Below, in pieces: positions 1-64,000 of a stretch of 64,000 bases of DNA; positions within the stretch are counted from its first letter, which is position 1; the number at the start of each line of letters is the position of its first letter. Under the pieces are notes generated by a model. It did no database searches and had not been told where the DNA came from. It saw only the letters and a list, made by a program, of their open reading frames with translations. The position numbers were made by a program, and so were the translations under genes. This DNA is from Hymenobacter jejuensis (GTDB lineage: Bacteria; Bacteroidota; Bacteroidia; Cytophagales; Hymenobacteraceae). The DNA lies in NCBI RefSeq assembly GCF_006337165.1, contig NZ_CP040896.1:1612001-1676000 (forward strand). The letters are read 5' to 3'.

Positions 1-1678
1 GAAAAAATACTCCTTCTACGCCCTGCTGCTGGCCGTCTGCTGCGCCACCACAGCCGGAGCACAGAACGCGCCCGACAAAACCAAAGTCAAAATAAAGCGC
101 AAGTCGGAAGCGGCCACCTCAGCTCCGCAAGCCGCAGTTGCCCCAGCTCCTGCTGCCGACCTGGCCCAAACCTACGGCAACACCATCACGCAGGAAGATC
201 TGCGCAAGCACCTGTCTGTTCTGGCTTCCGACGCGTACGAAGGCCGCGAAACCGGCGAGAAAGGCCAGAAAATGGCGGCTGAATACATTGCCAAGCAGTT
301 TGCTGATCTGGGCCTGACAGGTCCGGTGAAGAACTCCGACAACCCTTACTTGCAGCACTTCACCATGGAGCGCTCGACCTGGACCGACGCGGGCACGCTG
401 AAAGTAGGCAGCCAGACCTACAAATGGATGACCGATTTCTACGGGTATGGCAACTCGCCTTTCCAGACGGCGACCGTGGTGCAGCCCGTGTTTGTGGGCT
501 ACGGCATCGAGCAGGATGGCTACTCCGACTACGCTACCGCTGGCGACGTGAAAGGCAAAGACCTCATCGTGTTGCTGGGCGAGCCAATGTCGGCCGACGG
601 CAAAGCGCTGCTGGGCAAAGACGGCAACCCTAGCAAATGGGGCAATGAATACCGCGCCAAAGCGGCCGTAGCTACGCAGAAAGGCGCACACAGTGTGTTT
701 TTCGTGGATCTGAACCCAAACAGCAACTTCGGCAAAACAGCGGCGCGAATGGCCCCGTACTTGGCGCGCCCGAGCATCGCGTTTAAGGATGCAACCCAGC
801 CGGGCCGCGCGGCCATGTTCTTTGTATCGCCGGCCGTGGCGTACCAGATGCTCGGCACGACCCAAGCCAACCTGGCAAAGTACACGGCTGCCGTCAACAA
901 GGCAGGCAAGCCTGTAGCTTCGACTTTTAAGCCCGTCAAATTCACCATCACGGCTCCCAAAAAGAAGGAAGACTTCACGACGGAAAACGTGCTGGGCTTT
1001 ATGGAGGGCACCGACAAGAAAGATGAGATCTTGGTGTTATCAGCTCACTACGACCACATCGGCATTATCAATGGCCAGGTAAATAATGGCGCCGACGACG
1101 ACGGCTCGGGTACCGTGACGGTGCTGGAAATGGCCCAAGCGTTCGCGCAGGCAAAAAAAGAGGGCCATGGCCCACGCCGCAGCATTCTGTTTCTGACCGT
1201 GACGGGCGAAGAAAAAGGCTTGCTGGGCTCGGAGTACTACACCGACCATCCGGTGTTCCCACTTGAGCAAACCGTAGCCGACCTGAACACCGACATGGTA
1301 GGTCGCACCGACAAAGAGCACGAGGGCAAACCAACTTACATCTACGTCATTGGCTCGGACAAGCTTTCGTCGGAGCTGCACAGCATTGTGCTGGCTAACA
1401 ACGAGAAGTACACGAAGATGGACCTCGACTTCCGCTTCAACGACCCGCAGGATCCGAACCGCTTCTACTACCGCTCCGACCACTACAACTTCGCCAAGCA
1501 CAAAGTACCGGTGGCGTTCTTCTTCAACGGCGTGCACGACGATTACCACGGTGCCGGCGACGAAGTAGAGAAAATCGAATTCCAGAAAATGGAGCCGCGC
1601 GCTCGCCTGGTTTTCTACTCAGCCTGGGATTTGGCTAACCGCGACAACCGCATCATGGTGGATTCGAACAAGCTGTAA
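1..1678 (+). CDS. M28 family metallopeptidase with PA-type insert (copy 1, start just outside window)
   Basis: Exported zinc aminopeptidase-like enzyme. The frame is open from base 2 and reads KKYSFYALLLAVCCATTAGA, a signal peptide; base 1 is g, so the start codon probably lies with only its first two bases missing. A Lys/Pro/Ala-rich spacer and a helical ITQEDLRKHL segment follow, then a PA-like insert (VQPVFVGYGIEQDGY) and the M28 core. Metal-ligand motifs are all present: SAHYDH, NGADDDGSGT, TGEEKG, NTDMVGR and a late HDDYHG. It is the upstream member of a tandem pair with the gene at 1733, from which it differs mostly in the insert. The substrate is not known; related enzymes trim peptides in the periplasm or outside the cell. 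Family call is firm, specificity is not. Confidence 0.9.
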   Translation, partial: KKYSFYALLLAVCCATTAGAQNAPDKTKVKIKRKSEAATSAPQAAVAPAPAADLAQTYGNTITQEDLRKHLSVLASDAYEGRETGEKGQKMAAEYIAKQFADLGLTGPVKNSDNPYLQHFTMERSTWTDAGTLKVGSQTYKWMTDFYGYGNSPFQTATVVQPVFVGYGIEQDGYSDYATAGDVKGKDLIVLLGEPMSADGKALLGKDGNPSKWGNEYRAKAAVATQKGAHSVFFVDLNPNSNFGKTAARMAPYLARPSIAFKDATQPGRAAMFFVSPAVAYQMLGTTQANLAKYTAAVNKAGKPVASTFKPVKFTITAPKKKEDFTTENVLGFMEGTDKKDEILVLSAHYDHIGIINGQVNNGADDDGSGTVTVLEMAQAFAQAKKEGHGPRRSILFLTVTGEEKGLLGSEYYTDHPVFPLEQTVADLNTDMVGRTDKEHEGKPTYIYVIGSDKLSSELHSIVLANNEKYTKMDLDFRFNDPQDPNRFYYRSDHYNFAKHKVPVAFFFNGVHDDYHGAGDEVEKIEFQKMEPRARLVFYSAWDLANRDNRIMVDSNKL

Positions 1679-1700
1679 TTCAGATAATTACTCACTCCCT

Positions 1701-1731
1701 TTGTAATCATTTGACTATCAACGTATTATAT
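1701..1731. repeat. 31-bp AT-rich palindrome, instance 1
   Basis: Reads TTGTAA, TCAT, TTGACTATCAA, CGTA, TTATAT. It starts 22 nt after the stop of the first M28 gene and ends one base before the ATG of the second, so it occupies the whole region where a ribosome-binding site would be expected. It matches the dispersed motif described in the findings. Confidence 0.6.
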
Positions 1732-1732
1732 A

Positions 1733-3403
1733 ATGAGTAAGAATTTCCTTTACGCTTTGCTCTTCGCGGCAACGTGTGGCGCGGCCCTACCAGCAGCGGC
1801 CCAAAGCAAGGTGAAGATCAAGAGCAAGCCGGGAAAAACGCAGGCAGCAACACCAGCGCCTGCTCCCGCGCCTGCCACCGATTGGTCGGAAACTTATGCC
1901 CAGACCATCACGCAGGAAGACCTGCGCAAGCACCTGTCCGTCATCGCTTCGGATGAGTACGAAGGCCGCGAAACCGGCGAGAAAGGCCAGAAAATGGCGG
2001 CTGAATACATTGCCAAGCAATTCGCTGCGCTGGGGCTAGTAGGTCCGGTGAAAAACTCGGATAATCCTTATATTCAGCATTTTAGCATGGAGCGCTCGCG
2101 CTGGAACAACGATATTTCGTTGCGCGTGGGCAAGCAAAGCTTCAAGTGGCTCGAAGACTTCTATTCGATTGCCGACTCACCTTTCGCCGCTGATACGGAG
2201 ATTCAGCCCGTGTTTGTGGGCTATGGCATCGAGCAGGACGGCTACTCCGATTATGCTACCGCTGGCGACCTGAAAGGCAAGGATATCCTGATGCTTTCGG
2301 GCGAGCCGATGTCGGCCGACGGCAAAGCGGTGTTGGGCACCGACGGCAAGCCTAGCAAGTGGGGCAGCAACCAAGCAAAAATAGCGCTGGCCGCCCAGAA
2401 AGGCGTTCGCAGCATCTTTGTAATTAACCCCAACGCCGAGGCTTTCTCCAAGGTCATGACGCGCGTGAAGCCGTATCTGCAACAGCCTCGCATGACCTTG
2501 CCCGGCGCCGAAAAGGCGCCGCAAGGGCCTACGCCGGCCATCTTTGTAGTATCGCCGGCCATTGGCTATCAGCTTCTTCGTACCGATGAAGCGGGCCTGA
2601 AGAAGTACCAAACCGGCGTGGCGCAAGCTGGCAAACCCGGAAAATCGCCGTTCAAAGTGGCAAAAGCCAACATCAAGGCCGCTCGTCAGAAGGAAACCTT
2701 CACGACGGAAAATGTGCTGGGCTACTTAGAAGGCACGGATAAGAAAGACGAAATCTTGGTGCTCTCGGCCCACTACGACCACTTGGGCATCATGGACGGC
2801 AAGGTGTTCAACGGCGCCGACGACGATGGCTCGGGGACGGTTTCGGTGCTGGAAATTGCCGAGGCCTTCACCAAAGCCAAGCAGGAAGGCCACGGTCCGC
2901 GCCGCAGCATCCTCTTCATCACCGTAACGGGCGAGGAAGAAGGGCTGTTTGGTTCGGAGTACTATACCAGCAACCCCGTGTTTCCGCTGGAGCAAACTAT
3001 CGCCGACCTGAACATCGACATGGTGGGTCGCATCGACACCAAACACAAAGCCGGCGACAACTACGTGAGCCTAGTGGGCTCCGACAAGCTTTCGTCGGAG
3101 CTGCACGCCATCAACGAGGCGGCTAATGCCAAATACACGAAGCTAGACCTGGACTACCGCTATAATGATCCGAACGATCCGGAGCGCATTTATTACCGCT
3201 CCGACCACTACAACTTCGCCAAACATAAAATCCCGGTGATCTTCTATACCACGGGCGAACACGCTGATTACCATCAAGAAACGGACGAAGTGAGCAAGAT
3301 TGAATTCCCGCTCATGGAAACCCGCGACCGGCTGGTTTTTCATACGGCTTGGGAGCTGGCCAACCGTGACAACCGCATCGTGGTCGACTCGAACAAACCG
3401 TAA
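1733..3403 (+). CDS. M28 family metallopeptidase with PA-type insert (copy 2)
   Basis: Second copy of the tandem exported M28 peptidase, 556 residues. Signal peptide about 1-23 (hydrophobic core LLFAATCGAALPAAAQ), Lys/Pro/Ala linker to about 50, conserved helical segment, PA-like insert about 160-300 and catalytic domain from about 320. Visible zinc ligands and catalytic residues: His about 347 (SAHYDH), Asp about 362 (GADDDGSG), Glu-Glu about 400 (TGEEEG), Asp about 429 (NIDMVGR), His about 514 (HADYHQ). All are intact, so both copies should be active. The spacer to copy 1 is 54 nt and holds a palindrome but no clear Shine-Dalgarno sequence. A strong hairpin terminator follows. Substrate unknown. 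Confidence 0.92.
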   Translation: MSKNFLYALLFAATCGAALPAAAQSKVKIKSKPGKTQAATPAPAPAPATDWSETYAQTITQEDLRKHLSVIASDEYEGRETGEKGQKMAAEYIAKQFAALGLVGPVKNSDNPYIQHFSMERSRWNNDISLRVGKQSFKWLEDFYSIADSPFAADTEIQPVFVGYGIEQDGYSDYATAGDLKGKDILMLSGEPMSADGKAVLGTDGKPSKWGSNQAKIALAAQKGVRSIFVINPNAEAFSKVMTRVKPYLQQPRMTLPGAEKAPQGPTPAIFVVSPAIGYQLLRTDEAGLKKYQTGVAQAGKPGKSPFKVAKANIKAARQKETFTTENVLGYLEGTDKKDEILVLSAHYDHLGIMDGKVFNGADDDGSGTVSVLEIAEAFTKAKQEGHGPRRSILFITVTGEEEGLFGSEYYTSNPVFPLEQTIADLNIDMVGRIDTKHKAGDNYVSLVGSDKLSSELHAINEAANAKYTKLDLDYRYNDPNDPERIYYRSDHYNFAKHKIPVIFYTTGEHADYHQETDEVSKIEFPLMETRDRLVFHTAWELANRDNRIVVDSNKP

Positions 3404-3435
3404 ACGCAGACGTTAGAGGCGCAAGACTTGCTTGA

Positions 3436-3482
3436 AGCGTGGCCGTTGGGAAAAAGCACAGTGCTTTACCAGCGGCCACGCT
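3436..3482 (+). terminator. Long hairpin terminator after the M28 pair
   Basis: Outer arms AGCGTGGCCGTTGG (3436-3449) and CCAGCGGCCACGCT (3469-3482) pair with one T-G wobble; inner arms AAAGCAC and GTGCTTT pair around a single base. The stem runs straight into TTTATATTTG, which serves both as the T-rich tract and as a likely promoter element for lutB. Confidence 0.7.
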
Positions 3483-3483
3483 T

Positions 3484-3491
3484 TATATTTG
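3484..3491 (+). promoter_or_regulatory. Putative -7 element of the lutB promoter
   Basis: TATATTTG fits the Bacteroidota -7 consensus TAnnTTTG and lies 31 nt upstream of the chosen lutB start. No clear TTTG -33 box is visible at the right spacing; that position lies inside the preceding hairpin. Confidence 0.4.
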
Positions 3492-3522
3492 TTATAATCC
3501 TGTTTCGCTACTTACCTGTGCT

Positions 3523-4899
3523 ATGACTAAAGTTGCCCAATTTCTGACCGACGCCGAACGCAAGGCTTTCGACCTCGAGCATCGGCGCAAAATCCGTTTC
3601 AACATCGGCAAATACAATGCGGCTGTTGAAACCGGCATGGGCTGGTACCAGGATCACGAGTTGGCCCGGGCGCGCGCCTCTTATCTTAAGTCCAAGATTG
3701 TCAATAACTTAGACCACTACCTGCTAGAGTTTGAGAAGAACTTTACCGCGCGCGGTGGCAAGGTCATTTGGGCACAGGACGCCGACGAAGCCCTGCACGA
3801 GATCGGCAAAATCATGCAGCGCCGCAAAGCGCGCACCGTAGTGAAGGCCAAAAGCATGACCACCGAAGAGATTCACCTAAACCATTACTTGGGCAAGCTG
3901 GGCATCGATTCGTTGGAAACCGACTTGGGCGAGTACATCGTGCAGCTCAACGGCGAACGTCCTTACCACATCGTGACGCCGGCTATGCACTTGAGTAAGA
4001 AGGACATAGCAGACATCTTCGTCAAGCATCTGGGCATTGAATACACTGACGACGCCCAAAAACTCGTCCTGACAGCCCGGCACTTGCTGCGCGACAAATA
4101 CACGTCAGCCGAGGTAGGCGTGACGGGCGGCAACTTCCTGATTGCCGACACGGGCGCCATTGCCGTCACCGAAAACGAAGGCAATGCCCGCTTATCGGCT
4201 ACATTTCCGCGCACGCACATTGCCATCGTGGGCATCGAAAAGCTCATTCCGACGATGCAGGACCTGGACTTGTTCTGGCCGTTACTAAGCACCAGCGGCA
4301 CCGGCCAGCAGGTGACGGTGTACAACACCATCTACACCGGTCCGCGTCAGCCGCTGGAAAAAGACGGCCCCGAGGAAATGTATGTGGTACTACTCGACAA
4401 CGGCCGCACCAACCTGCTGGCCCAGCCCGATAAGAGGGAAGCCTTGCAGTGCATTCGGTGCGGTGCGTGCCTGAACATCTGCCCGGTTTACAAAAACATT
4501 GGCGGTCATACGTACGAGGCAACGTACTCTGGTCCAATTGGTTCGGTGATCACGCCCCACCTTTCGGGCATGGCCGAAAACAAGCACCTGAGCTATGCGT
4601 CGTCCTTGTGCGGCGCCTGTACCAGTGTATGCCCGGTCAAGATCAACATTCACGGCATTCTGCTGCGCAACCGCCAGCAAAGCGTCAGCGAACACCTCAA
4701 CGACCGGGAAGAAAAGGTGGCCATTCAGCTCTGGATGCGCACGATGCTAAGCCGCCGATTGCTCAACCTGCTGCCGGCCCGCGCCAAAAACTACGCCCTC
4801 TTCCGCATGCTAAGCTTGGTAGGCTGGAGCAAGCGGCGTGAGGCGTTGGAAGTCGCCCCGCGGTCATTTAATAAGATGTGGCGCGAACGCAAGAAGTAA
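3523..4899 (+). CDS. lutB: LutB-like L-lactate utilisation iron-sulfur protein
   Basis: Member of the LutB/YkgF family, the ferredoxin-like electron-transfer subunit of the cytoplasmic L-lactate oxidation complex. 458 residues from ATG 3523; an in-frame GTG at 3439 would add a hairpin-encoded extension unlike the family, so I reject it. An N-terminal LUD domain (VTGGNFLIADTGAIAVTEN about 205-225) is followed by two cluster motifs, CIRCGACLNICPVY and CGACTSVCPVKIN. The C-terminal helical segment is typical. LutA and LutC, normally co-transcribed, are not adjacent. A 17-bp tandem duplication covers the stop codon. Family call secure; lactate as substrate is by homology only. Confidence 0.88.
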   Translation: MTKVAQFLTDAERKAFDLEHRRKIRFNIGKYNAAVETGMGWYQDHELARARASYLKSKIVNNLDHYLLEFEKNFTARGGKVIWAQDADEALHEIGKIMQRRKARTVVKAKSMTTEEIHLNHYLGKLGIDSLETDLGEYIVQLNGERPYHIVTPAMHLSKKDIADIFVKHLGIEYTDDAQKLVLTARHLLRDKYTSAEVGVTGGNFLIADTGAIAVTENEGNARLSATFPRTHIAIVGIEKLIPTMQDLDLFWPLLSTSGTGQQVTVYNTIYTGPRQPLEKDGPEEMYVVLLDNGRTNLLAQPDKREALQCIRCGACLNICPVYKNIGGHTYEATYSGPIGSVITPHLSGMAENKHLSYASSLCGACTSVCPVKINIHGILLRNRQQSVSEHLNDREEKVAIQLWMRTMLSRRLLNLLPARAKNYALFRMLSLVGWSKRREALEVAPRSFNKMWRERKK

Positions 4900-4910
4900 G
4901 TTAACGCAAG

Positions 4911-4941
4911 AAGTAAGTTATTGATTGTTAATATTTTATAA
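4911..4941. repeat. 31-bp AT-rich palindrome, instance 2
   Basis: AAGTAA, GTTA, TTGATTGTTAA, TATT, TTATAA. Lies 12 nt after the lutB stop and overlaps the second unit of the 17-bp tandem duplication and the first bases of the terminator. Confidence 0.5.
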
Positions 4942-4978
4942 AAATCCATTGTCGCTGAAGTGACGATGGATTTTTTGC
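4938..4978 (+). terminator. Rho-independent terminator after lutB
   Basis: Arms AAAAATCCATTGTC and GACGATGGATTTTT pair around a short loop and end in a run of T. Orientation fits lutB. Confidence 0.8.
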
Positions 4979-5094
4979 TTTTAGCCCGTGCCTCCTGCGC
5001 CAACCCAAGGCGGCTACGCTTGCGCCTCTAACTATTCTGCCGCAATCTTAGTACAAGCTCTGCCGCACGGCGCGGCTCCTATTAGCACTGCTAT

Positions 5095-6153
5095 ATGCCT
5101 GAGTATCTGTTTCGTTTCCTGGCTTTCGTGGGCGGCGCTTTTCTAATTATCAGCACCGTGCTGGCGGCGGTGCGCTCCTTTATTCTGCCGCGCAACGAAT
5201 CGGTGCTGATCAATAATGTCGCTTTCACCGGCGTGCGTTATATATTCAATTTGATGGCCTCGTGGCAGAATACCTACGCTCGCCGCGACCGGCTCATGGC
5301 CCTATACGCCCCAATTGGGCTGGTGACGCTGCCCATTGTGTGGCTGGCGCTGGTCTCTTTTGGATACATCTTGATTTTCTGGGCTTTAGGAGAAGAAGAC
5401 ATCATTCAGTGCTACCGCCTGAGTAGCAGCGCCTTGCTCACGTTGGGCGCCGAAAATGCTGAATCAGTCTGGATTAGCGCGTTTTCTTATTCTGAGGCAG
5501 GCCTGGGTCTGCTGCTGATTACGCTGCTGATTTCGTATTTGCCCACGATGTACCAAGCGTTTTCGCGGCGCGAACTGGTGGTAGCGCGGCTGGAACTGCG
5601 CGCCGGCGCCGACCGCTCGGCCTGCGACCTGATCATGTGGCTCAACCGCACCGGTTCGCTTACCGACGACGGCATTCAATGGGAGCGCTGGGAAGAATGG
5701 TTTGTCGAGATTGAAGAAACGCACACTTCGCTACCGATCCTGTCGTTTTTTCGGTCGCCGCAGCCCGGCCGCTCGTGGGTGATGGCCGCCAGCATCATTC
5801 TGGACGCCGCCGCTGTCATCCTCAGCAGCGTAGACCAAGCCCGCGATCCGCAGATTGAACTGACCTTTAAAGCCGGCTGCGTAGCCATCAACCGGGTATT
5901 TCGGTTTTTTCACGTATCTGCTCAATCCGAGCCCTCCAGCCTTGTCGACACGGATCACACGGTAGAAGACCCGACCCAAGCCGATTTCTTCAAAGTGTAC
6001 GATCAGTTGGTTAAAAATGGCGTTGGGGTTAAGCCCGACCGCCAAGAAGCGTGGAACCACTACCGGGAATTGCGCTCCCGCTACGCCGAAGCCATTGAGT
6101 ATATGGCCAAGCTCACTATGGCTCCGGAAATGAAGTCCATTAGCGGCCGGTAA
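5095..6153 (+). CDS. Multi-span membrane protein, channel-like layout, unknown function
   Basis: 352 residues, not assigned to a named family. Hydrophobic segments at about 8-28, 70-98 and 140-160; the second and third flank a short segment containing SSALLTLGAE, which sits where a pore loop would sit in two-TM cation channels. The motif is not the canonical TVGYG filter, so channel activity is only a possibility. The C-terminal half (about 165-352) is soluble and helical, rich in Arg, Glu and Trp, presumably cytoplasmic. It stands alone between the lutB terminator and a 352-bp gap. No signal peptide separate from the first span. Existence of the gene is well supported by codon use and the unbroken frame. 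Confidence 0.7.
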   Translation: MPEYLFRFLAFVGGAFLIISTVLAAVRSFILPRNESVLINNVAFTGVRYIFNLMASWQNTYARRDRLMALYAPIGLVTLPIVWLALVSFGYILIFWALGEEDIIQCYRLSSSALLTLGAENAESVWISAFSYSEAGLGLLLITLLISYLPTMYQAFSRRELVVARLELRAGADRSACDLIMWLNRTGSLTDDGIQWERWEEWFVEIEETHTSLPILSFFRSPQPGRSWVMAASIILDAAAVILSSVDQARDPQIELTFKAGCVAINRVFRFFHVSAQSEPSSLVDTDHTVEDPTQADFFKVYDQLVKNGVGVKPDRQEAWNHYRELRSRYAEAIEYMAKLTMAPEMKSISGR

Positions 6154-6320
6154 GCTATCCTTCGGATAGAATTTTACCCCTTTGGCATAGTTCAACTGGC
6201 AGTTGAGCAACAGACTTCCTAACTTGCGATATTATTTTTTTCCAATTTATCACCCGTCTTTTGCTCTTGCTACCTACTTCTTATAGCAACTACAACTGCG
6301 CTATAACGCTTCCAACAACA

Positions 6321-6351
6321 ATACAAGTAGCTAATAATCAATTATTTACAT
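6321..6351. repeat. 31-bp AT-rich palindrome, instance 3 (degenerate)
   Basis: ATACAA, GTAG, CTAATAATCAA, TTAT, TTACAT. Lies 3' of the membrane-protein gene ending at 6153. The left core half deviates from TTGA. Confidence 0.35.
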
Positions 6352-6447
6352 AACTACATCCTGCCTAAGCGGCGAGATCTATACTATTTATGGAGCAATC
6401 TTAACGGCTCCGAAAAACGCCCCTAAAACGTTTTATCCTATTTCTTC

Positions 6448-6469
6448 CTCCACAGCATTAGCTGTGGAG
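6448..6469 (+). promoter_or_regulatory. Perfect hairpin in the 5' leader of the type IX cargo gene
   Basis: CTCCACAGC and GCTGTGGAG form a 9-bp stem around ATTA, 36 nt before the ATG at 6506. It has no T tract after it, so it is more likely an mRNA stability or translation element than a terminator. Confidence 0.4.
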
Positions 6470-6505
6470 CGCTCCCCCTTGTTTCTCCACACTTACCTAT
6501 AGTTC

Positions 6506-9007
6506 ATGATAAATTTTTTACCCGCAATTTCTTTCTACAAAACCATCCGTAACCTGCCCCATCCGACTCGCGCTTTGGCGCTTCGCATTGGTATGGGCAG
6601 TGTATTCGTCCTAGGCACCTCGGCGGCTTGGGCCGCGCCGCTCAATGGCACCTACACCATCGACAAGACCCAACCAACTGCCGGCACCAACTTCCAGACG
6701 ATGAATGAGGCCTTCGGCAGCCTGAATTCGGAAGGAATCACAGGCAACGTTGTGTTTGAAGTAACTGCTGGTCAAGTATTTGACGTAACCCCACTTATAC
6801 TGGCTGCCTCAGGTACCAGCGGGGCGACCATCACTTTTCGCCGGACGGGCAGCGGCACCAATCCCTTGATTCAGGGGAGCAATGGCAGTGGTGCGGCCGA
6901 TGCCATTATCACACTCCGAGGCAGCGACTATGTGACATTCGACGGCATCGATCTGAAAGATAAGGCGACTAACTCTACCGACGTGCTACGCATGGAGCGG
7001 GGATTGTTGTTGCAAGCCATTGCCGCAGACAATGGCTGCCAGCACGTTACCTATAAAAACGGAACTGTAACGCTTACGAAAACCAATGCCAATACTACGA
7101 CGGGCATCGGCTCGGAGTGGTATGTATCCAACACGGGTGAGGCAACTGTAGCCGCTGGCACCAACAGCTATTTATCGTTTTTGAGCAACACCGTGCAAAG
7201 CTGCCAGCGTGGCTATTCGCTGAGTGGTGGCAACGCTACAGTGCCCGACAACAGCAATTATATTGGTACGGAAGGCGCGCAAACCAGCAGCATAACCGAT
7301 CTGGCTGGCGGTACCTCTGGCGCTAGCGGTGTGGCGGTGGTTGGGGTCAATTATTCCAACCAAACGGAGTTGCAAATCCTGAATACAACCATCAGTTCGG
7401 GCACGGCGGCGGGCCATATGTACGGCATCAACAGCGGCGGGGGCGCCAACAACACGGTCAGCATCAAGAACAACGTGATCTCTGGCCTGACCAAAGCCAA
7501 AACCAGCGGCGCCGGCGACGTGTGCGGCATTAACCTCGGCTTTGGCTCCGCGGCTGTCATTGCCGACAACACCATCTCCGACCTGACTAACTATCACGCC
7601 GGCGGCGTGCAAGGCATTTCCGTTACCAAGGGCCGCGCCGACATCTACGGCAACGGCATCCACGATCTGAGCACCAATCTGGCGGGTTCGAACAGCGGAG
7701 CACTTGCCGGCATCGAGCACACACTCGTTACGGGGCAAACCAGCAACATCTACCGCAATAAGATTTTCAGCCTGACGCATACAACGACTTCAACCGGCGT
7801 GCTCTACGGCATTCAGATCAACAGCGGGGGCGGATCTTCTTCCGCCTTAAATCTCTACAACAACCTGATTTCGGGCCTGCGCAACGATGCTTCGACTGGC
7901 GCCCCTTGTATTCGCGGCGTTCAGGTATTAAGTGGCGGAACTAACAACTTGTATTATAATACGATATCCATGAGTGGTACAGCCACTAATACCGGACATC
8001 AATCGGCAGCGCTGTATTTTAACAGCTCCGCCAAAACGCTCGACTACAGCAACAACATTTTGGTTAATGCCTATGAATTGCCCGCAGGTGCGGCAGCCAC
8101 TGCGTATGCTGTAGCCATTGCTCGCAATACTGGCACCAGCATTACCTTGTCGGCTAACATCAACAACAACTTGGTGTACGGACGCAGCGGCGTTTTCTTC
8201 GACGGCACCGCGCTCCAAGCTTCTTTAGACAATTACCGTACGGCGATGGGTGGCAACCGCGAGTCGCGGGCCGTATCCGAGATTCCTACTTTTGTAGATG
8301 CCGTGACCAATCCGCATTTGAATCCCAAATCAACTAACCTGGCAAAAGGCGGAGCCAAGCCAATTACGGGATATGAGACTGATTATGATAACGACACACG
8401 TGATATCACGACCCCGGACATAGGTGCCGACGAAATAAAAGCAACCTTGCCCGTCTCGCTGGTTAGCTTCCTGGCCGTTCGCCAAGGCACCAACGCGTTG
8501 CTTACCTGGACGACAGCGCAGGAAAAAAACTGCCGTGGCTTCGCCGTGCAAGTTTCTATTGACGGAAACCACTACCACGAGTTAGGCTTCGTTCGTAGCG
8601 AATCGGCTAACAGCGGCACGCAACGCTCTTACCGATTTCTTGACACGGAAGCGGGCAAGCAAGGACTGCGCTACTACCGCTTGCGCCAACTTGATGTTGA
8701 CGGTGCGGAAGTGTTTTACAACCCCAAAGCCGTTGTCTTTCAAGTTATTGATAATCAAATATTTGCAACACCCATCCCTTTTAGGCACGATCTGACGCTG
8801 ACCGTACAAACTCGTTCGGCCGCCACCGTTACGGCAGTATCGCTGACGAACGCGGCGGGTCGCACCGTAATAACCCAGGTGGTTAACCTTCCGCCCGGAG
8901 CTTCGCAAGTGACTCTGCAGGATTTAGACAAGCTGCCCAGCGGCGTTTATATCCTGCACCTTGATCTCGACGGCCAGACGCAGCACCTGCGGGTAATGAA
9001 AGAGTAA
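6506..9007 (+). CDS. Type IX secreted right-handed beta-helix protein with C-terminal sorting domain
   Basis: 833 residues. An N-terminal extension of about 30 residues precedes a hydrophobic segment ending GTSAAWA/APLNG, the likely signal cleavage site. Residues about 45-600 are rich in short Asn/Gly/Ser/Thr turns with repeated patterns such as LYNNLISGL, IYGNGIHDL and IYRNKIFSL, as in parallel beta-helix (pectate-lyase-like) proteins. From about 650 comes a beta-sandwich (LVSFLAVRQGTNALLTWTTA) common in exported Bacteroidota proteins. The last 80 residues, with LPSGVYILHLDLDG and a basic end, match a type A type IX sorting tail. Predicted to be exported by the machinery encoded at 23.7-37 kb and attached to or released from the surface. 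Catalytic activity unknown. Confidence 0.88.
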   Translation: MINFLPAISFYKTIRNLPHPTRALALRIGMGSVFVLGTSAAWAAPLNGTYTIDKTQPTAGTNFQTMNEAFGSLNSEGITGNVVFEVTAGQVFDVTPLILAASGTSGATITFRRTGSGTNPLIQGSNGSGAADAIITLRGSDYVTFDGIDLKDKATNSTDVLRMERGLLLQAIAADNGCQHVTYKNGTVTLTKTNANTTTGIGSEWYVSNTGEATVAAGTNSYLSFLSNTVQSCQRGYSLSGGNATVPDNSNYIGTEGAQTSSITDLAGGTSGASGVAVVGVNYSNQTELQILNTTISSGTAAGHMYGINSGGGANNTVSIKNNVISGLTKAKTSGAGDVCGINLGFGSAAVIADNTISDLTNYHAGGVQGISVTKGRADIYGNGIHDLSTNLAGSNSGALAGIEHTLVTGQTSNIYRNKIFSLTHTTTSTGVLYGIQINSGGGSSSALNLYNNLISGLRNDASTGAPCIRGVQVLSGGTNNLYYNTISMSGTATNTGHQSAALYFNSSAKTLDYSNNILVNAYELPAGAAATAYAVAIARNTGTSITLSANINNNLVYGRSGVFFDGTALQASLDNYRTAMGGNRESRAVSEIPTFVDAVTNPHLNPKSTNLAKGGAKPITGYETDYDNDTRDITTPDIGADEIKATLPVSLVSFLAVRQGTNALLTWTTAQEKNCRGFAVQVSIDGNHYHELGFVRSESANSGTQRSYRFLDTEAGKQGLRYYRLRQLDVDGAEVFYNPKAVVFQVIDNQIFATPIPFRHDLTLTVQTRSAATVTAVSLTNAAGRTVITQVVNLPPGASQVTLQDLDKLPSGVYILHLDLDGQTQHLRVMKE

Positions 9008-9025
9008 GCAATTTTTATTTCAAGC

Positions 9026-9061
9026 AAAAAGCCTCCCGCTGTGCACAGCGGGAGGCTTTTT
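9026..9061. terminator. Bidirectional terminator between convergent genes
   Basis: AAAAAGCCTCCCGCTGTG and CACAGCGGGAGGCTTTTT form a nearly perfect palindrome with A and T tracts at both ends. It serves the cargo gene on + and the serine dehydratase gene on -. Confidence 0.9.
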
Positions 9062-9082
9062 GCTTGATGACACCTACAAAAT

Positions 9083-9991
9083 CTATTGCTGACTTTCCTC
9101 ATCCGGCAGAATGTCAATGTCCTGCACGAGCACGCGTTTCTCGATTTGGCGACCCATGGGGGTGTTGGCCAGCCCGCCGAGGGCAGTCTCCTTATAGCGG
9201 GTTTCCATGCTTTGGCCAACTTCGCCCAGCGCCGCCACGCACTGATCGACGGGAATCACGGGGTTGACGCCGGCAATGGCAATCTGGGCGGAGGAAAACG
9301 CGATGGCTGCCGCCGAGGCGTTGCGCACCACGCACGGCACTTCCACGAGGCCCGCCACCGGATCGCAGATCAGGCCCAGCATGCATTGAATCGTGATAGC
9401 TACTGCCGCAAAAGTTTCCGGCACGCCACCACCCAGGCAGTACACAATAGCTCCCGCGCCCATTGCAGCGGCGCTGCCCGTTTCAGCCTGGCAACCGCCT
9501 ACCGCCCCGGCCAGCGAAGCATTTTGTTCGATGATAAGGGCAATACCCGCTGCCACTAGCAGGCCTTCCAGAATACGCTGATCCTCAAGCTTATGCAAAT
9601 CCTGCAGAGTCACCAGCACGCCGGGCAAGATGCCCGAAGCGCCAGCCGTAGGCGCAGCCACCACGCGGCCCATGCAGGAGTTTACCTCTTTAGCCCCTAA
9701 GGCTCTGGTAATAAGCTGCTTGAACTCAGGCGACAGCACCGTAACGGGCGAAGCCGCAATTTTTTTGGCGCCGTTGTTAATCATGCCCGAGCGCGAAGTC
9801 ATGTCTTCGGTCAGGCCGGTATGCACGGCATCGCGCATCACGTCGTAGGCCCGCTGCAACCCCGCCCAGATTTCGGCTTCGGTGCGGCCTTTCTGCTCGA
9901 TCTCATAATCGAGCACGGGTTGGTACAGCGGCTCGCCAGTTTGGGTGCAGTGTGCTTCCCAGCTAGCAAAATCAGTGAATAGTAAGGACAT
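9083..9991 (-). CDS. sdaA: L-serine ammonia-lyase, iron-sulfur type, alpha subunit
   Basis: Converts L-serine to pyruvate and ammonia in the cytoplasm. 302 residues from ATG 9991; an upstream in-frame start at 10078 adds 29 residues of low-similarity sequence and is rejected. Matches the serine dehydratase alpha chain: SRSGMINNGAKK near 70, SCMGRVVAAPTAGASGILPG about 125-145, QNASLAGAVGGCQAETGSA about 185-205 and CDPVAGLVEVPC about 240-252. The spaced cysteines are the expected 4Fe-4S ligands. A separate beta-domain gene is not adjacent. It is transcribed alone and ends at a shared terminator. Confidence 0.9.
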   Translation of the reverse strand: MSLLFTDFASWEAHCTQTGEPLYQPVLDYEIEQKGRTEAEIWAGLQRAYDVMRDAVHTGLTEDMTSRSGMINNGAKKIAASPVTVLSPEFKQLITRALGAKEVNSCMGRVVAAPTAGASGILPGVLVTLQDLHKLEDQRILEGLLVAAGIALIIEQNASLAGAVGGCQAETGSAAAMGAGAIVYCLGGGVPETFAAVAITIQCMLGLICDPVAGLVEVPCVVRNASAAAIAFSSAQIAIAGVNPVIPVDQCVAALGEVGQSMETRYKETALGGLANTPMGRQIEKRVLVQDIDILPDEESQQ

Positions 9992-10138
9992 AGCGGGTGG
10001 GAGCTGGTAAAGGGTGGATGTAGAACGAACAAGTTGCGGTGAGAGAGGGTGCGAAAATCGGCATAATTTCCTCGCCACCGCGTTGGCGCTGTGCTTCCCT
10101 GCTTCTCCGCCTTTACGTACTTCTCTGCTGTCGTTAAA

Positions 10139-10175
10139 CTACAAAAGCGACTGGCCGGGCCAATCGCTTTTGTAG
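10139..10175 (-). terminator. Hairpin terminator of msrB
   Basis: CTACAAAAGCGA pairs with TCGCTTTTGTAG and an inner GGCC pairs with GGCC. On the minus strand the stem is followed by a short T run. It lies just past the msrB stop. Confidence 0.7.
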
Positions 10176-10203
10176 TAAATAATTCATAATCAACTACTTA
10201 TAC
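10173..10203. repeat. 31-bp AT-rich palindrome, instance 4
   Basis: TAGTAA, ATAA, TTCATAATCAA, CTAC, TTATAC. Ends at the last base of the msrB stop codon (minus strand). Confidence 0.45.
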
Positions 10204-10661
10204 TAAGCTTCTTTTTCTTCAGCTACCAACTGAATAGAAGCCGAATTGATGCACAACCGCAAGCCGCCGGGCGGGGGGCCGTCGGGGAAAACGTGGCCTT
10301 GGTGCGCATCGCAGACGTTGCAGAGCACTTCCACGCGGGTCATGCCGTAGCTCGTGTCTTTCTTGTACTTGATGGCGTTTTCCTTCACCGGCTGCGTGAA
10401 GCTAGGCCACCCCGTGCCCGATTCGAACTTGGTGCGGGAATCGTAGAGCGGCGTGCCGCAGCAGATGCAGGCGTAGAGACCCGCTTCGTGCGCCTCGCAA
10501 TATTCGCCGGTGAAGGCCCGCTCAGTACCGTGCTGGCGGGTAACGTGGTATTGTTCGGGAGTCAGCTGTTGCTTCCATTCGGCATCGGTTTTCTCGACGC
10601 GACGGTCGGGAGCAGGGCTGCCGTGGTTGGCAAGGCGAATGACGTCGTTCCAGGTTTGCAT
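10203..10661 (-). CDS. msrB: Peptide-methionine (R)-S-oxide reductase MsrB
   Basis: Reduces methionine-R-sulfoxide in proteins, part of oxidative damage repair. 152 residues from ATG 10661; the frame stays open to 10763 but that extension lacks family similarity and would approach the divergent gene. Two zinc-binding CxxC pairs are visible (CICC and CNVC), followed by GHVFPDG and the catalytic cysteine in RLCINSASI. FESGTGWPSF is the substrate-pocket motif. No signal peptide, so cytoplasmic. Divergent from the NAD(P)HX repair gene, with about 157 nt between starts. No MsrA domain is fused. Confidence 0.93.
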   Translation of the reverse strand: MQTWNDVIRLANHGSPAPDRRVEKTDAEWKQQLTPEQYHVTRQHGTERAFTGEYCEAHEAGLYACICCGTPLYDSRTKFESGTGWPSFTQPVKENAIKYKKDTSYGMTRVEVLCNVCDAHQGHVFPDGPPPGGLRLCINSASIQLVAEEKEA

Positions 10662-10817
10662 GGTTTGGGGGAAATGAGGCTGGGCAGTATTTCTATGAAA
10701 ACGCAGATGTTGGATCGGATGTTTTAACGCGCCATTTTGGCCATACCAGTAGGCCTTCATCACTTGCCCAAGCCGTGCTGCGCAACTGTTTGCCCGCCGT
10801 TCACGCTACACAGCACT

Positions 10818-12329
10818 ATGAAAATCCTGACTGCCGACCAGACTCACCAAGCCGACCAAGCAACCATCCGAGAAGAAAAAATCACGTCGGAGGTCCTGAT
10901 GGAACGGGCCGCAACGGCCTTCACCGATTGGCTGACGGCTCGGCAATCGCCGGCGGAAGCGGGCGAAATCATGGTGCTGTGTGGCCCCGGCAATAACGGC
11001 GGCGACGGGCTCGTGGCGGCGCGGCGGCTGCACGAGCGCGGCTACCGCGTGCAGGTGGGGTTGCTGCCCGCCAGCAAGCATTCCGATGACTTCACAATTA
11101 ACCGCCAACGTCTGCCCGCCGCGGTACCCGTTACAGATTTGGCGGCGGGCCTCCCTTCTATTCAACCGAATGCACTGGTGCTTGATGCGCTGTTTGGAAC
11201 TGGCCTGAGTCGTCCGCTGGATGGAGCGGCTGCGGCCATCGTGCAGCAACTAAACGCAGCCCAAGCCCGCGTAATAGCCATAGATATTCCGTCGGGCTTG
11301 CTGGCCGATGCGCCGCAACCCGCCGACAGCGCCGTGGTTCGGGCCCGCCATACCGTGAGCTTCGAGCTGCCCAAACTGGCTTTTCTGTTGCCCCAAAATG
11401 CGGAATACGTGGGCCACTGGCACTTATTACCCATTGGGCTGAGTCGTGAATTCATTGAGGAAACCGACGCGGCCATGCACTTTGTGGACGCTACAATGCT
11501 GGCGGGTTGGCTGCCCGAACGACCAAAATTTGCGCACAAAGGCACGTACGGGCATGCGCTGCTGCTGGCAGGCAGCCATGGCAAAATTGGGGCCGCCGTG
11601 CTGGCTACGAAAGCCTGCCTGCACAGCGGCGCGGGGCTGCTTACGGTACGTGTGCCGGGCATTGGCTACGACATCCTCCAGATTTCCGCCCCCGAAGCCA
11701 TGACGCTCACCGATCCGGCCACGGACTTTATCACGGAACTGCCGGACCTCAAGCCCTATTCGGCCATCGGCATAGGGCCAGGGCTGGGCAAAGAAAAGAG
11801 CACTAAAGATGTATTAGTCAAGTTGTTGCGCGAAGCTCAAGCACCGCTGGTTATCGACGCCGATGCGCTGAACCTGTTGGGAGAAAACCGCGAGTTGCTA
11901 GCCCAGTTGCCCGCCGATTCCATTCTGACTCCGCATCCGAAAGAGTTTGAGCGCCTTACCCAACCGGCCCGCGACGATTACCATCGGCTGGAGTTGCTGC
12001 GCACGTTTTGCCAGCAATACCGCTGCTACACCGTCCTGAAAGGAGCTTACACTTGCCTCGGCGCCCCCGAGGGCACGTTGTATTTCAATAGCACCGGCAA
12101 CGCGGGCATGGCTACCGGCGGCAGCGGCGACGTGCTGACGGGCGTAATTACGGCCCTGCGCGCTCAGCACCTAAGCCCGCTGCACGCGGCCGTGCTGGGC
12201 GTGTACGCGCACGGTCGGGCTGGCGACTTAGCAGCGCAGGAAACCGGAGAAGCCGGCCTGCTGGCGGGCGATATTGTTCGGTTTCTGGGCCCGGCTTTTC
12301 GGGAGGTCACGACACGAACGGAGTTCTGA
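10818..12329 (+). CDS. nnr: Bifunctional NAD(P)H-hydrate epimerase / ADP-dependent NAD(P)H-hydrate dehydratase
   Basis: Repairs hydrated NADH and NADPH. 503 residues from ATG 10818 (MKILTADQ); the earlier in-frame ATG at 10737 adds an atypical Cys/Pro-rich stretch. The N-terminal YjeF_N epimerase domain covers about 1-215 with the nucleotide motif CGPGNNGGDGLVAARRL. The C-terminal ribokinase-like dehydratase domain covers about 230-500 with GSHGKIGAAVLATKA, IDADALNLL, TPHPKEFERL and the catalytic GNAGMATGGSGDVLTG. Length and domain order are those of the fused bacterial enzyme. Monocistronic, convergent with the UbiA-like gene. Confidence 0.94.
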   Translation: MKILTADQTHQADQATIREEKITSEVLMERAATAFTDWLTARQSPAEAGEIMVLCGPGNNGGDGLVAARRLHERGYRVQVGLLPASKHSDDFTINRQRLPAAVPVTDLAAGLPSIQPNALVLDALFGTGLSRPLDGAAAAIVQQLNAAQARVIAIDIPSGLLADAPQPADSAVVRARHTVSFELPKLAFLLPQNAEYVGHWHLLPIGLSREFIEETDAAMHFVDATMLAGWLPERPKFAHKGTYGHALLLAGSHGKIGAAVLATKACLHSGAGLLTVRVPGIGYDILQISAPEAMTLTDPATDFITELPDLKPYSAIGIGPGLGKEKSTKDVLVKLLREAQAPLVIDADALNLLGENRELLAQLPADSILTPHPKEFERLTQPARDDYHRLELLRTFCQQYRCYTVLKGAYTCLGAPEGTLYFNSTGNAGMATGGSGDVLTGVITALRAQHLSPLHAAVLGVYAHGRAGDLAAQETGEAGLLAGDIVRFLGPAFREVTTRTEF

Positions 12330-12339
12330 AAAGCTTAAT

Positions 12340-12370
12340 TCACAACCTATTAATAATCAAATTGTTATGA
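12340..12370. repeat. 31-bp AT-rich palindrome, instance 5 (degenerate)
   Basis: TCACAA, CCTA, TTAATAATCAA, ATTG, TTATGA. Lies between two convergent stop codons (12329 on +, 12381 on -). Confidence 0.4.
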
Positions 12371-12380
12371 ATCAGACTTT

Positions 12381-13268
12381 TCAGAAAGTCAGGTATACGG
12401 CGATGAACTGAATGACCATGATGCCGTCGGCTAGGATGGAAAAGTAGTAATCGGGCCGGCTTTCTTCGGCAAACCACACCAGGATGGCCGTGAGCAACAA
12501 GGGCAAGGTGAGCACCACAATGTGAACGGCGCTAAGCCCTTCGGGGACAAACACCGCCGCCAACGCCAACGCTGCCAACGCCAACAACTTAGCCCATTTT
12601 ACTCCCAGCAATACCGGAAATGTGCGGGTGCCGCCCAGCCGATCTTTGGTGTAATCGCGAATGTCAAATACCACCGCGATGGCCAGAATGAAGAAGAAGC
12701 GGCGCGCAAATAGTAGCATCACTACCGCCGAGCCCACTGGCTTGCCTAAGTATAAGGCTGGCACCCAAACGGTTACGGCCGACCACACATAAGCAATCAG
12801 GAAGGCCTTGAGCAGGGGCACATCGCGCAGGCCACGCCATTGGCCTTGGCGCTTCACAACGGGCAACGAATAAAAAAGCGAGATAGCAGCTAGGTGTCCC
12901 AGAAAGCCCGTGAGGTGCGTCCAGCCATCTCGCAAAAACAGCACGCCCGCCACCCCCAACGACAGCAGCGCCAGCAACAGCAGTTGGCGGCGGTGATGGA
13001 GCATCCAGAGCTTGCGCGTAGAAAGCACCTGCTGCTCCGTGTACTTGTAGGGTAGTACGCTGTCGAGGTTATACAGAAACAGCGTAGCCGAAAAGATCAT
13101 GGCGGCCAGGTGCAGCGGAATGTGCACGTGCCAAAACAGAAACGTTGCCCAAGTAAGGGCCATGGCGGCCGCCGCTACCAGCCCGCTGCTGTACAGCACA
13201 GCATCGGTGCAGCGCCTGACGGAGGCGTACGCCGACCTGGCGGACGGTTGGTCGCTGCTGAGGTGCAT
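12381..13268 (-). CDS. UbiA-superfamily prenyltransferase-like membrane protein
   Basis: 295 residues from ATG 13268 (an in-frame start at 13319 would add 17 residues; the choice is uncertain). Eight to nine hydrophobic spans are visible. Two short polar motifs sit where UbiA enzymes bind the prenyl diphosphate through magnesium: YNLDSVLPYK near 73-82 and FDIRDYTKDR near 200. The first is weaker than the canonical NDxxDxxxD, so the enzyme may be divergent or use a different acceptor. Upstream on the same strand is the DUF6766 gene, 125 nt away. Substrate unknown; quinone or lipid prenylation are family possibilities only. Confidence 0.6.
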   Translation of the reverse strand: MHLSSDQPSARSAYASVRRCTDAVLYSSGLVAAAAMALTWATFLFWHVHIPLHLAAMIFSATLFLYNLDSVLPYKYTEQQVLSTRKLWMLHHRRQLLLLALLSLGVAGVLFLRDGWTHLTGFLGHLAAISLFYSLPVVKRQGQWRGLRDVPLLKAFLIAYVWSAVTVWVPALYLGKPVGSAVVMLLFARRFFFILAIAVVFDIRDYTKDRLGGTRTFPVLLGVKWAKLLALAALALAAVFVPEGLSAVHIVVLTLPLLLTAILVWFAEESRPDYYFSILADGIMVIQFIAVYLTF

Positions 13269-13393
13269 GGGTACCGGAATGCTAATTGGCGAAGCGTGAG
13301 GAGAAAGTAAGCACAACAAATAACGCTAAGCCGCCGCAACAATTCACCCAAGCTTTCGGCCTTGCACACCTTGGCCTCGTTTGGTGCGGGCAG

Positions 13394-14077
13394 TTAATTA
13401 CCGGTTTCGTCGTTGGCAGCATCTACCGCCTTGGATTCCGGAGAATGTTGCTGCCGCAGAAAAATAGACAGGACTACAATGGATACAATGGACAAAAATT
13501 CGCTCTGCCAGTTCTGAAACGACTCAAACCAGAACCGCGAAGTTCCCATATACTCCAGCGTGGTTACTGTGGGCTTGCCTTCGTGCGCCTGTTCGATGCT
13601 GTATACCTCGGCACCGCCCTTGGCATGCAGCCAAACGGAAACGAAAAAGAGCAAAAAAAACGCCAGGCTCAGCGAGTTTTTGTAGAGGAGCAGCCACAGG
13701 CCGCCGGCTTTAACGGGCCACGGCGCATCGGGCTTGTTGGGATCGGGCTCTTTGTCGCAATCCTCATCCTCGTAGAGCTTTTTCGATTCGGAAGAGCCTT
13801 TCTGCCGCAGTCCTACCGTGAGCAGCACGTACAGGCCCATTTGCAGAAATTCGCTTTCCCAGTTCTCAAAAGTCGCTTCCAGAAAATGCCCCGAGCCGAG
13901 ATATTGCCCCAAAGTAAGTTCGGGCAGGTCCATTTCCTGGCGGTCGTCGTTGTTGTCGTGCCAGCCCGTCAGGCACTGCCCCAGTAACGTGCTCAATACC
14001 AAGACAATACCCACAAGGGTCAGACTATTCTCGTAGAGAAATCGCTTAACGGGCGACGAGGAAGGATGTTTGGGCAT
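13394..14077 (-). CDS. DUF6766 family membrane protein
   Basis: 227 residues from ATG 14077 (MPKHPSSS); an in-frame start at 14137 lies in the terminator-side region and is less likely. The protein is an internal duplication: each half has one hydrophobic span (LTLVGIVLVLSTLLGQ and LSLAFFLLFFVSVWLHA), then a conserved stretch (GHFLEATFENWESEFLQMG and SRFWFESFQNWQSEFLS) and a second span followed by LRQKGSSESK or LRQQHSPESK. This layout is typical of DUF6766 proteins of unknown function. The middle linker is rich in Asp, Glu and Pro. Confidence 0.75.
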   Translation of the reverse strand: MPKHPSSSPVKRFLYENSLTLVGIVLVLSTLLGQCLTGWHDNNDDRQEMDLPELTLGQYLGSGHFLEATFENWESEFLQMGLYVLLTVGLRQKGSSESKKLYEDEDCDKEPDPNKPDAPWPVKAGGLWLLLYKNSLSLAFFLLFFVSVWLHAKGGAEVYSIEQAHEGKPTVTTLEYMGTSRFWFESFQNWQSEFLSIVSIVVLSIFLRQQHSPESKAVDAANDETGN

Positions 14078-14133
14078 GTCGGCCCTTACGCGGGTCCGCG
14101 CAAAAAGGTATGGTTGAGCTTTCTGCCCTGAGT

Positions 14134-14172
14134 ACAAAAAAATCCCCTGGCTGCCTTGACAACCAGGGGATT
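14134..14172 (-). terminator. Terminator of ppa
   Basis: AATCCCCTGG and CCAGGGGATT form a 10-bp stem. On the minus strand it is followed by a run of T, in the orientation of the pyrophosphatase gene. Confidence 0.85.
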
Positions 14173-14215
14173 ACTGCCGAAAACGGCTATTTATTCGGTA
14201 AGCAAACGGTATGCT

Positions 14216-14800
14216 TTACAATTCTATACCAGCTGTCTGAGTTTCGGGCGAAGCCGAGCTGTTTTGGCGGAACGTTTCGTCGTAGAGTTTAATGCTCTTC
14301 TCGATGATGCCGTAGGCATCCTCGCGGCCCATAAACCGCTCTACTACTACTTGCTTGTGTTCCAAGGCTTTATAGTCTTCGAAGAAGCGCTGCATTTCCA
14401 ACAGCGTATGCGGGGGCAGGTCGGCAATGTCGTTGTAGTGGTTGACGGAGATGTCGTTGGCGGCCACCGCAATGATTTTGTCGTCTTCCTCGTTGCCGTC
14501 GATCATCTGCATGACCCCGATCACTTTGGCTTCCACCAAGCACATCGGCACGACATCAACCGAGCAGATCACCAGAATATCAAGGGGGTCGTTATCGTCG
14601 CAGTAGGTCTGCGGAATGAAGCCATACGCTGCCGGATAGTGCACAGCCGAAAACAGTACGCGGTCGAGTTTTAGCAGGCCGCTTTCTTTGTCCAGCTCGT
14701 ATTTGCCTTTCGAGCCTTTCGGAATTTCTATAATGCCTGTAACGGTTTGGGGAGCATTATCGCCAAGTGCTACGTCGTGCCAAGGGTTGAAGTGAGCCAT
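14216..14800 (-). CDS. ppa: Soluble inorganic pyrophosphatase, family I
   Basis: Hydrolyses pyrophosphate to phosphate, pulling biosynthetic reactions forward in the cytoplasm. 194 residues from ATG 14800 ([10 protein letters not shown]); 12 extra upstream codons in frame are not conserved in the family. Motifs: [15 protein letters not shown] (substrate-binding Lys and Glu), [11 protein letters not shown], the metal-binding [10 protein letters not shown], and [12 protein letters not shown]. Length is a little above the compact bacterial form. Monocistronic, with its own terminator. Confidence 0.94.
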
Positions 14801-14902
14801 TTTTCTTGAGAAAGTGTAGGGGCGCGTTGTACGCACCCACTGTTAAAGATGTTGTGGTAAACTAAATATAACAAGCTCGACGGGCCGGTGCCAGCGTCGC
14901 GC

Positions 14903-16615
14903 TTACCGGCCCAAAACTTCTTGGAGTGGTTGGCCCGTGCAACCATTGGGTTCCTGAATGTGCAGCCACCGCGCTACTGTAGGTGCAATGTCGGTAATCT
15001 TGGCCGGCGCATTGGATTCGCCCTTGCGCACATGCCACCCCCAGAAGACGAGCGGCACGTGGGTGTCGTATGTATTCATAGACCCGTGCGTAGTGCCTTT
15101 GTTTACGGGATACGAATAAGATTCCAGCCAGCCCGGCTCCAGCACCAGCATCACATCGCCGCTGCGCTTGGGGAAGTAGCCATTTTCAAGGTACATCAAC
15201 ATGCCGCTTTCCCAATGCGATTTCTGCAAATCGTCGGCGGCAATGGCGCGGTTGACGCCCGTGAGCCGAACGGCGGCATCCACGACCTCATCCTGCACTT
15301 TACGCAGGTCCAGTTTCCGTTCTGCGATCAGGGGGCGGTTCAGATACACCTGCTGATTTTCGTACGACAGCACCCAATTGCCAGCGCCGTGGCGCCGCAC
15401 CAGCATTTGCTGCAGGGAATCGCGCATGAGAGCCGGCCCTACCGAACCAGCAGGAATATGCTTATCACGCATAAAATCAGGCGATTGCGCCGCCGCGTGG
15501 TCGGCCGTCAGGAAAACCAACGCATTGCCTTTTCCGACCGTTTTGTCTAGAAACGCCAGAAAGCGCGCCAAATCCTGGTCGAGGCGCAGGTAGGTATCTT
15601 CTGTTTCGATGGCCGTGGTGCCAAACTGGTGGCCAACGTAATCGGTCGAAGAGAAACTCAGGGCCAGAAAGTCGGTTTGGCCGCGCTGCCCGAGCTTTTC
15701 GGCTCGTACGGTTTCCATGGCAAAGTCAGCCGTTAGGGAATTCCCGAAAGGCGTCGAGCGAATCAGGTCGTAATTGGCTGATTGAGTGGCCGCCGACGCA
15801 TCGACTCCCGCCCGCTCCCCGGCTTTTTCCGCCGCAATGTTGATCCCGCTGAGCAAAGGCAGATTGTGCGGAAACACCGGTTTTGCTTCGCCCTTGAAAG
15901 CACCTTCCCAGGCAACATCATCGGCCGAACTTTCCGTGTATTGCTCAATGGGCAACAGCGTTTCCCAAGGCTTCGAGAGGTACTTTTCGGCTAGCTTCCG
16001 GCTATTAAATTGCATAACCCACTCTGGCAGAGCACTTTGGTAATACGTACTGGTAATAAAGGCTCCGTTGGCACCGTCGTACCAGTACGCAGCATTGGCT
16101 GAGTGCCCGGCTGGCAGAATGGAGCCACGGTCTTTGATGCAGACACCAATTACTTTGCTCTGGAAGTTTGTAGCCAGGCGCAGTTCATCTGTGATGGTGG
16201 TGGTGAGCATGTTGCGCGGCGACTGCTGCCCGGCCAGCGCCGTTCCGCCCACGGGCTGTACGGTTTTGTCCTCGGTTACGTACGTTTCCCGGCCCGCTGC
16301 GCGCACATACCAGTTATTGCCCACGATGCCGTGCACCGAGGGCGTAGTGCCCGTATACACGCTCGCGTGGCCTGGGCCAGTGTAGGTTGGCACGTAGTTG
16401 TAATGCGTGTTTTCGTAGCTAAACCCCTGCCCTAGCAAGCGCTTAAATCCATCGTTGCCGTACTTGGCCCAGTAGCGGTACAGATAATCGTAGCGCATCT
16501 GGTCGACAACGATGCCCACCACCAGCTTGGGGCGGTCAACCGCCTTGGGGTTCTTTTGCGCGAGCGCAGGCCCCGCCAAAGCAGCGGCCAGCAGCAGAAT
16601 CAGGCACTTTTTCAA
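14903..16615 (-). CDS. pafA: PafA-type alkaline phosphatase, exported
   Basis: Periplasmic phosphate-monoester hydrolase of the alkaline phosphatase superfamily. No ATG precedes the signal peptide closely; a TTG at 16615 gives (M)KKCLILLLAAALAGPALAQ, 570 residues. With this start the metal ligand and nucleophile fall at Asp38 (VVDQMRYD) and Thr79 (TYTGPGHAS), and Asn100 in GNNW, the same numbers reported for Elizabethkingia PafA; the Lys/Arg pair of IKDRGS falls at 161/163, one off from 162/164. The Lys/Arg pair marks monoesterase rather than diesterase activity. Further metal motifs: STDYVGHQFG and LTADHAA near the middle and HGSMNTYDTHVP near the end. An ATG at 16720 would bury the signal peptide and is rejected. 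Confidence 0.88.
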   Translation of the reverse strand: MKKCLILLLAAALAGPALAQKNPKAVDRPKLVVGIVVDQMRYDYLYRYWAKYGNDGFKRLLGQGFSYENTHYNYVPTYTGPGHASVYTGTTPSVHGIVGNNWYVRAAGRETYVTEDKTVQPVGGTALAGQQSPRNMLTTTITDELRLATNFQSKVIGVCIKDRGSILPAGHSANAAYWYDGANGAFITSTYYQSALPEWVMQFNSRKLAEKYLSKPWETLLPIEQYTESSADDVAWEGAFKGEAKPVFPHNLPLLSGINIAAEKAGERAGVDASAATQSANYDLIRSTPFGNSLTADFAMETVRAEKLGQRGQTDFLALSFSSTDYVGHQFGTTAIETEDTYLRLDQDLARFLAFLDKTVGKGNALVFLTADHAAAQSPDFMRDKHIPAGSVGPALMRDSLQQMLVRRHGAGNWVLSYENQQVYLNRPLIAERKLDLRKVQDEVVDAAVRLTGVNRAIAADDLQKSHWESGMLMYLENGYFPKRSGDVMLVLEPGWLESYSYPVNKGTTHGSMNTYDTHVPLVFWGWHVRKGESNAPAKITDIAPTVARWLHIQEPNGCTGQPLQEVLGR

Positions 16616-16784
16616 ATCAAAGCAAATTTTAAACGGTCCAACGCCCGGAAGCAGCCGTTGGTAATGGCTGTAAATATAATTCGCCGCCGCTGTACTCACC
16701 CCAGCGGCAGCTATTTCCAAAGGGTTCGCGTACAGGATACGAGTATTTTCCTCAGGTTGTCCAGTCCCTTTTTTTGCCTCGCCA

Positions 16785-17510
16785 ATGCCTACAGAACTTC
16801 CTTACGCGCTCATTTTCGACATGGACGGCGTGCTGATCGACAACACGCCGTATCAGGCGCGCGCTTTCCAGCTGCTTTTCCGCGACCTCGGGCTCACTAC
16901 CAACGCGCGCAAGCTGCTGGCCCGCTTGAATGGGATGCCGGCTACCAACATCCTAAAAACGGTTTTTCAGCACCCAGTACCCGAAAAGGACCTGAAGAAG
17001 TACGCCGATCAGCGCGAATTTCTGTATCGCGCGCTTTATTGGAGCAAGCGGAAAGAAGTCAAGGGATTAAGTGATTTTCTGCAATCGGCCCGTGATGCGG
17101 GGTTCAAGATTGGTCTCGGAACCAGTTCGCCGCCCGAAACCATCAGCTACATCATCGACCACCTGCACTTACGTCGTTTCTTCGATGTGATCACGGGGAA
17201 AGAGGACGTCGACAAAGGGAAACCCCACGCCGATACGTTCAGCGTGGTAGCTCAAAAGTTAGGCGTTGAGCCGGAGCGCTGCGTGGTATTTGAAGATGCC
17301 ATTCTCGGAGAACAGGCGGCGTATAAAGCCCAAATGCATTGTATCTGCCTGAGCACTTTCGTGAAAGCCGAAAAGTTTCAGGCACCCCTGCGCGTGATCA
17401 ACGACTTTACTGCAATTACTCCCCAACAAGTGCTCGACCTCTTGGCACAGCACCCCCAAACGCCTAAGCCCAGCAAGCAACGGGCTCAGCGGAACTACAT
17501 GAAGCTGTAA
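16785..17510 (+). CDS. HAD-superfamily phosphatase / beta-phosphoglucomutase-like
   Basis: 241 residues, cytoplasmic. HAD motif I is FDMDGVLIDNTP (about 10-21), with the second Asp typical of phosphatases and mutases; motif II is LGTSSPPE near 110; motif III is the Lys of GKPHADTF near 147; motif IV is VFEDAILGEQAA near 168. A four-helix cap lies between motifs I and II as in beta-phosphoglucomutase and related sugar-phosphate phosphatases. The C-terminus is a short basic tail (KPSKQRAQRNYMKL). Divergent from pafA, convergent with atpG. Exact substrate cannot be read from sequence. Confidence 0.85.
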   Translation: MPTELPYALIFDMDGVLIDNTPYQARAFQLLFRDLGLTTNARKLLARLNGMPATNILKTVFQHPVPEKDLKKYADQREFLYRALYWSKRKEVKGLSDFLQSARDAGFKIGLGTSSPPETISYIIDHLHLRRFFDVITGKEDVDKGKPHADTFSVVAQKLGVEPERCVVFEDAILGEQAAYKAQMHCICLSTFVKAEKFQAPLRVINDFTAITPQQVLDLLAQHPQTPKPSKQRAQRNYMKL

Positions 17511-17530
17511 AGCAGCGAATTGAGCAAAAC

Positions 17531-17565
17531 AAAAAGGTCTGCCCAAAACGAGGCAGACCTTTTAT
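17531..17565. terminator. Bidirectional terminator between HAD gene and atpG
   Basis: AAAAAGGTCTGCC and GGCAGACCTTTTA pair around a short loop, with A and T tracts on both sides. Serves the HAD gene on + and the F-ATPase operon on -. Confidence 0.88.
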
Positions 17566-17592
17566 AACTATTTGACAGTCAATTGCTTACCT
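17562..17592. repeat. 31-bp AT-rich palindrome, instance 6
   Basis: TTATAA, CTAT, TTGACAGTCAA, TTGC, TTACCT. One of the best matches. The right arm contains the atpG stop codon (TAA on the minus strand at 17587-17589). Confidence 0.65.
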
Positions 17593-18480
17593 ACTAGCAG
17601 CCAAAGCTTCCGCGCCGCCTACAATTTCGAGAATCTCGGTGGTAATGGCAGCTTGACGAGTACGGTTGTACGTCAGCTTGAGCGACTTGAGCAATTCACC
17701 GGCGTTTTCGGTGGCTTTGTCCATGGCCGTCATGCGGGCGCCATGCTCCGAAGCGTTGCTTTCCAAAACTGCTTTGTAAAGCTGCACTCGTATCGACTGC
17801 GGAATCAACTCACGCACGATTTCTTCCTTTGAAGGCTCAAAGATGTAATCGATGCTTGCGTTGGCCGCAGTAGTATTAGCGGGTTCTTCTGATGGCAGAA
17901 TGGGCAACAGTTGCTCAACCCGTACAACCTGCGTTGCCACGTTTTTGAACTCATTGTACACCAGCGTAACCTCATCGAACTGGCCATTGCGGAAGCCTTG
18001 CATGGCTTCTTCAGCCGCAACGCGCACCGTATCAAAGGAAAGTTGTGTGAATACGTGCGTGTAATTGCCAAGTACCGGCCCGCGCTTCGAGAAATACTCG
18101 TGCGAACGGCGACCAATGGCTAACACAGTGAGGTTGCCAGCAGCAGCTTGCGCAGCATAACGCTCCGCAATCAGCTGATTAACACCTTTGAAGATGTTGC
18201 TGTTGAATGCCCCAGCCAAGCCCCGGTCCGAGGTAACGGCAATGATAAGTACGCGGCGCACTTCGCGTTGCACGGCGTATTCACTGATTACATCGTCGCT
18301 TATCTGGCGGGTCAGGTTGCTCAGAATGCTGTTGAGCCGCTGCGCGTAAGGACGCATGCGCAGGATGTTGTCCTGCGCGCGACGCAACTTGGCAGCCGCT
18401 ACCATTTTCATGGCTTTGGTGATCTGCTGCGTGCTTTGCACCGATACGATGCGATTCCGGACTTCTTTTAAGCTAGCCAT
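17587..18480 (-). CDS. atpG: F1F0 ATP synthase gamma subunit
   Basis: Central rotor shaft of F1. 297 residues. The N-terminal helix MASLKEVRNRIVSVQSTQQITKAMKMVAAAKLRR is the family hallmark, and the C-terminal helix TENAGELLKSLKLTYNRTRQAAITTEILEIVGGAEAL closes the coiled coil. Last gene of the operon; atpD and atpC do not follow, in keeping with split F-ATPase loci in many Bacteroidota. Separated from atpA by 67 nt that hold a perfect 15-bp hairpin. Confidence 0.97.
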   Translation of the reverse strand: MASLKEVRNRIVSVQSTQQITKAMKMVAAAKLRRAQDNILRMRPYAQRLNSILSNLTRQISDDVISEYAVQREVRRVLIIAVTSDRGLAGAFNSNIFKGVNQLIAERYAAQAAAGNLTVLAIGRRSHEYFSKRGPVLGNYTHVFTQLSFDTVRVAAEEAMQGFRNGQFDEVTLVYNEFKNVATQVVRVEQLLPILPSEEPANTTAANASIDYIFEPSKEEIVRELIPQSIRVQLYKAVLESNASEHGARMTAMDKATENAGELLKSLKLTYNRTRQAAITTEILEIVGGAEALAASR

Positions 18481-18502
18481 TCTTGGGTGGTAATAATATC
18501 AG

Positions 18503-18542
18503 TATCAGCCGTTTGCAATTTTTATGCTGCAAACGGCTGATA
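18503..18542 (-). promoter_or_regulatory. Perfect 15-bp intercistronic hairpin between atpA and atpG
   Basis: TATCAGCCGTTTGCA (18503-18517) and TGCAAACGGCTGATA (18528-18542) pair exactly around a 10-nt loop. No T tract follows on the minus strand, so full termination is unlikely. It is placed to influence mRNA processing, stability or the atpA:atpG ratio. Confidence 0.6.
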
Positions 18543-18547
18543 GAAGC

Positions 18548-20128
18548 TTACTTCGCGTAGGCAGCCGACAGGTCTTTGGCTACCTGACGAATTGCGGTAG
18601 TCGCCTCGTCGTCGAGCTTGCCAGCCTTCAGCGCCTTCAGCACCTCAGGATAACGGGTGTTCATCACCTGACGGAATTCTGTTTCGAACGTACGCACCTT
18701 GTCAACGGGTACGGCGTCGAGCAGACCGTTGGTAGCCGCGTAGATAATGGCAACTTGATCTTCTACCTTAACAGGCGAAAATTGCGGCTGCTTCAGGATT
18801 TCAAGGTTACGACGGCCGCGCTCAATGGTGAGCTTGGTTGAAGCGTCGAGGTCGGAACCAAACTTGGCGAAAGCTTCCAGTTCGCGGAACTGTGCTTGGT
18901 CAAGTTTGAGTGTACCAGCCACTTTCTTCATCGACTTGATCTGGGCGTTACCACCCACACGCGATACCGAGATACCTACGTTGATCGCAGGGCGAACGCC
19001 TGAGTTGAACAAGTTGGTTTCGAGGAAGATCTGACCGTCCGTAATCGAGATTACGTTGGTTGGGATATAAGCCGAAACGTCACCCGCTTGAGTTTCGATG
19101 AGCGGCAAAGCAGTCAGCGAGCCGCCACCTTTTACAAGGTGCTTGATGCTCTCGGGCAAGTCGTTCATATCGCGAGCGATGGTGTCCGAAGCGTTGATCT
19201 TCGCGGCACGCTCGAGCAAGCGGCTGTGCAGGTAAAATACGTCACCCGGATATGCCTCACGTCCTGGAGGACGACGCAGAAGCAGCGACACCTCGCGGTA
19301 TGCTACAGCTTGCTTCGACAAGTCATCGTACACCACAAGAGCCGGACGGCCCGTATCGCGGAAGAACTCGCCAATAGCTGCACCCGTGAAGGGAGCAAAG
19401 AACTGCATAGGAGCCGGATCAGAAGCCGAAGCGGCAACTACTACGGTATAGTCCATTGCGCCACCACGCTGCAGCGCACTTACTACCTGAGCTACGGTCG
19501 AGGCTTTCTGTCCTACTGCAACGTAGATGCAGAAAACTGGCTCCCCACGCTCAAAGAACTCACGCTGATTCAGGATAGCATCAAGAGCTACCGTCGACTT
19601 ACCTGTCTGACGGTCGCCGATGATTAATTCACGCTGACCACGGCCAATCGGAATCATGGCGTCGATAGCCTTGATACCGGTTTGCAGCGGCTCGGTTACC
19701 GGCTGACGGTAGATAACACCAGGGGCTTTACGCTCCAAAGGCATATCGTACGTTTCGCCGGCAATGGGACCACGGCCGTCGATGGGCTGACCGAGCGTGT
19801 TTACTACACGTCCGATGATGCCGTCACCAACTTGAATGGAAGCAATTTTATTGGTGCGGCGCACTGTTGCACCTTCCCGAATTTCGCTGTAGTCGCCGAG
19901 CATTACGGCACCTACGTTGTCTTCTTCCAGGTTGAGCACAAGGGCCTGCAGGCCATTTTCAAATTCGAGCAATTCCCCCGACTGGGCTTTACCCAGACCG
20001 TAAATACGGGCTACACCGTCGCCAACTTGCAGTACCGTACCAACCTCTTCGAGTTCGGCTTCGGTCTTAAAGTTGGACAACTGCTCCCGCAGGATGGCGG
20101 ATACTTCATCCGGGCGTACTTCTGCCAT
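18548..20128 (-). CDS. atpA: F1F0 ATP synthase alpha subunit
   Basis: Non-catalytic nucleotide-binding subunit of F1, 526 residues. P-loop GDRQTGKST near 170, the [31 protein letters not shown] block near 345-375 and the [10 protein letters not shown] segment are all present, as is the N-terminal [14 protein letters not shown]-type helix (here [10 protein letters not shown]) that binds the delta subunit. It starts 5 nt after the atpH stop, so translation is probably coupled. Confidence 0.98.
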
Positions 20129-20133
20129 GAGAG

Positions 20134-20694
20134 TTATACTAAAGGTTGGTAGGGGTTCTTCGAAAATTCGTTGCGCAACTTGCGCAAACGATAGCGTACG
20201 GAGTCATCAATTTGGCGGTCACCCACGCGTAGGATAAAGCCACCGATTAGGGCTTCGTCCACTTTTTCGTTGAGCGTAACCTGCTGCAAACCAGTTTGTT
20301 CGCGCACTAATTTGGTTACTTCGGCACGTAGCTCGGGCGTGAGCGGGGTAGCCGTGGTTACCTCTGCCACCTGAACGCCACGAAGCACATTATATTGGCT
20401 AAGAAACTCAGTACCAATAAACTCCAGTGCGCTTTCGCGGTTTTTCTGAGTGATGATGGTGAAAAACTTCTCCGTCAGTTCGCTCACTTTACCGCCAAAC
20501 ACGGCGCGTAGGATGGCAAGTTTCTTATCGTGCTGTACGATCGGGTTACGCAGCAACAAGCGCAAGTCACGGTTCTGCTCGAGCGTTTTGCTGAACAGAT
20601 CCATATCCTGTTTTACTTGTTCCAGCGTTCCACGCTCTTCGGCCAGATCCAGCAACGATTTGGCGTAGCGGGAGGCAACTCGTATTTCAGACAT
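20134..20694 (-). CDS. atpH: F1F0 ATP synthase delta subunit
   Basis: Peripheral stalk subunit joining F1 to subunit b, 186 residues. Begins with the family pattern [15 protein letters not shown] and ends with [27 protein letters not shown], the conserved C-terminal signature. Gene order F-H-A and length are normal. The 78-nt spacer to atpF contains an imperfect hairpin (CCGGG / CCCGG near 20734-20752). Confidence 0.96.
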
Positions 20695-20772
20695 TGGTCT
20701 AGGATAGAGTAGCTAGTAGAGGCATTAGCATTTCCGGGCTTTCAGAACCCGGCTAACACGCTCTACCCGTTA

Positions 20773-21267
20773 CTAATTCAGTTTAACAGCCTTAAGGTAG
20801 GAGTCCACCAGTTGCTTTTGCGAGTTAGCGTCCGTCAACTCACGGCGCAAAATGCGCTCCGCAATGTCGATAGAAAGCTGAGCAGCCGTGTTTTTCACTT
20901 CGGCCAAAGCAGCGTTCTTTTCGTTTTGGATGGCTTCGCGAGCTTGGGTAATCATGCGGCCGCCCTCTTCGGTTGCTTTGGTTTTGGCCTGCTCGATGAG
21001 CTTGTTAGCCAAATCCGTAGCTTCCTTCAACACACGGTCGCGCTCCAAACGGGCCTCAGCAAGCAGCTTCTCGTTGCCAGCTTTCAGCTGTTGCATTTCC
21101 AGCTTGGCTTGATCGGCCATGCGCAGAGCGCTTTCAATGGAGTCTTCCCGCTCCTTCAGCGAGCTGAGGATGGGCTTCCAAGCAAATTTGGCCAGCAAGA
21201 ACAGCACGATGAGAAAAATCACCAGCTGCCAGAAAATCAGGCCTAAGTTGGGGGTTATCAGTTCCAT
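20773..21267 (-). CDS. atpF: F1F0 ATP synthase b subunit
   Basis: Membrane-anchored peripheral stalk, 164 residues from ATG 21267 (MELITPNLGLIFWQLVIF). The frame runs up to 21315, but that start adds 16 residues before the standard N-terminus. One membrane span (about 9-28) is followed by WKPILSSLKERE and a long Ala/Glu/Lys-rich helix. Preceded by a 185-nt spacer with a strong hairpin. Confidence 0.95.
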   Translation of the reverse strand: MELITPNLGLIFWQLVIFLIVLFLLAKFAWKPILSSLKEREDSIESALRMADQAKLEMQQLKAGNEKLLAEARLERDRVLKEATDLANKLIEQAKTKATEEGGRMITQAREAIQNEKNAALAEVKNTAAQLSIDIAERILRRELTDANSQKQLVDSYLKAVKLN

Positions 21268-21390
21268 AATGGTAGGTAGTGCCGCGTACTGCGAGTAGAG
21301 GAAGTGAGCAAGCAATCATGCCAAAGCCCGGTTTAAAGAACGCAGCCTGGGCATAGCGCTCTTGCATCTGGCCACTTCGAAAAGCTAAGT

Positions 21391-21432
21391 CAGCCCGCTA
21401 CGCCGTGCGCCGAAGCGACGCGCAGCGGGCTG
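21391..21432 (-). promoter_or_regulatory. Intercistronic hairpin between atpE and atpF
   Basis: CAGCCCGCT and AGCGGGCTG form a 9-bp outer stem, with further GC pairing possible inside. It is the main feature of the 185-nt atpE-atpF spacer. It could slow 3' decay of the atpE message and help give more c subunit than b subunit; this is inference. Confidence 0.5.
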
Positions 21433-21452
21433 CCAAAGGAATGCCCCTATCC

Positions 21453-21710
21453 CTAGAGGTTGAAGGAAATCAGCAGGCAGACTACAACTGCGAACAGACC
21501 CAGACCTTCAATAAGAGCAGCTACGATCAGCATAGCCGTTTGAATGCGACCTGCTGCTTCTGGCTGACGGCCGATAGCCTCCATAGCGCTACCACCGATA
21601 CGGCCGATACCCAGACCAACACCAAGTGCAACGAGACCAGCACCGATGCCAGCACCCATTACAGCTAAACCAACAGAATTCGCAACCTGCAACAACAGAG
21701 AAAGAAGCAT
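21453..21710 (-). CDS. atpE: F1F0 ATP synthase c subunit
   Basis: Rotor ring proteolipid, 85 residues with two spans. The loop reads GGSAMEAIGRQPEA, including the conserved RQP. The ion-binding glutamate is in ALIEGLGLF near residue 66; the first helix lacks the Gln of sodium-type rings, so proton coupling is expected. Followed by a hairpin-bearing spacer that may raise its expression relative to atpF. Confidence 0.97.
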   Translation of the reverse strand: MLLSLLLQVANSVGLAVMGAGIGAGLVALGVGLGIGRIGGSAMEAIGRQPEAAGRIQTAMLIVAALIEGLGLFAVVVCLLISFNL

Positions 21711-21767
21711 AAAAAAGAATTTGAGGGGAAGTGAAAAACGAAAAAAGTCTGGGTGAGAGAAATGATC

Positions 21768-22832
21768 TTAGTGACCGTGGGCAGGCGCTGAAGCGTCGCC
21801 ACCGCCCATCTGCAAGTCGGCGTCGTGGTGCTCTTCTACTGCACCGCCAATGTACATGGCCGTCAGCAGCGTGAAGATATAGGCTTGAAGAATGGCTACC
21901 AACAGCTCTAACACGTTGATAAACAAACCGAAAGCCAGCGTTACGGGACTAATAAAAATACTCTTGAAAATAAAGATCAGGCTGATGAAGCTCAGAATTA
22001 CAATGTGGCCCGCCGTGATGTTGGCAAAAAGACGAACCATCAGGGAGAAGGGCTTTACTACTACGCCGATCAATTCAACCGGGATCATGATGGGCAAAAG
22101 CAATTTCGGTACGCCAGGCGTAGCAAAGATGTGTGCCCAGTAATTCTTATTTGAGCTAAACAACGTGATGAACAAGGTCATCAGCGCCAGCGTCATGGTC
22201 ACGGCGATGTTGCCGGTAAGGTTGGCGGCGCCCGGCATCAAGCCCAACAAGTTGTTAAACCAGATAAAGAAGAAAATCGTGAGCAGGTACGGCATATAGC
22301 GCTCGTACTTCGGCCCGATGGACTTCTTGGCTACTTCATCACGAATGAAGGTGATAATGACCTCAAAGAAGGACTGAATGCCTTTCGGGGCGCTGCCGTG
22401 ATTTTTGCGGTAGCCGCGGGCCACAGCCGTAAAGATCAGCAGCAACAGCGCGGCGCTGAGGATCAGCGAAGCCACGTTTTTGGTGATCGAGAAGTCGTAT
22501 ACCTTGCTGCCGTCTTCGGAAACGAGGTGCTCGTGCTCCAGCTTAAGACCGTTGTAAGCCTTGCCTTCGGCGAGATTAGAAGACGAAAATACGCTTAGGC
22601 CTTTGCTGGGCTGGTAAGCAATAACGGGCAGCGGAATTGAGAAATGAGTACCGGTTTTCTCATCGCCCAACGTGGCAAAATGCCACTCGTGCGCATCACC
22701 AATGTGGTGCAGAATCATTTCGCCGGGGCTGAAAGCCTCCGCGTCGGTAGCTTCGGCTTGGGTGGCGGCTGGTTCTTGAGCAAAAACAGGAAGCGAAAGA
22801 ATACAGAATAGGAATATCAGTAAACGCTTCAT
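21768..22832 (-). CDS. atpB: F1F0 ATP synthase a subunit with exported N-terminal extension
   Basis: Proton half-channel subunit, 354 residues, about 100 longer than the E. coli protein. The extra length is at the N-terminus: a cleavable-looking signal peptide (MKRLLIFLFCILSLPVFAQ) and an acidic, His-bearing periplasmic segment (about 20-110) with ILHHIGDAHEWHF. Subunit a proper begins near 115. The essential arginine is in SLMVRLFANITAGH and FNNLLGLMPG precedes it. Such extensions are common in Bacteroidota a subunits. The His-containing C-terminus (EEHHDADLQM, APAHGH) is notable but of unknown meaning. Confidence 0.95.
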   Translation of the reverse strand: MKRLLIFLFCILSLPVFAQEPAATQAEATDAEAFSPGEMILHHIGDAHEWHFATLGDEKTGTHFSIPLPVIAYQPSKGLSVFSSSNLAEGKAYNGLKLEHEHLVSEDGSKVYDFSITKNVASLILSAALLLLIFTAVARGYRKNHGSAPKGIQSFFEVIITFIRDEVAKKSIGPKYERYMPYLLTIFFFIWFNNLLGLMPGAANLTGNIAVTMTLALMTLFITLFSSNKNYWAHIFATPGVPKLLLPIMIPVELIGVVVKPFSLMVRLFANITAGHIVILSFISLIFIFKSIFISPVTLAFGLFINVLELLVAILQAYIFTLLTAMYIGGAVEEHHDADLQMGGGDASAPAHGH

Positions 22833-22865
22833 TCAGAGTGGGTTAGGGTGGCGTTCACAAAACCT

Positions 22866-23273
22866 TCATTTGGGGTTTATACCCGGTTTTGAAAACGGGC
22901 GCAAGTTACTCAGAACAGACCAGACTTCAAACCCGGCAAATAGAAAATACAGTACGAAGAAGCTTCCCAGAAAGGTCCAGCGCCCCGGACGCTCGTGTGC
23001 GCCTCCTTTATATAAGAAGACCATCACCAGCCCTACCGAAAGCAATAGGCGCACGACCATCGAGCCGAAATAAGCAGCCATGAAATTGTTGGCATCGGCC
23101 CGAACGGCGCGGGCCGTGATCCAGTAGGTGATCACGGATATGACCACGAAGAACCCAAACACATAGCCTGTGAGAGGGTGAATCAGGGCCGCCCCAAACT
23201 GACTATGCAAGGCGTAAAACACGCCTCCAAGTAACAAACTGAATATCAATAAATTACGAAAAAAGCGCGCCAC
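22866..23273 (-). CDS. Small four-span membrane protein of the F-ATPase operon
   Basis: 135 residues with four hydrophobic segments (about 7-24, 33-52, 68-86 and 95-118). It lies between the AtpZ-like gene and atpB, 12 nt after the former, at the position where atpI stands in other bacteria. Sequence similarity to AtpI is not obvious, so I give no symbol. A role in F0 ring assembly or magnesium handling would be inferred from position only. Confidence 0.7.
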   Translation of the reverse strand: MARFFRNLLIFSLLLGGVFYALHSQFGAALIHPLTGYVFGFFVVISVITYWITARAVRADANNFMAAYFGSMVVRLLLSVGLVMVFLYKGGAHERPGRWTFLGSFFVLYFLFAGFEVWSVLSNLRPFSKPGINPK

Positions 23274-23285
23274 AGATAAAAATGA

Positions 23286-23528
23286 TTAATCGCGGGTAAC
23301 AGAACGAATGACTTGCACCAGTGCCCCCACAACGCCCAGCAGCATCAGGCCGATCGTGTACCAGGGCCGAGCATTGTGAAAATGCCCGTCGAGCCACGTA
23401 CCGGCCCAAGCACACAGCCCAATCGTAGCCAGCATCTGAAAAGCGATGCCCGAATATTTGGCAAAGTTGCGCAGCCGATCGGAGTCGGATTTGTCGGGCT
23501 TCTCAGGTGCTGGCGGATGGGGGACCAT
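23286..23528 (-). CDS. AtpZ/AtpI-family small membrane protein
   Basis: 80 residues, first gene of the F-ATPase operon. A Pro/Asp-rich head is followed by YSGIAFQMLATIGLCAWAGTWLDGHF and a second span PWYTIGLMLLGVVGALVQVIR, the usual two-span pattern of AtpZ-like proteins with the conserved WAGxxLD stretch. These assist F0 assembly and have been linked to magnesium transport. A candidate promoter lies just upstream. Confidence 0.8.
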   Translation of the reverse strand: MVPHPPAPEKPDKSDSDRLRNFAKYSGIAFQMLATIGLCAWAGTWLDGHFHNARPWYTIGLMLLGVVGALVQVIRSVTRD

Positions 23529-23551
23529 GGGCGGAGGAAAACTTGGGGCTG

Positions 23552-23559
23552 CGAAAGTA
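23552..23559 (-). promoter_or_regulatory. Putative -7 element of the F-ATPase operon
   Basis: On the minus strand TACTTTCG, one base off TAnnTTTG, lies 23 nt before the AtpZ-like start. No good -33 box is seen. The region between this and the divergent sprE-like gene is only 142 nt, so both promoters must lie here. Confidence 0.35.
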
Positions 23560-23670
23560 TTGATTTTCGGGCCAGTAGCAGAACTTTGGCTTACTTCTGA
23601 TACGCAGGAAAACGACGGCGGCCAAGAAAATCCCGTAATTTTACCCGACGCGATACGTTATAGATAAGGC

Positions 23671-26600
23671 ATGGCCGAAGCTACCGAACGAATCGGCGGG
23701 CCGGGCACGTTTCCGCTGCAACTCTTGCTTTCGACTTTTCTTGCCTTGACGAAACATTCTCTTTTACGTCTGCTTCTTGTTGCCGCCGCGTTTGGGCTGG
23801 GCGTTATCGGGATGGTTGCGTGTTCTTCCGAGCGCAAATCCTTTACAGGCCGCGCTTACGAAAATGTGGTAGCCCGCGACAATGGGTATTTCCTGGCCCG
23901 CGAAAAGTTACGGGCAGTAGAAGAGATTTTATATAAAGGCCGCGTGAATGACTACAACCGCATTCTGCCGCTTTTCCCAACCCTAGACGATGCCTCGGTA
24001 GCCAAAGTCACCGCTGACCTTGACGACATCATCAAGAAGGCTTCCATTCCGATTCAGCACCGCCCCGGCAGCGACTGGACCGACGACAGCTATATCGTGA
24101 TTGGGAAGGCCCGCTATTATAAAAAAGAGTACGAAGACGCGATCAAAACCTTCAAGTATGTAAATACCACCAGCCAAGACGCCAACGCCAAACACCAGGC
24201 GTTGATCTGGTTGATGCGAAGCTTTATTGCTACCAAAGAATACGAAAGTGCCGGCGCTGTTTCAGATATCCTTGATAGAGAGCAAGGTACGGAGCAAAAC
24301 GCCCGAGAGTTGTTTCTCACACGCGCCGAATATTATCTGGTTACCGGCGATCAGAAACTGGCCATCGATAATCTCAACAAGGCCATTCCTTATATAGAGC
24401 CCAAAAACGAGCAGTCGCGTACGCGCTACATCTTGGCGCAGCTCTACCAAGCCAACGGCCAGGACAAAGAAGCGTATGCCGAGCTGAACAAGATCCTGAA
24501 GCGCAATCCGCCCTACGAGCTGGATTTCTTTTCGAAACTCATGTTGGGCCAGGTTTCCGACCTAAACACGACGGATCGGGCGCGGTTGAATAAGTACTTC
24601 GCGAAGCTGCTGAAGGACACTAAGAACAAGGAATACCGCGACAAGATCTACTACGAGATGGCGCGGCTGGACTACCGCCAGCAGCGCTACGACGACGCAT
24701 TGGCCTTGCTCCAAAAATCGGCTCGTACCCAAAGCCCCAATCGTGCGCAAAAGGCCTACACTTACTTATTAGCCGGCAAGATTTACTACGAGAATCTGCA
24801 GAAATACCGTCTGGCGGCTGCTTACTACGACAGCACAGTACAGAACATGCCTCGCGAATCTCCTGATTATGTGGCTATTGCGGAACGAGCTGCTATTTTA
24901 AAGGACTTTGCCAATCAGATCGGGGTTGTGGAAACGCAGGATAGCTTGCAGCTGCTGGCTAAGCTGGATACTGCGTCACTTCAGGCGCGGCTGACCCACT
25001 ATGCGCAAGCCGAGCTGGATGCTCGCCGGGCAGCCGAGGCGAAGCTGGCCGCGCAGCAAGAGCGTGCCCAACGGCAGCAATCGTCGCTATCGTCGGCGGC
25101 CGCTACCAGTGCTTTGCAATCTGGCAATGCTGCCATCGACCCAACGGCTTTTGCTAATGCCAGCACAGGAGCTCAGTGGTATTTTGATAACCCCACGGCG
25201 CTTACCACCGCCCGCGCTGATTTTATCAGGCGTTGGGGCGACCGCCAATTACAGGACAACTGGCGCGTAACCAGCCAGGCAAGTGGTTCGCCAGTTACCA
25301 ACCAAGGTGGCAATGTGCCCGTTTCGGTTGCTGGTGCTGGCACTACCAATGTCAATACGCCAGCGAGCGGCGCGGCACCTGCCGCCGCGACTCCGGCTAT
25401 GCAGCTTCAGACGCTGGTGGCGCAGTATCGGCAGAATATCCCGCTCACGGCGCCCCAGCTTCAGGCATCTAATAAGCAGGTAGAAGAGGCCTCTTACGCT
25501 TTGGGCGGCATCTATAGCCAGCAATTGCGCGAGCCAGTGCGGGCAATCGAAACTTACGAAGGCCTGATTGCGCGCTTTCCGCAGAGTAGCCATTCGGCAG
25601 AGGTGTTTTATAGTCTTTATCTGCTGTATAAAGAGCAGAACGAGCCGGCGAAAGCGGAGGTGTACGCGCAACGTCTGCGTCAGGCCTATCCCAATTCCTC
25701 GTACGCGCGCTTGGTCGCCGATCCGGAGTATTTACGCCGTACGTCGCTGGTCAACGCCAAGGTATCCGCGATGCTCGACTCGGCTTTTGCGCTTTACAAA
25801 AAGCAAGAGTTCACCAAGTCGTCGGCTGTGCTGGCCCGCACACGCAAGCAATATCCGGAGAACGACCTCACAGACCGGGTGGCTTTCCTGAATGCCCTTC
25901 TTACCATTCGTACCCAGCCCCCAAGTACGGCCAAGGCTGCTGTGGCGAAGTTTTACAAAGACTACCCGGAAAGCCCATTGGCTAATCAGGCGGCTACGTT
26001 GATGGAAACGTATAAGAAATACGACCAAGGCCAGATTTTCGGCGCTCTGGCTTCCAACGACAAGCCGGTCGTGTCGGTGTTCAAGCCAGGTGAGGTTGAC
26101 ACCCGAATGCGGACACTATATGCCAAACCGGTACTTGATCCGGCTCCTGTAGCCCCAACTAAGCCTGCCCCGGTCACACCGCCGGCCCCAGCCCCAGTTA
26201 CCAAACCTACCGGCACGGCGCCAGCATCGCCCCCTGCGGTTCCGGCTCCCATTTCAGAGAATGCTAAACCAACTACGGATTCGGCTGGGGTAGCCAAAAC
26301 CACATCCCCTGCGGCGCCCACCGTCGATCCGGCGAAAGCAGCTCGGATGGCCGCCGCACAAGCTCGTGCCCGCGGCAAGAAAACGCCAGCACCAATCAAA
26401 GGAACTACCGCAGCGCCACCTTCCACTGATACTGCTCAGCCCACTTCGCCAGTGGCAACGACCCCGGTTATTACCCCGCCGGCACCCGACAAGGCACCTT
26501 CCAACTCCACAACGCCGGCCCCTACTTCTGCTCCCAATACTGCTCCGGTAGTGACTAGTCCGGCGCCCACCAAACCGGCTACTCCTTACAAGACCGATTT

Positions 26601-26952
26601 AGCCGCGGCGCACGTTGTAGTACTGGCCTTTCCCAAAGGCGCCGCGCCGCTCGCCGACCTGCCGACCCAGCTTAGTACTTACAACAACCGCTATTTCAAA
26701 ACCAGTAACCTGCAAGTCCAGCAGCAACCCCTAGGCGATGCCTTCGACCTGGTGGTGGTACAGTCCTTGCCCAATGCGAAAGTAGCTCAGAGTTACGCTC
26801 TTAAATTGCGAGGCCCGCAGTCGCCGCTCAACCGACTGCGCGGCGCGGGTTACCAAACCCTTGTAATCGGTATTGATAATCTGCCGCTGTTGCTCCAGAG
26901 CAAGGATTTAGAAGAATATCAGCGCTTCTACCAACAAACTTACACGAAGTGA
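23671..26952 (+). CDS. sprE: SprE/PorW-type type IX secretion lipoprotein with TPR repeats
   Basis: 1093 residues from ATG 23671. An in-frame TTG at 23746 would give a cleaner lipoprotein signal (MTKHSLLRLLLVAAAFGLGV) and may be the true start. The lipobox is GMVAC with Cys51. The segment after it (FTGRAYENVVARDNGYFLAREKL) is characteristic of SprE/PorW, a periplasmic lipoprotein needed for type IX secretion and gliding. Many TPR-like helix pairs run from about 130 to 800, interrupted by a Gln/Ala/Ser-rich stretch near 450-590. A Pro/Thr/Ala-rich linker of about 170 residues leads to a conserved C-terminal alpha/beta domain (HVVVLAFPKG...FYQQTYTK). Supported by the nearby gld genes. Confidence 0.85.
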   Translation: MAEATERIGGPGTFPLQLLLSTFLALTKHSLLRLLLVAAAFGLGVIGMVACSSERKSFTGRAYENVVARDNGYFLAREKLRAVEEILYKGRVNDYNRILPLFPTLDDASVAKVTADLDDIIKKASIPIQHRPGSDWTDDSYIVIGKARYYKKEYEDAIKTFKYVNTTSQDANAKHQALIWLMRSFIATKEYESAGAVSDILDREQGTEQNARELFLTRAEYYLVTGDQKLAIDNLNKAIPYIEPKNEQSRTRYILAQLYQANGQDKEAYAELNKILKRNPPYELDFFSKLMLGQVSDLNTTDRARLNKYFAKLLKDTKNKEYRDKIYYEMARLDYRQQRYDDALALLQKSARTQSPNRAQKAYTYLLAGKIYYENLQKYRLAAAYYDSTVQNMPRESPDYVAIAERAAILKDFANQIGVVETQDSLQLLAKLDTASLQARLTHYAQAELDARRAAEAKLAAQQERAQRQQSSLSSAAATSALQSGNAAIDPTAFANASTGAQWYFDNPTALTTARADFIRRWGDRQLQDNWRVTSQASGSPVTNQGGNVPVSVAGAGTTNVNTPASGAAPAAATPAMQLQTLVAQYRQNIPLTAPQLQASNKQVEEASYALGGIYSQQLREPVRAIETYEGLIARFPQSSHSAEVFYSLYLLYKEQNEPAKAEVYAQRLRQAYPNSSYARLVADPEYLRRTSLVNAKVSAMLDSAFALYKKQEFTKSSAVLARTRKQYPENDLTDRVAFLNALLTIRTQPPSTAKAAVAKFYKDYPESPLANQAATLMETYKKYDQGQIFGALASNDKPVVSVFKPGEVDTRMRTLYAKPVLDPAPVAPTKPAPVTPPAPAPVTKPTGTAPASPPAVPAPISENAKPTTDSAGVAKTTSPAAPTVDPAKAARMAAAQARARGKKTPAPIKGTTAAPPSTDTAQPTSPVATTPVITPPAPDKAPSNSTTPAPTSAPNTAPVVTSPAPTKPATPYKTDLAAAHVVVLAFPKGAAPLADLPTQLSTYNNRYFKTSNLQVQQQPLGDAFDLVVVQSLPNAKVAQSYALKLRGPQSPLNRLRGAGYQTLVIGIDNLPLLLQSKDLEEYQRFYQQTYTK

Positions 26953-26981
26953 ATGACGAAGTAGGATTCCGAGATAAGGAT

Positions 26982-27012
26982 TGATAATTTATTGATTGTC
27001 AAACGAATACGT
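26982..27012. repeat. 31-bp AT-rich palindrome, instance 7
   Basis: TGATAA, TTTA, TTGATTGTCAA, ACGA, ATACGT. Lies 30 nt after the sprE-like stop and before the PBP1A gene; the core is well conserved, the right arm is not. Confidence 0.5.
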
Positions 27013-27075
27013 ATAATCTATTCATATACGCCCTATTTCCTACCTTATGATTCAGCATTCATAATTTCATGCATA

Positions 27076-29409
27076 ATGGCTTACCCTGCCACCAAACCCA
27101 AGACTCCTTCCCGAAAACCCCAACGCAGCGGTCGTTTTGCTGCCATCACCCGCACGATGTGGGTGCTATTTGGGGGCGGACTGGTAGCGTTTGTCTTTTA
27201 CATTCTGGCGGTTAGCGTCAATTTTCTAAACCTGTTTGGGCGTATGCCCAACCTCAAGACGCTCGAAAACCCAAAGAGCGAGTTGGCTTCGGAAATTTAT
27301 TCGGCCGATGGAGTTTTAATGGGCAAATATTTCCGCGAGAACCGGACGCCGGTCGGTTATAAAGACTTGCCTCAGAACCTCATCGATGCTCTTGTGGCGA
27401 CGGAAGATGCTCGCTTCGAGGAGCATTCCGGCATCGACCCCAAAGCCATGGGCCGCGTTGCGACGGGCTTGCTTACGGGCGGTAGTGGCGGTGGCGGCTC
27501 TACCCTGACGCAGCAAGTAGCGAAGGTCTTGTTTCGCACCCGAGCCGACTTGAACGACGGGATCCTCAACCACGTGCCGGGTCTGCGCATGCTGGTTATC
27601 AAAACCAAAGAATGGATTATGGCTGTGCGGTTGGAGCGCAACTATACCAAGCGCGAGATCATTGCTATGTATCTCAATATCAATGACTTCGGCTCCAATG
27701 CTTTTGGCATTAACGTAGCCGCCAAAACCTTCTTCAACAAGTCGCCCAAGCAGCTGAACCTTGAAGAGTCAGCGACTTTGGTAGGCGTGCTGAATGCGCC
27801 GTCGCGCTTTAGCCCCGTCACGAATCCAGAACGCTCGAAAAATCGTCGCAATTGGGTGCTGAGCCAGATGAACAAGTATGGCTACATCGATCAGCGCACG
27901 TACGAACAGGCAGTTGCCAAGCCCATTGTGCTGCACTACAGTGTCGAGAACGCTAACAAAGGCATTGCGCCGTATTTCCGCACCGAGGTGAGCAAATCGT
28001 TGCTGCAATGGGCCAAAGAAACTGACCACGATCTTTATGCCGACGGCCTAAAAATCTATACCACGATTGATTCGCGGATGCAGAAGTACGCCGAAGCTGC
28101 CATTGCCGAGCACATGCAGTTGCAGCAGAAATGGTTTATGCAACACTGGAAAGGCCAGTTGCCGTGGCGCGACGAAACCGGCCGGGTCATTCCAAACTTC
28201 CTCCAGACATCTATCAAAAGGACAGAGCGTTACAAATCGCTCTTCAATCGTTTCGATGGCAACAAAGACTCCATCAACTACTACCTGAACAAGAAGTATA
28301 AAATGCAGGTGTTCTCGTGGCAAGGCGAGAAGGAAATGATGATGTCGCCGATGGATTCGCTGGCCTATTACAAGCGCTACCTTCACGCGGGCTTTATGGC
28401 TATGAACCCCATCAATGGCCAAATCAAGGCGTGGGTGGGCGGTACTAATTTTAAGTATTTCAAATACGACCACGTAAAGCAAGGCAAACGCCAACCGGGC
28501 TCTACTTTCAAACCCATCGTCTATACGGCTGCCATCGACCAAGGCTACTCGCCGTGCTACCAACGCCCCGATGTGGCTACTACTTTCCCGGCGGTAGCAG
28601 GCCGCGCACCTTATACGCCCAAAAACTTTGAAGGCGGCTTCTCCGGTCGGAGCTTCACGCTACGCCAGGCCCTGGCCCGCTCGATGAACTCCATTACGGC
28701 ATGGCTGGTGCAAAAGCTTGGTCCTGAGACAGTTGTAAGCTATGCCAAACGCCTGGGTATCACCTCGCCCATTGAGGCCGTTCCGGCGGTAGGGTTTGGC
28801 TCGAGTGATGTGAGCATTCTGGAGCTTTGTGGCGCATACAGCACCTTCGTCAACAAAGGCGTCTGGACCGCCCCAATGATGGTGACGAGCATCGCGGACA
28901 AAAACGACAACGTGCTGCGTGAGTTTGTGCCGCAAACCCGGGAAGCGCTGAGTGAAGAAACGGCTTACATCATGACCTATATGTTGCAGGCCTCGACTAC
29001 CGAGCCCGGCGGCACCTCCGTAATTCTAAAAACAGGCTTCAAGTTTCCCTATGAGATGGGCGCCAAAACGGGTACCACGTCCAACTACTCCGATGCTTGG
29101 TTTATGGGCATCACGCCCGACCTAGTGTGTGGCATGTGGGTAGGGGGCGAAGATCGTAGCATTCACTTCCGTACGGGTGCATACGGGCAAGGTGCTCGCT
29201 TGGCGCTGCCGATTTATGGCCTGTTTATGCGCAAGGTCTACGCTGATAAGAGCATTGGCATCAACACTAACCCGTTCCCTAAGCCACAGCAACCGCTCAG
29301 CATCGAGATCGATTGCTCGAAATACTACGGCGGGCAACGTGATACGATTCCCTACGATCAGAAGCTTAACCAAACGGACCTAAATGATCTGAACAATCAG
29401 GATATTTAA
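27076..29409 (+). CDS. Class A penicillin-binding protein 1A (transglycosylase/transpeptidase)
   Basis: Polymerises and cross-links peptidoglycan in the periplasm. 777 residues from ATG 27076 (MAYPATKPK); an earlier in-frame start at 26992 overlaps the palindrome and is rejected. Short basic cytoplasmic tail, one span at about 28-50, GT51 domain about 70-250 with EDARFEEHSGID, GGSTLTQQVAK and RNYTKREIIAMYLN, then a transpeptidase domain with SxxK in GSTFKPIV, SMN, and KTGT in GAKTGTTSNYSD. All catalytic residues are intact. Followed by a strong terminator. Confidence 0.94.
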   Translation: MAYPATKPKTPSRKPQRSGRFAAITRTMWVLFGGGLVAFVFYILAVSVNFLNLFGRMPNLKTLENPKSELASEIYSADGVLMGKYFRENRTPVGYKDLPQNLIDALVATEDARFEEHSGIDPKAMGRVATGLLTGGSGGGGSTLTQQVAKVLFRTRADLNDGILNHVPGLRMLVIKTKEWIMAVRLERNYTKREIIAMYLNINDFGSNAFGINVAAKTFFNKSPKQLNLEESATLVGVLNAPSRFSPVTNPERSKNRRNWVLSQMNKYGYIDQRTYEQAVAKPIVLHYSVENANKGIAPYFRTEVSKSLLQWAKETDHDLYADGLKIYTTIDSRMQKYAEAAIAEHMQLQQKWFMQHWKGQLPWRDETGRVIPNFLQTSIKRTERYKSLFNRFDGNKDSINYYLNKKYKMQVFSWQGEKEMMMSPMDSLAYYKRYLHAGFMAMNPINGQIKAWVGGTNFKYFKYDHVKQGKRQPGSTFKPIVYTAAIDQGYSPCYQRPDVATTFPAVAGRAPYTPKNFEGGFSGRSFTLRQALARSMNSITAWLVQKLGPETVVSYAKRLGITSPIEAVPAVGFGSSDVSILELCGAYSTFVNKGVWTAPMMVTSIADKNDNVLREFVPQTREALSEETAYIMTYMLQASTTEPGGTSVILKTGFKFPYEMGAKTGTTSNYSDAWFMGITPDLVCGMWVGGEDRSIHFRTGAYGQGARLALPIYGLFMRKVYADKSIGINTNPFPKPQQPLSIEIDCSKYYGGQRDTIPYDQKLNQTDLNDLNNQDI

Positions 29410-29430
29410 GCGCTTTTTGGTGCAAATTAG

Positions 29431-29465
29431 TGGTGGCAGGTGTTCTTCACCTGCCACTTTTTTGT
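29431..29465 (+). terminator. Terminator of the PBP1A gene
   Basis: GTGGCAGGTG and CACCTGCCAC form a perfect 10-bp stem around TTCTT, followed by seven T. Confidence 0.93.
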
Positions 29466-29563
29466 TGCTATCTACGCAGAAGGGGGTGATCTGTGACCCT
29501 ATGCGATCCGCCACTGCTTACCTCCGCGGGAACCCTGTCCTACGCCGTTTTAGTTAGTTTTAT

Positions 29564-31372
29564 ATGGCTGCCAACGATTACTTACAAGAGCAAATTCGCC
29601 AGTTGCCGCATCGGCCCGGCATTTACAAATACTTCGATGATGAAGGCATCATCTACGTTGGCAAGGCCATCGACCTGCGCAAACGGGTCAGCAGCTACTT
29701 CACTAAGCAGGACCATAACAAGAAAACCCAACAGCTGGTCAAGAATATCAAGCGCATCGAGTTCACGATTGTGGACAGCGAATCGGATGCTTTTTTGCTT
29801 GAAAATAACCTGATTAAGCAACACCAGCCCAAATACAACATCCTGCTGAAGGACGGCAAAACTTATCCGTACCTACTGCTCACCAACGAGCGTTTTCCGC
29901 GTCTGATCCCGACTCGCAACAAGCGCCCCGGCGACGGCCGTTATTACGGTCCTTATGCCAACCTAACGGCTATGAACGTGCTGTTGGAACTCATCCGGGC
30001 TCTATACCCGCTGCGAACTTGTACGTTCAACCTATCGCCGGAAAACGTGGCAGCAGGCAAGTTTAAAGTGTGCCTAGAGTACCACCTCGGCAATTGCAAA
30101 GGCCCGTGCGAAGCCAAGGAAGACGAAGCTACTTACAACCAATACATTGCCCAGATCAGGCAGATTCTGAACGGCGATTTGCGTTTGCCCAAACAATATT
30201 TCCGCGAGCGTATGACCCAAGCCGCTCAGGATCAGCAATATGAACTGGCGCATCAATTCAAGCAAAAGCTGGATAAGCTAGACGACTTTCAGGCCAAGAG
30301 CACGATTGTCAATGCAAGCCTCACCAACATCGACGTGTTCAGCATTGCTTCAAATGAGAAGAATGCCTTCATCAACTACCTCAAAGTGATGAATGGCTCC
30401 ATTATCCTGACGCAATCGCTGGAAGTTCAGAAGAAGCTCGACGAAACCGACGATGAAATATTGGCGCCTTTGGTGATGCAAATGCGTGAGGAATTTGAGA
30501 GTCAGTCGAAAGAAATCCTGACCAATGTGGCGCTGCCCGACCTCCCACTGCCAGGAGTTTCAGTAACGCAACCGCAGATCGGTGACAAGCGCAAGCTCTT
30601 GGAACTCAGCATCAAGAACGTAATGTACCTGCGCAAGGAGAAGGAAAGCATGAATGATCGTTCCAAGGACCTCAACGAGGTACGGATTATGGAAACGATC
30701 AAAAAGGACCTGCGCCTGACGGAGCTACCTAAGCACATTGAGTGTTTCGACAATTCCAATTTCCAAGGCGATAACCCGGTGGCGGCGATGGTGTGCTTCC
30801 GCAATGCTAAGCCTAGCAAAAAGGATTATCGGCACTATCACATCAAAACGGTAGTCGGTCCTAACGACTTCGACTCGATGTATGAAGTGGTAACTCGCCG
30901 CTACCGTCGTCTCGTCGACGAAGGAGCCTCTCTGCCTCAGCTCGTCATTGTGGATGGTGGCAAAGGCCAGTTGAGCATGGCCGTAAAGGCGCTCAAGGAC
31001 CTCAATTTGTGGGGCCAGATCCCGGTCATTGGCATTGCCAAGCGGTTAGAGGAAATCTATGTTCCCAACGATCCGCTGCCGCTTTACATCGATAAAAAGA
31101 GCGAATCGCTACGCCTATTTCAGCGCATGCGCGACGAAGTGCACCGTTTTGGCATCACTTTTCACCGTAGCCGTCGCGATGCGGCTACCCTCAAAACAGA
31201 GCTTACAGAAGTAAAAGGCCTGGGCCCTGCTACCGCTGACAAGTTATTGAGCAAGTTTAAATCGGTAAAGAAAATACGAGAGCTAAGCGAAGCCGAACTA
31301 ACTGCTGAAGTCGGTAAAGCCAAAGCACGTATTCTGTTGAATTACTTTCAGGAGCAGCCTGCTGAATCTTAA
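29564..31372 (+). CDS. uvrC: Excinuclease ABC subunit C
   Basis: Makes both incisions in nucleotide excision repair. 602 residues. The N-terminal GIY-YIG nuclease has HRPGIYKYFDDEGIIYVGKA (about 16-36). A UvrB-binding UVR segment lies near 205-240. The C-terminal RNase H-like nuclease starts near 385 (IECFDNSNFQG, catalytic Asp) with LVIVDGGKGQL near 460, and a helix-hairpin-helix (VKGLGPATADKLLSKF) ends the protein. Length and order are standard. Single gene between two terminators. Confidence 0.96.
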   Translation: MAANDYLQEQIRQLPHRPGIYKYFDDEGIIYVGKAIDLRKRVSSYFTKQDHNKKTQQLVKNIKRIEFTIVDSESDAFLLENNLIKQHQPKYNILLKDGKTYPYLLLTNERFPRLIPTRNKRPGDGRYYGPYANLTAMNVLLELIRALYPLRTCTFNLSPENVAAGKFKVCLEYHLGNCKGPCEAKEDEATYNQYIAQIRQILNGDLRLPKQYFRERMTQAAQDQQYELAHQFKQKLDKLDDFQAKSTIVNASLTNIDVFSIASNEKNAFINYLKVMNGSIILTQSLEVQKKLDETDDEILAPLVMQMREEFESQSKEILTNVALPDLPLPGVSVTQPQIGDKRKLLELSIKNVMYLRKEKESMNDRSKDLNEVRIMETIKKDLRLTELPKHIECFDNSNFQGDNPVAAMVCFRNAKPSKKDYRHYHIKTVVGPNDFDSMYEVVTRRYRRLVDEGASLPQLVIVDGGKGQLSMAVKALKDLNLWGQIPVIGIAKRLEEIYVPNDPLPLYIDKKSESLRLFQRMRDEVHRFGITFHRSRRDAATLKTELTEVKGLGPATADKLLSKFKSVKKIRELSEAELTAEVGKAKARILLNYFQEQPAES

Positions 31373-31383
31373 AAATCTTTGAT

Positions 31384-31414
31384 ATATAAACCACTGATAA
31401 TCAAGAATTTACAA
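31384..31414. repeat. 31-bp AT-rich palindrome, instance 8
   Basis: ATATAA, ACCA, CTGATAATCAA, GAAT, TTACAA. Lies 11 nt after the uvrC stop and touches the terminator that follows. Confidence 0.5.
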
Positions 31415-31455
31415 CAAAAAAGCCCTTCCTAAACAGGAAGGGCTTTTTTGTTGTA
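31411..31455. terminator. Bidirectional terminator between uvrC and gldN
   Basis: ACAACAAAAAAGCCCTTCCT and AGGAAGGGCTTTTTTGTTGT are exact reverse complements around a short loop; A and T runs flank both sides. It closes uvrC on + and gldKLMN on -. Confidence 0.95.
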
Positions 31456-31467
31456 AACACTCAGAAA

Positions 31468-32403
31468 CTAGAAGCTCCAAAGATTGTATTCGTATTCGAT
31501 CAGATCAGCGGCGGCTTGCTGCGAGGCCAAGATGCCTTGTTGCTGACTACCGTAGATTTCATCGAGACGCGAATCGTTCGGGTTCGAAATCTTTACGATG
31601 TAAGAGTTGAACAACCACAGTTCGAAAGCATCAGCTAGGTTCTTGTGCTGGGCGTCGTTCTGGGGATTAAACCAGATCGCTTTGTCCGGATTGTTACGGA
31701 ACACGCGGACCAAATCACTGTACTTAAACGTACCGATAGGCTTCTCAATGCCCGATGTGTTTGAGGCCAGCGTCGAAGGCAACAGCAACGTAATGGTTTT
31801 GATATCGTGATACATCCGCGACCGTTTCTTGTCGAAGATCATATCCTCTTTCAATTCCATCTGGTATACATCTTTAGGACGCACCTCATAGCTCGGTGGT
31901 GCCACTGGCTTAGGGGGTGCTGCCTTGGCAACAGCCTTACCTTTAGCGCCCTTCGCGCCTTTCGCAGTGCTCTTTTTCGGAGCACCCCAGCCATCATCAT
32001 TGCCCCATCCGCCACCGGGGTTAGCATCGGCTTCGGTAAAACCAGCTGCTTTTTCCTCTTCGCTTAGGCCTGCAGAAGCTTCGGCAATAGACATATTGCT
32101 GGAAACCTCAGTGGGCGTATAAGTAGAAGTCAGCGAGTCGTTTTTATAAGCCTGTAGCTCACCGCGCTTAACCGCATCTAAGATTACTCGGCTTATTTCC
32201 TTGCCTTCCGAGAACATGGGCTTGTTCTGCTTTTCACGCAGATCAATAGCACGCCATATCGTTTTGCGGAACATAATGTCCGAATTCGGAATCGGCCGAT
32301 ACGAGCCGTTGCTGCTCGCGGTGGTAGCTTGTTCCTGGGCTGAAGCTGCCACCGACAGCGTCAAACCAGCCGCGAGTGCGGCGAAGGAAAGAAATTTGTT
32401 CAT
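31468..32403 (-). CDS. gldN: Type IX secretion / gliding motility protein GldN
   Basis: Periplasmic component that forms rings with GldK in the type IX secretion system. 311 residues from ATG 32403 (MNKFLSFAALAAGLTLSVAASAQ signal peptide); a start 15 nt upstream is less likely. Conserved GldN features: NSDIMFRKTIWRAIDLREKQNKP, the YQMELKEDMIFDKKRSRMYHDI block and the C-terminal EIYGSQQQGILASQQAAADLIEYEYNLWSF. A Lys/Ala/Pro-rich insertion with tandem KGAKGAKGK lies near 145-165. Last gene of the gldKLMN operon. Confidence 0.95.
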   Translation of the reverse strand: MNKFLSFAALAAGLTLSVAASAQEQATTASSNGSYRPIPNSDIMFRKTIWRAIDLREKQNKPMFSEGKEISRVILDAVKRGELQAYKNDSLTSTYTPTEVSSNMSIAEASAGLSEEEKAAGFTEADANPGGGWGNDDGWGAPKKSTAKGAKGAKGKAVAKAAPPKPVAPPSYEVRPKDVYQMELKEDMIFDKKRSRMYHDIKTITLLLPSTLASNTSGIEKPIGTFKYSDLVRVFRNNPDKAIWFNPQNDAQHKNLADAFELWLFNSYIVKISNPNDSRLDEIYGSQQQGILASQQAAADLIEYEYNLWSF

Positions 32404-32451
32404 ACCGTTGGTAATCAAAAAGCCTCGCGGTTAGTTCGATTCTTATAACGC

Positions 32452-34032
32452 TTAGAGCAGCGGAATATTGAGTTGCTTAGAAACGTTAACCGTTTCCGTG
32501 TTGCCTTGGAAGTTCATGCGCTGAACTTCTTTCACATCTACGAACAGACGGTCGCCTTCACGGGCCGAATTCACCACATCAGTCAGGTTTGCATCCGGAC
32601 CGCTGATAGTACGAGCGGGCATTGCTGGGCGCTTGCCACGCACGAGCGTGATTTCGTAACGTGTAACGCGGTAACGCGCATCTTCAGGCAAGAAGGTAGC
32701 AAAGCCAGCATCCGGAATGGCACGCAAAGACATGTTGCGTACAGCTGTGATAGGCGTACCCTGCTTCTCATTAGCTTCCCGGCCGCCCACGATGCACTTA
32801 ATGTCTGGCTTAGGAATCGGACGCACCTGGAAGGTTTGTGAACCGATAGCGTTACCACCGCTGCTTACGTTCAGCGTTACTTCCCGACCATTCGGTACCA
32901 GAGTTACTTCACCTGTCTTTGACCCCGGAATTACTGAAGCACCCGAAGCTGAGAAACCAGGCTTGTATTGTGCCCCCAGAGCAGGTACTTGCACACTGAG
33001 CTTGTTACCACACTTGAAGTACAGGGCCTGTACCGACGCAGATTGAATCTGCATAACAGGTTTAGTCACTGTATAAGGCACGTTCACCTTGAAGGTGGTA
33101 TCACGGCCGTTCTGCTTGAAGCGAATCGTACCAGTCCACTGCTTTTTAGCGTTACCAGCAGCGTCGAAACCACCAGGAGTAGCGGTGAACTCAATCTTAC
33201 CATGACCGTCAGGGCCGACCTGTAATGGGCTGCCATTCAAAGTCATGCTAGGACGCAGGTTTGAAGCTGAGGCTGTTAGAAACAATTCTGCTTTGTACTT
33301 CGTACCAGCAGCAACCGTATTAGACTCAGCACTGGCGAAAGCACCTACTTTGTCAAATACGATGATGTTGCCACCTACTTTGCGTGACTGCTCAGCCAGC
33401 GCATCAGATTCGTACTTCAGTACTTCAGCTTCCTTCTGTGACAATACAGCCAGCGCCGCTACTAAAGGGGTGTTTTCGAAGTTTAACTCGGCGAAATTTT
33501 TGCTGCGCTGAGATTGCTCCGTTACCATTGGATCTTCTTTAGCATCCAATGCAAGCGCAGGAGCGTTGGGCACGTACTGTTTGATGTAAGCAGAGTACTT
33601 ATTTAACTCGTCCTTCATCTTGTAGGCCTCGCCATTGCGGCTTGGTCCCAGCATCGTGATCGCCACCTTATCTTCGGCGCTCATGTTTTTGTATTCGCTC
33701 TTATTCTTGTTTTCAGTAGCAGTCAAGAGCTTTTCCCGTACCTCGCTCATGTAAGCAAGCATTTGCTTAGTACGTTCCCGAATTTCTTCGCTCTGCTTCA
33801 GGACATTAACGTCGGCGGCTTGGTTACGGTTCTTTTCGACTTGCGCCTGAATCCCTTTTACCGTCCCCTCGTTAGCCGTCGAAACCTTATTGTTGATGCT
33901 CGACAAGCTGTCGTCCAAAAACTTGAACTTGAGCAATATTGCTGAATTCACCTGTAGGGCTAGAAGAGCAGTCAGTACCAAGTACATCATGCCAATCATC
34001 TTCTGCCGTGGAGTCTCTTTTGCTCCCGCCAT
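32452..34032 (-). CDS. gldM: Type IX secretion / gliding motor protein GldM
   Basis: Inner-membrane motor stator partner of GldL with a long periplasmic arm reaching the GldK/N ring. 526 residues. Starts MAGAKETPRQKMIGMMYLVLTALLALQVNSAIL: a short cytoplasmic tail and a single span, then periplasmic helical and beta domains. The family-typical ETPRQKMIGMMYLV stretch is decisive. 48 nt before gldN and 71 nt after gldL. Confidence 0.96.
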   Translation of the reverse strand: MAGAKETPRQKMIGMMYLVLTALLALQVNSAILLKFKFLDDSLSSINNKVSTANEGTVKGIQAQVEKNRNQAADVNVLKQSEEIRERTKQMLAYMSEVREKLLTATENKNKSEYKNMSAEDKVAITMLGPSRNGEAYKMKDELNKYSAYIKQYVPNAPALALDAKEDPMVTEQSQRSKNFAELNFENTPLVAALAVLSQKEAEVLKYESDALAEQSRKVGGNIIVFDKVGAFASAESNTVAAGTKYKAELFLTASASNLRPSMTLNGSPLQVGPDGHGKIEFTATPGGFDAAGNAKKQWTGTIRFKQNGRDTTFKVNVPYTVTKPVMQIQSASVQALYFKCGNKLSVQVPALGAQYKPGFSASGASVIPGSKTGEVTLVPNGREVTLNVSSGGNAIGSQTFQVRPIPKPDIKCIVGGREANEKQGTPITAVRNMSLRAIPDAGFATFLPEDARYRVTRYEITLVRGKRPAMPARTISGPDANLTDVVNSAREGDRLFVDVKEVQRMNFQGNTETVNVSKQLNIPLL

Positions 34033-34103
34033 CGTGTTCTTTCCTAATCTATAACTGTGTGGGACAGAAACGTCTCTCTTGTCAAACTAAGCTCTATAAT
34101 AGC

Positions 34104-34910
34104 TTAGCTAGTAGCACGCATCGCGTTTAGCATGTTGCCGTACACGCGGTTCAACGAATTCAGGTTCGAAGTGAGGCTTGTTACCTCCTGCTTGAACTGA
34201 TCGGTTTCTTTGCCTGCTTCGGTCAGGTTTTCCATGGCTTGGCTCAAAGTGCCATAGAATTTGTTCATGGATTTGAGGTGCGTGTTAGCATCCTGCAGCT
34301 CCATCTCATACACTGCATTCAGCGCGCCCAAATTTTTGGTCACGTTCTGCACTTGCAGGTGATAAGCTTTGGCATCGGCCGTTGCTTCCGACATGGCGCT
34401 CATAGCCTGAGCCGTGTTAGCATATGCTTCGTTGATACGCTCCAGCGATTGAGCAGCAGAACGCACTTTCGTAGTATACTCGTCAGTAGCGTTGGTAGCA
34501 TCACCTAAACCAGCAAGTTGCTGGGTTGTCGTGCTCAAACGGTTCAGTCCTTGGCCAAGTGAAGCAATAGCCTCAGGCGTTACGTTTGCATCCTTAAGCA
34601 TGTCGTCCAGCTTGCGGGTCAGGCCTTGGCTATTGTTGCTGGTAGAGAAACTGTTGCTGTTGGTCGACGGGTCGTAGCCTTCGCTCAGTTCTGGATAAAC
34701 CAATGACCAATCTGGCTCTTTCGACTGAGGTTGAAACGCACTCAAAAAGAAGATGATAGCTTCTGTGCCTAGACCAGCGATAATCGCTACGTCAGCGAAG
34801 GGCCAGTGTTCAATTTTAAATAATGCTCCAATGATTACAACTGCTGCACCGATACCGTATACTTTGGGCATCAATACATCAAAGAGGAAGCTACCGCCTT
34901 TTGCTGCCAT
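34104..34910 (-). CDS. gldL: Type IX secretion / gliding motor protein GldL
   Basis: Proton-conducting partner of GldM in the rotary motor that powers type IX secretion and gliding. 268 residues. Two spans at about 12-32 and 38-58; the second, with GLGTEAIIFFLSAF, carries a membrane glutamate of the type used for proton translocation. LFKIEHWPFAD lies between them. The C-terminal 200 residues form a long cytoplasmic helical region. Order K-L-M-N is the conserved one. Confidence 0.95.
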   Translation of the reverse strand: MAAKGGSFLFDVLMPKVYGIGAAVVIIGALFKIEHWPFADVAIIAGLGTEAIIFFLSAFQPQSKEPDWSLVYPELSEGYDPSTNSNSFSTSNNSQGLTRKLDDMLKDANVTPEAIASLGQGLNRLSTTTQQLAGLGDATNATDEYTTKVRSAAQSLERINEAYANTAQAMSAMSEATADAKAYHLQVQNVTKNLGALNAVYEMELQDANTHLKSMNKFYGTLSQAMENLTEAGKETDQFKQEVTSLTSNLNSLNRVYGNMLNAMRATS

Positions 34911-34978
34911 TTTAATTTGGGATTGTAAAGAGTTTGTTTGAGTAATTAGAGAACGTGAGTTGATGATCCGAAAAGGAC

Positions 34979-35998
34979 TTAGTTCAGTCGATTGTTAGAA
35001 CCCATGCCAATTTGAATCATAGCCGTGCGGAACCCGATATAAGAACGGGCCGAATCTTGGTACTCAAAGTTGCGGGTACCGGTCTCAAGGAAGTAAGCAA
35101 TATCTTTCCACGAACCACCACGAACTACTTTGCGGGGTTCGTTATCGTCTGGGTTAGTTGGGTTCATGTCCCATACTACCGGCACAGAAGCTTCCATGTA
35201 AGCATCGTCGCACCACTCTGACACGTTGCCAGACATATCGTACAGGCCGAAGTCGTTCGGGAAGAAAGCACCAACTGGCGAAGTATAAGCGTAGCCATCG
35301 GAAGCATAGTCGCCACGGCCAGGTTTGAAGTTAGCCAGCATGCAGCCCTTCGAGTTGCGCAAATAAGGGCCGCCCCAAGGGTAAGTAGCTAAGTCACGAC
35401 CACCACGAGCGGCGTATTCCCATTCTGCTTCGGAAGGCAAGCGGAAGTTTGGAGTAGGAGCAAGACCAGCTTCAGCGTTGGCTGCGTTCTTGTTCTTAGT
35501 GCGCCAGTTGCAGAAATATTTTGCTGCGAACCAATCTACACCAACTACCGGGTAATCATCAAACGCTGGATGAGTATAGTAGTACTCCATCAGCGGGTCA
35601 CCCATATGATAAGTAAAGTCCCGTACCCAGACGGTCGTGTCAGGATAGAGTTCCGTCATCACATATTCTTCGCCCAACACGTCAATCGAATCCTGACGGA
35701 TAGCGTTCATGAACTGCCGATACTCATTGTTGGTAATCTCAGTCTCATCCATGTAGAAGCCGGCAATGGTTACCTGCTTATTCATGTTGACCATTGAGGC
35801 AGAAATATCTTGGTCGGTCTGACCCATATGGAAAGTACCTCCTGGGCAAGGAACCATACCGAAGGGCACTTCCTGCGGATTGAACTCGGGGCGATCCTCC
35901 GCTCCGACCAGGTCACCCTGCGGTCCTTTACCAAAACCACAGCCCCCCAGAAACAGCGCAGTCAAGGCTACGAGAGGCAAAACGAGAAACTTGTTCAT
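34979..35998 (-). CDS. gldK: Type IX secretion / gliding lipoprotein GldK
   Basis: Outer-membrane lipoprotein that forms the periplasmic ring with GldN. 339 residues from ATG 35998, with lipoprotein signal MNKFLVLPLVALTALFLGGC; an in-frame start at 36061 is upstream of the promoter and rejected. The body is a formylglycine-generating-enzyme-like fold: GGTFHMGQTDQD, EITNNEYRQFM, VVGVDWFAAKYFCNW, RLPSEAEWEYAARGG, GNVSEWCDDAY and VVRGGSWKD. First gene of the operon, with a strong promoter 61 nt upstream. Confidence 0.95.
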   Translation of the reverse strand: MNKFLVLPLVALTALFLGGCGFGKGPQGDLVGAEDRPEFNPQEVPFGMVPCPGGTFHMGQTDQDISASMVNMNKQVTIAGFYMDETEITNNEYRQFMNAIRQDSIDVLGEEYVMTELYPDTTVWVRDFTYHMGDPLMEYYYTHPAFDDYPVVGVDWFAAKYFCNWRTKNKNAANAEAGLAPTPNFRLPSEAEWEYAARGGRDLATYPWGGPYLRNSKGCMLANFKPGRGDYASDGYAYTSPVGAFFPNDFGLYDMSGNVSEWCDDAYMEASVPVVWDMNPTNPDDNEPRKVVRGGSWKDIAYFLETGTRNFEYQDSARSYIGFRTAMIQIGMGSNNRLN

Positions 35999-36058
35999 GT
36001 TAGGAAAAAAAAGACGGTTCAGGCGGCGATACCAGAAGATTACAATTTTTCGAGTCTG

Positions 36059-36089
36059 CAAATCTAACGAAAGTTATGTTCGTGCACAA
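36059..36089 (-). promoter_or_regulatory. Promoter of the gldKLMN operon
   Basis: On the minus strand TTG (36089-36087), a 20-nt spacer and TAGATTTG (36066-36059), which match the Bacteroidota -33/-7 pattern with standard spacing. Expected transcription start is about 55 nt before gldK. This is the best promoter I found in the window. Confidence 0.65.
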
Positions 36090-36234
36090 GCATTTCGCCC
36101 AACGCTTTGCGATTGTCTACCAACACCTTCAATTATCCGCTAAACGATAACTCACAGCAAGTTATTACATATTGCTTACAAAGCTATTAACAGCTGTCTG
36201 TAAAGCAATTATTAAGCTTATTTAAACTCTAACA

Positions 36235-37224
36235 TCAAAAACTATAACGAGGAGTATGGATAGCTGGACGGGTAGTTAAGGATGGTTTTGGGAACCGATA
36301 TGAGATCATAATCTCGTGTGAACTCAAAGCACGGGCATCTTGATTAAATGCAATTACATCAAAGGCATATCCCAAACGCACAGCGTTATCTTTGAACAAA
36401 CTCAGGCCCACCAAACCCGTGAACGATTCATCATAACGGTACCCAACGCCGGCCCAATACTTGTCATCAAGAGTGGCTCGAACACCGGCTTCGTACGAAT
36501 TGTTCTTGAAAGTAAACTTATTGCTGTCGCCGAATTTGCCGGGCAGCACCATCTTCATCAATACTGTAGGGGTAACCACAACGGAAGAAGAAGCTTCGAT
36601 ATTATAGCCCGCCGTAAGATAGGCGTGGTTCTCATTTAGAAATTCGGCCGTTGTACTTCCTGCGTCGCTATTGAATCGGTAGTTGGAGCGCAGTAGGTTA
36701 TTAAGGCTAAGACCAGCATATAGCTTTTCCGACTCGTACCAAACTCCAGCGCCCAAATCGAATTTATGATCTGAGCCGCTACGGGGCACTCGCGGATCTC
36801 CTTCATCAATAGGGCGGTAGATGCCCTGGCCCACATAATTCAGAATCCCCTGAATCCCTATACCTAACCGTCCTTCCCCTATCTTAAAGTGCTTAGAATA
36901 AGACACTTGCGCGTTAGTGATTTTTAGCTGGGCTATCTGATCGCGAAAAACATGAAACCCTATTCCTCCACCTAATGCTCGCACAGGCATGGACCCTGTT
37001 AGCATAATGGTTTTGGGCGATCCCCCGTCGTCGAAGGAGGCGGAGTAATTCAGATATTGAATACGTCCGAAAGAAGAGATTTCAGCCTGCCCCTTAATGC
37101 CTGCATAAGCAGGATTTAGGTACATCCCATTGAATCCGTAATGGCTAAACTGAGGCTGTTGTTGCGCGAAGGCGGTGCCAGTTGCTGCGGTGAGCAAAGC
37201 AGCGGCAAGTATAATTCCCTTCAT
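36235..37224 (-). CDS. PorP/SprF family type IX membrane protein
   Basis: 329-residue outer-membrane beta-barrel of the PorP/SprF family, which partners surface adhesins or the secretion machinery. Signal peptide MKGIILAAALLTAATGTAFAQ, then QQPQFSHYGFNGMYLNPAYAGIKG, the family's hallmark N-terminal motif, and alternating amphipathic strands to the C-terminal FNQDARALSSHEIMISYRF. It precedes gldK by 236 nt and has its own promoter. Whether it serves a specific adhesin (SprF-like) or the core system (PorP) cannot be told. Confidence 0.92.
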   Translation of the reverse strand: MKGIILAAALLTAATGTAFAQQQPQFSHYGFNGMYLNPAYAGIKGQAEISSFGRIQYLNYSASFDDGGSPKTIMLTGSMPVRALGGGIGFHVFRDQIAQLKITNAQVSYSKHFKIGEGRLGIGIQGILNYVGQGIYRPIDEGDPRVPRSGSDHKFDLGAGVWYESEKLYAGLSLNNLLRSNYRFNSDAGSTTAEFLNENHAYLTAGYNIEASSSVVVTPTVLMKMVLPGKFGDSNKFTFKNNSYEAGVRATLDDKYWAGVGYRYDESFTGLVGLSLFKDNAVRLGYAFDVIAFNQDARALSSHEIMISYRFPKPSLTTRPAIHTPRYSF

Positions 37225-37278
37225 AGAGCGACGGCTTTAGAATGCGATACGGACGGCAGAAAATAGAGTTGATATTCT

Positions 37279-37286
37279 CAAATGTA
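37279..37286 (-). promoter_or_regulatory. Putative -7 element of the porP/sprF promoter
   Basis: TACATTTG on the minus strand is an exact TAnnTTTG match 54 nt before the start codon. A T-rich tract precedes it but no clean TTTG -33 box. Confidence 0.5.
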
Positions 37287-37358
37287 AAGAAAAAACTCTG
37301 CGAAAAATTCCCGCTAAAGCCGGATTTAACGCGTTTATTCCTTCTTTACTACCGCGCC

Positions 37359-38189
37359 TTAAGCACTCTGCTTGCCGCTCTTATTTTTTTCTTTGCCGGC
37401 ATCACTTCCGTGATGATACCGTATGTAAGCTTCGATTGCTCCGGTCATGGAAGGAGCGTTAGGTTGCGGAGCTTCAATGTCCAGCTCTAGACCGGCATCC
37501 AACACAGCCTTAGCAGTAGTAGGGCCAAACGCTGCAATTCGCGTGCCGTCTTGTTCGAAATCAGGGAAGTTGATGAATAAGGAGCTAATTCCGGAAGGGC
37601 TGAAAAAAGCAATGCAGTCGTACTTCACGTCCGAGAGATCGGAGAGGTCACTGGCGACCGTACGATAGATAACAGCTTCCGTAAACTTGAAATTATTCGC
37701 CCGCATAAACTCCGGGATATCGTCTTTGCGGATATCTGAGCACGGATACAGAAACTTCTCGCCCTTGTGCTTCTTGATCACATCGAAAAGATCAGCCGCA
37801 GTACGTTGCCCCACAAATAGCTTCCGCTTGCGCAACACAATGTACTTCTGCAGGTAATTAGCAGTTTGCTCAGAGATGCAGAAATATTTCATCTCGGCTG
37901 GCATTTCCAACTTAGCCTCCTGACAGATACGAAAGAAGTGGTCGACAGCATTACGGCTGGTAAAGATGACCGCCGTATGGTCGAGGATGTTTACCTTCTC
38001 TTTGCGGAAATCCTTATAAGAAACCGGATCGACCTGGATAAACTCACGAAAATCTACTTTGATGCCGTATTTCTCGGCAATGGCAAAGTAAGGAGAAACG
38101 TCGCCCGTCGGCTTAGGCTGGGTGACAAGAATGCTGGAGATGCGCTTGGCGTGTCGGCCCGTCCCCGGTTTGTCTTTGCTCTCGGCCAT
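37359..38189 (-). CDS. hemD: Uroporphyrinogen-III synthase
   Basis: Closes hydroxymethylbilane to uroporphyrinogen III in haem and sirohaem synthesis. 276 residues. Typical weakly conserved HemD pattern: ILVTQPKPTGDVSPYF, HTAVIFTSRNAVDHFF, LYPCSDIRKDDIPEFM, EAVIYRT, CIAFFSPSGISSLF and RIAAFGPTTAKAV. A charged extension at each end (Lys/Gly/Ser C-terminus) is not part of the fold. It follows a DUF4271 gene on the same strand, 75 nt away, a pairing seen in other Bacteroidota. Confidence 0.87.
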   Translation of the reverse strand: MAESKDKPGTGRHAKRISSILVTQPKPTGDVSPYFAIAEKYGIKVDFREFIQVDPVSYKDFRKEKVNILDHTAVIFTSRNAVDHFFRICQEAKLEMPAEMKYFCISEQTANYLQKYIVLRKRKLFVGQRTAADLFDVIKKHKGEKFLYPCSDIRKDDIPEFMRANNFKFTEAVIYRTVASDLSDLSDVKYDCIAFFSPSGISSLFINFPDFEQDGTRIAAFGPTTAKAVLDAGLELDIEAPQPNAPSMTGAIEAYIRYHHGSDAGKEKNKSGKQSA

Positions 38190-38264
38190 AAGGTATGAAA
38201 AAGGGTAAATCTAGTGCAATAGGGAGCTTCGCGGAAAGCACCAGCGGGCAGCCGGCGCCAATAT

Positions 38265-39452
38265 TCAAAAGGTAAAAACGATAAGCTTTAGCAGAATGAT
38301 CAACGGGATGACTTCTGTGGCGCAAAGGTAAGAAAACAAATGCAGATTTAGCAGCGATGTCCTACGGTGCAAAGTGCGTGCAATTCGCACTACCGTTCCC
38401 ACCAACATCAAGGAAACCACTCCGTTGGATACCCACAATACTGTCTCAGGCAACGTTTGATTTAGCCCCAAGTACAGCAGCATTACGAACGGCAGGAAGA
38501 GGCCCATAAACAGAATGGTGCGCACAAACTCCCGGTACTGCACCATAACCAAGGGCGTAACATCAAAAATGTACCCCATAAGTTCTAGAAACAGGTATTT
38601 GCCCAGCACGAAGCCTGCTACCAAGCCCGCATACAGAAATACCCGAAGAACGATAGCGGATTCGGGCACGTCGAAGAGGCGCCGTAAGATTACGATGCTC
38701 TGAATATTGGTATGAATGGCCACCAACAACAGCGCAAACGAGAGCGAAAAAACCAACATCAACAGCAGATTAAGCCAAGTAACCGTTGGCTTAATAAGGA
38801 ATTCCTGGTCTTTTGAGGTTTTACTCCACAGCCCCTCAAACTGGTAGATACGAGCAAACCCTGGCTGATACGTAGCACGAATGCCCCCGTAAAGCAGGCC
38901 GATCAGCAGCAAGAAGCATAGAAATACGTTTTGACCCTGATGCCCTCTCGGTCGCGGCTGCGCTACCAAAGGGTGGGATGCAGCTTTGCCCACGTGAATA
39001 ACAGGCGAGGGCACAAAATTCGTGAAAGAAGCTAAGTTAGGACTTACTTCCGGATGCCATACGCAGAGTAGGTGGGGGCCTGGCGGAGCGGTAGCGGGTA
39101 CCAGCTTTGCCAAATCAAGTTTGTAGGAGGCCGGGGCTTTGGCGGTAAACACCAACCGATTATCCAGAAAAATGCTGAAGTCCTTGCGCGCCGCGAAGGT
39201 TATCAACAGCGGCCGATTGGGCCGGATGCTGATCCACTGGTAGTAGGTATGAGCCGGCGTGTGGTAGTCGGGCAGATATAAAATCAGCCGATTATGAACG
39301 GCATCATGAATGAGCCACTCGGAAGATAGTCCGGCTTTGGGCGCGGGAGGCAGAGGGCGATATTCGGCCGCCTGCAAAGCAAGTGGCAGCAGTGCTATCC
39401 AAAGGCACAATGCCCAAAAGCGCCGGCTTTTTGTCTGAACTGCCCGTTTCAC
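38265..39452 (-). CDS. DUF4271 domain membrane protein
   Basis: 395 residues. The frame opens with GTG at 39452, giving VKRAVQTKSRRFWALCLWIALLPLALQA, a signal peptide. A periplasmic beta-rich domain (about 30-170) precedes a span near 182-200, then six to seven spans typical of DUF4271 (YQFEGLWSK, FVLGKYLFLELMGYIF, FVRTILFMGLFLPFVMLL). Function unknown; it is usually beside hemD in this phylum. The preceding wecA-like gene stops 11 nt upstream, so the three genes are probably co-transcribed. Confidence 0.8.
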   Translation of the reverse strand: MKRAVQTKSRRFWALCLWIALLPLALQAAEYRPLPPAPKAGLSSEWLIHDAVHNRLILYLPDYHTPAHTYYQWISIRPNRPLLITFAARKDFSIFLDNRLVFTAKAPASYKLDLAKLVPATAPPGPHLLCVWHPEVSPNLASFTNFVPSPVIHVGKAASHPLVAQPRPRGHQGQNVFLCFLLLIGLLYGGIRATYQPGFARIYQFEGLWSKTSKDQEFLIKPTVTWLNLLLMLVFSLSFALLLVAIHTNIQSIVILRRLFDVPESAIVLRVFLYAGLVAGFVLGKYLFLELMGYIFDVTPLVMVQYREFVRTILFMGLFLPFVMLLYLGLNQTLPETVLWVSNGVVSLMLVGTVVRIARTLHRRTSLLNLHLFSYLCATEVIPLIILLKLIVFTF

Positions 39453-39463
39453 GCCGCAATAAG

Positions 39464-40534
39464 TTAGGACGCTACTCGCTGTTGAGCGCTACGGCTATGA
39501 TAGACGCCAAGAAAAACGCTCAGCAGCAATGAAAACAAAACTAACACAATGATTAACAACGTATTACCTATGTATGAGAAGTTAATCACAAACAGAATTA
39601 CCACCAGATTGAGCAAGGCCAACAGCATCACGGTGCTGATCTGCTGAAAGCCCATTGCCAAGATGCGGTGATGGATGTGGTTTTTGTCGGGAGAGAAAGG
39701 CGAGCGTCCAGCCATCATGCGAACTATAAACACCCGCAACGTATCGAACAGTGGCACGAACAAAATGCCGGCGGCCACCGAAGGAGCAGAAGAAGCAAAG
39801 GGACTATCGGCCCGCAGGCCCATCTCCACAAACTGGATGGTCAGGATGGAAACGATGAAACCACATACCAGCGAACCGGTATCGCCCATGAAGATGTTGG
39901 CCCTGTGAAAGTTATAGCGCAAAAACCCCAATATGCCGCCAATCAGACACACGGATACATACACGTAATTGCCATAGCCAGCGCCCCCATATCGGGCAAA
40001 GTAAAAGCCGTAGGTACTGGCGATAATCAGGACAATGGTGCCCGCTAAGCCGTCGAGACCGTCGATCAGATTGATCGCGTTGGTGATGCCCACAATAGCC
40101 AGAAAGGTGACGGCATAGCTGATTCCAACCGGCAGCTCATGAATCCCCAGAATACCCTGAAAACTGGTGATGCGGATGTCGGCCATAATCATGACCACAC
40201 CGGTCGCCAGCAGTTGGCCCACAAACTTCTTCATCACCGAAATCGTGACGAGGTCATCCTTCAGGCCAACGAAGAAAAGCACAATACAGCCCGCTAACAG
40301 CTGCTGAATGCCGTTGCTGAGATCGGCGAAGATGGTGAGAGCCGACATGAAGCCTGCAAACACTGCCACGCCCCCCAAACGGGGCGTCAAAGATTCATGC
40401 ACTGTACGCACGTTGGGCGTATCGAGCATGTTTTTCAAATGAGCAATATAGATGATAGATGGCACTGCAAAGAGTGCCACTAAAAATGCCCAAAGGAAGG
40501 ACAAGCCCAACGGTATAGCGTATGCATTCATCAC
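39464..40534 (-). CDS. WecA/MraY-family undecaprenyl-phosphate sugar-1-phosphate transferase
   Basis: 356-residue polytopic enzyme that loads a sugar phosphate (probably GlcNAc-1-phosphate) on undecaprenyl phosphate to start a surface polymer. About eleven spans. Hallmarks: TPRLGGVAVFAGF, the metal-binding GLKDDLV, INLIDGLDGLAG, FMGDTGSLVCGF and DKNHIHHRI. These fit the WecA/TagO branch better than MraY. A second ATG three bases in is an alternative start. Acceptor polymer unknown. Confidence 0.9.
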   Translation of the reverse strand: MMNAYAIPLGLSFLWAFLVALFAVPSIIYIAHLKNMLDTPNVRTVHESLTPRLGGVAVFAGFMSALTIFADLSNGIQQLLAGCIVLFFVGLKDDLVTISVMKKFVGQLLATGVVMIMADIRITSFQGILGIHELPVGISYAVTFLAIVGITNAINLIDGLDGLAGTIVLIIASTYGFYFARYGGAGYGNYVYVSVCLIGGILGFLRYNFHRANIFMGDTGSLVCGFIVSILTIQFVEMGLRADSPFASSAPSVAAGILFVPLFDTLRVFIVRMMAGRSPFSPDKNHIHHRILAMGFQQISTVMLLALLNLVVILFVINFSYIGNTLLIIVLVLFSLLLSVFLGVYHSRSAQQRVAS

Positions 40535-40593
40535 GTGGGGACAAAATTACACAAATAGCGGTGGAAGTCGCCTTCGAGTTTCGGCAGATTTCC

Positions 40594-41010
40594 TCAGCTA
40601 TGCAAAACCCCCTCCCGATTGAGCAGTCCAATGTGAATCAGGTTGGCTGGCACAATGGAATCGGGCACGAAAATGAATTTCTTATCAAAGATTTGAGGGC
40701 CGCGGTAGTAGCTCACCCAATACTGGTTGTTGAGGTGAAAAAGGTCGGGGTCGATGGGCTCGACGGGAATGGCGCTCTGCGGTTCGACTTCCAGAATAAC
40801 GTGGCGCAATGTGGAGGTGCGTACTACTTCGCCGTCGTCTTTGGTGCCGTAGCCATTGGAGCTGATGATTACGTTGCGCAAGGGATAGCTATTGTGGTTG
40901 AGCAGGTACACCTGCCAGCCCGGTTTGCCTTCTTCCGTAGCCGCTGCTTCGTCGGGTACCACAGCCACGGATACCCCTTCTACTGGGTCAAAAGTGATAT
41001 CTTCTTTCAT
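40594..41010 (-). CDS. Conserved protein of unknown function upstream of the WecA-like gene
   Basis: 138 residues, acidic N-terminus (MKEDITFDPVEGVSVAVV), then beta-strand-rich sequence with YLLNHNSYPLRNVIISSNGYG and YWVSYYRGPQIFDKKFIFVPDSI. No signal peptide, no membrane span. It follows lipB by 3 nt, indicating co-transcription with it, and precedes the WecA-like gene by 59 nt. I do not recognise a named family. Confidence 0.75.
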   Translation of the reverse strand: MKEDITFDPVEGVSVAVVPDEAAATEEGKPGWQVYLLNHNSYPLRNVIISSNGYGTKDDGEVVRTSTLRHVILEVEPQSAIPVEPIDPDLFHLNNQYWVSYYRGPQIFDKKFIFVPDSIVPANLIHIGLLNREGVLHS

Positions 41011-41013
41011 GCG

Positions 41014-41826
41014 TTACATAGTACAAAACTCCGCGCCCAGTAGTTCGGCCAGATGCGGTAGCAGGCGCTCCTGCACTTCTTCCACCGAAACGGCGTGACC
41101 TAACTCCTGCTGGAGCGAAGTCACAGCTTTGTCGGTGATGCCGCAGGGCACAATGTGGCCGAAATACGTGAGGTCGGTATTAAGGTTGAGGGCAAACCCG
41201 TGCATGGTCACCCAACGGCTGCACTTCACCCCCATGGCGCAAATCTTACGGGGGTTAGGCGCACCCTCCGCAAAGTCGAGCCATACGCCCGTAAGCCCGG
41301 CAATACGCCCCGCCGAAAGGCCATAATCAGCTAATAATCTGATAATTGCCTCTTCCAACACCCGCAAATAGCGGTGAATATCAGTAAAGAAATTGTCGAG
41401 GTCCAGGATAGGATATCCTACCAGTTGGCCCGGCCCGTGGTAGGTAATGTCGCCGCCGCGGTTGATGCGGTGAAACGTGGCGCCGTGCTGCGCAAGCTGC
41501 GCTTCGTCGAGCAGCAAGTGCTCAGGCTTGCCGCTCTTACCTAAGGTATACACGTGCGGATGCTGGCACAGCAGCAAGTAGTTGTCCGTCAAGAGCTTAG
41601 CCGAGCCTGTTTCTTCGGCTTGCCGATTCTGCGCTTTGATAGCCAGTGTTTTAGCCAATAGTTCTTCCTGGTACGCCCATGTCGGTTCGTACGCAACCAA
41701 ACCCAGCCGCTGCACCAACACCCGCCGATTTTGCCCGGCCGTAGCCGGTGGCGTTGGAGCTACGATTAAGTCAGGAAGCGTTGCTACTGAAGCAGGACTA
41801 GCGCAGGGGTTAGGCAGTAAATCCAT
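41014..41826 (-). CDS. lipB: Octanoyl-[acyl-carrier-protein]:protein N-octanoyltransferase LipB
   Basis: Transfers octanoate from ACP to lipoyl domains, the first step of lipoate synthesis. 270 residues. Motifs: CQHPHVYTLGKSG, RINRGGDITYHGPGQLVGYPILDL, the acyl-site Lys in KICAMGVKCSRWVTMHGFALN and the catalytic Cys in IVPCGI. An N-terminal extension of about 35 Ala/Pro-rich residues precedes the conserved VQRLGLVAYEPTW; the true start could be internal but no good ATG is seen. Divergent from the UPF0102 gene. Confidence 0.92.
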   Translation of the reverse strand: MDLLPNPCASPASVATLPDLIVAPTPPATAGQNRRVLVQRLGLVAYEPTWAYQEELLAKTLAIKAQNRQAEETGSAKLLTDNYLLLCQHPHVYTLGKSGKPEHLLLDEAQLAQHGATFHRINRGGDITYHGPGQLVGYPILDLDNFFTDIHRYLRVLEEAIIRLLADYGLSAGRIAGLTGVWLDFAEGAPNPRKICAMGVKCSRWVTMHGFALNLNTDLTYFGHIVPCGITDKAVTSLQQELGHAVSVEEVQERLLPHLAELLGAEFCTM

Positions 41827-42049
41827 CAGAATAAGGTTCAGATAATCGAATGGTTAGCTAGACCAAAATAAGTGAGCCTTTCCGCATAGCAGCCAAGCAT
41901 AAGCGTAGGGCGTGATGGCGGTAGCCAACCGAATCTTTGAGGGTGAAAAGACGCAGGCGGCACCGAGCGCCGAGTGGTTTCCAAACGCCTCAGAAGACTA
42001 TCAAATGTACTAGATTTGGGGCCGCTCCCCAATCCCTGAGCTTTCCGTT

Positions 42050-42409
42050 ATGCCTTCGCCAGCCCACCAACTTGGCCATGCCGGCGAAACGGCGGCCGCT
42101 CAGCATTTCTTGGCGCAGGGCTTCGAAATAGTCTACCGAAACTACCGCTACCGCCGCGCCGAGGTCGATTTGATCGTGCGGCGCGATCGCTCCCTGTTGG
42201 TTTTTGTAGAGGTAAAAGCGCGCTCGTCGGTGCAGTTTGGGTTTCCCGAAGAATTCGTGACCGAACGCAAACGCCAGCTGTTCCGCTTGGCTGCGGAGCA
42301 CTACCAGGAAGAAATCAACTGGCATGGCGATATCCGCTTTGATATTCTGGCCGTTACGCCCGCCGCCGACGGCTTACGCCTTAAGCATTTTGAAGACGCT
42401 TTTTATTAG
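42050..42409 (+). CDS. UPF0102 / YraN-like nuclease-fold protein
   Basis: 119 residues, cytoplasmic. GHAGETAAAQHFLAQGFEIVYRNYRYRRAEVDLIVRRDRSLLVFVEVKAR carries the E-(x)-D-(x)-ExK residues of the restriction-endonuclease-like fold characteristic of UPF0102. Function in the cell is poorly known; a DNA processing role has been suggested for the family. Single gene in a gap between two minus-strand genes. Confidence 0.88.
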   Translation: MPSPAHQLGHAGETAAAQHFLAQGFEIVYRNYRYRRAEVDLIVRRDRSLLVFVEVKARSSVQFGFPEEFVTERKRQLFRLAAEHYQEEINWHGDIRFDILAVTPAADGLRLKHFEDAFY

Positions 42410-42415
42410 CCTATA

Positions 42416-42446
42416 TTATAAGCATTTGACTATCAAGTACTTATAA
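42416..42446. repeat. 31-bp AT-rich palindrome, instance 9 (best match)
   Basis: TTATAA, GCAT, TTGACTATCAA, GTAC, TTATAA. The most symmetric copy; both outer hexamers are identical. It fills the 43-nt gap between two convergent stop codons (42409 on +, 42453 on -). Confidence 0.7.
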
Positions 42447-42452
42447 CAATCA

Positions 42453-43400
42453 TTATTTGCCTGCCGGTTGATCTGCCGTGGAGGGGCGCTTGTCGAGCTT
42501 TCCCTTCTGGTAAACCGGCTTGAAGTCCCGGCTATATTCCTCGATCAATTCGGGCTCCAGTACTTCGGGATCATAGCCTGATTCGCCGTATTGATACACG
42601 TAGTGCGGCCGATTGCGCGTGCGGAAGCCCCAGTACTTGGTCCACTCGCCTACCCGCTTGCCGTTTTCAAACTGGCCCTTCCAGTCGAGCTCGCCGTTTT
42701 CAAGGTAGCGCGCATAATCGCCTTCCAGCTTGCCATTAATATAGGGCACGACCTCCTTGATGTGCTTGTGTTCGGTGTCGTAGTAGGTAATGTTGGCATC
42801 GCGCGGAAAGCCCATTTCGTAGTGGGTTTTGCTGAGCAGAATGTTGTCGGGGGTATATTTTTCCCAACGCAAATGCTTGGTTCCGAAGGCATAGAAGCCT
42901 TTTTCTACCACTTTGCCGCCTTGCCGTTTGGTATAAGGCCCGTGCAACACTTTATCGGTCGCCGGATTCAGTTCGGTAGTAGCCGGCGAAATGCGGCGCT
43001 TCCGCGGGTTGAAGTAATACCGGGCCGGCGCGTAGGGGTTGGGCTGCTGAAAGGTGCGCAGGTAATAAAATACCTCCACGACTTGGTTGCGCCCCTTACC
43101 CCCCGATTTTACATAGCCTTTCTTGATGCGTTCGCCCAAGAAAATATTCTTTTTGCGCTTGGGCTTGCGCTGAGCCGATTTTTCCTTTGCCTGCGCTATC
43201 CGTGCTTGCTCTTTGGTTACGTTGGTGCGCTTGGCCACCAAACCGGTCGTGTCGCGGTTGCTGGTCAGCGAGTCGTTGCTGAGTGCGGCTATGCCAAACT
43301 GATCGGGTTTGCTGTTGAAAGAAACTGTCTTCTTGGAACAGCTTCCCAACCACACAGCCACAAACGCAAGCAGAAAAAAAGGCAGACGAAACGAACACAT
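42453..43400 (-). CDS. Lipoprotein with YwqK/MORN-like repeats
   Basis: 315 residues from ATG 43400 (MCSFRLPFFLLAFVAVWLGSC lipoprotein signal); an upstream in-frame ATG at 43430 is less suited to a signal peptide. A Lys/Arg-rich spacer leads to repeated GPYTKRQGGKVVEKGFYAFG, LEGDYARYLENGELDWKGQFENGKRVGEWTKYW units, the antitoxin YwqK / MORN-like pattern. Probably periplasmic-facing outer-membrane lipoprotein. Despite the family nickname there is no toxin partner beside it. Role unknown. Confidence 0.78.
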   Translation of the reverse strand: MCSFRLPFFLLAFVAVWLGSCSKKTVSFNSKPDQFGIAALSNDSLTSNRDTTGLVAKRTNVTKEQARIAQAKEKSAQRKPKRKKNIFLGERIKKGYVKSGGKGRNQVVEVFYYLRTFQQPNPYAPARYYFNPRKRRISPATTELNPATDKVLHGPYTKRQGGKVVEKGFYAFGTKHLRWEKYTPDNILLSKTHYEMGFPRDANITYYDTEHKHIKEVVPYINGKLEGDYARYLENGELDWKGQFENGKRVGEWTKYWGFRTRNRPHYVYQYGESGYDPEVLEPELIEEYSRDFKPVYQKGKLDKRPSTADQPAGK

Positions 43401-43504
43401 TGGGAGGTACACAAACAGGGGTTGTAGCAACGAACGTAAAGATAAAGCGATTTGGTGCCCAAGGCGAGCCTACATCGCACGGCTACAGGCTACGCCATAA
43501 ACAG

Positions 43505-43538
43505 CAAAACCTGCCGACTCATGAGCCAACAGGTTTTG
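43505..43538 (-). terminator. Terminator of htpG
   Basis: CAAAACCTG and CAGGTTTTG form a 9-bp stem; a T-containing tract follows on the minus strand. Located 44 nt past the htpG stop. Confidence 0.6.
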
Positions 43539-43581
43539 TACTACTTAAAACTACGTATACTATTTAAGACTAACCAGCTGC

Positions 43582-45414
43582 TTATTCGGCGGCCAGCAAA
43601 TCAGCGCTGCGCTTTACAAACGCGGTCAGGGCCTCGCCTTTCAGCATATTTTGCGCGAGCAACGCCAGATCGAAGGCTTGACGGGCAAGTTTCTGGCCGG
43701 CTTCGTCTTCGGCGTTCAGCACGCGTTGGGCTACCGGATGGTTGGCGTTCACGCTTACGGTGTAGCTGTCGGGCATCGAGCCGAACATGGCCATGCCACC
43801 GCCACCGCCCACTCGCTGCATATCCTTCATGCGGCGCATAAATTCGGGCAGCGTAATGACAACCGGCGCATCCTGCGGCGAAAGCGCATCGACCTGCACG
43901 TGCATATGCTCGTTGTTGATGGACTTGGTGAACAGTTCCTGCAAACGCGTTTTGTCGTCGTCGCTGAGCACGCTTTCGGTGGTTTCGTCCTTCTCGATGA
44001 GCTTGCCTACTGTATCAGCATCCACGCGCTTGAAGGTCGTTTTCTCCAGCTTTTGCTCCAGTTGCCCAATAAAGTGCGGATCGAGTACGGCATCGAGTTT
44101 CAGCACGTCGTAGCCGCGGTCGGTGGCGGCTACCACAAACGAGTGCTGCGCCTCCGGGTCGGTGCTGTACAGGATCACCGTCTGGTCGTTTTTGTCCTTC
44201 TGGTTGACTTGCACGTGTTCTTGGTACTCAGTGAGAGTGAAGTACTTACCAGCAGCGTTTTGCAGCAGGACGAAGTCCTTGGCTTTGTCGTAAAACTTCT
44301 CGTCCGAGAGCATGCCGTATTTCACAAACAGCCCAATGTCACTCCACTTCTCCTCGTAGCCGGCCCGGTCTTTCTTAAACAGCTCGTTGAGCTTGTCCGC
44401 GACCTTCTTGGTGATGTAAGTGTTGATTTTCTTAACGCTTGAGTCGGCTTGCAGAAACGAGCGCGACACGTTCAGCGGAATATCGGGCGAGTCGATGACG
44501 CCGTGCAGCAGCATAAGGAACTCGGGCACCACGTCTTTCACCTCGTCGGTGATGAATACTTGGCGCGAATACAGCTGAATCTTGTTGCGCTGGAACTGCA
44601 TTTCGTCTTTCACCTTCGGGAAATACAGAATGCCCGTCAGGTTGAAAGGATAATCGACGTTGAGGTGAATCCAGAACAGCGGCGGCTCTGAAAACGGATA
44701 CAGCTCCTGGTAGAATTTGGTGTAGTCCTCGTCGGTCAGCTCAGCGGGCTGCTTGGTCCAGATGGGCTGCGTCTGGTTGATGACCTGCCCCTCAAACTCA
44801 ATCTCGATGGGCAGGAACTTGCAGTATTTGGTCAGGATGGTCCGCAGTCGCGCCTCTTCCAGAAACTCGTCCGAATCGGCGGCTACGTGCAATACCACGT
44901 CGGTGCCGCGCTCAGCTTTCTCGGCATCTTCCAGCGTAAACTCCGTGCTGCCGTCGCAGGTCCAGTGCGCGGCCGTTGTGCCTTCCCGATAAGATTGCGA
45001 CCAAATTTCGACTTGCTCGGCCACCATAAAGGCCGAGTAGAAGCCCAAACCGAACTGCCCGATTATCTGATCTTTAGCGGCGGCATCTTTGTCTTTGTAC
45101 TTCTCAACAAACTCAGTAGCGCCGGAAAACGCAATCTGGTTGATGTACTTTTTAATCTCCTCGCCCGTCATGCCCAAGCCGCGGTCGGAAATCGTGATTT
45201 TGCGGGCTTCTTTATCTACGGTTACCCGCACCTTCAATTCGCCCAAGTCGCCCTTGAACTCACCGAGCTGCGCGAGGCTTTTGAGCTTCTGGGTGGCGTC
45301 CACGGCGTTGGACACGAGTTCCCGCAGAAAGATCTCGTGGTCGGAGTAGAGAAACTTCTTGATGATGGGGAAGATGTTCTCGGTGTGAATCGAGATGCTA
45401 CCTGTCTCTTGCAT
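43582..45414 (-). CDS. htpG: Molecular chaperone HtpG (Hsp90)
   Basis: ATP-dependent cytoplasmic chaperone, 610 residues. GHKL ATPase motifs: ELVSNAVDA near 34, DRGLGMT near 80 and the GQFGLGFYSAF lid near 118. The middle domain has LNVSRSFLQADSS and the C-terminal dimerisation domain ends in LLAAE. Bacteroidota-typical length. A TACATTTC box (45444-45437 on minus) about 23 nt before the start resembles a -7 element. Confidence 0.96.
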   Translation of the reverse strand: MQETGSISIHTENIFPIIKKFLYSDHEIFLRELVSNAVDATQKLKSLAQLGEFKGDLGELKVRVTVDKEARKITISDRGLGMTGEEIKKYINQIAFSGATEFVEKYKDKDAAAKDQIIGQFGLGFYSAFMVAEQVEIWSQSYREGTTAAHWTCDGSTEFTLEDAEKAERGTDVVLHVAADSDEFLEEARLRTILTKYCKFLPIEIEFEGQVINQTQPIWTKQPAELTDEDYTKFYQELYPFSEPPLFWIHLNVDYPFNLTGILYFPKVKDEMQFQRNKIQLYSRQVFITDEVKDVVPEFLMLLHGVIDSPDIPLNVSRSFLQADSSVKKINTYITKKVADKLNELFKKDRAGYEEKWSDIGLFVKYGMLSDEKFYDKAKDFVLLQNAAGKYFTLTEYQEHVQVNQKDKNDQTVILYSTDPEAQHSFVVAATDRGYDVLKLDAVLDPHFIGQLEQKLEKTTFKRVDADTVGKLIEKDETTESVLSDDDKTRLQELFTKSINNEHMHVQVDALSPQDAPVVITLPEFMRRMKDMQRVGGGGGMAMFGSMPDSYTVSVNANHPVAQRVLNAEDEAGQKLARQAFDLALLAQNMLKGEALTAFVKRSADLLAAE

Positions 45415-45576
45415 AGCGCCTTAGTAAATGAGTCTTGAAATGTAAAAACGGACAGAATCGCCGGCTCAGCGGCCGCAACTCCGTGAAGCCGCCGGTTTCA
45501 AAACCTGTTCCACGCTTGCTGCGGCTGTCAGTTTGGCAGCACCCCAACGGCGTCCCCGCGAAGTCGGTTTGCGCAA

Positions 45577-45604
45577 CAAAAAAGGCGACCACTTACGGCC
45601 GCCC
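45577..45604 (-). terminator. Minus-strand terminator upstream of htpG
   Basis: On the minus strand GGCGGCC and GGTCGCC pair (one G-T) around a 6-nt loop and are followed by TTTTTTG. It cannot belong to htpG, which starts downstream, so it implies a short upstream transcript; the 33-codon frame at 45651-45752 is the only candidate. Confidence 0.7.
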
Positions 45605-45617
45605 TTTCCTATATCCA

Positions 45618-45648
45618 ACACAAATAATTGATTATAAACCTGTTATAG
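45618..45648. repeat. 31-bp AT-rich palindrome, instance 10
   Basis: ACACAA, ATAA, TTGATTATAAA, CCTG, TTATAG. Ends two bases before the stop codon of the short minus-strand frame at 45651, the same relation to a 3' end as other copies. Confidence 0.45.
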
Positions 45649-45650
45649 CG

Positions 45651-45752
45651 CTATACAAATAACTCTTCCGAAGCTCGGGCCGAGGCAGCTTTGGAGTCGG
45701 ACCGCAAGGCGGCCACAATACGGCGGAGAACGAAGGCATAGAGGGTTTTCAT
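45651..45752 (-). CDS. Possible 33-residue basic small protein
   Basis: Reads MKTLYAFVLRRIVAALR then a Ser/Ala/Glu-rich tail ending SEELFV. The first 17 residues could form a basic amphipathic helix. A GGAAAG stretch lies just before the ATG. Support is contextual: the dispersed palindrome and a terminator follow its stop codon exactly as they follow larger genes here. No homology known to me. Could also be chance in a short RNA gene. Confidence 0.35.
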   Translation of the reverse strand: MKTLYAFVLRRIVAALRSDSKAASARASEELFV

Positions 45753-45923
45753 GGCTTTCCGAGGTCAGTGGAAGTTACGGCACAAACTAACGCACCAACT
45801 ATTACCCCAGAATTACGGACGCATTATCATTGGGTAAAAGCGTCGCGCAACCTTGGCGGCCTTGATTAGTCCTTGGGGGCAGCGGCAAAAGCGTACCTTT
45901 GTGCCGGCGTCATTTTCCTGTTC

Positions 45924-46268
45924 ATGCAAGCCCTCCGCTCCCATCTGGCTCTTTTGCTGCTGCTCTGCTTCGTGCGAGTGTTGCTGCCAGATACCTGGAT
46001 TCTGGCCTTGCACTGGCACCGGCACACCACCGAGGAGCCGGCCCAAAACGCCCGCCGCCACTCCTCGAAAGGCAAGGCCCTCCTGACGGCCAAGCACCAA
46101 CACTGCGGCACCGATCACTTTTACAATGCAGCTTTCCAGGCGGCTCCGCCCCTGGAGCTTCGCTTTTTTGCCCCGTACGCGCCGCTCGCACCGATCACGG
46201 CCAAATCGGTATGGCTGGCTACGGCCGCTTCCGCCTCGTATCTGCGCGGCCCGCCTGCCCGGTCATAA
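45924..46268 (+). CDS. Small exported histidine-containing protein ahead of a TonB receptor
   Basis: 114 residues from ATG 45924 (MQALRSHLALLLLLCFVRVLLPDTWILALHW); an ATG 51 nt upstream would disturb the signal-like N-terminus. After the hydrophobic segment come scattered His residues (ALHWHRHTTEE, RRHSS, AKHQHCGTDHFYNAAFQ). The AKHQHCGTDHFYNAAF block is the type of short His/Cys stretch found in small proteins encoded next to metal-related TonB receptors in this phylum. A role in metal binding is inferred from composition and neighbours only. Same strand as the receptor at 46762 and the zinc-type exporter at 49399. Confidence 0.55.
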   Translation: MQALRSHLALLLLLCFVRVLLPDTWILALHWHRHTTEEPAQNARRHSSKGKALLTAKHQHCGTDHFYNAAFQAAPPLELRFFAPYAPLAPITAKSVWLATAASASYLRGPPARS

Positions 46269-46761
46269 CCGCTTGGCAATTAAAGCTTTACTGCTTAACA
46301 GTAACTGTTTCCCGCCGCTCAACCCACACATAACGGGCCCGACAAGAGGAGAAAATTGGTTATCACCTCTCCGATCTTTTCTGAGTTGCCGGGGTACGCT
46401 TTCTCGTGACAGAAGCGCGGGGCACTCAAGCGGAAGCGACGCCGACAGAACGGCAAGACATTTGTTATGAGGGAGTTAACAAGAAACAACTCCCGCTGAT
46501 TTCTCCTGGTTTGGTTTTGGAGAATTGATGGGAAGGCACCGGCCGTTGGCCGGTGTTTTCTTCCCGTCGGGCTTTTGCCGAGCCTTTTGCTCGTGCCCTA
46601 GCTGCTTACGCGCACTGTCTTCCCGACTCTGCTGCTGTGCAGTAACCAGCTGCAACGAGGCAACCAGCGCCCAACCGCCACCCGAGCACCAACTTCAATC
46701 GAAAATGAGCGCATCCAAACGCCTTATTTCTCGTTCACTCGCTACTTGCATTACCTTCTAT
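46269..46761 (+). other. 493-bp structured leader region upstream of the TonB receptor
   Basis: No gene. It can fold into several hairpins in order: AGAGG/CCTCT near 46346-46372, GCCG/CGGC near 46441-46455, GGGAGTT/AACTCCC (46471-46494), TTCTCC/GGAGAA (46501-46524) and the 8-bp terminator stem at 46537. I looked for cobalamin and TPP riboswitch core sequences and did not see them. It may be an attenuator or hold an unrecognised regulatory RNA. Confidence 0.45.
46537..46562 (+). terminator. Terminator or attenuator 200 nt before the TonB receptor
   Basis: CACCGGCC and GGCCGGTG pair perfectly around GTT and run into TTTTCTT. It is either the end of the small upstream gene (268 nt away) or an attenuator of the receptor gene. 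It is preceded by two more hairpins. Confidence 0.6.
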
Positions 46762-49224
46762 ATGTCCCGATTGCCTATCACGCTTAGCTTGCTGCTTGCG
46801 GCGGGCGCAGCGGTGGCCCAGCGCCCAGCCGCTAAGCCTGCTTCACCCACTCGCCCACTTGTCGTGGCTGTGCCCGTTACGGGCCGCGTTTTCGACCAAG
46901 CTACCCACGAAGCGCTGCCGGGCGCTACTGTATTATTTCCCGATCTCAAGCAAGTAAGCAGCACAGACGTCGACGGCACGTTTCGGTTTGCGAACCTGCC
47001 TCGCGGCCGGTTTCTGATGCAGGTCACGTTTCTGGGCTACTCGACGGTAGCCCGCACCGTGGATACCGGCACCGGCCAACCGCTGGAAATTGCGCTCGTG
47101 CCGGCCAGCACCGAAATCGGGCAGGTGGTAGTGACGGGCGTGTCGGCGAGCACAGAAATGCGCCGCTCGTCGGTCCCGACCACCGTCGTCAACCGCACGC
47201 AGCTCAACCAAGCGGCAGCCACCAACGCCATAGACGCCATTGCGCACACGCCCGGCGTGTCGCAGATCACGACTGGGGCCGGCATTAGCAAACCCGTTAT
47301 CCGGGGTTTGTCGTCGAATCGGGTGATCACGCTTAATAACGGCGCCAAGCAGGAAGGCCAGCAGTGGGGCGACGAGCACGGCATCGAAATCGACGAGTTT
47401 AGCATCGACCGCGCCGAGATCATCAAAGGCCCCGGCAGCCTGCTCTACGGCTCCGATGGCATGGCCGGGGTAGTGAATTTCGTGGCCCCCGACCCCGTAG
47501 AAAACGGCAAAGTCATTGGCTCACTAGCCAGTAACTATCAGTCAAACAATCACTTACAGGGTTATTCCGTGATGAATGCCGGCAACCTGAACGGGTTTAA
47601 CTGGCTAGTACGGGGCAGTGGCAAAATCGCGGGCGACTACCGCAACCGCTACGACGGCCGCGTGTACAACTCCGGTTTTCGCGAGCTCGACGGCAACGGT
47701 TACGTGGGCCTGAACAAAAGCTGGGGCTATTCGCACCTCACCTTCAATACTTTCAACCAGCAAGTAGGCTTGGTGGAAGGCGACCGCGACTCGCTGACTG
47801 GGCGCTTTATCAAGCAGACCAGCAACGGGCTGGATGCTGTGGTAGAGGAGCCCGTTTCGGATAGCGACTTGCGCGGATATGGCCTTGCCGTGCCGCAGCA
47901 GCAGATCAACCACATCCGCATCGGGACTGACAACAACTTTATTCTGGGCCAAAGCCGCCTGACCCTCAACGTAGGCTGGCAGCAAAACCTACGCCGCGAG
48001 TTTGGCAACGCGTTGGATATCAACGAGACTTCGCTGTTTTTTCAGCTGCGCACCTTCGACTACGCGCTGCGGTATTTCCTGCCCGAAATGAACGGCTGGA
48101 ACACAACCGTCGGACTCAGCGGCATGGATCAGAGCAACGTCAACAAGGGCGTCGAATTTCTGATTCCGGCCTATCGCCTGCTTGATGGCGGCGTGTTCGG
48201 GGTGACCAAAAAGTCGTTTGGCAAGTTCGACGTGAGCGGCGGCCTGCGCTACGACATGCGCCGCATCACCGCCGACCCGCTGTACCTCGATCTCTACCAG
48301 CGCCCAACGGCGGCGCCGGGTGAGCAGCAGAAATTTGCGGGCTTCCAATCGACTTTCCGCAACGTATCAGGCAGCGTGGGCGGCTCGTTTAGCGCCACCG
48401 ACAAGCTGGTGCTGAAAGCCAACCTTTCGCGCGGATTTCGGGCGCCTAACATCGCCGAACTGGGCTCCAACGGCAAGCACGAAGGCACGATTCGCTACGA
48501 AATCGGCGACCCCACGCTCAAGGCCGAAACCAGCCTCCAGCTCGACGCCGGCATCAGCTACGTTTCCGACCACGTAAGCCTGAACGTGGACGCCTTCCAG
48601 AACAGAATTCATAACTACGTGTTTCCCAGAGCGTTGCTAAACACAGCCGGCACAGGCGATTCCATAGCCATCACCGGCGACCGTGCGTTTCTCTACGAGC
48701 AAGGCGATGCCCGGCTCTACGGCGGCGAAGCGTCCATCGACATTCACCCGCACCCGCTCGATTGGCTGCACTTCGAAAGCAGCTATTCGATGGTGCGCGC
48801 TGTGCAGCTTAACCAACCCGAAGGCCAGCGCTACCTGCCCTTTATTCCCGCCGACCGGGTGCAGTCGGAAGTGCGGGTAAACTTCCGCAAGGTGCCCCAT
48901 TCGCGGCTGGGCAACCTGTACGCCCGCGCCGGCATTGAGCACACTTTTGCCCAGAACCGCTTCTATTCGGCCTTCGAAACCGAAACGCGCACGCCGGGCT
49001 ATACCTTGTTTAATGCCGGCCTCGGCACGGATGTGCTCAACGCCAATGCCAAAACGCTGTTTTCGGTGTTTCTGACGGGCACCAACCTGTTCGACGTTGG
49101 TTACCAGAGCCACCTGAGCCGCCTGAAATACGCCGCTTATAACGCCAGCAATGGCCGCACGGGCGTCTTCAACATGGGCCGCAACATGAGCGTAAAACTC
49201 GTTATACCCTTGTCGTTTAAGTAA
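46762..49224 (+). CDS. TonB-dependent outer-membrane receptor, probably for metal uptake
   Basis: 820 residues from ATG 46762 (MSRLPITLSLLLAAGAAVAQ signal peptide); in-frame ATGs at 46705 and 46525 lie in the leader and are rejected. A carboxypeptidase-like beta-sandwich (VTGRVFDQATHEALPGATV, about 40-120) is typical of Bacteroidota receptors. The plug follows with the NNGAKQEGQQWGDEHGIEIDEFSIDRAEIIKGPGSLLYGSDGMAGVVNF block, laid out as in metal and siderophore receptors such as ZnuD-like proteins. A 22-strand barrel follows, ending in NMGRNMSVKLVIPLSFK. Ligand is not proven; the downstream zinc-type CDF exporter and upstream His-containing protein suggest a divalent metal. Confidence 0.85.
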   Translation: MSRLPITLSLLLAAGAAVAQRPAAKPASPTRPLVVAVPVTGRVFDQATHEALPGATVLFPDLKQVSSTDVDGTFRFANLPRGRFLMQVTFLGYSTVARTVDTGTGQPLEIALVPASTEIGQVVVTGVSASTEMRRSSVPTTVVNRTQLNQAAATNAIDAIAHTPGVSQITTGAGISKPVIRGLSSNRVITLNNGAKQEGQQWGDEHGIEIDEFSIDRAEIIKGPGSLLYGSDGMAGVVNFVAPDPVENGKVIGSLASNYQSNNHLQGYSVMNAGNLNGFNWLVRGSGKIAGDYRNRYDGRVYNSGFRELDGNGYVGLNKSWGYSHLTFNTFNQQVGLVEGDRDSLTGRFIKQTSNGLDAVVEEPVSDSDLRGYGLAVPQQQINHIRIGTDNNFILGQSRLTLNVGWQQNLRREFGNALDINETSLFFQLRTFDYALRYFLPEMNGWNTTVGLSGMDQSNVNKGVEFLIPAYRLLDGGVFGVTKKSFGKFDVSGGLRYDMRRITADPLYLDLYQRPTAAPGEQQKFAGFQSTFRNVSGSVGGSFSATDKLVLKANLSRGFRAPNIAELGSNGKHEGTIRYEIGDPTLKAETSLQLDAGISYVSDHVSLNVDAFQNRIHNYVFPRALLNTAGTGDSIAITGDRAFLYEQGDARLYGGEASIDIHPHPLDWLHFESSYSMVRAVQLNQPEGQRYLPFIPADRVQSEVRVNFRKVPHSRLGNLYARAGIEHTFAQNRFYSAFETETRTPGYTLFNAGLGTDVLNANAKTLFSVFLTGTNLFDVGYQSHLSRLKYAAYNASNGRTGVFNMGRNMSVKLVIPLSFK

Positions 49225-49298
49225 TTACCAAGTCAGAGAGCTTCCCAGAACAACCTGAAATTCAAGGTATAGCGTTAGATAAAGCTCAGCTTTAACTT

Positions 49299-49329
49299 TT
49301 ATAAATATTTGATTATCAATATATTACCT
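49299..49329. repeat. 31-bp AT-rich palindrome, instance 11
   Basis: TTATAA, ATAT, TTGATTATCAA, TATA, TTACCT. Lies 74 nt after the TonB receptor stop and before the CDF exporter gene. Confidence 0.6.
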
Positions 49330-49398
49330 AAACAACCAGAACGTATTGTTATTCGTGCGTTGTTAGCGTTACTTACTGCCTGTTAATCATCCTTTCCT

Positions 49399-50352
49399 AT
49401 GGCGCACAACCACAGCCACGGTCACGACCATCACCACGGCCCCCCCGAAAATCAGCATTACGGCTGGGCTTTTGGCATTGGCATTGGCCTGAACCTTCTG
49501 TTTGTGGCCGCGGAAGCGGCCGGTGGGCTGTGGGCTAATTCTTCGGCCCTGCTCTCCGACGCGGGCCACAACCTGAGCGACGTACTGAGTCTGGCGTTGG
49601 CTTGGGGTGCTACGCATCTGGCCCGGCGCCCTTCGTCGGCTCGGTATACGTACGGCTTCAGGGGCGCCACCATTCAGGCGGCGTTGCTAAATGCGGCGTT
49701 GCTGTACGCGGCGCTGGGCATTATTCTCTGGGATACCATCGACCATTTGCGCAACCCTGAGCCGGTAAACGGAAAGATGGTGATGCTGCTGGCCGGCTTG
49801 GGCGTGGTGGTAAACGGGTTCACAGCGTGGCTGTTCCGACACGGGCAGAAAGGCGATGTGAATGTGCGCGGGGCCTTTTTGCACATGCTCACCGACATGC
49901 TTGTTTCGGTGGGCGTAGTGGCGGGCGGCGCACTGGTCATCTGGACGGGCTGGCGATGGCTCGACCCTGCCATCAGCTTCGTGATTCTGGGCATCGTTGC
50001 TTATGGCTCGTGGGGTTTGATGCGCGAGACGATGCAGCTCAGCCTGCAAGCCGTGCCGGCCAATATCGACCTGGACGCCGTGCGCGATTTTTTACTTCGA
50101 CAACCCGGCGTAACGCAAGTACATGACCTGCATGTGTGGCCCCTTAGCACCCGCGACACGGCGCTCACTGCCCACCTCGTCCGGCCGGGCGGCGACGGGA
50201 ATAACGCCTTTTTAAAGGAATTACAACACGCTATAAATCACGAGTTTAGCATTGGACATTGCACCGTGCAGCTCGAAGACACTGTGCCAATTGCCGACGA
50301 GCAAGGCTGCTGCGACGGCGTAGCCATGAGCAAAACGGTTTCGCACACCTGA
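49399..50352 (+). CDS. Cation diffusion facilitator, CzcD/ZitB type zinc exporter
   Basis: Proton-coupled efflux of zinc and related divalent ions across the inner membrane. 317 residues. The N-terminus is His-rich (MAHNHSHGHDHHHG). Six spans follow; the transport site is visible as SDAGHNLSDV in the second span and HMLTDM in the fifth, the HxxxD pattern of zinc-selective CDF proteins. A cytoplasmic domain (VHDLHVWPLSTRDTALTAHLV) carries the usual regulatory metal ligands, and a CC pair lies near the end. Follows the TonB receptor by 174 nt. Confidence 0.92.
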   Translation: MAHNHSHGHDHHHGPPENQHYGWAFGIGIGLNLLFVAAEAAGGLWANSSALLSDAGHNLSDVLSLALAWGATHLARRPSSARYTYGFRGATIQAALLNAALLYAALGIILWDTIDHLRNPEPVNGKMVMLLAGLGVVVNGFTAWLFRHGQKGDVNVRGAFLHMLTDMLVSVGVVAGGALVIWTGWRWLDPAISFVILGIVAYGSWGLMRETMQLSLQAVPANIDLDAVRDFLLRQPGVTQVHDLHVWPLSTRDTALTAHLVRPGGDGNNAFLKELQHAINHEFSIGHCTVQLEDTVPIADEQGCCDGVAMSKTVSHT

Positions 50353-50443
50353 TTTCAGGGCGGCTGCGCTACTCAGAAGCTACGCCCAACGCAAACTTTC
50401 CGGGAATTCTGCTTAATCTGCACTCCTACTCACCCGGATTGTC

Positions 50444-51691
50444 ATGCAAACCTCTTCCGCCCCTCCTACTCTTCCCAAAACAGCTTCCCTGTTCAGCGCC
50501 ATCGTCATTGTAGCGTCGCTGGGCTATTTCGTCGATATCTACGACCTGATTCTGTTCAGTATTGTCCGGGTCAAAAGCCTTAATGAACTGGGCATCACTG
50601 CCAACGACGCCGTGCGCGACCTGGGCCTCTACCTCATCAATATGCAGATGGGCGGCATGCTGCTTGGCGGCATCTTGTGGGGCGTGCTAGGCGACAAGCG
50701 CGGCCGCTTGTCGGTGTTGTTCGGCTCGATTCTGCTGTATTCGCTGGCCAATATCGCCAACGGTTTTGTGCACACCATCGACCAATATGCTTGGTTGCGT
50801 TTGGTAGCCGGTGTAGGCTTAGCGGGCGAACTGGGAGCCGGCATTACGCTGGTAGCCGAAAGTCTGCCCAAAGAAAAGCGCGGCTATGGCACCATGATCG
50901 TGGCTACGGTGGGCGTGTCGGGGGCGATGCTGGCCTACTGGGTGGGCGAAGCTTTTGGGTGGCGCAACGCCTACTTCATTGGCGGCGGACTGGGGCTGGC
51001 GTTGCTGGCGCTGCGCGTCGGCGTCTATGAATCGGGGATGTTTGAGCAGGCCCGCCGCGAAGAAGTTGCGCGCGGCAACTTCCTGAGCTTGTTTACCAAC
51101 GGGCCTCGGCTGCTCAAGTACCTCAAATGCCTGCTCATCGGGGTGCCGCTGTGGTTTGTAGTCGGCATTCTGATTACGCTAGCTCCCGAGTTTGGCCGGG
51201 CATTGGGCGTGCAGGGCGAAGTGACGGCGGGCCTGGGCGTATTCTGGTGCTATTTCGGGCTGGTGTTCGGCGATTTTGCCAGCGGCTGGATCAGCCAGAT
51301 GTGGCGCAGCCGCATTCGGGCGTTGCAGCTATTCTTGGTACTGTGCGCCACGTTGGTCGGCGTGTATCTGTATGGCTTGCGCGGCGCTACGCCAACTGTT
51401 TTCTACACGGTCTGCTTCATTTTGGGCCTTACGGTGGGCTTTTGGGCACTTTTCGTGACAGTGGCCGCCGAGCAGTTCGGCACCAACCTACGGGCCACGG
51501 TAGCTACCACAGCTCCCAATTTTGCCCGCGGGTCGGTGGTGCTGCTTACGCCGCTGTTTAAGGCCATGGTCGGGCCGCTGGGCATCATCGGCAGCGCCAC
51601 TGCGTTGGGCGTGGTTTCGCTGCTGATCGCATTCTGGAGCGTCAGCACACTACCTGAGAGCTACGGCAAAGACCTGGATTACTATGAATGA
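50444..51691 (+). CDS. MFS transporter
   Basis: 415 residues, twelve spans. GDKRGRLSVLFGSILLYSLANI between spans 2 and 3 is the MFS signature loop, and YFVDIYDLILFSIV with the Asp pair in span 1 resembles the metabolite:proton symporter branch. AESLPKEKRGYGT follows span 4. Substrate cannot be predicted. It starts 91 nt after the CDF gene on the same strand, so a shared transcript is possible, but no functional link is evident. Confidence 0.87.
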   Translation: MQTSSAPPTLPKTASLFSAIVIVASLGYFVDIYDLILFSIVRVKSLNELGITANDAVRDLGLYLINMQMGGMLLGGILWGVLGDKRGRLSVLFGSILLYSLANIANGFVHTIDQYAWLRLVAGVGLAGELGAGITLVAESLPKEKRGYGTMIVATVGVSGAMLAYWVGEAFGWRNAYFIGGGLGLALLALRVGVYESGMFEQARREEVARGNFLSLFTNGPRLLKYLKCLLIGVPLWFVVGILITLAPEFGRALGVQGEVTAGLGVFWCYFGLVFGDFASGWISQMWRSRIRALQLFLVLCATLVGVYLYGLRGATPTVFYTVCFILGLTVGFWALFVTVAAEQFGTNLRATVATTAPNFARGSVVLLTPLFKAMVGPLGIIGSATALGVVSLLIAFWSVSTLPESYGKDLDYYE

Positions 51692-51789
51692 TAGTTTTGT
51701 ATTTATCTAATAAACAGATATTTACAATATTCATTTTATGAACATGCTCCTCTGGCCTGCGTATTAGGAGAAACCAACCCCCTACTGCC

Positions 51790-52161
51790 ATGAAAAAGAT
51801 ATTCGGAGCCATATTTTTAGTACTGCTGACGGCCGCCGCAGCTTCCGCCCAAACCACACCAACCGCGGCCGATACCGCTCAGATGCGCTTGCAGCAACAG
51901 CAACAGCGTGCTGCCGACGCTAAAGCCACTTTGGATGCGCAAAAAAGCCAAGCCAAGGATAGCCGCGAGGCTCTGAAAGACAGCAAAGCCCAAATGCGGG
52001 ATCAGAAACAGCAGCTGCGCACGCAGAAAAGCCAACTCAAGGAGCAGAAGCTAGCCGACCGCGAAGCCCAACGCCAAAAAGAACTAGCTCAGAAGCAAGC
52101 GCGCGATGAGAAGCGCTTACTGAAAACGCAGAAAAAGATGGCAAAAGAAGCTTCCAACTAA
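51790..52161 (+). CDS. Small secreted Gln/Lys-rich coiled-coil protein
   Basis: 123 residues. Signal peptide MKKIFGAIFLVLLTAAAASAQ is followed by one long highly charged helix (about 30-123) of Gln, Lys, Ala, Arg and Asp with no aromatic residue, likely a coiled coil. The repeating KDSREALKDSKAQMRDQKQQLRTQKSQLKEQK pattern is low complexity. Function unknown; closed by a strong terminator, so it is an independent gene. Confidence 0.7.
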   Translation: MKKIFGAIFLVLLTAAAASAQTTPTAADTAQMRLQQQQQRAADAKATLDAQKSQAKDSREALKDSKAQMRDQKQQLRTQKSQLKEQKLADREAQRQKELAQKQARDEKRLLKTQKKMAKEASN

Positions 52162-52188
52162 GCGACTCGCCCTTGATTTTCGTACAGC

Positions 52189-52221
52189 AAAAAACTCCAG
52201 CCCGCTAGCTGGAGTTTTTTG
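52189..52221 (+). terminator. Terminator of the coiled-coil protein gene
   Basis: AAAAAACTCCAGC and GCTGGAGTTTTTT form a palindrome around a short loop, with a T run on the + strand. Confidence 0.9.
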
Positions 52222-52253
52222 TATGCTTTACTCCCGCTTTCAATTCTGCTCGC

Positions 52254-52703
52254 ATGGCTGATCTGCCAACCAAAAACACGCCTAAATACTCTGTCTGGCA
52301 CCATTTCATTTTGCTGCCCGCTGCCTTTATTATTGCTGCTTACGGCGTGCGGCGCTATCTCAACGTCGCCGGCGACGACTCCGAGATTTCGCGGTTGTGG
52401 TTTTCGGTCATGGTGCTGGGCGTGGTGGGCCTGGGCGTGCTCTTGCTGCTACGCCAGCATTACGCTCTCAAGCTCCAAGACCGCCTTATTCGGTTGGAAG
52501 TGCGGCAGCGATACTTCGAGGTTACGGGCCAGAGCTTCCGGCCGCTGGAAAAGCAACTGGCACTGAAGCAAATCCTGTCGTTGCGCTTTGCAGGCGATGC
52601 CGAATTAGCTGCATTGGCACAAGCTACTGTCGGTCAGAAGCTTACGCCAAAGGATATTCAGGGCCGCATTACCGACTTCCAATTCGATACGATGCGCGTG
52701 TGA
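52254..52703 (+). CDS. DUF6526 family membrane protein
   Basis: 149 residues. Two spans at about 18-36 and 50-70 (HHFILLPAAFIIAAYGV and FSVMVLGVVGLGVLLLLR), then a charged cytoplasmic region with LQDRLIRLEVRQRYFEVTGQSF and LTPKDIQGRITDFQFDTMRV. This matches the small DUF6526 family of Bacteroidota, function unknown. Only 16 nt separate it from the next gene, suggesting co-transcription. Confidence 0.75.
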   Translation: MADLPTKNTPKYSVWHHFILLPAAFIIAAYGVRRYLNVAGDDSEISRLWFSVMVLGVVGLGVLLLLRQHYALKLQDRLIRLEVRQRYFEVTGQSFRPLEKQLALKQILSLRFAGDAELAALAQATVGQKLTPKDIQGRITDFQFDTMRV

Positions 52704-52719
52704 GGCTTACCTTTGCGGC

Positions 52720-53007
52720 ATGTTCATCCTGTTGCTTACCTACACGGCCGAGCTCGCCGAAATCGAGCCGCTGATGCCCGCGCACATGGCTTGGGTGGAG
52801 GCGCATTACCACGACGGCACGTTCCTTATTTCCGGGCGGTTGGTGCCGCGTACCGGCGGTGTTATTTTGGCGCGTGCCGCCTCACGCGACGCCGTAGAGA
52901 CCTTGGTAGCCGCCGATCCGTTTACAGAAGCAGGCGTCGCTCGCTACGACGTGCTGGAGTTCATGCCGTCGCGCACGGCTACGGGGTTCGAAAACCTGCT
53001 GAACTAA
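52720..53007 (+). CDS. YciI family protein
   Basis: 95 residues, dimeric alpha-beta-barrel fold of the YciI type. MFILLLTYTAELAEIEPLMPAHMAWVE holds the conserved His near 22 and the buried acidic residues; FLISGRLVPRTGGVILARA and DPFTEAGVARYDVLEF are typical. Family members are small enzymes or accessory domains of uncertain activity. Confidence 0.87.
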   Translation: MFILLLTYTAELAEIEPLMPAHMAWVEAHYHDGTFLISGRLVPRTGGVILARAASRDAVETLVAADPFTEAGVARYDVLEFMPSRTATGFENLLN

Positions 53008-53033
53008 GTCTTTCTTTTATTTCTTTTGCGCTC

Positions 53034-53336
53034 ATGATTCTTTACAATGTTACCAGCAGCCTCGACCCCGAAATAGCCGAAGAATGGGTCGATTATATGC
53101 TCGATACCCACATGCCCGAAATTATGGCCACGGGGTTTTTCCTGCGCAGCCAACTGTGCCGCCTTCTCAACGAAGAAGAAAATGGCATTACGTATGCCGC
53201 TCAGTTTTACTGCATTAGCGTCGAGCAGCTGGAAGAATACCAGCGCGTAATCGGCCCCGGCATCAGCGCCAACTTAGAAACTCGCTTTCCGGGCCAGTAC
53301 GTTTCGTTCCGCACTGTACTGGAAGTAGTTGAATAG
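53034..53336 (+). CDS. DUF4286 family protein
   Basis: 100 residues from ATG 53034. MILYNVTSSLDPEIAEEWVDYMLDTHMPEIMATGFF is the DUF4286 signature, with an alpha-beta ferredoxin-like pattern. The frame stays open further upstream through the YciI gene in another phase, but that part is not coding. Role unknown. Confidence 0.85.
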   Translation: MILYNVTSSLDPEIAEEWVDYMLDTHMPEIMATGFFLRSQLCRLLNEEENGITYAAQFYCISVEQLEEYQRVIGPGISANLETRFPGQYVSFRTVLEVVE

Positions 53337-53443
53337 CAATTAGTTACAATAAACCATTCTATCTACTATATCCGTCCGTCATCCTTCGCTGCGCTCTGGA
53401 TAACGGGCACGAAGGTGGGCAACCGTCGAATACCCTTGTTCTT

Positions 53444-53971
53444 CTATTGAGGAGTAATGTTGGTCACAACGGTTTCGATAGCTGGGTCGCAGGCGTAGGC
53501 TTGCAACTGCTCTATGGTGAGGTTGCCGTTGTGCCATTCGGGGTCGAGGTTCGCACCGATTTTTTTGTAAAAGCCAATGGCTGGCTCGTTCCATTCCAGC
53601 ACCTGCCACTTCATGCGGTTGGCACCCGTAACGCGCGCTTCGGCCACTACCGCATCAAAAAGTAGCTTGCCGATGCCCGTGCCCCGCGCGGCTTCGGTCA
53701 CGACGAGGTCTTCTAAATACAGCATCCGCCCTTTCCAGGTAGAGTAAGCCGTGTAGAAAAGCGCCAACCCAATAATGCCCTCGTTCTCGCGCTCAGCCAC
53801 GAAGAATTTGAAGATGGGCTCGGCGCCGAAGCCATCGCGCTGCATGTCGGCGAGCGTATTGGTGACTTCCTCCGGCGCGCGTTCGTACACGGCGAGTTCC
53901 TGAATTAAGCCCAGTACCTGCGGCAGATCGGCCTCTACTCCGCGCCGAATGGAAATAACTGATTGTGACAT
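53444..53971 (-). CDS. GNAT family N-acetyltransferase
   Basis: 175 residues, cytoplasmic. ISIRRGVEADLPQVLGLIQELAVYER at the start, EGIIGLALFYTAYSTWKGRMLYLEDLVV (beta 4 region), and the acetyl-CoA loop TEAARGTGIGKLLFDAV near 95-112. MKWQVLEWNEPAIGFYKKIGA completes motif B. The layout resembles the diamine or amino-acid acetyltransferase branch; the substrate is not certain. Confidence 0.9.
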   Translation of the reverse strand: MSQSVISIRRGVEADLPQVLGLIQELAVYERAPEEVTNTLADMQRDGFGAEPIFKFFVAERENEGIIGLALFYTAYSTWKGRMLYLEDLVVTEAARGTGIGKLLFDAVVAEARVTGANRMKWQVLEWNEPAIGFYKKIGANLDPEWHNGNLTIEQLQAYACDPAIETVVTNITPQ

Positions 53972-54036
53972 TGTTACAAGTAGTTTATAAACCCCTGAGA
54001 GCGGTGGCTACTGTCGGGCTGATGGGTGTTAAAGCA

Positions 54037-54074
54037 CATCGCCCGGCCGCGGCTTATGCTACGATCGGGCGATG
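54037..54074 (-). terminator. Hairpin after the small lipoprotein gene
   Basis: CATCGCCCG and CGGGCGATG form a perfect 9-bp stem around a 20-nt loop. T-rich tract after it on the minus strand is weak, so it may act only as a stabilising 3' structure. Confidence 0.45.
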
Positions 54075-54099
54075 AAAATTGGGAGCTTACAAACCCAAA

Positions 54100-54330
54100 T
54101 TACATCTGGGGCTGCATCTTTTTAATGTCCTGCGTAGCGTTCACCGCGTTGATTTCGCGGGGCTGATTGGTAGCCGGTTTGCCGCCGGTTGTGTCGGCCG
54201 CAGCCGGAATGGGGGGCAACGGCTTCACAGCCACGTCGTCGTTGGTTTTGTAATCAGGGTTGCTGCACGAGGTGACGGTCAGCGTTAGCGAAGCGCCGGC
54301 CAGCAGACCGAGCAGAAGCGATTTCTTCAT
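54100..54330 (-). CDS. Small lipoprotein
   Basis: 76 residues. MKKSLLLGLLAGASLTLTVTSC is a lipoprotein signal with the lipidated Cys at 22, followed by a short Pro/Thr/Asn-rich, probably disordered chain ending DIKKMQPQM. No recognisable domain. It starts 81 nt after the prolyl oligopeptidase stop. Confidence 0.65.
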   Translation of the reverse strand: MKKSLLLGLLAGASLTLTVTSCSNPDYKTNDDVAVKPLPPIPAAADTTGGKPATNQPREINAVNATQDIKKMQPQM

Positions 54331-54411
54331 ATGGAGGTAGCCGAAAAAGAACAGGCAGTTGGGTTTTCGGGCCGCAAGATACGAAGCCGCCCGCGAAAGA
54401 CTCCTACGTGC

Positions 54412-56610
<2,199 letters not shown>

Positions 56611-56720
56611 ACAATAGGGTGCAGAGCAGATTTGGGCGAAGATAGCCCCGGCAAAATCGATTGACTCACCTTTAGTGCAAATTAACCCTATTTAGATGCT
56701 AAATCAAACTAGCCTTTTAA

Positions 56721-56751
56721 ATGTAACGTTTTGACTATAAGAAGATTACAA
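56721..56751. repeat. 31-bp AT-rich palindrome, instance 12
   Basis: ATGTAA, CGTT, TTGACTATAAG, AAGA, TTACAA. Lies 60 nt beyond the stop of the OmpA-like gene (minus strand), in the 200-nt gap before the peptidase promoter. Confidence 0.5.
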
Positions 56752-56810
56752 ACAAGAGCCGAAATCACTTCAGCAACCCTATACTTCACGCTGAAAAGCC
56801 GCCGACTTGT

Positions 56811-57494
56811 TTATCGGCCTCCAATGCGGCCTACCTTGGGGATTACCTGAATCAAAAAGCGTTTGTTTTCGTCTTCGCGGGCGGCGGTGTAGCGACCCGT
56901 GCCATAAAAACCACTGCCCCCGATGATCAGCTCAATGCCTTTGTCCTGGCTGAAATTGAGGCCGTTCTGCTTCCACAAGTTCAGCAGGTTGAGGGCGCGG
57001 CGATAGCTGAGCTGGTACGTAAGCTGCTCCTGTGCCCGGTTGCGCGGATCGCCCTGGGGGTAACGCGCCGCCATGCCCTCCACGATCACGAGGTAGCGCA
57101 CGGGCTGCTCGGTTTTGATGCTTTTCAGCACCGAGCGCAACGTGCGCCCGGCTTGCAACAGCGCCGGCTTGTACTGCTCCTCGATCTCGTCGCGGCCCGC
57201 TTTGAACTGCACTGGCACGAGCAACTCATGCCGCTCGTTTACGGGGTCATATTTAAAGTACTTACCCTCAAGGCGTTGCAACGAGCGTCTGATTTTGGTA
57301 ATCTGCTCTAGTTCCTCGGCTTTGGCCTTCAGTTCGCCGTTGGCGTTCTTCAGGTCGTTTTCTCGGTCTTTAAAAAGCTTGAAGCTGTAGACGAACAACA
57401 CCAGCATCACCACAAACAGCGACGTCATCAGGTCCACGTAACTGGGCCAGAAAAAGTCGTTGGATTGGCGGTTGTTAGAAGTTGAATTGTTCAT
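56811..57494 (-). CDS. MotB/ZorB-like stator protein with OmpA-type domain
   Basis: 227 residues. A short cytoplasmic N-terminus leads to one span, FFWPSYVDLMTSLFVVMLVLF, whose Asp at about 21 is placed like the proton-carrying Asp of MotB and ZorB. A helical linker (about 45-80) precedes an OmpA-like peptidoglycan-binding domain (FKAGRDEIEEQYKPALLQ, VIVEGMAARY, SYRRALNLLNLW, IIGGSGFYG). The canonical NxxLSxxRA is altered to LSYRRALNLL. It starts 21 nt after the channel gene and forms a unit with it. Expected to anchor the channel to the cell wall. Confidence 0.8.
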   Translation of the reverse strand: MNNSTSNNRQSNDFFWPSYVDLMTSLFVVMLVLFVYSFKLFKDRENDLKNANGELKAKAEELEQITKIRRSLQRLEGKYFKYDPVNERHELLVPVQFKAGRDEIEEQYKPALLQAGRTLRSVLKSIKTEQPVRYLVIVEGMAARYPQGDPRNRAQEQLTYQLSYRRALNLLNLWKQNGLNFSQDKGIELIIGGSGFYGTGRYTAAREDENKRFLIQVIPKVGRIGGR

Positions 57495-57515
57495 GAAAAC
57501 AGATGGAATGTGGGG

Positions 57516-58976
57516 TTACTGCGGCCTTACCCCACCAAACAACTGATCCATGAACCGTTGAAAACGGTTTTTGGAAGTAGCCTTCACCAGCACCGTATTC
57601 AGGTTTGATAGCTCCGAGAGCAGCTTGGCCTGAATCTGCGAGTCCAAGTCGATTTTGCGCATGAGTTCGCGCTGGGTGGCGGTCACGTCGCGCGACAAGG
57701 CATCTTGCTGACTATTAAGGCCTTGAAACGGCTCCAAATACCGCACGATGCGCTCGAATATGTTGTCGTGGTTGAGCTTTTGAAAGTATTGCCCCCACTT
57801 TTCGTAGGCCTGCTGGGCATCGCGTTCGTGGTAGCTGAGGCGGTGCTGCATCAGGTCGGTGAGGCGCAAGCTGGCGTCGTCGAAGTATTGCTCGGTGCGG
57901 GCCGCAAGGTTGCTCATCTCCTGCTGGTGGCGCTGGAAAAACTCAAGCTGATGCTGGATGAGGTTGTCGTGCTGCCCAATGTACTGGCCCACGTTGTTGA
58001 TGCCCCGCTCGAAGCCCACTAGCCGGTCCAGGATGCTGCTGACTTGCTGAGCCGTCTGGGTACCGTCGGCCAGCATCTTATTTAGTTGTTGCTGATAGCC
58101 AGTGAATTGCCCAAATAGCTCCGCCGACTCCCGGACTTTCTCAAATACGGCAATGTTGGCCTTAGCCATCTGGTCGTACCCGATTTTGTCGAGCGCTTCC
58201 AGGAAGTTGCTTTGCACCCGAATGTTGTCGGTGAGCTTGTCCATGATGGGCTCAAACAACGTGACCTTGCCCACAAAATCCTGATTGAACGCGTCCAGCA
58301 CGGCCTTCAGGTTGGTGAGGCTGCTGGCCATGTCGCTGTGCAGAATGGGCAGCAAGCGCGCTTGCAGGAACGTGTAGTAATTGTTCTGGCGCTGATCGAG
58401 CTGGTGGCGCGCGGCGCGTACCAAGCCGTTACCGAGCAGCGTGAGCAACAGCCCCACAAAACTACCCGTCATGGCGATGAGCACACCGGTCAGGAAGGGC
58501 GTAAGGGCGTTTTCGTCGGTTACGCCGTTGCGCGCAATGCCTACCAATCCCAGAATCACGCCCAAGAATGTGCCCAGCAAACCCAGATACAGTGGCGTCG
58601 CGACGTTGGCCAACACCGCATTTTCCAACACCTCCGACTGTCGCTCCGAGATGTCCTTCAGAATGCCGAAATCGGCCGCGGCCCCTTTGTTGTGGCGCAG
58701 GTAGTCGTTTGTGTCAACCAGAATTTCGCGGAACTCGTCCGTGGCGGTATCTGCTTTGATGAGGTCGGCCGGATAGGCATCGGCGGGCGCGTCGGCCGCA
58801 TAATCGGGCAGATCGTGCCCGTCGGGCGTTACCAGTCGATGCTCAACCCGCAACGTGCCCTTCGGCGGGTACAGTTGCCCTAGTCGTTGGGCATTGGCTT
58901 TGGTGCTAAGAAAAGTGCGTACCTGTAGCCCCACCACTACCAGCACAACGACAATTTCGAGCAGAATTTCAATCAT
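57516..58976 (-). CDS. MotA/TolQ/ExbB-type proton channel with long coiled-coil tail (ZorA-like)
   Basis: 486 residues. Span 1 at about 2-20, then a soluble stretch, then spans at about 125-150 (ATPLYLGLLGTFLGVILGLVGIA) and 165-190 (FLTGVLIAMTGSFVGLLLTLLGNGLV), the pore-forming pair of TolQ/ExbB/MotA proteins. The remaining 290 residues are helical and Gln/Leu/Asp-rich, predicted to form a long cytoplasmic tail as in ZorA. With the OmpA-type partner downstream it should make a 5:2 ion-driven motor. It is separate from GldL/GldM. No flagellar, Tol or TonB genes are nearby. Confidence 0.78.
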   Translation of the reverse strand: MIEILLEIVVVLVVVGLQVRTFLSTKANAQRLGQLYPPKGTLRVEHRLVTPDGHDLPDYAADAPADAYPADLIKADTATDEFREILVDTNDYLRHNKGAAADFGILKDISERQSEVLENAVLANVATPLYLGLLGTFLGVILGLVGIARNGVTDENALTPFLTGVLIAMTGSFVGLLLTLLGNGLVRAARHQLDQRQNNYYTFLQARLLPILHSDMASSLTNLKAVLDAFNQDFVGKVTLFEPIMDKLTDNIRVQSNFLEALDKIGYDQMAKANIAVFEKVRESAELFGQFTGYQQQLNKMLADGTQTAQQVSSILDRLVGFERGINNVGQYIGQHDNLIQHQLEFFQRHQQEMSNLAARTEQYFDDASLRLTDLMQHRLSYHERDAQQAYEKWGQYFQKLNHDNIFERIVRYLEPFQGLNSQQDALSRDVTATQRELMRKIDLDSQIQAKLLSELSNLNTVLVKATSKNRFQRFMDQLFGGVRPQ

Positions 58977-59004
58977 GAACGGAAGCTATAACCACGCTAA
59001 AGTT

Positions 59005-59155
59005 AGAGCTAAAAAGCTAGCTCCCCTCCTTTTTTCAAGGAGGGGTTGGGGGTGGTTATACTAGAAGTAGAAAACTAAAGCTAGTCTTCGTTCAACGGGT
59101 TTTACCACCCCCAGCCCCTCCTTAAAAAAAGGAGGGAAGCTAGCTTTTTAGCTCT
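59005..59155. mobile_element. MITE-like 151-bp inverted repeat
   Basis: Two 52-bp arms (59005-59056 and 59104-59155) are reverse complements with about four mismatches, around a 47-bp centre. Each arm itself holds a small hairpin (CCTCCTT / AAGGAGG) and a GGGGTTGGGGGTGGT-type run. Outer tips read AGAGCTAAAAAGCTAGCT. No open frame and no obvious target duplication. It fills most of the gap between the channel gene and the gene behind it, inside an apparent operon. Confidence 0.75.
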
Positions 59156-59186
59156 TTATATATAATTGATCGTCAATCAATTACTC
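59156..59186. repeat. 31-bp AT-rich palindrome, instance 13
   Basis: TTATAT, ATAA, TTGATCGTCAA, TCAA, TTACTC. Directly abuts the MITE-like repeat and includes the stop codon of the gene ending at 59181 (minus strand). Confidence 0.55.
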
Positions 59187-60716
59187 AAAGTGAATAGCTG
59201 CCTTCTGATCGATTTGCCAAGCGCCACTGGACTTGCGCAGGGTTCCGTCTTCATCTGTTACGATGCGCGAAACGGGCGTACTAGGCTGCTGGTAACGACA
59301 GGCATCGCGCAGCGAATATTGAGCGCTTTGGATGGCGTAGGCATGCACCTGCGAATTGGGATTGACCCGGAAGGTAGCCACGTCGGGGCGCTGGGGGTTG
59401 AGGGTGATCTCGTAAATGCTGTCGTGTTGGGGTTGCTCCTGCAAATCGTATTCGCTGAAACCGCCATTTACGGGCACTTTCACATAGAAACGCGCAACCG
59501 CAGGTTGTGGCGGAGTGACAGACGGTGCGAGCTGCGTAGCGGCCGACCAAGTATCAGCGGCGGGCAGCTGCACCGGCGGTACAAGACTATCAAACTCATC
59601 ACGCGAAGCCGTAGCCGGCGAACCCGCAGGAATAGCGGCGGGCGTTACGCTTGTTTCAGTTAAAGCGGGAGCGGGCTCGGCGTAAACAGGCGCAGCGGGC
59701 CGCTCTTCGTAAGCAGGAGTTGGCGAGGGAACCGGGGCAGGCGTTGGTGCAGTGGGCGCACTGGTAACCACCGGCGCTTTGGGCACTTCGCGGGCCGGCT
59801 GACGCTGCGGTTCGGCTACCGGAACAGGTGCTTTATCCCGTTTTGCAACATATTGATTGTCAGAAAGTTGCTCAGATACCCGCTGCTGCACCAAACGCTC
59901 GATTTCTTTTTGCAACTCCGGCGTCAGGCTTTTCATCGTGGGGCCGGCCCAAGTGGCAGCCGGAGCCGAGTTGGCCGCCGCTTTCACCGATTCCAACTCG
60001 CTGCGATGGCGGTCGGCGCGGGTGCCCAGCGCATTGATGCTGCGGCGCAGAAGCACGTACAGGAATAAGCTCAACAGCGAGAGGATCAGCGAGATCGGCC
60101 CGAAGAATTTATTCATGATGCTTTCCCCGGCCGAGCCGCGGCCCGTGCTGGCTACCTGATTGGCATCCGTCACCGGACCCGCATCCGAATCGACGGCCGC
60201 TGTGCTTTCGTCGGTGGTAGCCGTGGTATCAACCTGCGCCTCCGTTACCAGATTGGAGCTTACATCGCCGGGCGGAGTGCCGTTCTCCACGTAATTTTTC
60301 AGCGATGCCTCCAAGGCGGCCAAGGCCTGCATGCGCGCCGGGCTGGCTTTGCGAGCGGGCGAAGCTTTCAGCTTGGTAATAATTTCATTAGCAAGCTTTT
60401 GCAGCCGCGATTTATCCGAGCCCAAGCCCTTATACATGACGCCGCGCTTCTCCAGCGGCGTGTACAGTGCGCTATACACCTTCTGGCTATCTGCCTTGAT
60501 GCTGTTCTCAAACTCTTTCAGCGAACCGCTGCATTGAAGCGAGTTTTTCAGGTTGGGCCGCTTGTTGTCGTCGTACACAAAGCGGGCCGTCGCGCACCAG
60601 ATCTGAGCCTTCTGCTCGTCGAGCGTAGGCTGGCCGAGCGGGGTTTGGGCGTGGGCGCTGACCACTGTGAATAACAGACAAAGAAAGCAAAAAGCAAATC
60701 GGCAGATTGACCTCAT
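59181..60716 (-). CDS. Single-span envelope protein of the motor/ATPase cluster, unknown function
   Basis: 511 residues. Signal peptide MRSICRFAFCFLCLLFTVVSAHA, a helical periplasmic domain (about 25-150, with Cys near 41 and 62), one span near 205-225 (FGPISLILSLLSLFLYVLL), a coiled stretch, then a long Pro/Ala/Val-rich linker (about 300-400). A compact C-terminal beta-rich domain (RFYVKVPVNGGFSEYDLQEQ...) follows, presumably cytoplasmic. It could bridge the large ATPase and the channel pair. Starts 49 nt after the ATPase gene. I recognise no family. Confidence 0.65.
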   Translation of the reverse strand: MRSICRFAFCFLCLLFTVVSAHAQTPLGQPTLDEQKAQIWCATARFVYDDNKRPNLKNSLQCSGSLKEFENSIKADSQKVYSALYTPLEKRGVMYKGLGSDKSRLQKLANEIITKLKASPARKASPARMQALAALEASLKNYVENGTPPGDVSSNLVTEAQVDTTATTDESTAAVDSDAGPVTDANQVASTGRGSAGESIMNKFFGPISLILSLLSLFLYVLLRRSINALGTRADRHRSELESVKAAANSAPAATWAGPTMKSLTPELQKEIERLVQQRVSEQLSDNQYVAKRDKAPVPVAEPQRQPAREVPKAPVVTSAPTAPTPAPVPSPTPAYEERPAAPVYAEPAPALTETSVTPAAIPAGSPATASRDEFDSLVPPVQLPAADTWSAATQLAPSVTPPQPAVARFYVKVPVNGGFSEYDLQEQPQHDSIYEITLNPQRPDVATFRVNPNSQVHAYAIQSAQYSLRDACRYQQPSTPVSRIVTDEDGTLRKSSGAWQIDQKAAIHFE

Positions 60717-60765
60717 TATGAGAAGGTTTTGAGGATGGGACTGAATCTAAAGCTAGCAACCGGCG

Positions 60766-63700
60766 CTAGCTGTTCGGGTTGATCAGCTCGCGGCTCAGGT
60801 TGTACAGCGACTGCTTCAGCGTGTAGAAAAACAGCGTTTCGGGCAGGGTTTCGCCCTGGCTAAGCTGCCTATCGAGCTGGTGCAGGCCGAGGCTGAGGCT
60901 GTCTTCGATTTCGCGCAGCAGAAAGTCTTTCACGCGGGTGCGGTCCACGTCGACGCCTACGTCGCGCATGAGCGGTGCTACTTCGTCGCCGTCGAGCACG
61001 AGGTCGAGGAAGCGGCGGGTGTTGTCGAGCACGGTTTGCTTGAGCGTAGCATCTACTTGCGGCAGCTTCAGGCGCGTGCTTTCGATGTCGTTGCCTTCGA
61101 TAGCACCGCTGTATTTTACCGTCCGGATGTTGTCGAAATCGGCGTGGCTGGTCGAGCTGTCTTCAAACAGTACGCCGCCGTTGGTGGTAGCTTCCTTGGG
61201 GTTATCAGCCAGAATGACGCGGAAGTTGGCGGGCGGCTCTACGCCCGTCGCACCCTTAAACACGGCTTTCGTGATGCGCTCAATCGCGGCTAGGCTGCTG
61301 CCGCCACTGAGCAGCCGCAGATACAAGCTGCCTTTGCCCGAGAAACACAAATAACGCGGTGCCTTAAGTCCCAGATGCTGAACCAGTTGCGCCACATGGT
61401 AAATAATAGCCGTGTAGTGCAAATAGAACATCACCCGCAGTTGGCGCCCTTTGCCGAGGCCGAGGCTCTGGGTGAAGCGCAAGGCGTCGTTGTAGGCAAA
61501 CAGCAGGCTCGTCACGTCGGCGGAGCTGAAATCGGGGTTTTGCAGCGCCGCCCGCAGGTAGCCTTTGTATTCCTGGTTTTCCTCGCTATCAGGCAGACTC
61601 TCAACGTATTGCACCCCTAGCCGCAGCAAGCCGTTTTGCTTGGGCGCGCCCTGCACGCGGGCATAGCCATCGCCCCACAGATCGTCGCCAGCAAAGCGGA
61701 ATGACGAGCTAAAGGCCGGCCGCTGATCGGCGAAGATCAGCAAGTCGGTAGTGCCGCCACCGATGTCGATGTTGATGACGTTCTCGTCGCGGTTGGGCAC
61801 CACTTGGTTGGTGGCGGTGAGGTAGTAGTACGGCGCCACCGACTCCGACACAAACTGCGTGGTGCGGCGCGTCCGAAACACCTGCTGGAACGCCTCGTCC
61901 CACACCTGCTGAAACTGGTTGCGCAGGAAAGCATCAAAGCTCAGGGGCGCAAACCACACCACGCGGGTATCTTCCAGAATGCCGCCGTGCAGTGCCGCTT
62001 TGTGCTTCATCAGAAGCAGAATTTCGCGGAAAAAGGCCCCGATGCGCGATACGCCCTGCGGGTCGAGTTCGGCTGTCCACTTCAAATTCGTTACGAATCG
62101 GTTTTGGGGCGGCTGGTTGGTTTCGGTGTTGATGCTAAAACCTATGTTGATGTTACTGAGCACTTTACTTGGCTCGTTGGCATAGGCATTGGTTTCGCAA
62201 ACAGCCGTCCGGATCGGGAATTCATACACCGAACCCTGTTCGCCGATAATGCTGGGCACAAATTCCCGGTTTTGGATCAGCGGCACGTCAATGAGCTGGC
62301 CGGGGCCGCGCATGTAGCGCTGAAACGCCGAGTAGCCGGTGTCGGGCAGCGGGGCATTGAGCAGCTCCACTTGTACGTCGCTCTCCCCGATCGTAAACGG
62401 CCGTGGATGTGCCGCGGGCCCATCGGCATAAGCAACGTGGGTGTTGCTGGTGCCAAAATCGACGGCAAACGTGAAGCGGCGCGTGCCGCGATCCAGTTCG
62501 CGCCAGCGAGGCACGATAAGGCCCCGGGCCGGCTCAGCACCGTGGAAAGCCGGCGGACACGTCAGTTCCGCGATGTCGAAATGGGTGCCGGTGATTTCGT
62601 AATAGGTGCTGCCGGCTGTGGCAACGCTTTTTTGGGTGCGCTCGAAGCGGGTAGCGCGTTTGGAAGCGCCTTGCTCCGTAATCTGGTCGCCGCCGGCGAA
62701 GAACTTCAGATCGTAGCGCCGCTGGAGCATGGTTGGCGAGTTGTCGGCATCCACGAGCATGACTTTGTAGAAGTCGTTGTACTCGGGTTGCTGGCGCATT
62801 TTGTAGAACGGGAACACGCCCAGGCCAATGTTGGCCCGCACGATGCGGCCTTTCTCCGGAATCTCGCGGCCCTGCGCGTCCTTCGGGTTTTGTGGATTCT
62901 GGTAGTAGCTGCGCTCAAACGTGATGAAACGCCCGCCCTGCACCGGAATCCGAAGGGCCACGCGCACGTGGTTCAGGTCGATGGTAAACGTCAGCAGCTC
63001 CGCCAGATCGTGCTCCGTGAAATATTCGAAGAACGCCTGCCGCAGCGGCAACAAGTATGGGAAGCGCGCCCGGCCTTGCGTATCAGCACCGTACTGAAAC
63101 GTGACTTTGCCTGTATGAAAGCGCTGGGTGTTAAGCTCATACGGCAACTCTACCAACGCATCTTCCAGGAAGTCGCCGACGGTGAGGTACGGATATTTGA
63201 AGCCTTTGCCGGGCAGCACGCGGTTTTCCAGCGTCAGCTCGTCGGCGTACGGTACGGGCGTGCGGTCATCCCAAGGTTGACCGTTCAGGTAATTGGCACC
63301 GGCCATCGTGAGGTTGGGGCGCAACACCAGCGGACGCAGCTTGCCATTGCTCAGGTCGCGGGTAGCGGCAATAAATAAGTCGGAGCTCATTACAGCCGAC
63401 TGGTCGGCACGGCCGGGCAGCGGCACGTTTTTGATGCTGGCCAGGTTGCCCTGCAAATCGGGTAGTGCGGGGTACTTCGTGGCAAACTGGGCCGCGGTGT
63501 GTTCGCCCTGCATCTGCATCTGATTGATGCGCGAACGGTCGAGGCCGGCAAATACGCTTCCGGCAAACTCTCGGCGCTGCAACTGCGGATACGCCAGAAA
63601 CAGCTCGTACACAAACTCGCGGAACGCAAGCCCCCGGTCTTCCAGCAGAACCACTTGATTATCAAAGTAATGTCCGCGCGACTGAGGCCGCTCCAAATCC

Positions 63701-64000
63701 AGTGGAAATACCGTTGGGGCCGTAAAAAATAGCGTCAGCGGCGAGGTGCCTCCCAAGAGCCGCGGTCCGCCGGGCAGATTCGGCGACTCGTAGAACACCA
63801 AGTACATGTCGGTGAAGTCGCGGAAGCGGTCGTCCTGCAAAAACAGCTGCAAGGTTTCGCCCAGCAGGCGCGTGCCTTCGTCGGCGCGCATGCGTTGCAC
63901 CTCAGCCTGCGCATTCCAGCGGCGCAACGTGATTTTGCGCCCGGCTTGCGTGTAGAGATGGTAGTTGTAGAGCAGCTCAAACAAGTCCCAGAAGTGCGTT
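60766..64000 (-). CDS. Large protein with actin/Hsp70-type ATPase core, N-terminus beyond window
   Basis: At least 1072 residues; the frame is open to the window edge (THFWDLFELLYNY before the first in-frame TTG), so the start is missing. The first ~480 residues are a unique region. An actin/Hsp70-like ATPase fold follows: phosphate-1 loop AVDFGTSNTHVAYA near 505, phosphate-2 loop IDIGGGTTDLLIFA near 741 and adenosine-type loop CFSGKGSLYLRLL near 880 (numbers from that TTG). This suggests ATP-dependent conformational cycling; it vaguely resembles SrfB-type proteins, but that is not established. First seen gene of a four-gene minus-strand cluster with a ZorAB-like motor. Confidence 0.7.
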   Translation of the reverse strand, partial: THFWDLFELLYNYHLYTQAGRKITLRRWNAQAEVQRMRADEGTRLLGETLQLFLQDDRFRDFTDMYLVFYESPNLPGGPRLLGGTSPLTLFFTAPTVFPLDLERPQSRGHYFDNQVVLLEDRGLAFREFVYELFLAYPQLQRREFAGSVFAGLDRSRINQMQMQGEHTAAQFATKYPALPDLQGNLASIKNVPLPGRADQSAVMSSDLFIAATRDLSNGKLRPLVLRPNLTMAGANYLNGQPWDDRTPVPYADELTLENRVLPGKGFKYPYLTVGDFLEDALVELPYELNTQRFHTGKVTFQYGADTQGRARFPYLLPLRQAFFEYFTEHDLAELLTFTIDLNHVRVALRIPVQGGRFITFERSYYQNPQNPKDAQGREIPEKGRIVRANIGLGVFPFYKMRQQPEYNDFYKVMLVDADNSPTMLQRRYDLKFFAGGDQITEQGASKRATRFERTQKSVATAGSTYYEITGTHFDIAELTCPPAFHGAEPARGLIVPRWRELDRGTRRFTFAVDFGTSNTHVAYADGPAAHPRPFTIGESDVQVELLNAPLPDTGYSAFQRYMRGPGQLIDVPLIQNREFVPSIIGEQGSVYEFPIRTAVCETNAYANEPSKVLSNINIGFSINTETNQPPQNRFVTNLKWTAELDPQGVSRIGAFFREILLLMKHKAALHGGILEDTRVVWFAPLSFDAFLRNQFQQVWDEAFQQVFRTRRTTQFVSESVAPYYYLTATNQVVPNRDENVINIDIGGGTTDLLIFADQRPAFSSSFRFAGDDLWGDGYARVQGAPKQNGLLRLGVQYVESLPDSEENQEYKGYLRAALQNPDFSSADVTSLLFAYNDALRFTQSLGLGKGRQLRVMFYLHYTAIIYHVAQLVQHLGLKAPRYLCFSGKGSLYLRLLSGGSSLAAIERITKAVFKGATGVEPPANFRVILADNPKEATTNGGVLFEDSSTSHADFDNIRTVKYSGAIEGNDIESTRLKLPQVDATLKQTVLDNTRRFLDLVLDGDEVAPLMRDVGVDVDRTRVKDFLLREIEDSLSLGLHQLDRQLSQGETLPETLFFYTLKQSLYNLSRELINPNS

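What the first reader, a model, noticed from the sequence alone, without database searches (positions are those of the whole stretch)
56811..64000. Four-gene cluster joining a ZorAB/MotAB-like motor to an actin/Hsp70-like ATPase
Seen: in one orientation, a >1072-residue protein with DFGTSNT, DIGGGTTD and CFSGKGS loops, a signal-peptide plus one-span linker protein, a TolQ/MotA-type channel with a ~290-residue helical tail, and a MotB/OmpA partner with an Asp in its single span. Known: Zorya anti-phage systems use a ZorA/ZorB motor with long intracellular tail plus ZorC/D or ZorE. Inference: here the effector could be the ATPase and the linker protein, making this a Zorya-like but different defence or envelope machine driven by proton motive force. 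The cluster may continue beyond base 64000.
Basis: partly seen in the sequence, partly recalled or inferred. Interest (0 to 1): 0.8.

Follow-up and report, generated by a model that had tools for sequence, protein, structure and literature searches.

The report
Tubulin-actin envelope operon with optional motor
The four genes at the window's end are part of a seven-gene bacterial membrane machine that pairs a tubulin-like and an actin-like enzyme with a surface sensor-like protein and, in some lineages, a proton-driven motor; it is passed around as a cassette, once even by a phage, and its function is unknown.

Summary
The four genes are real. They are the downstream part of a seven-gene operon that runs past base 64000 in a Hymenobacter genome. 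Gene order: vWA-like lipoprotein, small membrane protein (TM130), tubulin/FtsZ-like GTPase (TubL), actin/Hsp70-like ATPase (SrfBL), signal-peptide/one-span linker (SPTM), MotA/ZorA-like channel, MotB/ZorB-like partner. The full order recurs in 79 of 93 related loci. A core without the motor occurs in several Cytophagales genera, a Prevotella, two cyanobacterial plasmids and a genuine phage contig. TubL and SrfBL are fused in one genome. It is not Zorya: curated ZorA/ZorB cut-offs are not reached and ZorC/D/E are absent. The closest described kind is the FtsZl1-vWA-OmpA 'membrane remodelling' operons predicted in 2010. In Hymenobacter it is nearly universal and single-copy, yet whole divergent alleles have been swapped among three chromosomal sites, leaving orphan linker genes. 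Best reading: an envelope-anchored switch built of two filament-fold NTPases, slightly more likely serving conflict with phages or other elements than adhesion or membrane remodelling. Function is untested.

The parts
56811..57494 (-). motB-like gene (227 aa): one span with invariant Asp, OmpA-like periplasmic domain; ZorB-like but below curated cut-off
57516..58976 (-). motA-like gene (486 aa): TolQ/ExbB/MotA-type channel with a helical cytoplasmic tail of about 290 residues
59181..60716 (-). SPTM gene (511 aa): signal peptide, periplasmic region, one span, proline-rich linker and a conserved C-terminal domain
   Evidence: no Pfam, NCBIfam, PADLOC or PHROG family
60766..64000 (-). SrfBL gene: actin/Hsp70-fold ATPase, 1157 aa, start lies 239 bases beyond the window. 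The operon continues outside the window on the same strand (extrapolated coordinates): TubL tubulin-like GTPase 64426-65874, TM130 membrane protein 66079-66471, vWA-like lipoprotein 66577-67953

Best explanation
The locus encodes an envelope-anchored machine with two nucleotide switches. A vWA-like lipoprotein on the periplasmic or outer face, the one-span linker SPTM and the small membrane protein recruit a tubulin-like GTPase (TubL) and an actin/Hsp70-like ATPase (SrfBL) that work as one unit on the inner face of the membrane. In Hymenobacteraceae and several relatives a PMF-driven MotA/MotB pair is added; its periplasmic part probably grips the wall and its helical tail probably pushes on, or signals to, the TubL-SrfBL unit, as ZorA's tail is thought to pass a signal inward. 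Shown here: the parts, the superfamily of both NTPases, strict co-inheritance, the optional motor, a TubL-SrfBL fusion, mobile carriage and swapping of whole divergent alleles. Inferred: topology, that the two NTPases assemble together at the membrane, that the tail is the transmitter, and the purpose. For the purpose I lean slightly to conflict (resisting phages or other invading elements) over envelope housekeeping.
For: Fixed seven-gene order in 79 of 93 loci. Fold of SrfBL: MreB, Hsp70, ParM, E down to 5.6e-8; of TubL: tubulin/FtsZ/CetZ first, probability 0.99-1, E 5e-4, plus PF00091 E 4.6e-5. TubL and SrfBL fused in one open frame of at least 1623 residues in G157. Core without MotAB. Conflict-like behaviour: core operon in a 27-kb contig with tail sheath, tape measure, baseplate hub and head protease genes; on cyanobacterial plasmids; patchy outside Hymenobacteraceae (31 of 213 other Cytophagales genomes; TubL in 8 of 346 genomes of a phylum sample); alleles A-D swapped among three sites, with orphan clade-A SPTM genes beside clade-C operons, and RpoB rejects a single clade of C carriers, p-AU 3.7e-5; the fused gene lies beside PARIS genes AriA/AriB; 35 PADLOC families hit in flanks of outside loci against 9 in an equal-sized control.
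Against: Strong hit in 36 of 37 same-genus genomes, the 37th with only a divergent relative, 20 of 20 in another sample, and 8 of 9 other Hymenobacteraceae: unlike most defence systems. No PADLOC hit among nine neighbours of the window's operon. No nuclease, toxin or other recognisable effector. PADLOC flank counts are families, not proteins: several come from one protein and the ZorB ones from the operon's own MotB in L193. TM-scores of both fold matches are modest. No expression or experimental data.
Confidence: 0.45

Rival explanations
1. An envelope housekeeping machine: TubL and SrfBL shape or organise the inner membrane or a surface adhesion complex, the vWA lipoprotein is an adhesin or scaffold, and MotAB supplies mechanical force. 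This follows the membrane-remodelling proposal for FtsZl1-vWA-OmpA operons, and in outline resembles the myxobacterial gliding focal adhesion (TolQR-type motor, vWA surface lipoprotein CglB, actin-like protein, GTPase).
For: Near-universal, single-copy retention in Hymenobacteraceae; ordinary genes around the window's copy and the same flanks in Hymenobacter clade A and Adhaeribacter; kinship in kind with FtsZl1 operons; vWA surface adhesin and 5:2 motors discussed together in PMC12204202.
Against: Carriage on a phage and on plasmids, patchy presence outside the family, and replacement of whole operons by alleles only about 42-46% identical. Motor missing in many lineages. The gliding comparison rests on component types recalled from the literature; no homology to Agl/Glt proteins was tested.
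Confidence: 0.35
2. A true but divergent Zorya type: ZorAB is the sensor and motor, SrfBL/TubL/SPTM are the effectors.
For: ZorB1 E 5e-14 over the whole protein and ZorA1 E 3e-5; long tail; span Asp.
Against: Far below curated cut-offs (24.4 of 400 and 20.7 of 700 bits); the ZorB model also hits many generic OmpA/MotB-like genes; the supposed effectors exist without the motor; no ZorC, ZorD or ZorE.
Confidence: 0.07
3. A DNA or plasmid segregation or positioning system: a TubZ-like and a ParM-like NTPase acting on DNA at the membrane.
For: Both NTPase folds occur in plasmid partition systems; copies on plasmids and a phage; weak PHROG 'partition protein' match of SrfBL, E 0.0024.
Against: No DNA-binding adaptor or centromere-like array was seen; most copies are chromosomal; envelope proteins (lipoprotein, linker, motor) are constant companions.
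Confidence: 0.05

Closest known systems
FtsZl1-vWA-OmpA operons (Makarova and Koonin 2010, PMC2875224)
   Same: Tubulin/FtsZ-like protein next to a vWA protein, membrane proteins and sometimes an OmpA-like protein; reported from cyanobacteria and Bacteroides among others; function only predicted.
   Different: TubL is about 480-510 aa without the long coiled coil of FtsZl1; Pfam Tubulin_2 only below threshold (16.3 of 27 bits); the actin/Hsp70-like ATPase and the PMF motor are not mentioned in the paper's main text (supplements not readable here); no kinase or P-loop GTPase gene here.
Zorya (ZorAB plus ZorC/D or ZorE)
   Same: MotA/MotB-type motor with a long intracellular tail and an OmpA-like periplasmic domain.
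   Different: No ZorC/D/E, below curated ZorA/ZorB cut-offs, motor dispensable, core of two filament-fold NTPases.
SrfB (PF07520) of srfABC operons
   Same: Very long protein with an actin/Hsp70-like ATPase region; weak profile match at the DIGGGTTD loop.
   Different: 11.9 bits against a cut-off of 27.1; no srfA or srfC; different operon.
Myxobacterial Agl-Glt focal-adhesion machinery
   Same: In outline: TolQR-type motor, vWA surface lipoprotein, actin-like protein and a cytoplasmic GTPase (general knowledge; CglB and AglRQS are mentioned in PMC12204202).
   Different: No homology tested between the individual proteins; the GTPase is tubulin-type, not Ras-type; motor optional.

Membership tests
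Zorya | ZorA/ZorB at curated family cut-offs | tested here: not met
   NCBIfam 20.7 of 700 bits (ZorA2) and 24.4 of 400 bits (ZorB1)
Zorya | Channel with long cytoplasmic tail and partner with a span Asp | tested here: met
Zorya | Peptidoglycan-binding domain on ZorB | tested here: inconclusive
   OmpA-like with LSYxRA conserved, but GHTD absent and PF00691 sub-threshold
Zorya | ZorC/D or ZorE effector genes | tested here: not met
   no PADLOC hit for ATPase, linker or TubL; none seen in the neighbourhoods
Zorya | Anti-phage activity | not testable with these tools
   needs plating assays
FtsZl1-vWA operon kind | FtsZ/tubulin-fold protein with GTP loop | tested here: met
   IFGGTGA loop invariant; PF00091 E 4.6e-5, below its cut-off; fold match
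FtsZl1-vWA operon kind | FtsZl1 proper: Tubulin_2 cut-off, long coiled coil and helical C-terminal domain | tested here: not met
   16.3 of 27 bits; 482 aa and no long coiled coil in the model
FtsZl1-vWA operon kind | vWA gene in the operon | tested here: inconclusive
   lipoprotein with [DE]xSxSM MIDAS-like motif and a later conserved SD, but no Pfam vWA hit; structure not predicted
FtsZl1-vWA operon kind | Kinase or P-loop GTPase gene in the operon | tested here: not met
   none among the seven genes; many FtsZl1 operons also lack them
Actin/Hsp70 ATPase superfamily | Phosphate-1, phosphate-2 and adenosine loops and fold | tested here: met
SrfB (PF07520) | Pfam gathering score | tested here: not met
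   11.9 of 27.1 bits
Defence-island gene | Patchy distribution and defence neighbours | tested here: inconclusive
   near-universal in Hymenobacter and no PADLOC neighbours at the window; patchy, with PADLOC-richer flanks elsewhere

The most novel reading that the evidence does not exclude
A mobile class of bacterial immune or conflict machine in which a tubulin-like GTPase and an actin-like ATPase act as one membrane-tethered unit under a vWA-type surface sensor, with a rotary PMF motor recruited as an optional amplifier; it moves on phages and plasmids and has become a resident, allele-swapped fixture of Hymenobacteraceae.
Probability: 0.33. Interest if true: 0.9.

Novelty: new variant of a known kind. 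Interest (0 to 1): 0.72.

Why it matters
I know of no characterised system that yokes a tubulin-fold and an actin-fold NTPase together; here they are neighbours from cyanobacteria to Bacteroidota and once fused. The locus gives the unexplained FtsZl1/vWA operons a second NTPase, an optional motor, a phage-borne form and a genus in which nearly every species carries one, so a question open since 2010 becomes testable by simple deletion followed by phage, plasmid and adhesion assays. It also warns that a ZorAB-like motor beside unknown genes need not mean Zorya.

Tried and rejected
Zorya membership by curated profiles: rejected; the PADLOC ZorB model is not specific, hitting OmpA/MotB-like genes in 127 of 148 Cytophagales genomes. 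SrfB family: below threshold. The Prevotella sp. oral taxon 299 copy is not counted as plasmid-borne: the record is 1.77 Mb and probably a second chromosome. GenBank phage collection: no match with SrfBL or the phage-borne TubL; IMG/VR gave one clear phage contig and two contigs whose viral nature I could not confirm, their neighbours looking like host genes. PDB sequence search: nothing useful. Short SrfBL-profile hits in most genomes look like FtsA's DIGGGTTD loop, not relatives. A first RpoB tree was spoiled by one mis-framed row and was rebuilt. RpoB does not reject a single clade of A carriers (p-AU 0.14), so the swap claim rests on the C and D carriers and the orphan SPTM genes. Literature searches found no paper describing the seven-gene operon, but only openly licensed papers were searched and supplements could not be read.
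Full report
OBSERVATION. The window lies in a 5.09-Mb single-contig genome whose nearest named relatives are Hymenobacter species. The ATPase begins 239 bases past the window, and three more genes follow upstream on the same strand: a 482-aa tubulin-like protein (TubL), a 130-aa membrane protein (TM130) and a 458-aa lipoprotein with a vWA-type motif. The surrounding genes look ordinary (by eye a nucleotidyltransferase, a LemA-like protein, a prolyl oligopeptidase, an acetyltransferase); none of nine neighbours tested hits PADLOC.

WHAT THE PARTS ARE. SrfBL (1157 aa) has conserved DFGT, DIGGG and SGKGS loops in its C-terminal half. The model of an 89% identical full-length homologue (pLDDT 78.5, pTM 0.63) matches MreB, Hsp70 and ParM, E down to 5.6e-8, with low TM-scores, so only the superfamily is secure. 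TubL: PF00091 E 4.6e-5, below its curated cut-off; GGTG loop invariant; model pTM 0.87; tubulin, FtsZ and CetZ lead the structural matches, again with low TM-scores. The lipoprotein has no Pfam match; the vWA label rests on a conserved [DE]xSxSM motif and a later SD pair and is an inference. SPTM has no database family. MotA passes PF01618 by a hair. MotB has an invariant span Asp and LSYxRA but lacks the GHTD of typical peptidoglycan binders, so wall binding is inferred.

CO-INHERITANCE AND THE CORE. Among 93 loci, 79 hold all seven genes in the same order; most others are cut by contig ends. In a wider sample the motor is missing next to the core in several Cytophagales genera (L174, L177, L178, L180, L182, L189) and in L190, while vWA-TM130-TubL-SrfBL-SPTM remain. 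The same order occurs in Prevotella sp. oral taxon 299 and on plasmids of Gloeothece verrucosa PCC 7822 and Picosynechococcus sp. PCC 7003. In the cyanobacteria TubL (E 1e-51, 1e-39), SrfBL (E 4e-30, 4e-36) and vWA (E 1e-12, 4e-5) are supported by profiles, the linker in one only (E 5e-7), and the TM130 slot only by position and hydrophobicity. A distant Bacteroidota genome (G570) holds TubL and SrfBL with a MotA-like gene (PF01618 E 1e-4) and an OmpA/MotB-like gene (E 1e-16) in one cluster, so the motor association may be old and repeatedly lost. In G157 TubL and SrfBL form a single open frame of at least 1623 residues with a short linker and no internal stop: strong evidence that the two act as one unit.

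DISTRIBUTION AND MOVEMENT. SrfBL is strongly matched in 36 of 37 same-genus genomes, the 37th holding only a divergent relative, single-copy apart from split hits; and in 20 of 20 same-genus and 8 of 9 other Hymenobacteraceae genomes of a second sample, but in only 31 of 213 other Cytophagales (my count of strong hits). TubL is found in 8 of 346 genomes of a phylum sample. In Hymenobacter the operon sits at one of three sites, and its four sequence clades do not respect them: clade C occurs at all three, clade D at two. At site 1, clade-C operons lie beside an intact orphan SPTM gene that groups with clade A, best read as the remnant of a replaced clade-A operon; the orphans fall in two places of the clade-A tree, suggesting more than one replacement. 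In an RpoB tree two C carriers sit among A carriers and one D carrier among C carriers; a single clade of C carriers is rejected, p-AU 3.7e-5. A 27-kb IMG/VR contig carries the complete core beside a DNA methylase and tail genes, with tail sheath, tape measure, baseplate hub and head maturation protease genes further on, so the core is phage cargo at least once.

PURPOSE. Two readings remain. Conflict with phages or other elements is favoured by phage and plasmid carriage, patchiness outside the family, allele swapping with orphans, PARIS genes beside the fused gene and a restriction-enzyme-like gene near the Prevotella copy, and more PADLOC families in flanks of outside loci than in an equal-sized control (35 against 9; these are families, not proteins, so only suggestive). 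Envelope remodelling or adhesion is favoured by near-universal retention in Hymenobacter, the lack of an effector, and the kinship in kind with FtsZl1-vWA-OmpA operons, for which membrane remodelling was proposed and transport was suggested by a referee. I put them at about 0.45 and 0.35.

COMPARISON. It works partly like Zorya (a motor whose tail could transmit a signal) but fails Zorya's membership tests. It is nearest in kind to the FtsZl1-vWA operons, but TubL fails the tests for FtsZl1 proper, and the actin-like ATPase and motor are not mentioned in that paper's main text. Hence 'new variant of a known kind', with a categorically new reading not excluded.

Noticed in passing
L002:14336-14414 and L002:15897-15975 (extrapolated window 64336-64414 and 65897-65975): A 79-nt inverted repeat, 99% complementary, closely brackets tubL; its core occurs four times in the genome. 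A dispersed palindromic element that could in principle allow inversion of tubL.
   Followed up: partly
L029, L099, L104, L106, L108 (site 1 of Hymenobacter): Intact orphan SPTM genes of clade-A type left beside clade-C operons; why they are kept is unexplained.
   Followed up: yes
L175:1-8150 and L176:10114-12416: TubL-SrfBL fusion directly beside AriA/AriB (PARIS) genes in G157; a second SrfBL C-terminal fragment in the same genome lies beside a PtuA-like gene.
   Followed up: partly
L247/L249 (IMGVR_UViG_3300034171_000222): Complete core operon as cargo of a tailed (pro)phage, beside a DNA methylase and the tail genes.
   Followed up: yes
L177, L178, L180 downstream of SPTM; L216:16493-17740: Where MotAB is missing, other genes hold its place: proteins with a WG repeat (Cytophagales) or a TM2-domain protein (cyanobacterium) whose repeats look by eye like the SPTM C-terminal domain.
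   Followed up: partly
L031 and L250 (G040): Operon apparently split: SrfBL-SPTM-MotA at one place, MotB alone about 1.9 Mb away, beside genes that also flank MotB in Rhodocytophaga aerolata.
   Followed up: partly
L037:4148-9528: A divergent SrfBL-like gene beside a separate Hsp70-family gene in G035, without the other operon members.
   Followed up: no
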